Positions 1 to 29,016 of a stretch of 29,016 nucleotides of DNA are shown here, piece after piece. The notes beneath the pieces are model-generated. The model saw nothing but the letters and a program-made list of their open reading frames with translations, ran no database searches and was not told the origin of the DNA. The DNA lies in IMG/VR virus record IMGVR_UViG_3300024262_000186, positions 1 through 29,016 of that record. One strand, 5' to 3'. This stretch comes from a virus. Each line of letters begins with the position of its first letter. The stretch's first letter is position 1. Both the position numbers and the translations under genes were made by a program.

Positions 1-723
1 GAAGAGATAGATAAAAATATCATGACAGCTGTTGGGAACGCATCTGAGAGGTTTATAGAGGATCGCCTTCGAATTCTACGTCTTTTTAGGTTTACATCAA
101 GAAACCTATCTAAAATAAGTCAAACAACAATTGATGCTGTTAAGAAAGATAAAAGATTAAGAAACGTTTCACCTATTGATGATGTGTCACAAGAAAGGAT
201 TGTTGAAGAATTTGTAAAATCTGTTGATTGGGCATCTAAACATAAAAAATTAGAATCACTTAATTATTATCTAGAGCTACTTGAGAAGTATGACATGTTT
301 AGTGAAATGTTCCCTGAACTAATAATAAATATAGAAAATATAAAAACATTTAATTTGAGTGTAATTTTTGCTTTATTATTTAAAGAAAATGATATTGAAG
401 TTTTAAGAAGCAAATTAAGTAAATATAAGTTTCCAAATAATATAGCAAATGTTGCTTGTTTTTTATTAAGATTAAAAGATAATATAAATAATTTAGATAA
501 AGTATCATCTTTATATAAAGAAAAGAAAAGATATCATGTTGATAATGATACAATATTAGAGTTTGCTGATTTATATAATTTTAATGATAATTATCTACAA
601 GCATTTTTAAAATTTGAACCAAAAATAGATACTGGTGATATAATTAAAAAAGGACTTAAAGGACCAGAAATAGGTGCTGAAGTTAAAAAAAGAGAAATAG
701 AAGAATTTAAGAAACTATTATGA
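1..723 (+). CDS. cca: CCA-adding enzyme / tRNA nucleotidyltransferase, C-terminal part (5' end outside window)
   Basis: The frame is open from base 1, so the gene begins upstream and the ATG at 22 is internal. The visible part opens with a conserved segment of the poly(A) polymerase/CCA-adding family: A-V-G-N then E-R-F-I-E-D-R-L-R-I-L-R, the nucleotide- and tRNA-binding region that follows the catalytic palm. The rest is helical, Lys/Glu-rich and lacks an obvious HD domain. The family adds or repairs the 3' CCA of tRNAs in the cytoplasm. The stop overlaps the next start (ATGA), so it is probably co-transcribed with the two following genes. No tRNA gene is visible in this window. Family assignment is good; CCA-adding versus poly(A) activity cannot be decided from this half. 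Confidence 0.8.
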   Translation, partial: EEIDKNIMTAVGNASERFIEDRLRILRLFRFTSRNLSKISQTTIDAVKKDKRLRNVSPIDDVSQERIVEEFVKSVDWASKHKKLESLNYYLELLEKYDMFSEMFPELIINIENIKTFNLSVIFALLFKENDIEVLRSKLSKYKFPNNIANVACFLLRLKDNINNLDKVSSLYKEKKRYHVDNDTILEFADLYNFNDNYLQAFLKFEPKIDTGDIIKKGLKGPEIGAEVKKREIEEFKKLL

Positions 724-1028
724 AATACTTAAAAACATATGAACAACAATCTGATGATTTAGATTATGAAATATATTTTACATCAACAAAAGATGGTGTA
801 GTTGAAGAAAGGCGACAATTTCAAATTGTTGAAGATCTTGACCTTGCATTAAAAAAAGTTAGAAAATTAATAAACTCTTTTTTAACATTGGATAAAACAG
901 CACCAAGATTTGGTCATTGGAGTCTTGATGATTATTGGATTGAAATATATAAAGGTGATGAAAAAATACAAATTATAGATAAAGATGAAATTGATGCTAG
1001 ATTTGACGCAAATAAATATAACTTATGA
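720..1028 (+). CDS. Hypothetical protein, 102 aa, tandem paralog A
   Basis: No recognised domain. It overlaps the upstream enzyme by 4 bases (ATGA) and the next gene likewise. It starts M-K-Y-L-K-T-Y-E and ends A-N-K-Y-N-L. The following gene starts M-K-Y-L-K-K-F-E and has the same last six residues, so the two are probably diverged duplicates. The N-terminal hydrophobic/Lys stretch ending in Glu resembles the cleavable capsid-targeting peptide of T4 internal head proteins, which would make this a virion-packaged protein; that is inference only. The middle is charged, with no membrane segment or cysteine motif. Confidence 0.75.
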   Translation: MKYLKTYEQQSDDLDYEIYFTSTKDGVVEERRQFQIVEDLDLALKKVRKLINSFLTLDKTAPRFGHWSLDDYWIEIYKGDEKIQIIDKDEIDARFDANKYNL

Positions 1029-1426
1029 AATATTTAAAAAAATTTGAGAAACATTGGACAGAAGAAGAAATAAAACCAACTAAATTAATTGAACATTTAG
1101 AAAAAATATTTAAACATTTTGGTTATAGTGCAGTGTATCATGGTTCAGGAAACAATGTTACATATTTTGAAAAAGATGAAGAAACACATTTTTATATTAA
1201 AGGTGGTCTTGGATCTAAAACACTAGTATATAATGTTTTAGAACAAAATGAGTTCACACGTTTCTTTCCTAAATATTTAAGAACCATTTCAGGGTTAAGT
1301 TTAGATTATTATATAGAAGGTAGTAATTTTTTAGAAATCTTCTTAAATGATATAGATAAAGCTATTGAACAAATAACAATAGATGATATAGAATCAAAAA
1401 TAGCAGCTAATAAATATAATCTTTAA
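1025..1426 (+). CDS. Hypothetical protein, 133 aa, tandem paralog B
   Basis: No recognised family. It overlaps paralog A by 4 bases and shares its first five residues (M-K-Y-L-K) and last six (A-N-K-Y-N-L), while the body is different and longer. The conserved ends on a divergent body suggest that the termini carry a targeting or binding function. Residues 1-8 again look like a capsid-targeting peptide ending in Glu. It is the last gene of this operon and is followed by a structured non-coding stretch. Confidence 0.75.
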   Translation: MKYLKKFEKHWTEEEIKPTKLIEHLEKIFKHFGYSAVYHGSGNNVTYFEKDEETHFYIKGGLGSKTLVYNVLEQNEFTRFFPKYLRTISGLSLDYYIEGSNFLEIFLNDIDKAIEQITIDDIESKIAANKYNL

Positions 1427-1432
1427 TTAGCA

Positions 1433-1523
1433 ATGGTGAACGGGAAATAGCTTTCACACTTCGTTAGTAACCTTGTTACATGATGTCAGGACTTTAACCT
1501 GAATTTCCCAATATTATTCACCA
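1433..1523. ncRNA. Candidate structured RNA, multi-branched
   Basis: Four complementary pairs nest without conflict. The outer stem is TGGTGAA (1434-1440) with TTCACCA (1517-1523). The second is GGGAAAT (1442-1448) with ATTTCCC (1503-1509). Inside are GTAAC-CTT-GTTAC (1467-1479) and TCAGG-ACTTTAA-CCTGA (1486-1502), the latter abutting the second stem. This forms a three-way junction closed by two stacked helices. It lies just after a stop codon in a gene-free stretch and is less AT-rich than its surroundings. The strand is undecided because the pairing works both ways. It does not fold as a canonical tRNA (no T arm). No known RNA family was recognised. Confidence 0.45.
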
Positions 1524-1750
1524 TCTAGCAACATAATTCCTATTTGAAATAAATAATAGTTCGCTTACTATTGTATTATCAACGAAATAATGCTGTGTAT
1601 TTTCTAAAATAAAAAACCTACCAAAAGACACAATAAAATTGTGAATTATTAGTAGGTTATGTTTTATTTTTGTTATATATGTTTTGTTTATAAGTCTTGT
1701 CATATAAGGATTATAATTATACAAATTACAATACTATATATATAATTTTC
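1524..1750. other. Gene-free stretch with small hairpins
   Basis: This is the remainder of a roughly 390-base interval without a convincing gene. It contains a 6-bp hairpin with loop TCGCTT (1555-1572) and the nested hairpin listed separately (1615-1658). On the minus strand an ATATATAAC box near 1670-1680 resembles the promoter-like boxes of neighbouring genes, so a short minus-strand transcript is possible. A 68-codon minus-strand frame spans 1518-1724 but runs through both hairpins and resembles nothing known. Confidence 0.4.
1604..1658 (-). terminator. Nested hairpin with T-run on the minus strand
   Basis: The outer stem is AACCTAC (1615-1621) with GTAGGTT (1652-1658). The inner stem is CACAAT (1629-1634) with ATTGTG (1638-1643) around AAA. 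Read on the minus strand, the outer stem is followed by a T-rich run (TTTTTTATTTT), as in an intrinsic terminator. A short minus-strand RNA starting near 1670 would end here. The long interrupted stem is atypical for a terminator, so a structured RNA is the alternative. Confidence 0.35.
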
Positions 1751-1780
1751 AAAGTCGTTTTTTGAAAAAAACGACTTTTT
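1751..1780. terminator. Intrinsic terminator
   Basis: A perfect hairpin AAAGTCGTTTTTT / AAAAAACGACTTT with a minimal loop and flanking T-runs on either strand. It separates the structured non-coding stretch from the ribbon-helix-helix gene. Confidence 0.75.
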
Positions 1781-1817
1781 GTATTTAATATATACTTAAA
1801 AAGTAAATACAAATATT

Positions 1818-1973
1818 ATGAAAAATAAAGATAAAACATTCACAATGAGAATCCCAAGTGATATTCATAAATTTTTACACGATTACTCAAATGAAAATTA
1901 TACATCAATGTCAAATGTTATAACTCAATTAATTTTAAAGTTAAAAAAAGAATATAATAAAAATGAAAAATGA
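1818..1973 (+). CDS. Small ribbon-helix-helix (Arc/CopG-type) DNA-binding protein, 51 aa
   Basis: The 51-residue product begins with a strand-like segment T-F-T-M-R-I-P, followed by S-D-I-H-K-F-L-H-D-Y-S and a second helix S-M-S-N-V-I-T-Q-L-I-L-K-L-K-K. This is the pattern of ribbon-helix-helix repressors, in which the short beta strand enters the DNA major groove as a dimer. Its last 11 bases overlap the start of the homing endonuclease (ATGAAAAATGA), so the two are translationally coupled and it may control that gene. An AATATATAC box lies about 25 bases upstream. The family call rests on pattern only. Confidence 0.65.
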   Translation: MKNKDKTFTMRIPSDIHKFLHDYSNENYTSMSNVITQLILKLKKEYNKNEK

Positions 1974-2982
1974 GTATTATTTTTTATATGAAACAACAAA
2001 TATTGTAAATAATATGATATATGTTGGTATAGATAAAACTACTAATATTAATGATGATTATATTGGTAGTGGGGTGGTTCTTACAAATGCTATTAAAAAA
2101 TATGGAAAAGAAAAATTCAAGAGAAAAATATTAAATTTTTGTGAATCCTATGATGAACTATTAAAATTAGAAAAAGAAATAGTAAATGAGAAATGGGTTA
2201 AGGATAGAACAAATTATAATGTAAAAACTGGTGGTCAAAGTTCAGGTGTTTTATCAGAAGAGTCAAAAAATAAAATTTCAAATACACTAAAAGAGAAATA
2301 TAAAAATGGGGAAATCACATCAAGTATAGGTAGTTGGGTAAAAGAAAATGGTAACTGGTTATCTAATGGAGGACAAGTTAGTGACGAAACTAAAGAAAAA
2401 TGTTCAAAATCTGCTAAAAAAAGATATGAGGAAGATAAAAAACACCCATTAAAAAAATTTAGAAACACTATTGTAAGTGATACCCAAAAACAAAAAATTT
2501 CAAAAACATTAAAAGAAAAATATAAAAATGGTGAAAGATTAGCAAAACATGAACCTATAAGTGAAGAACATAAAAATAAAATTTCAAAAACATTAAAAGA
2601 AAAATATAAAAAACAACAACACCACTCAAAAGGGAAAACTGCTTGGAATAAAGGAAAAAAATTGAAAAAAATTGAATGTCCTTATTGTGGAAAGATGTCA
2701 GACAAATCAAATGCAAAAAGGTGGCACTTTGATAATTGTAAATTATCACCATTATATGAAAAATTAGAATATAAACCAATGAGTGAAGAATGTAAAAATA
2801 ATATTTCTAAAGCATTAAAAGAAAAATATAAGACTCAAGAACACAACAGAAAAGGTAAGCCATCTTGGAATAAAGGTAAAAAAATGAAAAAAATTGAATG
2901 TCCTCATTGTGGTAAATTTATTGATAAATTAAATGCTAGAAATTGGCACTTTGATAAATGTAAAAATAAAAAACCATTATAA
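1963..2982 (+). CDS. GIY-YIG homing endonuclease with NUMOD3-type repeats and zinc modules
   Basis: Residues 7-22 (F-L-Y-E-T-T...M-I-Y-V-G) form the GIY-YIG core, followed by the expected Y-I-G-S-G and K-F-K-R-K-I-L segments and a Glu-rich helix near residues 68-75. The rest is modular DNA-binding sequence. Five copies of a NUMOD3-like unit (S-[DE]-E-x-K-x-K-I-S-x-T-L-K-E-K-Y) lie near residues 98, 140, 172, 200 and 274. Two near-identical modules, K-G-K-x-x-W-N-K-G-K-K followed by E-C-P-x-C-G-K and W-H-F-D-x-C-K (about 223-260 and 297-334), look like CCHC zinc fingers. Such enzymes cut specific DNA and spread by repair. It is free-standing, with no intron seen, and overlaps the upstream RHH gene. 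Confidence 0.85.
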   Translation: MKNEYYFLYETTNIVNNMIYVGIDKTTNINDDYIGSGVVLTNAIKKYGKEKFKRKILNFCESYDELLKLEKEIVNEKWVKDRTNYNVKTGGQSSGVLSEESKNKISNTLKEKYKNGEITSSIGSWVKENGNWLSNGGQVSDETKEKCSKSAKKRYEEDKKHPLKKFRNTIVSDTQKQKISKTLKEKYKNGERLAKHEPISEEHKNKISKTLKEKYKKQQHHSKGKTAWNKGKKLKKIECPYCGKMSDKSNAKRWHFDNCKLSPLYEKLEYKPMSEECKNNISKALKEKYKTQEHNRKGKPSWNKGKKMKKIECPHCGKFIDKLNARNWHFDKCKNKKPL

Positions 2983-2998
2983 AAATAATGGTTTTTTA
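2967..2998. terminator. Bidirectional intrinsic terminator
   Basis: AAAACCATTAT and ATAATGGTTTT pair around a short A loop, with A-runs and T-runs flanking. It sits between the ends of the convergent homing endonuclease and YkuK-like genes and overlaps the endonuclease stop codon. Confidence 0.8.
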
Positions 2999-2999
2999 T

Positions 3000-3548
3000 T
3001 TAACGACATATTTTGTCGCTTGCTGTCGATGCACAAAATGAAAACGGTTTTCCCATAACCTTATAGCGTTCTCCACATAACCAACCCATAACATCATTAT
3101 AAATTTTATTTGAAATATTATTTGAAGTTCTTCTTCCGTTTCTCGTTGATCTAACGACATTTAAATCAACATGAATTTCAACTAACCTATCAGGTGTAGA
3201 ATTATCATAATAATTTTTATCAAATTTATAATAATATTGTCCCCTTAAAGTTTTATCTAATGATTCTGCGACTTCATGAACAGCAACTGCTTCTTTCCAT
3301 AATTTAGATATAACATCTTTAACTCTTGGTATTTTATATGTTGCGTGAACAACATGTGCCCCATCTTTTCTAACTTCATTATAAAACACAACTGTCACCG
3401 CAAAAGATGTATTCCTTGATTGTGGTTGTGAATCGCAACCTACAATAACTTTTGCATTTTTGTCAACATTTTTAACATAATCCAGAACATATTTATTTAT
3501 GTTAGGGATTCTTGTTCCATCATACTTTTTCCATACTAAATCTCTCAT
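3000..3548 (-). CDS. YkuK/DUF458-type RNase H-like protein
   Basis: The 182-residue product has K-V-I-V-G-C-D-S-Q near residue 37 followed by an alternating hydrophobic strand (S-F-A-V-T-V-V-F-Y), the first strand and acidic residue of an RNase H-like fold. A second acidic strand E-I-H-V-D-L-N follows near 125, and the end A-S-T-A-S-D-K-I-C-R resembles the A-S-S-V-A-D-K ending of YkuK proteins. The family is predicted to be a nuclease; its substrate is unknown. It is on the opposite strand from its left neighbour and shares the terminator at 2967-2998. Confidence 0.7.
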   Translation of the reverse strand: MRDLVWKKYDGTRIPNINKYVLDYVKNVDKNAKVIVGCDSQPQSRNTSFAVTVVFYNEVRKDGAHVVHATYKIPRVKDVISKLWKEAVAVHEVAESLDKTLRGQYYYKFDKNYYDNSTPDRLVEIHVDLNVVRSTRNGRRTSNNISNKIYNDVMGWLCGERYKVMGKPFSFCASTASDKICR

Positions 3549-3570
3549 TGTTGGTTATTTTTTTTTAATT

Positions 3571-3615
3571 AAAATAATAGCCAATTACACTATATGTGTA
3601 ATTGGCTATTATTAT
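3571..3615 (-). terminator. Very strong hairpin with an 18-bp perfect stem
   Basis: The arms 3573-3590 and 3596-3613 are perfectly complementary around the loop TATAT. On the minus strand it is followed by a T-rich stretch, so it probably ends the transcript from the gene at 3729-3926 and insulates the YkuK-like gene. The stem is longer than usual for a terminator; an RNase III-type processing site is an alternative. Confidence 0.7.
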
Positions 3616-3633
3616 ACTATAATATATCACACA

Positions 3634-3702
3634 TTAATACCGAACACTATCACCAGATAGTATCGCCATATTAAAAATTGATTGTGGATATTTCGTTTTC
3701 AT
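3634..3702 (-). CDS. Possible 22-aa peptide
   Basis: A short frame, ATG to TAA, encodes M-K-T-K-Y-P-Q-S-I-F-N-M-A-I-L-S-G-D-S-V-R-Y. It is preceded by TATATATAAC, the same box found before other genes here, and followed within 20 bases by the 18-bp hairpin. That gives a complete tiny unit of box, frame and terminator. The small size makes it uncertain; a non-coding RNA is equally possible. Confidence 0.3.
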   Translation of the reverse strand: MKTKYPQSIFNMAILSGDSVRY

Positions 3703-3728
3703 GTTTGTTATATATAAATATTTTTTTA

Positions 3729-3926
3729 TTAAGTTTTTTCTATTTTCGGAATTTTATATTTTCTTAATTTCCATTTATATAAATCAAAAAAAGATTCCGT
3801 TGCTTCATCACAAAAACTACCTTCACAAACCCACCCATTTGCTCCACGTTTACCATCAGTTATATTTTTATAACAATGTGTACAAATATCCTCTTGGTGT
3901 TCTTCAACAATTTCTTCGAATTCCAT
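3729..3926 (-). CDS. Small zinc-ribbon-like protein, 65 aa
   Basis: An acidic N-terminus (M-E-F-E-E-I-V-E-E) precedes I-C-T-H-C and, about 18 residues later, V-C-E-G-S-F-C, four cysteines that could bind one zinc. The C-terminus is basic. The ATG is 4 bases downstream of a TATATTTG box on this strand, so the mRNA is probably leaderless. Function is unknown; DNA or protein binding is possible. Confidence 0.65.
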   Translation of the reverse strand: MEFEEIVEEHQEDICTHCYKNITDGKRGANGWVCEGSFCDEATESFFDLYKWKLRKYKIPKIEKT

Positions 3927-3930
3927 TTTA

Positions 3931-3938
3931 CAAATATA
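3931..3938 (-). promoter_or_regulatory. Bacteroidota-type -7 promoter box (TATATTTG)
   Basis: TATATTTG on the minus strand matches TAnnTTTG and lies exactly 4 bases before the ATG of the gene at 3729-3926. This spacing recurs at 9409, 16523, 19263 and 23341. Confidence 0.65.
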
Positions 3939-3977
3939 ACATCTTTTATCAGAATAAAAAATTAATATATAAAATAT

Positions 3978-4247
3978 ATGAAAAAACTTTTAATGATATT
4001 ATTATTCTTATTTATATGGATAGGTTGTGATACAAATTATAAACCTAATTATCAAATAAATCATCGACCAGAACCAATTATTATTGTTGCAATTGACACG
4101 ACATTAAATTCTGTTGTAATGATAGATGGTAATAATAAAGTTTTTACTATATATGATAACCCCACGACAAAAGCAATTACATCTACTTTATCTGTTCGTG
4201 ATACACTAAGACCTAAACAACTAAAAGTATTAGGTAAAAATTTCTAA
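3978..4247 (+). CDS. Putative small lipoprotein, 89 aa
   Basis: It begins M-K-K-L-L-M-I-L-L-F-L-F-I-W-I-G-C, a basic start, a hydrophobic core and a cysteine at position 17 suited to lipidation, although Trp at -3 departs from the usual lipobox. The mature part is short and hydrophilic, with I-I-I-V-A-I-D-T-T-L-N-S-V-V-M-I-D-G-N-N-K-V-F-T reading as beta strands. It is likely anchored in the envelope, perhaps affecting entry, lysis or superinfection; that is inference. A TTAATATATAAAA box lies just upstream. Confidence 0.65.
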   Translation: MKKLLMILLFLFIWIGCDTNYKPNYQINHRPEPIIIVAIDTTLNSVVMIDGNNKVFTIYDNPTTKAITSTLSVRDTLRPKQLKVLGKNF

Positions 4248-4286
4248 ACTTAATTCATTATTTTTATTATATAAAATAAAATAATA

Positions 4287-4553
4287 ATGAAACACTATAG
4301 AATAATAGAAAAAAGAAAAAATGGTACTAAACAATATATAATTCAACACCACAATAGACTTATTGTGGGTTTATACTTTTGGCAAAATTTAAATACTAAA
4401 GTTTATAGTAAATATGATGATGCTATAAATGGAGTCAAAGAAGTTATAAATGAAAAAGATTATGAATCAGGTGATACCACATATCATTATATCGATGCAT
4501 ATAAACTCCTTAAAAATAAAAAAGCAAATAAATCAAAAAATAGTATTAAATAA
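4287..4553 (+). CDS. Hypothetical protein, 88 aa
   Basis: No family recognised. The product is basic with aromatic-rich strands (Y-I-I-Q-H-H-N-R-L-I-V-G-L-Y-F-W) and a Lys/Asn-rich tail. It has no signal peptide or cysteines. A TTATATAAAATAAAA stretch upstream fits the TATATA-class box. Confidence 0.6.
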   Translation: MKHYRIIEKRKNGTKQYIIQHHNRLIVGLYFWQNLNTKVYSKYDDAINGVKEVINEKDYESGDTTYHYIDAYKLLKNKKANKSKNSIK

Positions 4554-4565
4554 TAATATTTTTTG

Positions 4566-4573
4566 TATCTTTG
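4566..4573 (+). promoter_or_regulatory. Bacteroidota-type -7 promoter box (TATCTTTG)
   Basis: TATCTTTG lies 16 bases before the ATG of the phosphoesterase gene at 4590 and matches TAnnTTTG. Here a short leader is expected. Confidence 0.65.
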
Positions 4574-4589
4574 TAAAAAATAGTATAAT

Positions 4590-5348
4590 ATGAAAATTTG
4601 TACAATAAGTGATATTCATGGTAGAGTAATTTGGAAAGAATTTGCAGATATTAAATTTTTACTAACAGCTACAGAAGAAACTGTTAGTGATGGTAATTTT
4701 GTGCCACAATATTTTAAATACGTATTCATTGGGGATTTTGTTGATTCTTTTACTCTTTCAAATGAAGTAATAGAAAAAAATCTATTGGAAATAATAAGAT
4801 TTAAAAAGTTATATCCAGAATATGTAGAATTGCTTTGGGGTAATCATGATGTTAATTATTTTGTTAATAAACCATGGAACAAAATGGAAGGTTATGTTAG
4901 TGGCTATAGAGCAGAAGCACACCACAATTTATTTGAAATTTTTGATAAAAATAAAGAATTATTTAAAGTAGCATACCAAAAGAATAATCATATTTTTTCT
5001 CACGCAGGAATACATTTTGGATGGTATCATTTTATTTTTACAAAGGCAATCAAAGAATATCCTGAATTTAAAAATATGTCAATTGCTGAACAATTAAATA
5101 CAGCATTTGACTATAATATTAAATGTTTACACGATATTGATTGGTATAGGGGTGGACACCAAAAACAAGGAGGTCCATTTTGGTGTAGTAAAGATTTACT
5201 TTGGAATAAACCTTTAAAATATACACACCAATATGTTGGTCATACTCCACTTGATAATGTTGTTGTTAGAAAAATAAATGAATCAACAACTATAACTTTT
5301 ATAGATGTATTACATAAAAAGAAAGCATTTTATACAGTAATAATTTAA
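4590..5348 (+). CDS. Calcineurin-like metallophosphoesterase
   Basis: All metal-binding motifs are present in order: I-S-D-I-H-G (D8, H10), G-D-F-V-D (48-52), G-N-H-D (84-87), F-S-H-A-G-I-H near residue 137, and V-G-H-T-P near 217. At 252 residues it has the size of single-domain phosphoesterases that bind two metal ions, such as phage Ser/Thr protein phosphatase and ApaH-like enzymes. The substrate could be a phosphoprotein, a nucleotide or an RNA end. With RNA ligase and a HAD-like phosphatase elsewhere in the window, end-processing is one possibility. It has its own TATCTTTG promoter. Confidence 0.85.
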   Translation: MKICTISDIHGRVIWKEFADIKFLLTATEETVSDGNFVPQYFKYVFIGDFVDSFTLSNEVIEKNLLEIIRFKKLYPEYVELLWGNHDVNYFVNKPWNKMEGYVSGYRAEAHHNLFEIFDKNKELFKVAYQKNNHIFSHAGIHFGWYHFIFTKAIKEYPEFKNMSIAEQLNTAFDYNIKCLHDIDWYRGGHQKQGGPFWCSKDLLWNKPLKYTHQYVGHTPLDNVVVRKINESTTITFIDVLHKKKAFYTVII

Positions 5349-5366
5349 TTATTTGGAATATTATTA

Positions 5367-5374
5367 TATATTTG
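5367..5374 (+). promoter_or_regulatory. Bacteroidota-type -7 promoter box (TATATTTG)
   Basis: TATATTTG lies 19 bases upstream of the ATG at 5394, in the gap after the phosphoesterase gene. Confidence 0.55.
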
Positions 5375-5393
5375 TTAATTAATAAAAATTAAA

Positions 5394-6023
5394 ATGGGAA
5401 AAATTAAATCAAATAAGGAATACGCTATCAGAATTACACACCCTGATATAGGATCATTTTATTTCAATTATGATAATTGGGGTAAATATATATTTACTAG
5501 CAATTTGTCTAAAGTTAAGAAATGGAAAACTTTATCATGCGTAAAAGACCAAGTACATAGAATAGTTACTAATACAAATAGTAGGAGTGGTAATACAAAT
5601 GGACACTTTACTTTTTTTAATTGTGATGAAATAAATATTCCAGATAAGTTAAAACATAATGTTAGAATTTCAAGAAAAAAGAAGTTTTATTATGTGAATC
5701 ATCTAATATCAAAAGAAAAAGTTAAATTTGATGAATATGAAATGGATAAAGTATATGAACCTTTAAAGGAACAAATAATAGAAATTAGTAAACTCTTCAA
5801 AAATGATACATTTAAAGATGTACAATTTGAGGATGATGTTAAAAATAAATTTAAAAAATTAACAAAAATTATTAATCAATATAAAAAAAACCAAGGTGTT
5901 GTAATTAGACATATGGACACTAAGGGTAATGAAAAAGTTTATATTGATATCGTTGATGCATCTTTTAATTTTAGAACATTAAAATTACAAAAATTAAGTG
6001 GAGTAAATACATCTAAAAAATAG
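5394..6023 (+). CDS. Hypothetical protein, 209 aa
   Basis: No family recognised. The N-terminal half is aromatic-rich and probably beta (I-R-I-T-H-P-D-I-G-S-F-Y-F-N-Y). The second half is a charged, Lys-rich helical region from about residue 110. There are no membrane segments. It is one of only two longer genes here that end in TAG, and a TGA follows four codons later in the same frame. It runs with a 8-base gap into the zinc protein at 6032. Confidence 0.65.
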   Translation: MGKIKSNKEYAIRITHPDIGSFYFNYDNWGKYIFTSNLSKVKKWKTLSCVKDQVHRIVTNTNSRSGNTNGHFTFFNCDEINIPDKLKHNVRISRKKKFYYVNHLISKEKVKFDEYEMDKVYEPLKEQIIEISKLFKNDTFKDVQFEDDVKNKFKKLTKIINQYKKNQGVVIRHMDTKGNEKVYIDIVDASFNFRTLKLQKLSGVNTSKK

Positions 6024-6031
6024 AAAATATT

Positions 6032-6568
6032 ATGAGTTTTAAAAAATTTTTTAATTATTTAAATAAAGATGATAAAAAAATCATTTCTGATGAATGTGAA
6101 AAAATCCGTGAAATTGCAAGTGATAAATCATCTAAGGATGAATTAGATAGAAAACGAAAAACGGATTCAATATGCCCTAAATGTAGAAGTGAAACAATTG
6201 TTAATAAAATATCAAGAGTACAAGGTAGCGTACATGGATCATTTTCTCTCGGTTTTGGTGATGTTGATGGTAGCACAGATACAAATAGTGTAAACCATTG
6301 TAATAGTTGTGGAAATCAGTGGAAAAAGTATAAAACTAATTATAAAAGTTGTGAAGATATTTTAGCAGATTGGATGAATCATATTGATATACATTTAGAC
6401 GGTAAATATACTTTTGGTGATTCTGATGTGAAAATGTTAAAAGAGTTTTACGCTGAAAGTATTTGGGGTATTTTTAAAAGTGTGTCAAGTGATTGTTATA
6501 TATCAACTAAAGAAAATATAACTCTTAGTTTATTACGTACATTATTTAAGTCAATCCACGACAAATAA
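6032..6568 (+). CDS. Hypothetical zinc-ribbon protein, 178 aa
   Basis: C-P-K-C near residue 48 and C-N-S-C-G near 90 form a four-cysteine zinc ribbon split by a Gly/Ser-rich stretch (G-S-V-H-G-S-F-S-L-G-F-G-D-V-D-G-S). The N-terminus is basic and helical, and the C-terminal 80 residues are helical with many aromatics. Ribbons of this type occur in nucleic-acid-binding and transcription-associated proteins; the actual role is unknown. It is last in its operon, before a strong terminator. Confidence 0.65.
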   Translation: MSFKKFFNYLNKDDKKIISDECEKIREIASDKSSKDELDRKRKTDSICPKCRSETIVNKISRVQGSVHGSFSLGFGDVDGSTDTNSVNHCNSCGNQWKKYKTNYKSCEDILADWMNHIDIHLDGKYTFGDSDVKMLKEFYAESIWGIFKSVSSDCYISTKENITLSLLRTLFKSIHDK

Positions 6569-6610
6569 AAAAGCCTTGATAATTTCATTCTATCAAGGCT
6601 TTTTTATTTT
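6567..6610. terminator. Bidirectional intrinsic terminator
   Basis: AAAAGCCTTGATA and TATCAAGGCTTTT pair around a short loop, flanked by A-runs and T-runs. It lies between the convergent genes at 6032-6568 and 6622-7113. Confidence 0.85.
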
Positions 6611-6621
6611 TATTTTTTCAT

Positions 6622-7113
6622 TTAAACTTCATATAAATGTCCAAATATTTCAAATAATATCGGACCCCCCATTGGCAATCCTGTTGTTGTTGGTAACAAC
6701 GTAGTTGTTGGTAAAATAGTCGTTGTGGTTGTCGTGGTTGTTGGTGAGATATATCCAGAAACATATATTTTTGATGTTTGCCATGTTGAACTATTAATTA
6801 GATTAAAATTTAAGTTAATTCCAGTATAATATTTTATTTTTGAAATATTAGAAATAAAATAATTTATAAATGATAATATAAGATTAACATCATTATTATT
6901 GTTTGAAAGATAATCTAGTAAATTTCTACTTCTATTTTTGCCGTGTAATATTACTGGTATTGTTGTGAAATCTATTTCCATTGTAGATAAAAAACCAATT
7001 TTATTATCAACTAAAAATACATTAAAATTTTGATATTCTCCAGTCTGAATATTAAAATCTACCCAATTTTCACCATTCCAACATTTACAAGGTATCTTTA
7101 TAATCTCTGACAT
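6622..7113 (-). CDS. Hypothetical protein with Thr/Pro-rich linker, 163 aa
   Basis: The N-terminal 120 residues have no recognised domain; they begin with a Cys/Trp-rich strand (I-P-C-K-C-W-N-G-E-N-W-V-D-F). Near residue 124 comes a low-complexity run of eight Thr, then I-L-P-T-T-T-L-L-P-T-T-T-G-L-P, followed by a short hydrophobic end. Thr-rich stretches of this kind are common linkers in virion surface proteins of Bacteroidota phages, so a structural or accessory tail/capsid role is likely but unproven. The Thr codons vary, so the repeat is maintained at protein level. A TATATATA box lies upstream. Confidence 0.65.
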   Translation of the reverse strand: MSEIIKIPCKCWNGENWVDFNIQTGEYQNFNVFLVDNKIGFLSTMEIDFTTIPVILHGKNRSRNLLDYLSNNNNDVNLILSFINYFISNISKIKYYTGINLNFNLINSSTWQTSKIYVSGYISPTTTTTTTTILPTTTLLPTTTGLPMGGPILFEIFGHLYEV

Positions 7114-7134
7114 TTTTTAATTTTTCCTTTTTTT

Positions 7135-7142
7135 TATATATA
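7135..7142 (-). promoter_or_regulatory. TATATA-class upstream box
   Basis: TATATATA on the minus strand, followed by an A-rich leader to the ATG at 7113. It belongs to the second recurrent upstream motif of the window. Chance occurrence in AT-rich DNA cannot be excluded. Confidence 0.4.
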
Positions 7143-7167
7143 AAAATTAAAAAATGGAATATAATTT

Positions 7168-7803
7168 TTATTCTGTGTATTTTTTAATTTTGTCTAGTTT
7201 AGTTACTGAAAAAATCCAACCAGCTCGTTTTTCTTTTGTTCTAGGATCAGTTAAATAACGATTATATCTTCCACCTATTTTACTTAATTCTCCCTTAATT
7301 TCTTTTGTTCCATCACCAAATAATGCATATGCTCTATCTGAATATTTTACTAAATCTATATCTTTTTTTGATATTCTTTTAGGTTTATATGTTTTTATAT
7401 TTTCAATTTTTTTTGGGTTAGTTTCTTTTTTTGGTTTATAAATACTTAATAAATCGGTTAGTGACATTTTATTTCCTTCATCATCTTCCCAATGTTTTGA
7501 AAATTTAACTTGATCCATACCATATTTTTTAAGTAATGATCTAACTGTACCTAAATCTGCTTTTCGTGTATCACCAATTTTCATATTAACTAATTCAGTT
7601 GTAAATTTACCAGCACCTAACCCACTTTTTGTGTGAGTTTTTGTTATTTTTAGATATAATGAATCATCTGCATTATCTAATATAATATTAGCTGTTACTG
7701 TATGTGCATCATATTCCCAGCTCCAATACGATTTATTGGTTGCTATTATTTCTTCATTTGGTTCTAACCCACTTTGTTCAAATATTTTAAAATTAGTTAT
7801 CAT
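7168..7803 (-). CDS. Hypothetical protein with C-terminal GGR/GWIF module, 211 aa
   Basis: It starts M-I-T-N-F-K-I-F-E-Q, similar to a capsid-targeting peptide. A central region carries G-L-G-A-G-K-F and a helical K-Y-G-M-D-Q-V segment, and a Lys/Pro-rich linker spans about residues 118-145. The last 60 residues (Y-S-D-R-A-Y-A-L-F-G-D, then L-S-K-I-G-G-R-Y-N-R-Y-L, then A-G-W-I-F-S) form a compact module that I recognise as recurring at the ends of phage and plasmid proteins; I cannot name its function. Nearby minus-strand genes may be co-regulated. Confidence 0.65.
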   Translation of the reverse strand: MITNFKIFEQSGLEPNEEIIATNKSYWSWEYDAHTVTANIILDNADDSLYLKITKTHTKSGLGAGKFTTELVNMKIGDTRKADLGTVRSLLKKYGMDQVKFSKHWEDDEGNKMSLTDLLSIYKPKKETNPKKIENIKTYKPKRISKKDIDLVKYSDRAYALFGDGTKEIKGELSKIGGRYNRYLTDPRTKEKRAGWIFSVTKLDKIKKYTE

Positions 7804-7840
7804 TTTTATAAATTATTAAATTTTATTACGAAGTTCATAT

Positions 7841-7852
7841 GTTATATATTAA
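7841..7852 (-). promoter_or_regulatory. TATATA-class upstream box
   Basis: AATATATAAC on the minus strand lies about 40 bases before the ATG at 7803, in an otherwise gene-free gap. Confidence 0.35.
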
Positions 7853-7956
7853 AAAATAAAAACATTTTATTTTTATCCGACTATATCATTTTATGATATG
7901 TAAAAACGTTTTTAATGTTTTTAATATTAACTAGACAAGCCAAAAAAGCAAAAAAC

Positions 7957-7997
7957 AAAGTTTTCACAGATAAATAGATTATAAAGTGAAAACTTTT
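7957..7997. terminator. Intrinsic terminator
   Basis: AAAGTTTTCAC (7957-7967) pairs with GTGAAAACTTT (7986-7996) across an 18-base loop, with T-runs on both strands. It follows the stop of the acidic-protein gene on the minus strand. Confidence 0.65.
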
Positions 7998-8366
7998 TTA
8001 ACTTAAGAATTCTAATTCATCTTCATCATCAAGATTTATTAGTCGTATATCTTCTTTATAACCAACGAACTCTTTTAGTTCTTCTAATTTTTCATAAAAA
8101 TCATCTTCTTCCATATCAATTAACATATCAATAATTTCACCTGTTGATAATTCTTCTCCATCTTCATCTTCGTAACCATCTAAACCATTCTCATCACCAT
8201 TTGTATCTAATATTTCTATAATACTTTCAATTGCATCATATTTATATGACCAATAAGAACCACCTTTGTCATTCACTACAACTTCCCAACTTTGATCATT
8301 GACATCATCATCAAAGTCCCAATCTTCTTTTATATAATTAAAATTATCAAACTTTTTAATTGTCAT
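7998..8366 (-). CDS. Highly acidic hypothetical protein, 122 aa
   Basis: It starts M-T-I-K-K-F-D-N-F-N-Y-I-K-E-D, a hydrophobic/Lys start followed by a strongly acidic body (D-F-D-D-D-V, G-Y-E-D-E-D-G-E-E-L, D-M-E-E-D-D). The composition suggests a DNA mimic or a protein that binds basic partners; this is inference from charge only. There are no cysteines or membrane segments. It is transcribed divergently from the HNH gene, and the two may share the palindromic box at 8385-8396. Confidence 0.65.
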   Translation of the reverse strand: MTIKKFDNFNYIKEDWDFDDDVNDQSWEVVVNDKGGSYWSYKYDAIESIIEILDTNGDENGLDGYEDEDGEELSTGEIIDMLIDMEEDDFYEKLEELKEFVGYKEDIRLINLDDEDELEFLS

Positions 8367-8384
8367 AACTTTTTATTATTTTTG

Positions 8385-8396
8385 TTATATATATAA
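8385..8396. promoter_or_regulatory. Perfectly palindromic TTATATATATAA box between divergent genes
   Basis: The 12-base palindrome lies 18 bases before the minus-strand ATG (8366) and 19 bases before the plus-strand ATG (8416). It could serve as a bidirectional core promoter of the TATATA class. Confidence 0.5.
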
Positions 8397-8415
8397 AAAA
8401 AATAAAACTAATTTA

Positions 8416-9126
8416 ATGGATAGTTTAGAACAAAATAAAACAAAAAACAACGTTATTTTTAAAGCAACAATATATGATTTAACAATAATAAACAAAAAAT
8501 TAATACAAAAATTCAAAGAAAATAATATAAAATATACAGTAGATAATATATATTCAGAATTAGAATTAATTAAAAAAGATCCACACAATTCATTTATGTA
8601 TGATATTGTTAATAAATATGTAAAAGACGGTGGGTATGATACCAATAAAAATATAATTATAAAAACATCAATAAAATTATTTGAAACTGAATATAAAACG
8701 GTAATCAAAAAATATAAAGAGGATAGAAAAAAAGAATTTAATATTGAAAATAATAGAAAAGGTAAAAAAATACTTTTGAAATTTGAAGGAAATATCATAG
8801 AAGTACCAAATAGAATTGGTCATTCATATTTACCTTTAAAAATTCTTCCTATGGAAGAACTTGAAACAAAATACTCCAGACATAAAAGATTAAAAGTATT
8901 TCACAATAAAGGTTTAAAATGTGTTAGTTGTGATAGAGTTGGTAAATATTTAATTGCCACTAAAGATAGAGGTGGTTCAATCCATATTGATGTTTATACT
9001 GAAGATTTTAAGTTAATGACAGTTGATCATATTAAACCTAAAAGTAAAGGTGGTACTTATGATCTTGAAAATTTAAATCCAATGTGTGCAAAATGTAACA
9101 CTAAAAAGGCTGATAAATATGATTAA
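8416..9126 (+). CDS. HNH endonuclease
   Basis: The C-terminal 65 residues carry the HNH motif: C-V-S-C-D near 171, T-V-D-H-I-K-P-K-S-K-G-G with the catalytic His, N-L-N-P-M-C and C-N-T-K-K-A-D. The two C-x2-C pairs bind structural zinc. The N-terminal 130 residues are helical and basic with no recognised DNA-binding module. HNH enzymes in phages are mostly free-standing homing endonucleases; an antirestriction or packaging role is less likely at this size. It stands alone between divergent and convergent neighbours. Confidence 0.85.
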   Translation: MDSLEQNKTKNNVIFKATIYDLTIINKKLIQKFKENNIKYTVDNIYSELELIKKDPHNSFMYDIVNKYVKDGGYDTNKNIIIKTSIKLFETEYKTVIKKYKEDRKKEFNIENNRKGKKILLKFEGNIIEVPNRIGHSYLPLKILPMEELETKYSRHKRLKVFHNKGLKCVSCDRVGKYLIATKDRGGSIHIDVYTEDFKLMTVDHIKPKSKGGTYDLENLNPMCAKCNTKKADKYD

Positions 9127-9129
9127 TTT

Positions 9130-9357
9130 TTAAAAAGGTAAATCACTATTATCTTCGATTGTGTGATTAATATTATTATCTTTTAATATCTTTTCTAAAT
9201 TATCTTTATCGTCTTTGGATATTTTCATTGTAAATCCTTCTCTACCTTTATGTAAGTAAAAAGTTACGATATTATTATTAGATGGGTTAAATTCATATTC
9301 ATCTTTATCGTGATTATAATCAGCGTTTATCTCATTTATATGTTTTATATGTTTCAT
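9130..9357 (-). CDS. Hypothetical protein, 75 aa
   Basis: No family recognised. It begins M-K-H-I-K-H-I-N-E-I-N, another hydrophobic/Lys start ending in Glu, followed by an acidic linker and a strand-rich body (I-V-T-F-Y-L-H-K-G-R-E-G-F-T-M-K-I-S). It converges on the HNH gene with a 3-base gap. A TTAATATATAATA stretch upstream belongs to the TATATA class. Confidence 0.55.
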   Translation of the reverse strand: MKHIKHINEINADYNHDKDEYEFNPSNNNIVTFYLHKGREGFTMKISKDDKDNLEKILKDNNINHTIEDNSDLPF

Positions 9358-9396
9358 ATTATTATATATTAATTTTTATTATTAAAAAATAATTAG

Positions 9397-9404
9397 TATA
9401 TTTG
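9397..9404 (+). promoter_or_regulatory. Bacteroidota-type -7 promoter box, leaderless spacing
   Basis: TATATTTG followed by TATT and then ATG at 9409. The 4-base gap puts the expected transcription start at or next to the start codon. Confidence 0.7.
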
Positions 9405-9408
9405 TATT

Positions 9409-9771
9409 ATGAATAAATTATCAAAACAAAAAGACAGATTTTTTAAAATAATAGAATTAAATAAAACACCAGAAAGAAAAAAATTTGAGGAAGAATATAG
9501 TTGTTATATATTTTCATTAAGACCACCAAGTATGTTTGATCCTGATATGAAAAAAGTTGTATGGGATATTGACACTTGGTATAAAATTAAATCTACGGAT
9601 TATGAACAAACTTCTCATATACATAAAATGACAACTATGAGAGCAAGGTTTAATAATGCTACTGTGTATGGAGTTTGGTTACCTAATGACTTTAATACTA
9701 ATGGTTATGATGAAATTAGAAATCCTGATTTGTTTTATGATATAATCTGGAAATATAAATTTAAAATATAA
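9409..9771 (+). CDS. Hypothetical protein, 120 aa
   Basis: No family recognised. The body is rich in aromatic and charged residues (V-V-W-D-I-D-T-W-Y-K-I, V-Y-G-V-W-L-P-N-D-F), suggesting a small globular alpha/beta fold. It leads a run of four closely spaced genes (to 10837) with a probable leaderless start. Confidence 0.6.
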   Translation: MNKLSKQKDRFFKIIELNKTPERKKFEEEYSCYIFSLRPPSMFDPDMKKVVWDIDTWYKIKSTDYEQTSHIHKMTTMRARFNNATVYGVWLPNDFNTNGYDEIRNPDLFYDIIWKYKFKI

Positions 9772-9776
9772 ATATT

Positions 9777-9962
9777 ATGTGTAAATGTGTTAATGAAAAT
9801 TGTAATAATGATCCATTTAATTCTATTGATCATGTATTAGCAACACCAGATGCAGATTTTGCTTGTAATAAAGAATGTTTAAAAAAGTTCAAAGAACAAA
9901 GAAAAAGGTTTTTTGATAATATAGCTGATGATACATTTTATAATAATTGGTGGAATGAATAG
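9777..9962 (+). CDS. Small cysteine-rich, probably zinc-binding protein, 61 aa
   Basis: C-K-C-V-N-E-N-C near the start and F-A-C-N-K-E-C near residue 30 provide zinc ligands resembling a C-x4-C/C-x3-C finger. The rest is helical and charged. Its last codons overlap the start of the next gene by 8 bases. It ends in TAG, with an in-frame TAA two codons later. Function unknown. Confidence 0.6.
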   Translation: MCKCVNENCNNDPFNSIDHVLATPDADFACNKECLKKFKEQRKRFFDNIADDTFYNNWWNE

Positions 9963-10467
9963 TTTTAAAGATATATTTAATAATTGGGTAGAGAAAAAAA
10001 CCAAAAAACAAATAGAAATTATTGATGAAATTTGTTTAGAAACTGGTATAGATCCTGGTGATTGGTTTGAATATTTTTTGGAAAATGATATTGATAATTT
10101 TTCAGAAGATGAATTATTAACAGAAATATTAAATAGTTTTGTTTGTTATTTGGATAGTAAATTTGATGAGCCATTTATTGAATTCTTACCTGATTCAATG
10201 ATTAAAAAAAATATTTTTGGTGGTTCATATGTGGATTTTTATATTGAATTAGCATTAAAAAAATCTAAAACCAAAGGATATAAGTTTGTTTCAAATAATA
10301 AGAAAGATATAAAAAGAATAAGAAAATTTATTTCTATTTCAGATAGAGAAAAAATAATGAAAAATAAACTTGTTTTTTATATTATAAATCAAACAAAAAT
10401 GAAAATTTATTCTAAAAATGAAATAAGATATTTAAAAATTAAACAGTTAAATAATATTAGTGGATAA
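9955..10467 (+). CDS. Hypothetical protein, 170 aa
   Basis: The ATG at 9955 is preferred over the one at 9928 because it gives a short overlap with the upstream gene and avoids a hydrophobic extension read from that gene's codons. The product begins M-N-S-F-K-D-I-F-N-N-W and is helical, with an acidic centre (W-F-E-Y-F-L-E-N-D-I-D-N-F-S-E-D-E) and a basic C-terminus. No family recognised. It overlaps the next gene by 8 bases. Confidence 0.6.
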   Translation: MNSFKDIFNNWVEKKTKKQIEIIDEICLETGIDPGDWFEYFLENDIDNFSEDELLTEILNSFVCYLDSKFDEPFIEFLPDSMIKKNIFGGSYVDFYIELALKKSKTKGYKFVSNNKKDIKRIRKFISISDREKIMKNKLVFYIINQTKMKIYSKNEIRYLKIKQLNNISG

Positions 10468-10837
10468 TAATATAATAACAGCGATAAGAAGTAAAGATTT
10501 TAAAAAGTTAGATCAATTTCAAAAAAGAGAATTACTACATGAACACATATTAACAGAAGATAAATGTTGTGTTGGGCTTAGAGTTATGTGTTATGATATA
10601 GAAACTTATGTTAACCCAAAAGCTAAATATTTCTACGCAAGATATTCTATTAAAAAAATTGGAAATATGACAATTGGTAAGGTATATGTGATTGAAGATT
10701 ATAGAGGGAGTAATAAAATAAAATTAACTAATGATATTGGTAAACAACATTGGTATCAAATAAGAAGATTTATACATTCGATAAAAATTGAAAGAAGAAA
10801 TAAATTAAAACAAATAAACAAAAATAACCCAATATGA
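10460..10837 (+). CDS. Hypothetical protein, 125 aa, GTG start
   Basis: The start is GTG inside the end of the previous gene, an arrangement that suggests translational coupling. The centre contains two cysteines (C-C-V-G-L-R-V-M-C-Y-D-I-E-T-Y), a strand-rich stretch (Y-F-Y-A-R-Y-S-I-K-K-I) and a basic C-terminal helix (I-K-I-E-R-R-N-K-L-K-Q-I). No family recognised. It overlaps the ATG at 10834 by 4 bases. Confidence 0.55.
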   Translation: MDNNIITAIRSKDFKKLDQFQKRELLHEHILTEDKCCVGLRVMCYDIETYVNPKAKYFYARYSIKKIGNMTIGKVYVIEDYRGSNKIKLTNDIGKQHWYQIRRFIHSIKIERRNKLKQINKNNPI

Positions 10838-10879
10838 AAAAGTTAAAAGTTAAATGTTATTTGGATAATAGTATTTTTA

Positions 10880-11407
10880 TTGAATTTAATTTGTATTAAT
10901 TCTAATGCACAAAATAGAATAGGTTATTTAGTGGTGATAGAATATCGTGGAATAGAAATAAAAGAATATAAAACAGAAGATGTGAATTTAGTAAATAAAT
11001 TATTTAAAACGCATTTTTATCAGGATATTGATTTTGGAGAAAGTCTAAAAAATAATTATTTCTTAGAACATAGAAATGAAAAAATTATTTTTTATGTTGA
11101 GAAAAAAAATGTTATACCAACTATGTTTGGTGTAAGATATAAACCAATTAAAATAAAAAAAATAAATAGTATAAGTATGAGTATGAAAATTTTAAGAAGA
11201 AACAACGAATTCAGGAAGATGCCTGAAAGTTGTATGGAAGATGTTTTGGTTATTAATAATTTACGTAAACAAGGTTGGGAATATTGCTCAAAAAGTGTTT
11301 ATAAAGACGCTATGGGTATAGTCACGGAAAAAGTAGAGGAAACAGAAGTAAATGTTTCTGATAAAAAAGTAACAAAAGAAAAAAGGTTAGCTAAGAAAAA
11401 AAGGTAA
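10880..11407 (+). CDS. Putative secreted protein with frameshifted signal peptide
   Basis: The annotated TTG start is only the first usable codon in this frame. The natural start is almost certainly the ATG at 10834, in the overlapping ATGA with the previous gene, but it is one frame off. Removing one A from GTTAAATG (about 10850-10857) gives M-K-K-L-K-V-N-V-I-W-I-I-V-F-L-L-N-L-I-C, followed by I-N-S-N-A-Q, a full signal peptide with the S-x-A|Q cleavage site typical of Bacteroidota. The mature part is basic with no recognised domain (N-N-L-R-K-Q-G-W-E-Y-C near residue 129). The cause is a real frameshift, slippage or a sequence error. Confidence 0.6.
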   Translation: MNLICINSNAQNRIGYLVVIEYRGIEIKEYKTEDVNLVNKLFKTHFYQDIDFGESLKNNYFLEHRNEKIIFYVEKKNVIPTMFGVRYKPIKIKKINSISMSMKILRRNNEFRKMPESCMEDVLVINNLRKQGWEYCSKSVYKDAMGIVTEKVEETEVNVSDKKVTKEKRLAKKKR

Positions 11408-11421
11408 AAAAATTAATGATT

Positions 11422-11430
11422 AAAGGAGGT
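11422..11430 (+). promoter_or_regulatory. Perfect Shine-Dalgarno sequence
   Basis: AAAGGAGGT ends 6 bases before the ATG at 11437. It fixes that start over the in-frame ATG at 11416, which lies upstream of it. It stands out because almost no other gene here has such a site, as expected for Bacteroidota-type translation. Confidence 0.65.
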
Positions 11431-11436
11431 GAAAGG

Positions 11437-11586
11437 ATGGCATATGAATCTGAAATAACATTTAAACTTAATAGTATGTATGTTTCTATGAAATTTAGGA
11501 ATAAAAACACTGATGGTAAATTCGTTACTCAACCTGAATATGATAGACTTATTAGATTAAAAAAATTAAAAAAGATTCTGAAATGA
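11437..11586 (+). CDS. Hypothetical protein, 49 aa
   Basis: A short frame begins M-A-Y-E-S-E-I-T-F-K-L-N and ends in a Lys/Leu-rich helix (L-I-R-L-K-K-L-K-K-I-L-K). Its stop overlaps the deformylase ATG (ATGA), so the two are probably co-translated. It is the only gene of the window with a textbook ribosome-binding site. No family recognised. Confidence 0.6.
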   Translation: MAYESEITFKLNSMYVSMKFRNKNTDGKFVTQPEYDRLIRLKKLKKILK

Positions 11587-12017
11587 TTTTAGATGTAATA
11601 AAATATGGGGAACAGAATTATAATAAATTAAGATTAAAAAATATTGATGTAAAAAAGGAAAACCCTTTTTTACAAAAACTTATTGATGATATGTTTGAAA
11701 CTACCAATAAAAAAAGTGGGATTGGTTTAGCAGCACCTCAAGTTGGAATTAATCTTAATTTATTTATAATTAATTTACCAGAATTTAGAGAAGTTTTTAT
11801 TAACCCTGAAATACTTCTTGAAGGATTAAATATCCAAATTAGAGAAGGATGTTTAAGTTTTCCGAACATGGAATTCCCTGTTAATAGGCGACAAATAGTT
11901 AAAGTTAAATTCTATGATAGAAATTGGACATTAAGACAAGCTGAATATAAAGACATGGAAGCCATTGTTATTCAACATGAATATGATCATTTAAATGGGA
12001 AATTAATAATTGACTAA
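11583..12017 (+). CDS. def: Peptide deformylase
   Basis: All three signatures are intact: G-I-G-L-A-A-P-Q (46-53), E-G-C-L-S (88-92) and Q-H-E-Y-D-H (131-136). C90, H132 and H136 bind the catalytic metal and E133 is the general base. The enzyme removes the formyl group from the initiator methionine of new proteins. At 144 residues it lacks the C-terminal extension of many bacterial enzymes, as is usual for phage versions. It overlaps the 49-residue gene upstream and the small membrane gene downstream, so it belongs to one operon. Confidence 0.95.
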   Translation: MILDVIKYGEQNYNKLRLKNIDVKKENPFLQKLIDDMFETTNKKSGIGLAAPQVGINLNLFIINLPEFREVFINPEILLEGLNIQIREGCLSFPNMEFPVNRRQIVKVKFYDRNWTLRQAEYKDMEAIVIQHEYDHLNGKLIID

Positions 12018-12121
12018 TGGATAACGGATTAATGTTTTTTATTGCTACTGTTATTATTTATCTTATTTTTAGAGAATATCCAAGAAATAATGACAATGAA
12101 AATGAAAATAAAAAAATATAA
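12017..12121 (+). CDS. Small single-pass membrane protein, 34 aa
   Basis: ATG overlaps the last base of the deformylase stop (TAATG). The product has one membrane segment (L-M-F-F-I-A-T-V-I-I-Y-L-I-F) followed by a short Asn/Glu/Lys tail. Such miniproteins can act as lysis or membrane modulators, but nothing here shows a function. Confidence 0.5.
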   Translation: MDNGLMFFIATVIIYLIFREYPRNNDNENENKKI

Positions 12122-12147
12122 TATTAATATCTTAATAATTAATATTG

Positions 12148-12155
12148 TATATTTG
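12148..12155 (+). promoter_or_regulatory. Bacteroidota-type -7 promoter box (TATATTTG)
   Basis: TATATTTG lies 38 bases upstream of the ATG at 12194. A second box, TTAATATATAAT, lies between them at about 12178-12189, so this gene may use both promoter classes. Confidence 0.55.
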
Positions 12156-12193
12156 TGTTGATTTTTAAAAAATTATTTTTAATATATAATATC

Positions 12194-13051
12194 ATGAGAA
12201 AAATTAAAGATTGGAAAGGTTTTTTATTTGAATATGTAAACATTAACGAATTGCGTTATAACATTTTTGATTGGGATGACAATTTGCTTAATATGGAAAC
12301 ACCATTACATTTTCAACATTTTGAAGATGGTAAGTGGGTAAACAAAGATATTACACCACAAGAATTTGCACAAATAAGAAAAAAATATCCAACTGATTAT
12401 ATGGATAATAGTGAGTGGAAAGGTGATTCTAACTATTCGTTTATTGAGTTTAGAGATTATGGACCAAGAGGGGAAAATGCATTTATTGAAGACGTAAAAA
12501 ATACCATTAAACACAAAAAGTTTGGACCATCATGGGATATTTTCTTAAACACTATTAAAGAAGGTAGATTGTTTGCAATTGTAACCACAAGAGGACATGA
12601 ACCAAAAACAATTAAAGATGCAGTACGTTATATTATATATGATGTAATGACATCAGAAGATAGAATTGAAATGGAAAAAAATCTTAAAAATTTCAATCAT
12701 ATATTCAACGTTCAAACTGATAATTTAATTGAACAGTATTTGAATGAGTGTTACTTCATAGGAATGTTTTCGCAAGCATTTAAAGATGAATTTCATTACT
12801 TACCAATAGGTACAAAATTAAATCAAGGTAAACAAGATGCAATTAATAAATTTGTTAATTTTGTTAGAGATTTTGCTAAAAGAACAAATAAACCGTTAAA
12901 GGTTGGTTTCTCAGATGATGATGTTAATTTTTCACAAGCAGCAAAAGAGTTGTTTATGAAAATGGAAAAATCATTAGATTTTGATGAAAATTTTTATGTG
13001 TTTGATACATCAGATCCAAAATTAAAAGGTGGTGTTAAGGTGAAAATATAA
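12194..13051 (+). CDS. HAD-superfamily phosphatase-like protein, 285 aa
   Basis: The ATG at 12194 is chosen over 12155 because the promoter box overlaps the earlier codon. After M-R-K-I-K-D-W-K-G-F-L-F-E comes N-I-F-D-W-D-D-N-L-L, the HAD motif I with D26 and D28. V-T-T-R-G-H-E-P near 130 fits motif II (Thr). K-L-N-Q-G-K-Q-D-A near 210 supplies the motif III Lys, and V-G-F-S-D-D-D-V near 237 the motif IV acidic residues. It probably hydrolyses a phosphate ester, perhaps a nucleic-acid 3' end as in T4 PseT; the substrate is inference. The N-terminus resembles a capsid-targeting peptide. Confidence 0.7.
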   Translation: MRKIKDWKGFLFEYVNINELRYNIFDWDDNLLNMETPLHFQHFEDGKWVNKDITPQEFAQIRKKYPTDYMDNSEWKGDSNYSFIEFRDYGPRGENAFIEDVKNTIKHKKFGPSWDIFLNTIKEGRLFAIVTTRGHEPKTIKDAVRYIIYDVMTSEDRIEMEKNLKNFNHIFNVQTDNLIEQYLNECYFIGMFSQAFKDEFHYLPIGTKLNQGKQDAINKFVNFVRDFAKRTNKPLKVGFSDDDVNFSQAAKELFMKMEKSLDFDENFYVFDTSDPKLKGGVKVKI

Positions 13052-13054
13052 AAT

Positions 13055-13231
13055 ATGATTGAATATTCCAATGGCATATATTATGTCACTAATGATTTTG
13101 GTGAAGTAAGAGGGTTTCCTACTAAAAAACACGCAATATCTTATTTGAAGTTTACAAGATCATACATCCCACCAACAAAACAAGAAATAAGAAAGAAAAA
13201 ATTAGAAAGATTAAAATTATTGTTTAAATAA
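13055..13231 (+). CDS. Hypothetical protein, 58 aa
   Basis: It follows the HAD gene after 3 bases. The first half is strand-like (I-E-Y-S-N-G-I-Y-Y-V-T-N-D-F-G-E-V) and the second is a basic helix (T-K-Q-E-I-R-K-K-K-L-E-R-L-K-L-L). No family recognised; nucleic-acid binding is possible from charge. Confidence 0.55.
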   Translation: MIEYSNGIYYVTNDFGEVRGFPTKKHAISYLKFTRSYIPPTKQEIRKKKLERLKLLFK

Positions 13232-13266
13232 TAGTTTTAATCTTTTTTTATTTAAAATATTTTTAC

Positions 13267-13274
13267 TATCTTTG
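13267..13274 (+). promoter_or_regulatory. Bacteroidota-type -7 promoter box (TATCTTTG)
   Basis: TATCTTTG lies 30 bases before the DNA ligase ATG, giving that gene its own promoter. Confidence 0.65.
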
Positions 13275-13304
13275 TGTATTATTAATAAACAAAAATAATA
13301 AATT

Positions 13305-15311
13305 ATGATATTATCAGAAATTTACACAGCATTAGACAACAAAGATTATACTACTGTTGCAAATGAAATCAAAACGTTTAATTATTTATACAGAAAAGGT
13401 GATTCTGAAATTACTGATCTTGAATATGATAAACTACTAAAGGCATTTGAACTAGCTGATCCAACAAATGAAATTTTTGAATCAGGTGTAATTGAAACCG
13501 AAGGTGAAGTAAACCCAAACAGAAAAGAAGAACTCAAATATCCAATGTTTTCTTTGGATAAAGAAACTAGCATAGAAGATATTCATAAATGGTTAAAAAA
13601 TAAAGGTTTACCTTTAACAACTGTTTTAATAGTAACATCAAAATATGATGGTATTTCAGTTTTGAAAAACGAAGGAAACGGGAAAGCGTGGTCAAGAGGG
13701 GATGGTATTATTGGGGAAACTATGCATGGTCACTGTAAAAAATTAAATGAAGATTCAACAAATGTTGATATTTTTACAATTGGTGAAATGTTAATACCAA
13801 AACCTATATTTGCAAGTAGAACATTTTATAGAGACAATGGTGAACCATTCAAAAATGCTCGTAATATGATTGCAGGTTTAAAAAACAATGATACTCCATC
13901 AGATGATTTAATTTATGCTAAACATGTTCGATATGGATTTGCAAATGAAGATTATTCTAAAGATAAAAGTGAACAATTAGATCTCATAGCACGAGAAATA
14001 AATGATGTTCCATATAAAGTTTTTGTAGCAGAAGATTTGGATGTTGATGAATTAGATAGATTGTTTTTTGAATGGGGAGAAGAATTTGATATTGATGGTT
14101 TAGTTATTGATATCAATGATAAAAATATCAGAAGAAGTTTAGGTAGAGGAAGAAACAATAACCCAGCATATGCAAAAGCATATAAAAATCCAGATTGGTC
14201 AGAAGTAACAGAAGTTCCATATAGAGGTATTGAGTGGAATCTTAGTAAAACCACAGCATTAAAACCTGTAGTTTTATTAGAACCATTTGATGTAGAAGGC
14301 GTTACAATAAAACGAGCAACTGGATATAATGCTAAGTTTATCCAAGATAATAATATCGGTGCTGGATCGATTCTTTCTTGCATTCGCAGTGGAAGTGTCA
14401 TCCCTAAAATCGTTGGAATTGTTAAAAAAGGTGAAACTAAATTACCAACTGTTTGTCCAAGCTGTGGAAACACAATGAAATGGAATGAAACTAATATTGA
14501 TTTGGTTTGTGATAATCCTGAATGTGAGGAAATTAATTTTCAAAAATTAGCATTTTTCTTTGTTAGATTTAAACTTGATGGGTTTGGTGAAAAATCAATC
14601 TCTAAATTTAATAAAGCTGGTTATAATACAGTTAAAAAGATTTTAGAAATGTCACATGCTGATATTGTAGATATTGATGGAATGGCAAGTAAATCAGCAA
14701 CCAAACTTTTAAACCAACTTGATGAAAAAGTTAGAAAAGTTCCATTTCATGTTGTTGGACACGCATCAGGCTGTTTTGAAAATCTTGGTTCAAAAAAATT
14801 GAAAATGATTGTTGAAGGGATTAAAGAAGTTAATATTAACATAACAAAATTTAAAGAATGTGTTATGAATAATGATTTTAAAACAATCCCATCAATTTTA
14901 GAAGTTCATGGTGTTTATGAGGTAACTGTACAAGATTTAAATGAAATTAATGGTATGTCAGATAAATCATCTGAGAATTTCTTAAACGGTATTGTTAAAT
15001 TCGCAAACTTTATGGGAGATTTGGATATAAAAATTGTTGATGAAGAAGTTAAAGAAGTTGTTATAGATACCACATCTGGTATTGACTTATCAGGTAGAGT
15101 ATTTGTATTTACAGGTTTTCGTGACACTGAACTTCAAGCAACAATTGAAAGTTATGGTGGGGAAGTAAAAAGTGGTATAACAAAAGCGACAACTGACCTT
15201 TTAACTAAAAATGAAGATACTACATCAGCAAAAGCAAAAAAAGCAAAAGCTAATGGTGCAAATGTTATCCAAGTTGATGTTTTTAAAGAGTCATTAAATT
15301 ATAATGTCTAA
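13305..15311 (+). CDS. ligA: NAD-dependent DNA ligase
   Basis: At 668 residues this is a full-length bacterial-type LigA with every domain. The NMN-binding domain Ia carries the Y-R-K-G-D-S-E-I-T-D-L-E-Y-D segment. The adenylation domain has the K-Y-D-G-I-S motif with K113 as AMP acceptor, then G-E-M-L-I and D-G-L-V-I-D. An OB fold, a four-Cys zinc finger (C-P-S-C from residue 384, C-D-N-P-E-C), helix-hairpin-helix repeats and a C-terminal BRCT domain (from about 593, V-F-V-F-T-G-F and G-G-E-V) follow. It seals nicks in duplex DNA using NAD. Many phages carry an ATP-dependent or short ligase, so a complete LigA with BRCT is notable. It overlaps the next gene by 8 bases. Confidence 0.95.
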   Translation: MILSEIYTALDNKDYTTVANEIKTFNYLYRKGDSEITDLEYDKLLKAFELADPTNEIFESGVIETEGEVNPNRKEELKYPMFSLDKETSIEDIHKWLKNKGLPLTTVLIVTSKYDGISVLKNEGNGKAWSRGDGIIGETMHGHCKKLNEDSTNVDIFTIGEMLIPKPIFASRTFYRDNGEPFKNARNMIAGLKNNDTPSDDLIYAKHVRYGFANEDYSKDKSEQLDLIAREINDVPYKVFVAEDLDVDELDRLFFEWGEEFDIDGLVIDINDKNIRRSLGRGRNNNPAYAKAYKNPDWSEVTEVPYRGIEWNLSKTTALKPVVLLEPFDVEGVTIKRATGYNAKFIQDNNIGAGSILSCIRSGSVIPKIVGIVKKGETKLPTVCPSCGNTMKWNETNIDLVCDNPECEEINFQKLAFFFVRFKLDGFGEKSISKFNKAGYNTVKKILEMSHADIVDIDGMASKSATKLLNQLDEKVRKVPFHVVGHASGCFENLGSKKLKMIVEGIKEVNINITKFKECVMNNDFKTIPSILEVHGVYEVTVQDLNEINGMSDKSSENFLNGIVKFANFMGDLDIKIVDEEVKEVVIDTTSGIDLSGRVFVFTGFRDTELQATIESYGGEVKSGITKATTDLLTKNEDTTSAKAKKAKANGANVIQVDVFKESLNYNV

Positions 15312-15531
15312 TTATAACGAAATAGAAAAATTCCTTAAAAAGTATTGTTATATAGACACATCAATTATAACTACTGACATAGGGAATAAAGGCTATTATG
15401 TTAAAGATTGTAACAATAATTATTCTTATATAAGTAAAAAACATATTCTTAGAATGGTGGATAGTTACATATATAATAATAGGAAATCTAAATTAGCAAC
15501 ATTGAAAATATTAAGTTTATTTGATAAATAA
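15304..15531 (+). CDS. Hypothetical protein, 75 aa
   Basis: It overlaps the end of the ligase gene by 8 bases. The product is basic with many Tyr and Asn (Y-Y-V-K-D-C-N-N-N-Y-S-Y-I) and a helical end (K-L-A-T-L-K-I-L-S-L-F). No family recognised. Confidence 0.55.
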   Translation: MSNYNEIEKFLKKYCYIDTSIITTDIGNKGYYVKDCNNNYSYISKKHILRMVDSYIYNNRKSKLATLKILSLFDK

Positions 15532-15537
15532 AATATA

Positions 15538-15732
15538 ATGAATAATATTAAAATAGGATCATATTATGTTTGCGATGGTATAATTTTTAAATTAAAAGGA
15601 ATTGACCCACATTCATTTTATGATTTTATTAGTACAACAAATAAGAAACATGATTCGTATAAATGTTTATTTCTATCTTTGAAAGATATTAGAAAAATAA
15701 AATTAAATAAATTAAAAACAACTAAAATTTGA
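15538..15732 (+). CDS. Hypothetical protein, 64 aa
   Basis: It follows after 6 bases. The first part (I-K-I-G-S-Y-Y-V-C-D-G-I-I-F-K-L-K-G-I-D) reads as a small beta unit, and the end is a basic helix. No family recognised. It is followed after 4 bases by the TPM-domain gene. Confidence 0.5.
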   Translation: MNNIKIGSYYVCDGIIFKLKGIDPHSFYDFISTTNKKHDSYKCLFLSLKDIRKIKLNKLKTTKI

Positions 15733-15736
15733 AAAA

Positions 15737-16459
15737 ATGAAAAGATTATTAACATTAGTATTAGCTTTTTTATTTGTGAGTATTTTATCTTACTCACAAG
15801 ACGAAATTCCAAAATGTAAGGGGTTTGTTTCAGATTATGAAAATATTTTCACAACCAAAGAAAGTAAAGATATTGCCCGAATTTTGAGTGATTATGAGAA
15901 AAAAACATCAGTTGAAATATATGTATTAACAATATCAGATTTTGATGATATTTTTACATTAGCACAAGAAACATTCACTGAATGGGGTATTGGTAAGAAA
16001 GGTGTAGATAATGGATTGTTAATTGTTATATCCAAAAATAAGAAAGTGATGCGAACCCATACTGGATATGGATTAGAAGGTTACTTACCTGATGGTTGGT
16101 TAAAACATACAGGTGATAGTATAGGTATTAAATATCCAGATAATTATTACAATGGGTTATTAGAATATATCAGTTTGATTACCAATAAAGTCGGAGAAGA
16201 ATATGATGAAGATGTTAATAGTGATATTATCAAAGAAAATAAATCAGATGAAGAAGAATCAATTTTTGAATGGTTATTAAAAACTGTTCCATGGTATGTT
16301 TGGCCGTTGTTAATTATTGGGTGGCTTATACTATTCTTTATTTGTCCTGATTGTGCGTTATTTTTACTATTTCTGATTTTTTCTAAAGATGGAGATAGTG
16401 GTAAAAGTTCATCTGGTGGTGGTTCATCTGGTGGTGGTGGTTCAAATTCAAAATGGTGA
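15737..16459 (+). CDS. TPM-domain (YgcG-like) secreted membrane protein
   Basis: A signal peptide (M-K-R-L-L-T-L-V-L-A-F-L-F-V-S-I-L-S-Y-S, cut before Q) precedes a TPM domain: G-F-V-S-D-Y-E-N-I-F near residue 29, V-E-I-Y-V-L-T-I near 59, G-V-D-N-G-L-L-I-V-I-S near 89, R-T-H-T-G-Y-G-L-E-G near 106. After an acidic linker come one or two membrane segments (about 190-218) and a Gly/Ser-rich tail. This matches the bacterial YgcG/TPM layout with the domain facing outside. The LemA gene lies two genes downstream; the families commonly occur together. The biochemical role is unsettled. Confidence 0.85.
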   Translation: MKRLLTLVLAFLFVSILSYSQDEIPKCKGFVSDYENIFTTKESKDIARILSDYEKKTSVEIYVLTISDFDDIFTLAQETFTEWGIGKKGVDNGLLIVISKNKKVMRTHTGYGLEGYLPDGWLKHTGDSIGIKYPDNYYNGLLEYISLITNKVGEEYDEDVNSDIIKENKSDEEESIFEWLLKTVPWYVWPLLIIGWLILFFICPDCALFLLFLIFSKDGDSGKSSSGGGSSGGGGSNSKW

Positions 16460-16510
16460 TTATATTTAAAAAAATGTCAAATAAAATGATGATAATTAAA
16501 AAATAATTAT

Positions 16511-16518
16511 TATATTTG
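16511..16518 (+). promoter_or_regulatory. Bacteroidota-type -7 promoter box, leaderless spacing
   Basis: TATATTTG followed by TAAA and ATG at 16523, again with a gap of exactly 4 bases. It would drive the small gene and lemA independently of the TPM gene. Confidence 0.7.
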
Positions 16519-16522
16519 TAAA

Positions 16523-16711
16523 ATGAAAATAATAAAACAAAAAGGTAAAAATTATGTGTGTATTGAAACACTTAAAGAAGTGATAGAAAAAACACACGAA
16601 CAATTAACAGAACTGGAAGTTGATAATATCACAATGGAGATTCACAAAGAAGCAAGGTTAGAATCATTAACCGAAATTATAGAATTGTTAGATAGTATTG
16701 ATAAACTTTAA
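16523..16711 (+). CDS. Hypothetical coiled-coil protein, 62 aa
   Basis: After a short basic strand (M-K-I-I-K-Q-K-G-K-N-Y-V-C-I) the rest is one amphipathic helix rich in Glu, Leu and Ile. It sits between the TPM and LemA genes and has its own promoter with leaderless spacing. No family recognised; it may act with that pair. Confidence 0.6.
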   Translation: MKIIKQKGKNYVCIETLKEVIEKTHEQLTELEVDNITMEIHKEARLESLTEIIELLDSIDKL

Positions 16712-16729
16712 ATTAAAAAGAAAAAAATT

Positions 16730-17320
16730 ATGAAAACAGGTTGGATTGTATTAATTGTAATTGTGGTGTTTATTGCCATTAGTGTTATGAGTGTTATTGG
16801 AAAATATAACAACATGGTAACAAAAAGTGAAAATGTTGACGCAGGTTGGTCACAAGTAGAAAATGTATATCAGCGTAGAGCCGATTTAATTCCAAATTTG
16901 GTGAATACTGTTAAAGGTTATGCTTCACATGAAAAGGAAACATTAGAAGGTGTAATTAACGCCCGTGCTAAAGCAACATCAACAACTATTAATGCTGGTA
17001 ATATGACACCACAAGCGATGCAAGCATTTCAGGCTAATCAAGCTGGTTTAAGTGGTGCGTTAAGTAAACTTATGGTAGTAGTTGAAAGATACCCAGATTT
17101 AAAAGCAAATCAAAGTTTCTTGGACTTACAAGCCCAATTAGAAGGAACTGAAAATAGGATTGCCGTTGAAAGGAAACGATATAATGAAGCAGCACAAGAC
17201 TATAATGCTTATATTAAGAAATTTCCAACAGTTGTTATTGCTGGTATGATGGGATTTGAAAAGAAACTATACTTCGAAGCAGATAAAGGCGCAGAAAAAG
17301 CACCAGAAGTTCAATTTTAA
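16730..17320 (+). CDS. lemA: LemA family protein
   Basis: Residues 5-25 form an N-terminal membrane anchor (I-V-L-I-V-I-V-V-F-I-A-I-S-V-M). Then comes the LemA signature: K-Y-N-N-M-V near 25, S-E-N-V-D-A-G-W-S-Q-V-E-N-V-Y-Q-R-R-A-D-L-I-P-N-L near 33, a helical middle with V-I-N-A-R-A-K-A and E-G-T-E-N-R-I-A-V-E-R-K-R-Y-N-E-A, and the C-terminal F-P-T-V-V-I-A-G. At 196 residues it is full length. LemA proteins are membrane-anchored helical bundles of poorly known function, often beside TPM proteins. Presence in a phage-like genome is unusual; it reads like an acquired host gene. Confidence 0.95.
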   Translation: MKTGWIVLIVIVVFIAISVMSVIGKYNNMVTKSENVDAGWSQVENVYQRRADLIPNLVNTVKGYASHEKETLEGVINARAKATSTTINAGNMTPQAMQAFQANQAGLSGALSKLMVVVERYPDLKANQSFLDLQAQLEGTENRIAVERKRYNEAAQDYNAYIKKFPTVVIAGMMGFEKKLYFEADKGAEKAPEVQF

Positions 17321-17335
17321 TAATTAACACAAATC

Positions 17336-17367
17336 AAAAAAGGGAACAGTTAATGTTCCCTTTTTTT
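17336..17367 (+). terminator. Intrinsic terminator after lemA
   Basis: AAAAAAGGGAACA pairs with TGTTCCCTTTTTT around GTTAA, followed by a run of T. Confidence 0.9.
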
Positions 17368-17379
17368 AAATCATAATTT

Positions 17380-17886
17380 ATGTATTGGATACCAATAGTA
17401 TTTATAGTATTTGAAATAATTTATATTTCAATGACTTCTGAATTAATGAAATTCTCTAGTGCTACAACATTAAACACCAAATATAAAAATCATGACTTGA
17501 CAAGTTATATAAAAAATAAATATTTAGGATATGGTTGGATTTCTTTGTTTATTGTCAGTGTTATGTTTTTAGAGTTTATATACTTTGTTATAGGATTAAC
17601 TAAACCTATTTTTTATTTCTCCCTAGTATATTTACTATATATAATCGTTGCTAATGTTGTTAATCAATTAATTAAAAAAAGACTTAATAGCATATCAAGG
17701 TTAGTAAAACTTTCAGAATTAGATGATTTTGAAACAGATGATGTTAAATTTCAAAGAATGTTAAAAATTAATGAACTAGAAGGTGGAGTCAAAGTATATA
17801 GGTGGATGTGGTTTATGCCACCATTATTTAAACTTGGTATATTTGTTGCGATTGTTTTAATGCATTATAAATTAGGAATATTATGA
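17380..17886 (+). CDS. Integral membrane protein, 168 aa
   Basis: About four hydrophobic segments are visible: residues 2-18, 52-75, 77-95 and 147-165. The loop between the third and fourth is charged (L-S-E-L-D-D-F-E-T-D-D-V-K-F). No family recognised. It overlaps the next gene by 4 bases (ATGA), so the two products may act together at the inner membrane. Confidence 0.65.
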   Translation: MYWIPIVFIVFEIIYISMTSELMKFSSATTLNTKYKNHDLTSYIKNKYLGYGWISLFIVSVMFLEFIYFVIGLTKPIFYFSLVYLLYIIVANVVNQLIKKRLNSISRLVKLSELDDFETDDVKFQRMLKINELEGGVKVYRWMWFMPPLFKLGIFVAIVLMHYKLGIL

Positions 17887-18386
17887 TACATAGATTAAGT
17901 GTAATATTAAAAAATAGTTATAAATCTAGTTATAAAAAAGGGTTTATAAAATACTTAGATTCATTAAGTTATAATGAATTTAAGGTAATGTATATGCATT
18001 ATATGAAAGTTCATTTGAGATATGAAAAAAGATATAAAACAGAAAAACCTAAATTTTTTAGTAAGAAGTGGTTTATTAATAAAAAAATACTATCTAATAG
18101 TATTAGGCTTTATTACCTATTTTCTAATACTAAATCCAAATATATTAAAAAAGTGATGGATGAACTAGATATTATTAGCAACAAAAGATCAAATTTATTA
18201 GATCGTATTAGTATCACACAGGCTAAAATAAAAAATTTATCAGATAAAAATATAGTATTAACTCAAACACCAACACAAATGGATAATATTGATTTTATAT
18301 TACTTATAGTAGAAAATATATATTTAACCGAAGAAATAACTAGCTTGTATAATAAATTAGATGATATGGGCAACGATATTATTTAA
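17883..18386 (+). CDS. Hypothetical basic helical protein, 167 aa
   Basis: The first half is strongly basic with many Tyr and Lys (Y-K-S-S-Y-K-K-G-F-I-K-Y, R-Y-E-K-R-Y-K-T-E-K-P-K-F). The second half is predicted helical with coiled-coil character (M-D-E-L-D-I-I-S-N-K-R-S-N-L-L-D-R-I). No family recognised. Its start overlaps the membrane protein gene by 4 bases. Confidence 0.6.
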   Translation: MIHRLSVILKNSYKSSYKKGFIKYLDSLSYNEFKVMYMHYMKVHLRYEKRYKTEKPKFFSKKWFINKKILSNSIRLYYLFSNTKSKYIKKVMDELDIISNKRSNLLDRISITQAKIKNLSDKNIVLTQTPTQMDNIDFILLIVENIYLTEEITSLYNKLDDMGNDII

Positions 18387-18396
18387 TTATATTTTT

Positions 18397-18531
18397 ATGA
18401 TAAATGAACATTATATATTTTGTAATCATCAAAATTTACACATAAAAAATTGTAAATTTTGTAAAAAAACTTATGGTATAATTAAAAAATTAAGTAGAAA
18501 AGAAAAATTATCTAAACTAAATAACAAATAA
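18397..18531 (+). CDS. Small probable zinc-binding protein, 44 aa
   Basis: M-I-N-E-H-Y-I-F-C-N-H-Q-N-L-H-I-K-N-C-K-F-C gives possible ligands in a C-x1-H-x3-H-x3-C-x2-C pattern, followed by a basic helix. It starts 10 bases after the previous gene. The small size lowers confidence; no family recognised. Confidence 0.5.
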   Translation: MINEHYIFCNHQNLHIKNCKFCKKTYGIIKKLSRKEKLSKLNNK

Positions 18532-18558
18532 TTTATATATAACAAAAAAAACAATAAA

Positions 18559-18832
18559 ATGGAAACAATTTGTAATTGAAATTCGAGCATCGGAGGGTGG
18601 CAATGACTCCAAATTATTAGTTAATGATTTAACTGGTATTTATTCAAAATCTTGTCGTAATAATAACTTCTCTTATACAGTAGAGACCAAACCTGGTATC
18701 ACTTCTATTTAGCTGACTGGTAAGGGTGTATCCAAATACTTTAAAAATGAAAGCGGTTCTCACTGCTTTGTAAGAACACCACCAACCGAAAAAAACGGCA
18801 GAACACAAACAAGTTTTATAACAGTAGCAATA
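18559..18832 (+). pseudogene. 5' part of RF1-like release factor gene, with frame change and in-frame TAG
   Basis: From 18563 the frame encodes K-Q-F-V-I-E-I-R-A-S-E-G-G-N-D-S-K-L-L-V, the start of release-factor domain 2. A TAG at 18711-18713 falls between T-S-I and L-T-G-K-G-V-S-K-Y-F. The frame then continues through N-E-S-G-S-H and T-P-P-T-E-K-N-G-R into the downstream reading frame. P-P-T fits the P-x-T anticodon-like motif of RF1 (UAA/UAG). The only upstream ATG (18559) is one frame off: A-T-G-G-A-A-A would need one G less to give M-K-Q-F-V. Read as is, it stops at UGA after six codons. This is either decay, sequence error or recoding. Confidence 0.7.
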
Positions 18833-19240
18833 ATGAATTCTATAAAAAAGGTAGAATTTAAAATTGATAAAAATGAAGTAACTAAAAAATACACATGCTC
18901 AAGTGGCAACGGTGGACAAAATGTGAATCGCATTCAAAGTTGTGTTCAATTAACTCATAAACCAACTGGTATTCAAGTTAAATGTCAAGACACAAGAGAT
19001 CAATATAAAAATGAAGTCATTGCTTGGGAACGATTGACAAATAAATTGAAAATTATTGAAGATGATAAAAAATATCATAAACATAAAAATTTTAGAAATA
19101 ACCAAATAGGTAATGGTAGTAGAGGTGGAACTAAAAGACGAACATATAGAATTTTAGAAAACATTGTTTATGATCATATTACTGGTAAAAAATGTAGATG
19201 GAAAGACATATTAAAAGGTAAAATTGAGTTGTTATCTTAA
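18833..19240 (+). CDS. Release factor catalytic (GGQ) domain, C-terminal part of an RF1-like factor
   Basis: The 135-residue open part holds the peptidyl-tRNA hydrolysis motif S-S-G-N-G-G-Q-N-V-N-R near residue 24, then L-T-H-K-P-T-G-I-Q-V-K-C-Q-D-T-R and a conserved tail (G-S-R-G-G-T-K-R-R-T-Y-R, V-Y-D-H-I-T-G-K-K, L-K-G-K-I-E-L-L). The frame is continuous with domain 2 coding sequence upstream apart from one TAG, so the ATG at 18833 is probably internal. If it is used, the product would be a GGQ-only protein about the size of ArfB, which rescues stalled ribosomes, but its tail is RF-like rather than ArfB-like. The GGQ motif is intact. Confidence 0.8.
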   Translation: MNSIKKVEFKIDKNEVTKKYTCSSGNGGQNVNRIQSCVQLTHKPTGIQVKCQDTRDQYKNEVIAWERLTNKLKIIEDDKKYHKHKNFRNNQIGNGSRGGTKRRTYRILENIVYDHITGKKCRWKDILKGKIELLS

Positions 19241-19250
19241 TATTTTTTAT

Positions 19251-19258
19251 TATATTTG
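19251..19258 (+). promoter_or_regulatory. Bacteroidota-type -7 promoter box, leaderless spacing
   Basis: TATATTTG followed by TATT and ATG at 19263, the same arrangement as at 9397-9411. Confidence 0.65.
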
Positions 19259-19262
19259 TATT

Positions 19263-19319
19263 ATGAAAAAATTCTGGTTATTACGAATAGATAGCAACAT
19301 AAAAGAAAAATTAGAATAG
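19263..19319 (+). pseudogene. 18-codon fragment, possibly a gene cut by the TnpB element
   Basis: A good promoter with leaderless spacing leads into M-K-K-F-W-L-L-R-I-D-S-N-I-K-E-K-L-E and then TAG, six bases before the left inverted repeat of the TnpB element. The frame resuming on the far side of the element (from 20625, R-Y-T-I-P-E-S-Y-I-E-L-L) has no promoter of its own. The two could be halves of one disrupted gene, but no reconstruction joins them cleanly. A short leader peptide is the alternative. Confidence 0.35.
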
Positions 19320-19324
19320 TTCCG

Positions 19325-19347
19325 TAAAATAATGAAATTTAATGAAA
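19325..19347 (+). repeat. Left imperfect inverted repeat of the TnpB element
   Basis: It begins T-A-A-A-A-T-A-A-T-G-A-A-A and overlaps the tnpB stop codon. It matches the right end on the opposite strand at about 20 of 23 positions. AT-rich composition makes some of this fortuitous. Confidence 0.5.
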
Positions 19348-20544
19348 TTCATTTATTTTTACATTTTGATTCATCATTCTACGAGGACCTAATGGTTTAC
19401 TCTCCTGATGCGTTAATTCGGGTGAACTCAACCCTATTTTAATTCTTTCTCCTTCGTTCCTGATATTAATTGCTGCGTTTATATCTCTATCATGTAATGA
19501 ATTACATTCAGGACATAACCATGTTCTATCCTTTAATGTCAAATCATCTTTCTTATATCCACAACAACTACATAACTTACTTGAAGGAAACCACCTACTA
19601 ACCTGTATGACCTCACGGTCATACCATTCAGCCTTATAAGTCAACATCGTCTTAAACCTGTTTAAACTTAATTCCTGTATTGACTTCGCTAATCTATGGT
19701 TTTTTAACATTCCATTAACATTCAAATCTTCAATCACTATAGTTTGGTTTTCGCTAAGTAATTGATTTGTAATGGAATGTAAATAATATTCTTTAATATT
19801 ATTTAATTTATTATAATATTTTGCAAGTTTAATCCTTGCTTTTTGTTTATTGTTACTTTTATTTGCTTTCCTTGATAAACTTCTATGAAGTTTTGACAAT
19901 TTCTTCTGGTTGTTACGTTTAGACTTCAAATTTCCATAAGTTTGTCCTTCGGACGTAATGATGAAATCTTTAATCCCTAAATCCAAACCAATCATATTAT
20001 TTTTAGCAGGATTTAATGTTTTATTATCACGATCAATCAATAAACTAAAATAGTATTCTCCAGATTTATTTCTAGATAATGTTCCTGATTTAATTTTAGA
20101 TTGGTTTTTATTTAAATATTTTTCATCTTCTCTTGAACATTTATAATGAATTGATTTCAAAGCATTAATGATATTAATTCTATTTCCTTTTACTCCAGAA
20201 ATAGCATCAACAGGAAACCTACATGATTGTTTTTCATGTCTTGATTTATATTTTGGAAATCCATTTCCTTGTTTAAAGAAATTTTTATAAGCCCTATCAA
20301 GGTTTATCAATGATTGTTGTAATACCTTTGAATGACTTTCTTTAATCCAATTATATTCAGATTTTAATGATGTAAGGAATTTACCAATTTCTCCAAAACT
20401 TGTAGATTTCTTCTTTTCTTTATATTCGGTGATTTTATAATTAAGGCATTGGTTATAAACAAATCTTGATGTACCTAATAATTTATTGATATAAATTATT
20501 TGATCATCAGATGGGTATAATCTTATTTTAATTGCCTGTAACAT
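19339..20544 (-). CDS. tnpB: TnpB, RNA-guided nuclease of an IS200/IS605 element
   Basis: The start M-L-Q-A-I-K-I-R-L-Y-P-S matches the family N-terminus, so the ATG at 20544 is preferred over 20568. All RuvC residues appear intact: G-L-D-L-G (D188), V-I-E-D-L-N-V (E272) and R-D-I-N-A-A (D354). The zinc finger has C-S-C-C-G and C-P-E-C. At 401 residues it is full length. TnpB cuts DNA guided by an RNA made from the element's own end, which favours element retention. The guide RNA should lie at the tnpB 3' end and left boundary (about 19325-19450), where G-T-T-C-A-C-C-C-type pairing is possible. No tnpA is present. Confidence 0.9.
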   Translation of the reverse strand: MLQAIKIRLYPSDDQIIYINKLLGTSRFVYNQCLNYKITEYKEKKKSTSFGEIGKFLTSLKSEYNWIKESHSKVLQQSLINLDRAYKNFFKQGNGFPKYKSRHEKQSCRFPVDAISGVKGNRINIINALKSIHYKCSREDEKYLNKNQSKIKSGTLSRNKSGEYYFSLLIDRDNKTLNPAKNNMIGLDLGIKDFIITSEGQTYGNLKSKRNNQKKLSKLHRSLSRKANKSNNKQKARIKLAKYYNKLNNIKEYYLHSITNQLLSENQTIVIEDLNVNGMLKNHRLAKSIQELSLNRFKTMLTYKAEWYDREVIQVSRWFPSSKLCSCCGYKKDDLTLKDRTWLCPECNSLHDRDINAAINIRNEGERIKIGLSSPELTHQESKPLGPRRMMNQNVKINEFH

Positions 20545-20596
20545 AAAGGTATATATAAATATAATCATATCAAAAACACTATTTTAATGAATTATT

Positions 20597-20619
20597 TTTC
20601 ATTTATTTTCATCATTTTA
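20597..20619 (-). repeat. Right imperfect inverted repeat of the TnpB element
   Basis: On the minus strand it begins T-A-A-A-A-T-G-A-T-G-A-A-A and mirrors the left end, about 50 bases upstream of the tnpB start codon. Confidence 0.5.
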
Positions 20620-20660
20620 TATAAAGGTATACAATACCAGAAAGTTATATTGAACTATTA

Positions 20661-20960
20661 ATGAATCATAGTTCTAGTTTAAGTTTTTATTTAAATGAAT
20701 CCAAATCTAAATATTTCTATATTTGTCATAATAGTTCCGACAAAACAAATATATGTGGTGGTTTTTGTTGGTTGTGGTTCGAATCTAAATCTAGATTAGG
20801 TTATGATTATTTTATATCACAGAATTTTAAATATCAAGGATATATCAATTTCAGAAAAATTAAATTAGAAAAATTAAATTATAATTCACCAAAAAAACAA
20901 ACAACCTTTATATTCAATGTTGTCAAAAAAGTTAAAAATCTTATACTCACACCCAAATAA
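20661..20960 (+). CDS. Hypothetical protein, 99 aa, possibly N-terminally truncated
   Basis: The product is rich in Ser, Tyr and Phe (S-L-S-F-Y-L-N-E-S-K-S-K-Y-F-Y-I-C) with a C-G-G-F-C-W-L-W stretch. The frame stays open 36 bases upstream of the ATG, to a TAA at 20622, and no promoter box precedes it. It starts 42 bases after the right end of the TnpB element. It may be the remaining part of a gene interrupted there. No family recognised. Confidence 0.5.
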   Translation: MNHSSSLSFYLNESKSKYFYICHNSSDKTNICGGFCWLWFESKSRLGYDYFISQNFKYQGYINFRKIKLEKLNYNSPKKQTTFIFNVVKKVKNLILTPK

Positions 20961-20982
20961 TGTAATATGACCTATATTATTT

Positions 20983-20990
20983 TATATATA
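20983..20990 (+). promoter_or_regulatory. TATATA-class upstream box
   Basis: TATATATA within TTTATATATAAAAATAAAA, 16 bases before the ATG at 21007. Near-identical stretches precede the genes at 22566 and 27853 (minus). Confidence 0.5.
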
Positions 20991-21006
20991 AAAATAAAAT
21001 ATTATT

Positions 21007-21954
21007 ATGAAAAAATACAACGAGTATAGAGATAATATAGTAAATTTTTTTCTTAGATTAAGATATAAATGGTTTAGAAAATACGTGAAACCGTTAAAAT
21101 TAGGTACTCCTGAATGGGAAGCTGACTTCACTAATGATAATTTTAGAAGACATGAAGGTGATGATAGAGGTCAGGTTGTTTCATTAAAGGAAAATGTAAA
21201 AATTGTTAATGGAGAATTACATTTATCTGTAACACCATACAATAAAATTTATTCTGGTTGGTGGGGTGAAAAATATTTTAAATGGAGTAGAGGTGGTATA
21301 GATTATGCTAATGTTTTTGAGAGAGTATATGGTACATGGACAACTAAATTAAATATTCCTTACGATTCTTCTCCTGCGTTTTGGTTTATGAGAAAAGAAC
21401 ATTATAATGATATATCATTGTTTAAATATACTATTGATAAAATAGAAGATAATGTTATATATGTAAATGAACCTATATTCGATCCAATATATCATAAAGT
21501 ACTTATAGATAATGGTAAAGTCATAGCAAAAATAAAAGATTATAATTTAGAAGAAAATTCTATAATTCTTGAAGAACCTCTTATTGGTTACAATAAACTT
21601 TTCATTTATTCTAATAAACATCATATTATACCAGAAGTAGATGTGATAGAAGTTATCCACAAAAAAATAAAGCATACTATTCATTATGGATACACACAAG
21701 ATGGGTATCGAAGAGAAGATTTTGGCCCTTATGTTGTAATCCCTGAATTTAGAGAATATGAATTTGGTGTAACTATTTCTGATAAAGGATATAAATTTTA
21801 TACTGATGGTATTTTAACTGGTGTTATAACTATACCAGAGACTATAAGTCCAGAACCATGTTATCCTATATTTAGTATTAAATTACCAGATGAAGCTACA
21901 GATGAATCATTAGAAAGAGTTATGATTGTTAAATATTTGAAATATTATAAATAA
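21007..21954 (+). CDS. GH16-like glycoside hydrolase / jelly-roll protein
   Basis: The order of motifs follows the GH16 (laminarinase/agarase-type) beta-jelly roll: E-W-E-A-D-F near 36, G-E-L-H-L-S-V-T near 69, Y-G-T-W-T-T-K-L-N-I-P near 108, S-P-A-F-W-F-M near 122, then P-E-V-D-V-I-E-V (209-216), which matches the catalytic E-x-D-x-x-E with E210, D212 and E215. F-R-E-Y-E-F-G-V near 248 and Y-K-F-Y-T-D-G near 262 follow. About 80 residues are inserted between the W-F-M strand and the catalytic strand. There is no signal peptide, so it may be a virion-bound polysaccharide depolymerase. Substrate unknown. Confidence 0.7.
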   Translation: MKKYNEYRDNIVNFFLRLRYKWFRKYVKPLKLGTPEWEADFTNDNFRRHEGDDRGQVVSLKENVKIVNGELHLSVTPYNKIYSGWWGEKYFKWSRGGIDYANVFERVYGTWTTKLNIPYDSSPAFWFMRKEHYNDISLFKYTIDKIEDNVIYVNEPIFDPIYHKVLIDNGKVIAKIKDYNLEENSIILEEPLIGYNKLFIYSNKHHIIPEVDVIEVIHKKIKHTIHYGYTQDGYRREDFGPYVVIPEFREYEFGVTISDKGYKFYTDGILTGVITIPETISPEPCYPIFSIKLPDEATDESLERVMIVKYLKYYK

Positions 21955-21979
21955 AGTTGGTGAGCTAAAATATATTCCT

Positions 21980-21987
21980 TATATTTG
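21980..21987 (+). promoter_or_regulatory. Bacteroidota-type -7 promoter box (TATATTTG)
   Basis: TATATTTG ends 7 bases before the ATG at 21995, so the leader is very short or absent. Confidence 0.65.
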
Positions 21988-21994
21988 CAAATAT

Positions 21995-22525
21995 ATGGAA
22001 AATTTAGAAGAATTATATAAATACTTCAATGAACCTATCACAATTTTAATTATTAATAATAATTCTAAAAAAGTATTTGATAGGTTTTTTAATATTGTAT
22101 ATAATAAAATTGATACAAAAAAAATAAACATAAAAAGTCGTAAAGGTTTATTTAATAAAATAATCACAACTAAAAATAAACTTATAAGGATAGATTTTGA
22201 TTTTAATTCGATTCAATTTAGTAGTTCAAAATCTAGAATGCGTGAAGATATATCTGATATTATAAATTCATTAATAGAAAATAATTCTAGATTATTATGT
22301 AGAACAGATAATTATTTAAATAAAAATATTGATATACAAAATATACATCGTTATTATTTAATTGATAAATTTGAAATGGTTATATTAATAGATAAAGAAG
22401 AAGTTAAATTGATTAAACACCAAACTAAAAGTTTTATATATTATAATGATCAAGATAAAACATTTAATATTACTAAATTGATTAGAAGTACTAAAATTAA
22501 AAATTTATCAAAATTGTTTAAATAA
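21995..22525 (+). CDS. Hypothetical protein, 176 aa
   Basis: No family recognised. It begins with an acidic helix (M-E-N-L-E-E-L-Y-K-Y-F) and a hydrophobic strand (I-T-I-L-I-I-N-N-N). A basic region follows (K-K-I-N-I-K-S-R-K-G-L-F-N-K) and ends in another Lys-rich helix. There are no membrane segments or metal motifs. Confidence 0.6.
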   Translation: MENLEELYKYFNEPITILIINNNSKKVFDRFFNIVYNKIDTKKINIKSRKGLFNKIITTKNKLIRIDFDFNSIQFSSSKSRMREDISDIINSLIENNSRLLCRTDNYLNKNIDIQNIHRYYLIDKFEMVILIDKEEVKLIKHQTKSFIYYNDQDKTFNITKLIRSTKIKNLSKLFK

Positions 22526-22544
22526 TGTGAGACCCATGCTTAAT

Positions 22545-22553
22545 AATATATAA
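22545..22553 (+). promoter_or_regulatory. TATATA-class upstream box
   Basis: AATATATAA, 12 bases before the ATG at 22566, followed by AAATAAAA as before 21007. Confidence 0.45.
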
Positions 22554-22565
22554 AAATAAAAAAGT

Positions 22566-22772
22566 ATGTTAAAATATAATATAATTGTTTATATCAAAGA
22601 TGAAGAAGGTGACTTAGAAGTAATTTTACCTGTTGAATATGAAAATGAATATAATTTACGAAGAGATGTCACTAACATAGGAGTTAATGGGGTCTTACAA
22701 AAAATGACAGATATGTATTTATATTATCCACCTCATAAAATAAAACGTATTGAAGTTAAAGAGCTTAAATAA
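22566..22772 (+). CDS. Hypothetical protein, 68 aa
   Basis: Strand-rich and acidic (I-I-V-Y-I-K-D-E-E-G-D-L-E-V-I-L-P-V-E-Y) with a short C-terminal helix. No family recognised. Its end overlaps the convergent gene at 22765 by 8 bases. Confidence 0.55.
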   Translation: MLKYNIIVYIKDEEGDLEVILPVEYENEYNLRRDVTNIGVNGVLQKMTDMYLYYPPHKIKRIEVKELK

Positions 22773-22995
22773 TAGTTTCTGTTATTAGTTCTACTTTTGC
22801 TTCTAATTCATTTTTTATTTTAGTAATATTTAATTGATAATAATAAAGATTTTCTTTTATATAATAATCTTTATTGTCTTTATCAATTTTTATAAGTTTT
22901 AAAATATCTTTTTTTAAAAAGATATAAACACTCAATAAATCTAATAGTTTATCAATATCCATTTTTCTTAATTCTTTATAAAAATATACTTTCAT
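22765..22995 (-). CDS. Hypothetical helical protein, 76 aa
   Basis: Leu, Ile and Lys-rich, predicted mostly helical (M-D-I-D-K-L-L-D-L-L-S-V-Y-I-F-L-K-K-D-I-L). A TATATAATATAAAA stretch lies upstream on the minus strand. It is convergent with and slightly overlaps its left neighbour. No family recognised. Confidence 0.5.
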   Translation of the reverse strand: MKVYFYKELRKMDIDKLLDLLSVYIFLKKDILKLIKIDKDNKDYYIKENLYYYQLNITKIKNELEAKVELITETII

Positions 22996-23041
22996 TTATT
23001 TTATTTTATTTTATATTATATAGTAATTTAATAAACTTTTA

Positions 23042-23049
23042 TATCTTTG
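23042..23049 (+). promoter_or_regulatory. Bacteroidota-type -7 promoter box (TATCTTTG)
   Basis: TATCTTTG, 28 bases before the ATG at 23078. Confidence 0.6.
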
Positions 23050-23077
23050 TATTCTATATCAAAAAAAACATAAATTA

Positions 23078-23293
23078 ATGAAAGAATATAGTATTACAAT
23101 AACAATAAAAGTTGAGGCAGAAGAAGCAGATTTTGATAAAATTGAAATATTTTCAGAGAAGTTATCTGAAAAAATAATGGATGATTTAAATCATCGTGAC
23201 ATTGAAATTGTTGATATTATTGTCGATAGTATAGATGATTTTAATGATTATGATATTGATATGGGTGAAGAATTTTCAGATTATGATGAATAA
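23078..23293 (+). CDS. Small acidic protein, 71 aa
   Basis: A strand (Y-S-I-T-I-T-I-K-V-E-A-E) is followed by a helix and an acidic tail (D-S-I-D-D-F-N-D-Y-D-I-D-M-G-E-E-F). The beta-alpha-beta pattern suggests a small ferredoxin-like fold. No family recognised. It precedes the RNA ligase gene but each has its own promoter. Confidence 0.6.
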   Translation: MKEYSITITIKVEAEEADFDKIEIFSEKLSEKIMDDLNHRDIEIVDIIVDSIDDFNDYDIDMGEEFSDYDE

Positions 23294-23328
23294 TACTTAA
23301 AATAATTTTTTTAATTGAAAAATATTAT

Positions 23329-23336
23329 TATCTTTG
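23329..23336 (+). promoter_or_regulatory. Bacteroidota-type -7 promoter box, leaderless spacing
   Basis: TATCTTTG followed by TTGT and ATG at 23341, the fifth case with a 4-base gap. Confidence 0.7.
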
Positions 23337-23340
23337 TTGT

Positions 23341-24351
23341 ATGGAAAGAAAATTAGTAAGTATAGAAACTATATTAGATATTCAACCTATTAAAGGTGCG
23401 GATAGAATTGAGGTTGCTAGGGTTAAAAATTGGAAAGTTGTAGTAGGAAAAAATGAGTATAAAATAGGGGACGAAGTTGTTTATTTTGAAATTGATTCAT
23501 TTTTACCTATTAAAGAAGAATTTGAATTTTTGAGAAAATCATGTTATAAAAAAATGGGTGATGATATTGAAGGATTCAGATTAAAAACTATTCGATTAAG
23601 AAATCAAATTTCACAAGGTCTAATTATGCCTACTAGTATCTTACCATCAAATAAATTCAAAATTGGTGATGATGTCGCAAATACACTTGGGGTTATAAAA
23701 TATGACCCACCTCTACCAAAAGAATTAGAAGGCGAAGCAGTAGGATATTATCCTTCTTTTATTCAAAAAACAGATGAAGAAAGAATTCAAAATTTGACTT
23801 CAGAGTATGATGAATATAAGAAAATTAAATTCTTTGCTTCTGAAAAAATGGATGGTACATCATCTACGTTTTTCTTAAATAACAATGAGTTTGGTGTTTG
23901 TTCAAGAAATGTACAATTAATATTTAATCCAGAAAATATTTTTGGTAGAATATCAATTAAATACAATATTGAAGAAAAATTAAGGAAACTTAATAAAAAC
24001 TTAGCTATTCAAGGAGAAATTATAGGTGAAACAATTAAAGGAAATAAATATAATATTAAAGGACAAAAATTATTAGTGTATAATATTTTTGATATCGATA
24101 AATATGAATATTTATCAAAAAGTGAAATGCTACAAATATGCGAAGAACTTGACCTTGAAAATGTACCTACCATTTATTCTAATTTTGTTCTACCCGAAAC
24201 AATAGAAGAATTGTTAAAACTCGCTTATGGAAAATCAAAACTGAATAATGAAATTATACGTGAAGGTTTAGTTTGGGTTTCAGAAGATTGTGAGATCAGG
24301 ATATCATTTAAAACGATTTCTGATGAATTTTTATTGAAATATGGTGAATAA
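23341..24351 (+). CDS. RNA ligase, Rnl5 (DRB0094) type
   Basis: The N-terminal 110 residues form an OB-like domain (I-Q-P-I-K-G-A-D-R-I-E-V-A, K-V-V-V-G-K-N-E-Y-K-I-G-D-E-V-V-Y-F), the layout of Deinococcus DRB0094. The ligase domain has the nucleotidyl motif E-K-M-D-G-T-S with K169 as AMP acceptor. F-G-V-C-S-R-N (motif Ia), A-I-Q-G-E-I-I-G-E (III), Y-N-I-F-D-I-D (IIIa), E-G-L-V-W-V-S (IV) and R-I-S-F-K-T-I-S (V) follow. It joins RNA ends using ATP. A likely use is repair of tRNAs cut by host anticodon nucleases, consistent with the CCA enzyme in the window. Confidence 0.85.
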   Translation: MERKLVSIETILDIQPIKGADRIEVARVKNWKVVVGKNEYKIGDEVVYFEIDSFLPIKEEFEFLRKSCYKKMGDDIEGFRLKTIRLRNQISQGLIMPTSILPSNKFKIGDDVANTLGVIKYDPPLPKELEGEAVGYYPSFIQKTDEERIQNLTSEYDEYKKIKFFASEKMDGTSSTFFLNNNEFGVCSRNVQLIFNPENIFGRISIKYNIEEKLRKLNKNLAIQGEIIGETIKGNKYNIKGQKLLVYNIFDIDKYEYLSKSEMLQICEELDLENVPTIYSNFVLPETIEELLKLAYGKSKLNNEIIREGLVWVSEDCEIRISFKTISDEFLLKYGE

Positions 24352-24381
24352 TTAAATATAATAAAATAATTTTAAATTAAA

Positions 24382-24705
24382 ATGAGTATGAATATTAGTG
24401 ATGTATTAAATGGGACTGTTAAAAACATGTCTGTTGAAGAACAAAAAGATGTATTGGGGGAAATGAAAAATAGTAATATTTTTGATTTATCTGAAACTGA
24501 GAGAAAAAATCTAGTCAATTTTTTATGTGAAAATACAGACAAAGAAATAGCTGTAGATTATTTATTCCATGTGTTAGATAATGAAATATCTTATCCTATT
24601 GATGATGATAAAGTTAAACTTTTATTTTCTGATAAAAGGATGATGGAAATGAAAGATCTGATGATGGAAGATCTCCAATCAGATGATTCTGATAAAGAAG
24701 TATAA
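24382..24705 (+). CDS. Hypothetical acidic helical protein, 107 aa
   Basis: It is helical, acidic and Met-rich (I-S-D-V-L-N-G-T-V-K-N-M-S-V-E-E-Q-K-D-V-L near the start, M-M-E-M-K-D-L-M-M-E-D-L near the end). No cysteines or membrane segments. It is followed by a terminator, so it closes the RNA ligase operon. No family recognised. Confidence 0.6.
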   Translation: MSMNISDVLNGTVKNMSVEEQKDVLGEMKNSNIFDLSETERKNLVNFLCENTDKEIAVDYLFHVLDNEISYPIDDDKVKLLFSDKRMMEMKDLMMEDLQSDDSDKEV

Positions 24706-24731
24706 GTAACTGGTTAATAGTGACTTGTAGC

Positions 24732-24775
24732 GGAAAAGGTGTAAATATGTTAAATATTGCACTTTTTCCTTTTTT
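24732..24775 (+). terminator. Intrinsic terminator
   Basis: GGAAAAGGTGTAAATA pairs with TATTGCACTTTTTCC with minor mismatches, followed by a T-run. Confidence 0.75.
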
Positions 24776-24810
24776 AAAATTAAATATATACAATAAAAAA
24801 AGATAGTATT

Positions 24811-25245
24811 ATGATTAAAATAAAAACTAGCTTTATAAATTTTTTTAAAGCAATTTGGAAGTATATTGACAAAGATGATATCTTAACAGAAACTGAACAA
24901 TTAGCTTATGATATTTTTAAAATTAATTTAGAAGATGATAAAAATATTCGTTACCTTAGCCCAAATTTTTTAGATAAAAAGTATATATTAACAAAATCGT
25001 ATATTATGGATGATAATGTTGATACTTTTATTGTACTTAATGGTAATAACATAATCATTGTTAATCATCAGTATAAGTATGATATATCAATGCCAACAAA
25101 AACATGCATGAAAATGGCAAATATGTTTGACGATAAAGTTGAAAAAGAGAGAGAAGTAATGGAACAAAAAATTCTTAATAATATTAAAAATAGTTTAGAT
25201 ATTGTTTTAAATAAGTTTAAAGAACAACTATCCATAGATGATTAA
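24811..25245 (+). CDS. Hypothetical protein, 144 aa
   Basis: It starts with a basic amphipathic segment (M-I-K-I-K-T-S-F-I-N-F-F-K-A-I-W-K-Y), continues with an acidic helix and a strand pair (V-D-T-F-I-V-L-N-G-N-N-I-I-I-V-N-H-Q-Y) and ends in a long charged helix. No family recognised. An AATATATAC box lies upstream. Confidence 0.6.
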   Translation: MIKIKTSFINFFKAIWKYIDKDDILTETEQLAYDIFKINLEDDKNIRYLSPNFLDKKYILTKSYIMDDNVDTFIVLNGNNIIIVNHQYKYDISMPTKTCMKMANMFDDKVEKEREVMEQKILNNIKNSLDIVLNKFKEQLSIDD

Positions 25246-25264
25246 TGATTATAAATTGTAATTA

Positions 25265-25744
25265 ATGAAGATAGAGATAGAAAAAATAATAAAATGGCAC
25301 GTTGCCAAAAAAACAAAAAATCTTAGAGCAAAACCCTTATTATCTATAATGGTAGATAAAACGATAACAAGTAAATTTTTACTTGATACATTAGAGGGTA
25401 GAGAACCATTAGGTGATGGCTCTGTTATTTGTATTGGGGATAGTAATGATATATGGCAACAAATGCCAAATAAACTATTACAAAAATATGAGGTAATAGA
25501 AATTGATAATGATGGTTGGATGGTCTGTCAACCAAAACCAGATAATTCTGTTAATTGTTATGAAGTAAATTTAGAAGAAAATGATACTTTTTATATAAAG
25601 GGGTTATGGGGTGAAGAATCAGAAGATGGTTTAATTCAAAGAGGAAAATCAGGAGATTATATCCTTCAAGATAGAATAAACCCAAATGATGTTTGGGTTG
25701 TTGCAAGAAAAATATTTATTAATACATATAATGTGATTAATTAA
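25265..25744 (+). CDS. Hypothetical protein, 159 aa
   Basis: It starts with a basic segment, then shows an alpha/beta pattern with G-D-G-S-V-I-C-I-G-D and D-G-W-M-V-C-Q-P-K-P. The end S-G-D-Y-I-L-Q-D, then D-V-W-V-V-A-R-K-I-F-I-N-T-Y-N, recalls the P-G-D-W-I...I-F-x-x-T-Y layout of a small phage family sometimes called Gp49-like. The similarity is weak and no function follows from it. Confidence 0.6.
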   Translation: MKIEIEKIIKWHVAKKTKNLRAKPLLSIMVDKTITSKFLLDTLEGREPLGDGSVICIGDSNDIWQQMPNKLLQKYEVIEIDNDGWMVCQPKPDNSVNCYEVNLEENDTFYIKGLWGEESEDGLIQRGKSGDYILQDRINPNDVWVVARKIFINTYNVIN

Positions 25745-25755
25745 TAAATTTTTTG

Positions 25756-25763
25756 TATATTTG
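25756..25763 (+). promoter_or_regulatory. Bacteroidota-type -7 promoter box (TATATTTG)
   Basis: TATATTTG, 45 bases before the clpP ATG. Confidence 0.6.
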
Positions 25764-25808
25764 TATTTCAAAGTTAAAATTAATAATAACATTTAAAAAG
25801 TAAAAAGT

Positions 25809-26477
25809 ATGAGTGAATTTAGAAAGTATGCAACAAAACACATGGGTATCAGTTCATTAACATTAGATAGGTTTAGTAATATCCAAGGGAATTATGTGTC
25901 CCCTACAATTATTGAAGAACGACAACTCAATGTCGCACAAATGGATGTTTTTTCAAGGTTAATGATGGATCGTATTATTTTTCTAGGATCTGGTATTGAC
26001 GATAATGTAGCAAACATTATCCAAGCACAATTGTTGTTCCTTGAATCTTCGGATAAAGATAAAGATATTCAAATTTATCTTAATTCCCCAGGAGGCGGGG
26101 TACACGCTGGTCTTGGGATATATGACACCATGCAATATATCAATCCTGATGTCGCAACTATTTGTACTGGTATGGCAGCATCTATGGCTGCTGTTTTATT
26201 ATGTGCTGGAGCAGCAGGTAAAAGGACAGCATTAACTCATTCAAGAGTTATGATTCATCAACCAATGGGTGGAGCATCTGGTCAAGAATCTGATATTGCA
26301 ATTATGGCAAAACAAATATTAACTCTTAAAGATGAATTGTACCAAATTATAGCAACTCATTCAGGGACAGATATCAAGCAAGTTGAAAAGGACAGTGATA
26401 GGGATTATTGGATGAAAGCGTCTGAAGCGAAGGAATATGGGATGATTGATGAAGTTTTAGTTCGTCCTAAAAAATGA
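25809..26477 (+). CDS. clpP: ATP-dependent Clp protease proteolytic subunit
   Basis: A full-length ClpP of 222 residues with intact catalytic triad: S125 in G-M-A-A-S-M-A-A, H150 in M-I-H-Q-P-M-G-G, D199 in S-D-R-D-Y-W-M. The family landmarks I-I-F-L-G (56-60), I-Y-L-N-S-P-G-G (89-96) and Y-G-M-I-D-E-V (210-216) are present. ClpP forms a barrel that degrades proteins fed by a Clp ATPase. No such ATPase is visible here, so it may pair with a host ClpX or ClpA or act in head maturation. It overlaps the next gene by 4 bases. Confidence 0.95.
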   Translation: MSEFRKYATKHMGISSLTLDRFSNIQGNYVSPTIIEERQLNVAQMDVFSRLMMDRIIFLGSGIDDNVANIIQAQLLFLESSDKDKDIQIYLNSPGGGVHAGLGIYDTMQYINPDVATICTGMAASMAAVLLCAGAAGKRTALTHSRVMIHQPMGGASGQESDIAIMAKQILTLKDELYQIIATHSGTDIKQVEKDSDRDYWMKASEAKEYGMIDEVLVRPKK

Positions 26478-26968
26478 AAAATGAACTTGAAAACTACTTA
26501 GTTGAGAAATATCCAAAAATATTTGTTGATTGTAATAAAGGACCAAAAGAATCATTAATGTGTTTTGGTTTTGAACATGATGATGGGTGGTTTTGGATAT
26601 TAGATCAACTTTGTGAATCTATGCAAAATTATATTGATAGTAATAACAAATATTCATTACTTGATACACAAATAGAACAAGTTATTGCAATTCAAGTTAA
26701 AGAAAAATTTGGAACGTTAAATTTTTATTATACTGGTGGAGATGATATCATTTATGGTATGGTTAGTTTTGCTGAAAACTTATCAAATGTGATATGTGAA
26801 GTATGTGGAACAAAACGTAAGGTTGGAAAGACGAGTGGTTGGGTTGTGACATGTTGTGAAAAATGTCACGGTAAAAATAAAAGGTTATCTAATTTACAAT
26901 GGAAAGAAAACGAAGGTATACCTTTAATGTTATTAAGAAAAATAAAGTTAAATAATTTAAAAAATTAA
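26474..26968 (+). CDS. Conserved phage protein with C-terminal zinc finger, 164 aa
   Basis: The order G-W-F-W-I-L-D-Q-L-C, V-I-A-I-Q-V-K-E-K-F-G-T-L-N-F-Y-Y-T-G-G, then I-C-E-V-C-G-T, followed by C-C-E-K-C-H, recalls a protein seen in many phages and prophages. Four cysteines probably bind zinc. Its biochemical function is not known to me. It overlaps clpP by 4 bases (ATGA), so the two are probably co-translated. Confidence 0.7.
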   Translation: MKNELENYLVEKYPKIFVDCNKGPKESLMCFGFEHDDGWFWILDQLCESMQNYIDSNNKYSLLDTQIEQVIAIQVKEKFGTLNFYYTGGDDIIYGMVSFAENLSNVICEVCGTKRKVGKTSGWVVTCCEKCHGKNKRLSNLQWKENEGIPLMLLRKIKLNNLKN

Positions 26969-26974
26969 AAAATT

Positions 26975-27148
26975 ATGCCACTAGGAAAAAGTACACAAAG
27001 TAAAGTTGATGCTGAATACAAAAAATTCGAAAAAGAATTAATGGAAAAAGCTAGACTTCGTGAATTGGAAAAGAAAGAAAAAGTCGAACCTAAACCACCA
27101 TCTGATAGGGAAATTCATATTAGTGGTGAAAGCCGAAAAAAACAATAA
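26975..27148 (+). CDS. Small charged coiled-coil protein, 57 aa
   Basis: Starts M-P-L-G-K-S-T-Q-S-K. Residues about 10-38 form a highly charged helix (E-Y-K-K-F-E-K-E-L-M-E-K-A-R-L-R-E-L-E), ending in a Pro-rich, polar tail. It is last in the clpP operon. No family recognised. Confidence 0.55.
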   Translation: MPLGKSTQSKVDAEYKKFEKELMEKARLRELEKKEKVEPKPPSDREIHISGESRKKQ

Positions 27149-27178
27149 AAAAAGCCATCTTAGGATGGCTTTTTTTTA
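27149..27178. terminator. Bidirectional intrinsic terminator
   Basis: AAAAAGCCATC pairs with GATGGCTTTTT around TTAG, with A-runs and T-runs on either side. It is shared by the clpP operon and the convergent papain-like gene. Confidence 0.9.
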
Positions 27179-27853
27179 TTTCTCTATTTCTACTGCTAAA
27201 CAAGCTTCACCGTATTGTGAAATTAATTTAGTCATATCATCAAATGAGATATAAGCAAATCCTTTTTTGCCCCATTCTCTACCCCAACTATTTTTAATTC
27301 TTATTAATTTTTTCTTAATATTAATACCATCTAATAAATATGCATGTCCACCCAAGTTTTCACCAGTAGCAGTTATAATACCTTTTTCATTAGGAAAGAA
27401 CATATCATGAGTCCATACAGTACCAACCACTAATGGACCAGCAGTTAAAAGTGCTGTTTTAATAGTATCTATATCCCACGCCCAATTATAAGAAGAAATA
27501 TAACCTTCTCTTTTTAATATCTTTGCTCCTGCTCTAACAGATGTCCCATTATATTCTTCACCTTCCCAATCATCATTCTTTTGAGCTTCATTATATAAAT
27601 ATGTAGTGTCAATTGATGATTTCGTACCTTTTCTTTTTGCTCCTTGTGTTAATGGTCCTTCTGCTAACCAATGTGCCCAAGAATATGCAACACATTGTGA
27701 TGTTCTTCCTTGATTACCCCACCAACCACTTGACCACCAATATTTATAATTTATATTGGGTGCTTCTATTGGTAATGCGCTTCTTAATTGGAATTGTTTA
27801 TCTCTTTCATCTGGAACATAAACTCTACCCAATTTTGATTTTAATTCATCCAT
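27176..27853 (-). CDS. Papain-like (C1A) cysteine protease
   Basis: The catalytic set is complete and in family order: Q48 of the oxyanion hole in W-G-N-Q-G-R, C54 in T-S-Q-C-V-A-Y-S-W-A, H170 in G-G-H-A-Y-L-L-D-G and N188 in I-K-N-S-W-G-R-E-W-G. It lacks a signal peptide and a long propeptide (225 residues in all), so it is cytoplasmic or virion-borne. Such enzymes cleave proteins; phage use could be attack on host proteins, head maturation or inactivation of a defence. A TTAATATATAAAA box lies 11 bases upstream. Confidence 0.85.
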   Translation of the reverse strand: MDELKSKLGRVYVPDERDKQFQLRSALPIEAPNINYKYWWSSGWWGNQGRTSQCVAYSWAHWLAEGPLTQGAKRKGTKSSIDTTYLYNEAQKNDDWEGEEYNGTSVRAGAKILKREGYISSYNWAWDIDTIKTALLTAGPLVVGTVWTHDMFFPNEKGIITATGENLGGHAYLLDGINIKKKLIRIKNSWGREWGKKGFAYISFDDMTKLISQYGEACLAVEIEK

Positions 27854-27909
27854 ATTTTTTATTTTTATATATTAATATTTTTAATTAAATTAAATATATA
27901 TATAATATT

Positions 27910-28515
27910 ATGGGAATGATACATAAATACAAAGTAATTTTTATTAGAATACCAAAAACCGCATCAACGTCAATATATAGTTGTTTTAAAAATAAAACAG
28001 ATAAAAAATGTTCACATGAGACATATAAATATAATTTATGTATAAACGATTTCGATTTATTTTTTGATTATTTTTCATTTTCTTGTGTAAGAAATCCATA
28101 TGATAGATTTGTATCTATTTATAAAATAGATGAAAAAATAAATCAAATAAGAAAAATAAGAAATGAGGTTTATACATTTGATAACTTAATATTTAAATTA
28201 TATAATAAAAAATTAAATATTGATGATTTAGGAGTTATGTATAAAGAACAACATAAATATATTTGTATTAATGATACGATATTGGTTGATAAATTATTAA
28301 AATATGAAAATTTAAATGAAGATTGGTTAGATTTTTCTAATATAATAAATAACTTACCAAACAATAAGTATAAAATATCAACACAGTTACCAATGGAAAA
28401 TGTGAATCATAATAAACCATATGATGATTGGAAAGATTATTATACAGATGAAACAAAAAACATGATTTATGAGATTTATAAAAAAGATTTTGAAATATTT
28501 GGTTATGAAAAATAA
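27910..28515 (+). CDS. Sulfotransferase-like protein, copy 1
   Basis: I-R-I-P-K-T-A-S-T-S-I (residues 13-23) matches the 5'-phosphosulfate-binding P-loop and S-C-V-R-N-P-Y-D-R-F-V-S-I-Y (about 58-71) the 3'-phosphate-binding motif of the Sulfotransfer_2 family. Y-T-D-E-T-K...I-Y-E-I-Y-K-K-D-F-E-I-F-G-Y at the end is the usual family C-terminus. These enzymes move sulfate from PAPS to carbohydrates. At 201 residues it is compact. The next gene is a diverged tandem copy with a 127-bp identical block. Confidence 0.8.
   Translation: MGMIHKYKVIFIRIPKTASTSIYSCFKNKTDKKCSHETYKYNLCINDFDLFFDYFSFSCVRNPYDRFVSIYKIDEKINQIRKIRNEVYTFDNLIFKLYNKKLNIDDLGVMYKEQHKYICINDTILVDKLLKYENLNEDWLDFSNIINNLPNNKYKISTQLPMENVNHNKPYDDWKDYYTDETKNMIYEIYKKDFEIFGYEK
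28240..28366 (+). repeat. 127-bp direct repeat, copy 1
   Basis: This block is identical to 28890-29016 at an offset of 650 bases. It covers the codons Y-K-E-Q-H-K-Y-I-C-I-N to N-L-P-N-N of the sulfotransferase gene, while the flanking 5' parts of the two copies are clearly diverged. Confidence 0.95.
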
Positions 28516-28523
28516 TAAAATAT

Positions 28524-29016
28524 ATGTCAATATTCCATAAATATAATGTAATTTTTATTAGAATACCTAAAACTGCATCATCTTCAATGTTTACTTCTAT
28601 TAGAAATAAAACAGATAAATCATGTCTTCATGAAACATATATTGAAATTTTAAATAATAATGATTTCAATTTATTTTTTGATTATTATTCATTTGCGTGT
28701 GTAAGAAACCCATATGATAGATTTGTGTCTATATATGGTCAACTATATAAAAATACAAATAATAGAGAATATATTAATAATTTGTCTGATAATAGTAATA
28801 ATAAAATGGAAGTATTTGAAAAATTTATAACTTTTTTTTATAATGAAGATATAATAACAACTAAAAAATTTGGAGGTAATTATACAATATATAAAGAACA
28901 ACATAAATATATTTGTATTAATGATACGATATTGGTTGATAAATTATTAAAATATGAAAATTTAAATGAAGATTGGTTAGATTTTTCTAATATAATAAAT
29001 AACTTACCAAACAATA
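28524..29016 (+). CDS. Sulfotransferase-like protein, copy 2 (3' end outside window)
   Basis: It begins 8 bases after copy 1. M-S-I-F-H-K-Y-N-V-I-F-I-R-I-P-K-T-A-S-S-S-M and A-C-V-R-N-P-Y-D-R-F-V-S-I-Y carry both cofactor motifs. It has about 20 extra residues in the middle (N-N-L-S-D-N-S-N-N-K) relative to copy 1. The last 127 bases are identical to copy 1 in the same frame, and the identity runs to the window edge. The remainder of the gene is not seen. Confidence 0.8.
   Translation, partial: MSIFHKYNVIFIRIPKTASSSMFTSIRNKTDKSCLHETYIEILNNNDFNLFFDYYSFACVRNPYDRFVSIYGQLYKNTNNREYINNLSDNSNNKMEVFEKFITFFYNEDIITTKKFGGNYTIYKEQHKYICINDTILVDKLLKYENLNEDWLDFSNIINNLPNN
28890..29016 (+). repeat. 127-bp direct repeat, copy 2
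   Basis: Identical to 28240-28366 and cut by the window end, so the true repeat may be longer. Confidence 0.95.

Follow-up and report, generated by a model that had tools for sequence, protein, structure and literature searches.

An internal stop codon probably gates the synthesis of a domain-1-less RF1-type release factor in huge phages

The viral DNA stretch analyzed here (the window; 29,016 nucleotides, positions 1 to 29,016 of IMG/VR record IMGVR_UViG_3300024262_000186) carries a release-factor gene that probably senses how well translation terminates. Comparative sequence data point, with good probability, to an RF1-type factor devoid of domain 1, the synthesis of which would be gated by an internal stop codon, so that the protein would be made only when termination is slow. 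The conserved feature is the presence of a stop, usually UGA, and the UAG is the variant found in the window.

The reading frame lies on the plus strand (18578–19240) and closes with a TAA at 19238–19240. Translation from 18560 to 19240 yields EIRASEGGNDSKLL upstream of a single internal stop, which is flanked by ITSI and LTGKG and followed by PPTE, GGQ, and the terminal ELLS. This stop is the TAG at 18711–18713, in agreement with the sequence-only reading. Downstream of it come the PPT stop-codon recognition tripeptide (PxT, RF1 type; 18779–18787) and the GGQ catalytic motif (18911–18919), both located by translation. Pfam finds the RF-1 domain (E-value 6.6e-26) and PCRF (7.7e-18) in this frame, and an RF1-like factor made of domains 2–4, with PPT and GGQ, as first proposed from the letters, is thus confirmed by both translation and Pfam. 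Domain 1 is deduced to be absent because the PCRF profile is entered only at position 94. Among the NCBIfam models, those of RF1 score best (174 bits), followed by RF2, RFH, and ArfB, and none reaches its cut-off. The prfA models match from position 105–113 onward with 169–174 bits, for cut-offs of 400–423; the protein, thus, has the PxT and GGQ of bacterial RF1 (prfA), and falls short of a full-length RF1 by its missing domain 1 and by a score below the curated cut-off. Its best relatives of solved structure are RF1, and the read-through product, as modeled by AlphaFold2 (pLDDT 87.4), matches ribosome-bound RF1 with a TM score of 0.90 over the query. Within the family, GGQ is found in 207/207 members and PxT in 201/207; two interrupted members, L011 (RTSNGRIHSS) and L064 (RDRTGKVHTS), have lost the PxT loop and retain GGQ.

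The release-factor gene is followed directly by a TnpB-like gene on the opposite strand (19339–20568, minus strand) with OrfB_IS605 and Cas12f1-like TNB domains. The window also contains an RNA ligase with a PHA02142 OB-fold (23341–24351), related to RNA repair, as well as a peptide deformylase (11583–12017) and an ORF judged ClpP-like by eye (25809–26477), both related to protein synthesis or turnover.

Scans of IMG/VR and GTDB contigs yielded 234 distinct loci, then 13 more, most of which come from metagenomic assemblies. Uninterrupted relatives, which according to the sequence-only reading would speak against a programmed stop, are rare: the interruption is present in 182 of the 187 distinct viral copies, a proportion (97%) that holds for these clades and not for all phage release factors, the loci having been recruited with mostly interrupted seeds, one scan excepted. 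The 13 later loci come from a scan seeded with uninterrupted copies, and 13/13 are interrupted. The stop is found about 31–46 codons past the start of the EIRAAEGG motif. In viral copies of the readthrough type, the gate consists of TGA (102 copies), TGA+TGA (13), TGA+TAG (2), or TAG (2), and in those with a +1 change, of TGA (49), TAG (12), or TAA (2). Domain-1-less copies on GTDB contigs comprise about 31 interrupted and two open ones (L272 and L275), while three (L280, L318, and L322) are not classable by the anchors used; true prfA genes from the same scan are never interrupted (0/24). Bacterial carriers, named by record title, include Minicystis rosea (L279), Nannocystis species, Variovorax WDL1 (L325), and Achromobacter anxifer. 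The same kinds of interruption occur in the bacterial-contig loci L325, L326, L331 (Achromobacter anxifer), L279, and the Nannocystis loci L318–L333, some of which belong to cultured strains. No further copy of the window's own phage species was found among the viral contigs scanned. Cultured phages with a domain-1-less factor were also sought in a phage collection, which gave uncultured huge phages only; its remaining matches resemble host release-factor genes, as judged by record labels and sizes rather than individually.

The alignment shows that the TAG itself, the conservation of which had been proposed as a check, is not shared by most relatives. TGA occupies this codon in L001–L004, L006, L007, and L008, and in the huge-phage records LR756501, LR756502, and LR745206, a coincidence of position beyond what chance would give. 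An extra TGA is found 13 codons (LR756501) or 8 codons (LR745206) before this shared codon, and LR756504 has the upstream TGA only. L045 and L048 also have a TAG at the place of the window TAG. A second copy with UAG as the lone gate, L396, has an additional TAA toward the end of the frame and is possibly decayed.

Can these stops simply be sense codons? Stop reassignment is established for Lak and crAss-like phages, and many release factors carry Trp where the largest readthrough clade has its UGA. The family might thus assign an amino acid to UGA (or UAG) throughout the genome, an explanation that we nevertheless regard as very improbable. Among the 47 ORFs of the window, 7 end in TGA and 2 in TAG, and in four relatives TGA terminates 8–21% of the ORFs of at least 100 aa, with at most one long extension. 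Across 38 of these phage records, nearly all the PCRF domain matches contain an internal stop, while the roughly 30 DnaB_C matches contain none and ClpP has one stop in each of 3 out of 24 cases. In addition, the position and identity of the gate turn over while a stop persists. The eight phages inspected encode 43–62 tRNAs each, and a partial sample of about 250 anticodons from them includes tRNA-Trp(CCA) and no suppressor. Genome-wide recoding is therefore rejected on the basis of stop usage, ORF extension, and control genes, with neither TGA nor TAG being read as sense throughout the genome. The release-factor gene sits among tRNA genes in LR756501, which fits a role in translation.

The stop is passed in two ways. 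In the main set, the frame is unchanged across the stop in 121 loci and changes by +1 in 79, and the part following the gate is open for at least 140 codons in 199/200 loci. All 79 +1 sites have CTT directly before the stop (63 TGA, 14 TAG, and 2 TAA), and 68 of them have a Shine–Dalgarno (SD)-like element just upstream; these relatives thus carry the elements of a prfB-type +1 site. The same-frame stops are nearly always TGA, with TAG in the window. A tree with 142 representatives implies no fewer than 10 switches of by-pass mechanism and 19 of stop identity, although this tree was quickly built, has many weak branches, and includes the columns around the stop, with stops masked as X. A stop was thus kept in this stretch while its letters and the way past it changed. 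Around the gates of the +1-type loci, the stops of nearby genes (from crude ORF calls) are TAG and TGA in a ratio of 80:101 for TAG gates and 197:441 for TGA gates. TAG-gated loci are, in relative terms, richer in TAG gene stops nearby (odds ratio of 1.77, p 0.001), which mutation bias could cause.

The nucleotide context also points to programming. T never follows the gate TGA in three groups (0/48, 0/46, and 0/57), compared with 24–29% after ordinary TGA stops of the same loci (28/95, 18/74, and 113/437; Fisher p 3e-6, 1e-4, and 3e-7, respectively), a deficit partly due to codon choice for the next residue. The gates thus lie in a weak termination context, which extends to the window, where C (18714) follows the TAG. 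UAG is ordinarily less leaky than UGA. On both sides of the stop, dN is well under dS, indicating purifying selection; between the window and its nearest relative, L001, dN is 0.155 before and 0.222 after the stop, for dS values of 1.68 and 1.10, which are near saturation. An in-frame, conserved stop with coding selection on both sides, as expected for readthrough, is therefore observed. The conserved stop position and this two-sided selection oppose both decay of the gene and use of the GGQ domain alone, which the sequence-only reading had offered as alternatives.

RNA structure gives a less uniform picture. The largest readthrough clade, which has its UGA at codon 31, shows a 17-pair stem that starts 7 nt 3′ of this UGA, with a fold z of −2.38 at the stem versus −0.1 to −0.8 elsewhere, and 90% of cells are paired versus 26–46% when the stem is slid. 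It includes 30 double changes versus 8.7 in shuffles, a covariation that holds for a subset of 22 sequences from which outliers were removed and which was picked after the folds were seen. RNAalifold applied to the wide codon-31 set, outliers included, returned no conserved structure, and none was found downstream of the stop in the window's own clade.

The start region of the window gene raises a separate question. As pointed out from the sequence, its sole ATG (18559–18561) is one frame away from the release-factor frame, and the zero-frame leader (ATG GAA ACA ATT TGT AAT TGA, plus strand, 18559–18579) meets a TGA at codon 7. A +1 step at this TGA (18577–18579) would give METICN|EIRASEGG, equal in length to the METIIIEIRASEGG of L001, and the product length predicted from the sequence thus agrees with that relative. 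L001 starts with ATG GAA ACA ATA ATA ATC GAA ATT, and the window is one base longer. The conservation of the extra base after ATG, another proposed check, did not hold, as it is absent from all eight relatives compared and lacks the CTT of the 79 other +1 sites. The codon before the leader TGA is AAT rather than the CTT slip codon of prfB, and no frame change occurs across the TAG; the window thus has no prfB-type +1 site. Alternatives to a candidate +1 step are a window-only one-base insertion, a non-AUG start in the release-factor frame, a sequencing or assembly error, or a recent lesion. In any case, the window can give a full product only if translation starts at a non-AUG codon or is recoded a second time. 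This counts against the gating explanation, as do the negative structure search in the window's clade, the lower leakiness of UAG, and the lack of a suppressor tRNA in the partial anticodon sample.

The same observations bear on whether the window copy is a decaying pseudogene or an assembly error, in which a TGA turned into TAG and a base was inserted after the ATG, with its relatives being programmed. The extra base unique to the window, without slip codon, speaks for this, together with the finding that UAG alone serves as a gate elsewhere only in L396, with its additional TAA. We consider it unlikely, since the TAG falls precisely at the gated codon with a leaky C next to it, about 175 codons of the window copy have no other disruption, and dN/dS relative to L001 is low. 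Moreover, L045 and L048 share the place of the TAG, and TAG is used at 14 +1 sites. Restart downstream of the stop, giving an ArfB-like rescue factor reduced to the GGQ domain, is hardly credible. The internal ATG at 18833–18835 (plus strand) opens a 135-aa frame, and a weak ArfB match exists, but its 40.6 bits remain below the cut-off of 100. This ATG lies 3′ of the PPT motif and is missing in relatives such as L004. In addition, the PPT segment that separates it from the stop is conserved and evolves under purifying selection.

Gated synthesis of the full factor, the preferred explanation, would work as follows. The gate falls late in the first quarter of the coding sequence. If release factors act fast there, the ribosome would be freed after some 50 residues, a peptide of no use. 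Under slow termination, the gate would instead be decoded by a near-cognate tRNA (in the window and some 120 relatives) or passed by a +1 slip at the CTT-stop (in some 90 relatives), and the full factor would be produced in either case. We infer that ribosomes get past the gate often enough to matter, that how often they do so depends on release-factor activity, and that the product acts in termination during infection. From its PxT specificity, the factor should read UAA and UAG, and not UGA. A UGA gate would thus report on the host RF2, a form of cross-control, while a UAG gate would sense RF1, be it the host's or the phage's own, with possible self-feedback. Direct negative feedback via the UAG gate of the window is plausible, because an RF1-type product should read UAG. 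Such self-feedback cannot be the general rule, because UGA gates dominate and a PxT factor should not read UGA. The idea of the sequence-only reading that a stop acts as a sensor in a release-factor gene, therefore, stands, while the UAG-specific feedback that it proposed does not hold in general and is possible only in the UAG-gated minority.

The autoregulation of prfB is textbook knowledge, and a readthrough-type control of a release-factor gene had been proposed before prfB was sequenced. As in the +1 frameshift of prfB (RF2), an internal stop gates the gene's own full product, and the +1-type relatives share the CTT-stop and the SD-like element. Unlike in prfB, the factor is of the RF1 type and devoid of domain 1, its gate interrupts domain 2, TAG is among the gate codons, and most copies, including that of the window, use same-frame readthrough. 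Among 8,164 bacterial prfB motifs, 98.6% have TGA, 1.4% TAA, and none TAG, and no such control was found for prfA (PMC12421855). According to a 2016 review, a same-frame UGA of this kind is absent from bacterial RF2 genes, and a UAG/RF1 counterpart was unknown, with the exception of a giant-virus factor (PMC5009743). In this class-I factor of Mimivirus and Megavirus (R726/mg280), one stop is passed by readthrough and another by frameshift (PMC3521657), and the window would have the same pair if its start is real. R726/mg280 is, however, of the eRF1/aRF1 type and from an amoebal virus, while the window factor is bacterial RF1-type, from a phage, and unrelated in sequence apart from GGQ. We tentatively entertain, with somewhat less than even confidence, a more specific scenario: the window UAG would be a readthrough sensor for its own RF1-type product and would make the gene an RF1/UAG equivalent of prfB, a +1 step at the codon-7 UGA providing a second lock, as in Mimivirus, and the gate would have been rebuilt many times across huge phages with UGA, UAG, or UAA. 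RFH (PrfH) is likewise a class-I bacterial release-factor relative without domain 1, but the window protein scores 70.6 bits for PrfH, below the cut-off of 166.65, and keeps PPT; in addition, the upstream ORF in the window is 167 aa long, and no rtcB-sized gene lies directly upstream. Al-Shayeb et al. 2020 (PMC7162821) include RF1 and RF2 in their list of huge-phage translation genes, and a word search of this text returned no mention of in-frame stops or frameshifts.

In the part of the literature searched, a stop-gated switch is known for bacterial RF2 and not for RF1-type genes. The family described here adds over a hundred same-frame phage cases, of which a few have UAG, as well as RF1-type genes that carry a prfB-like cassette with TAG, in some cases in the genomes of cultured bacteria. 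Annotation is likely to split these genes or to call them pseudogenes. Overall, these findings suggest that huge phages, which are equipped with dozens of tRNAs, also meter termination.
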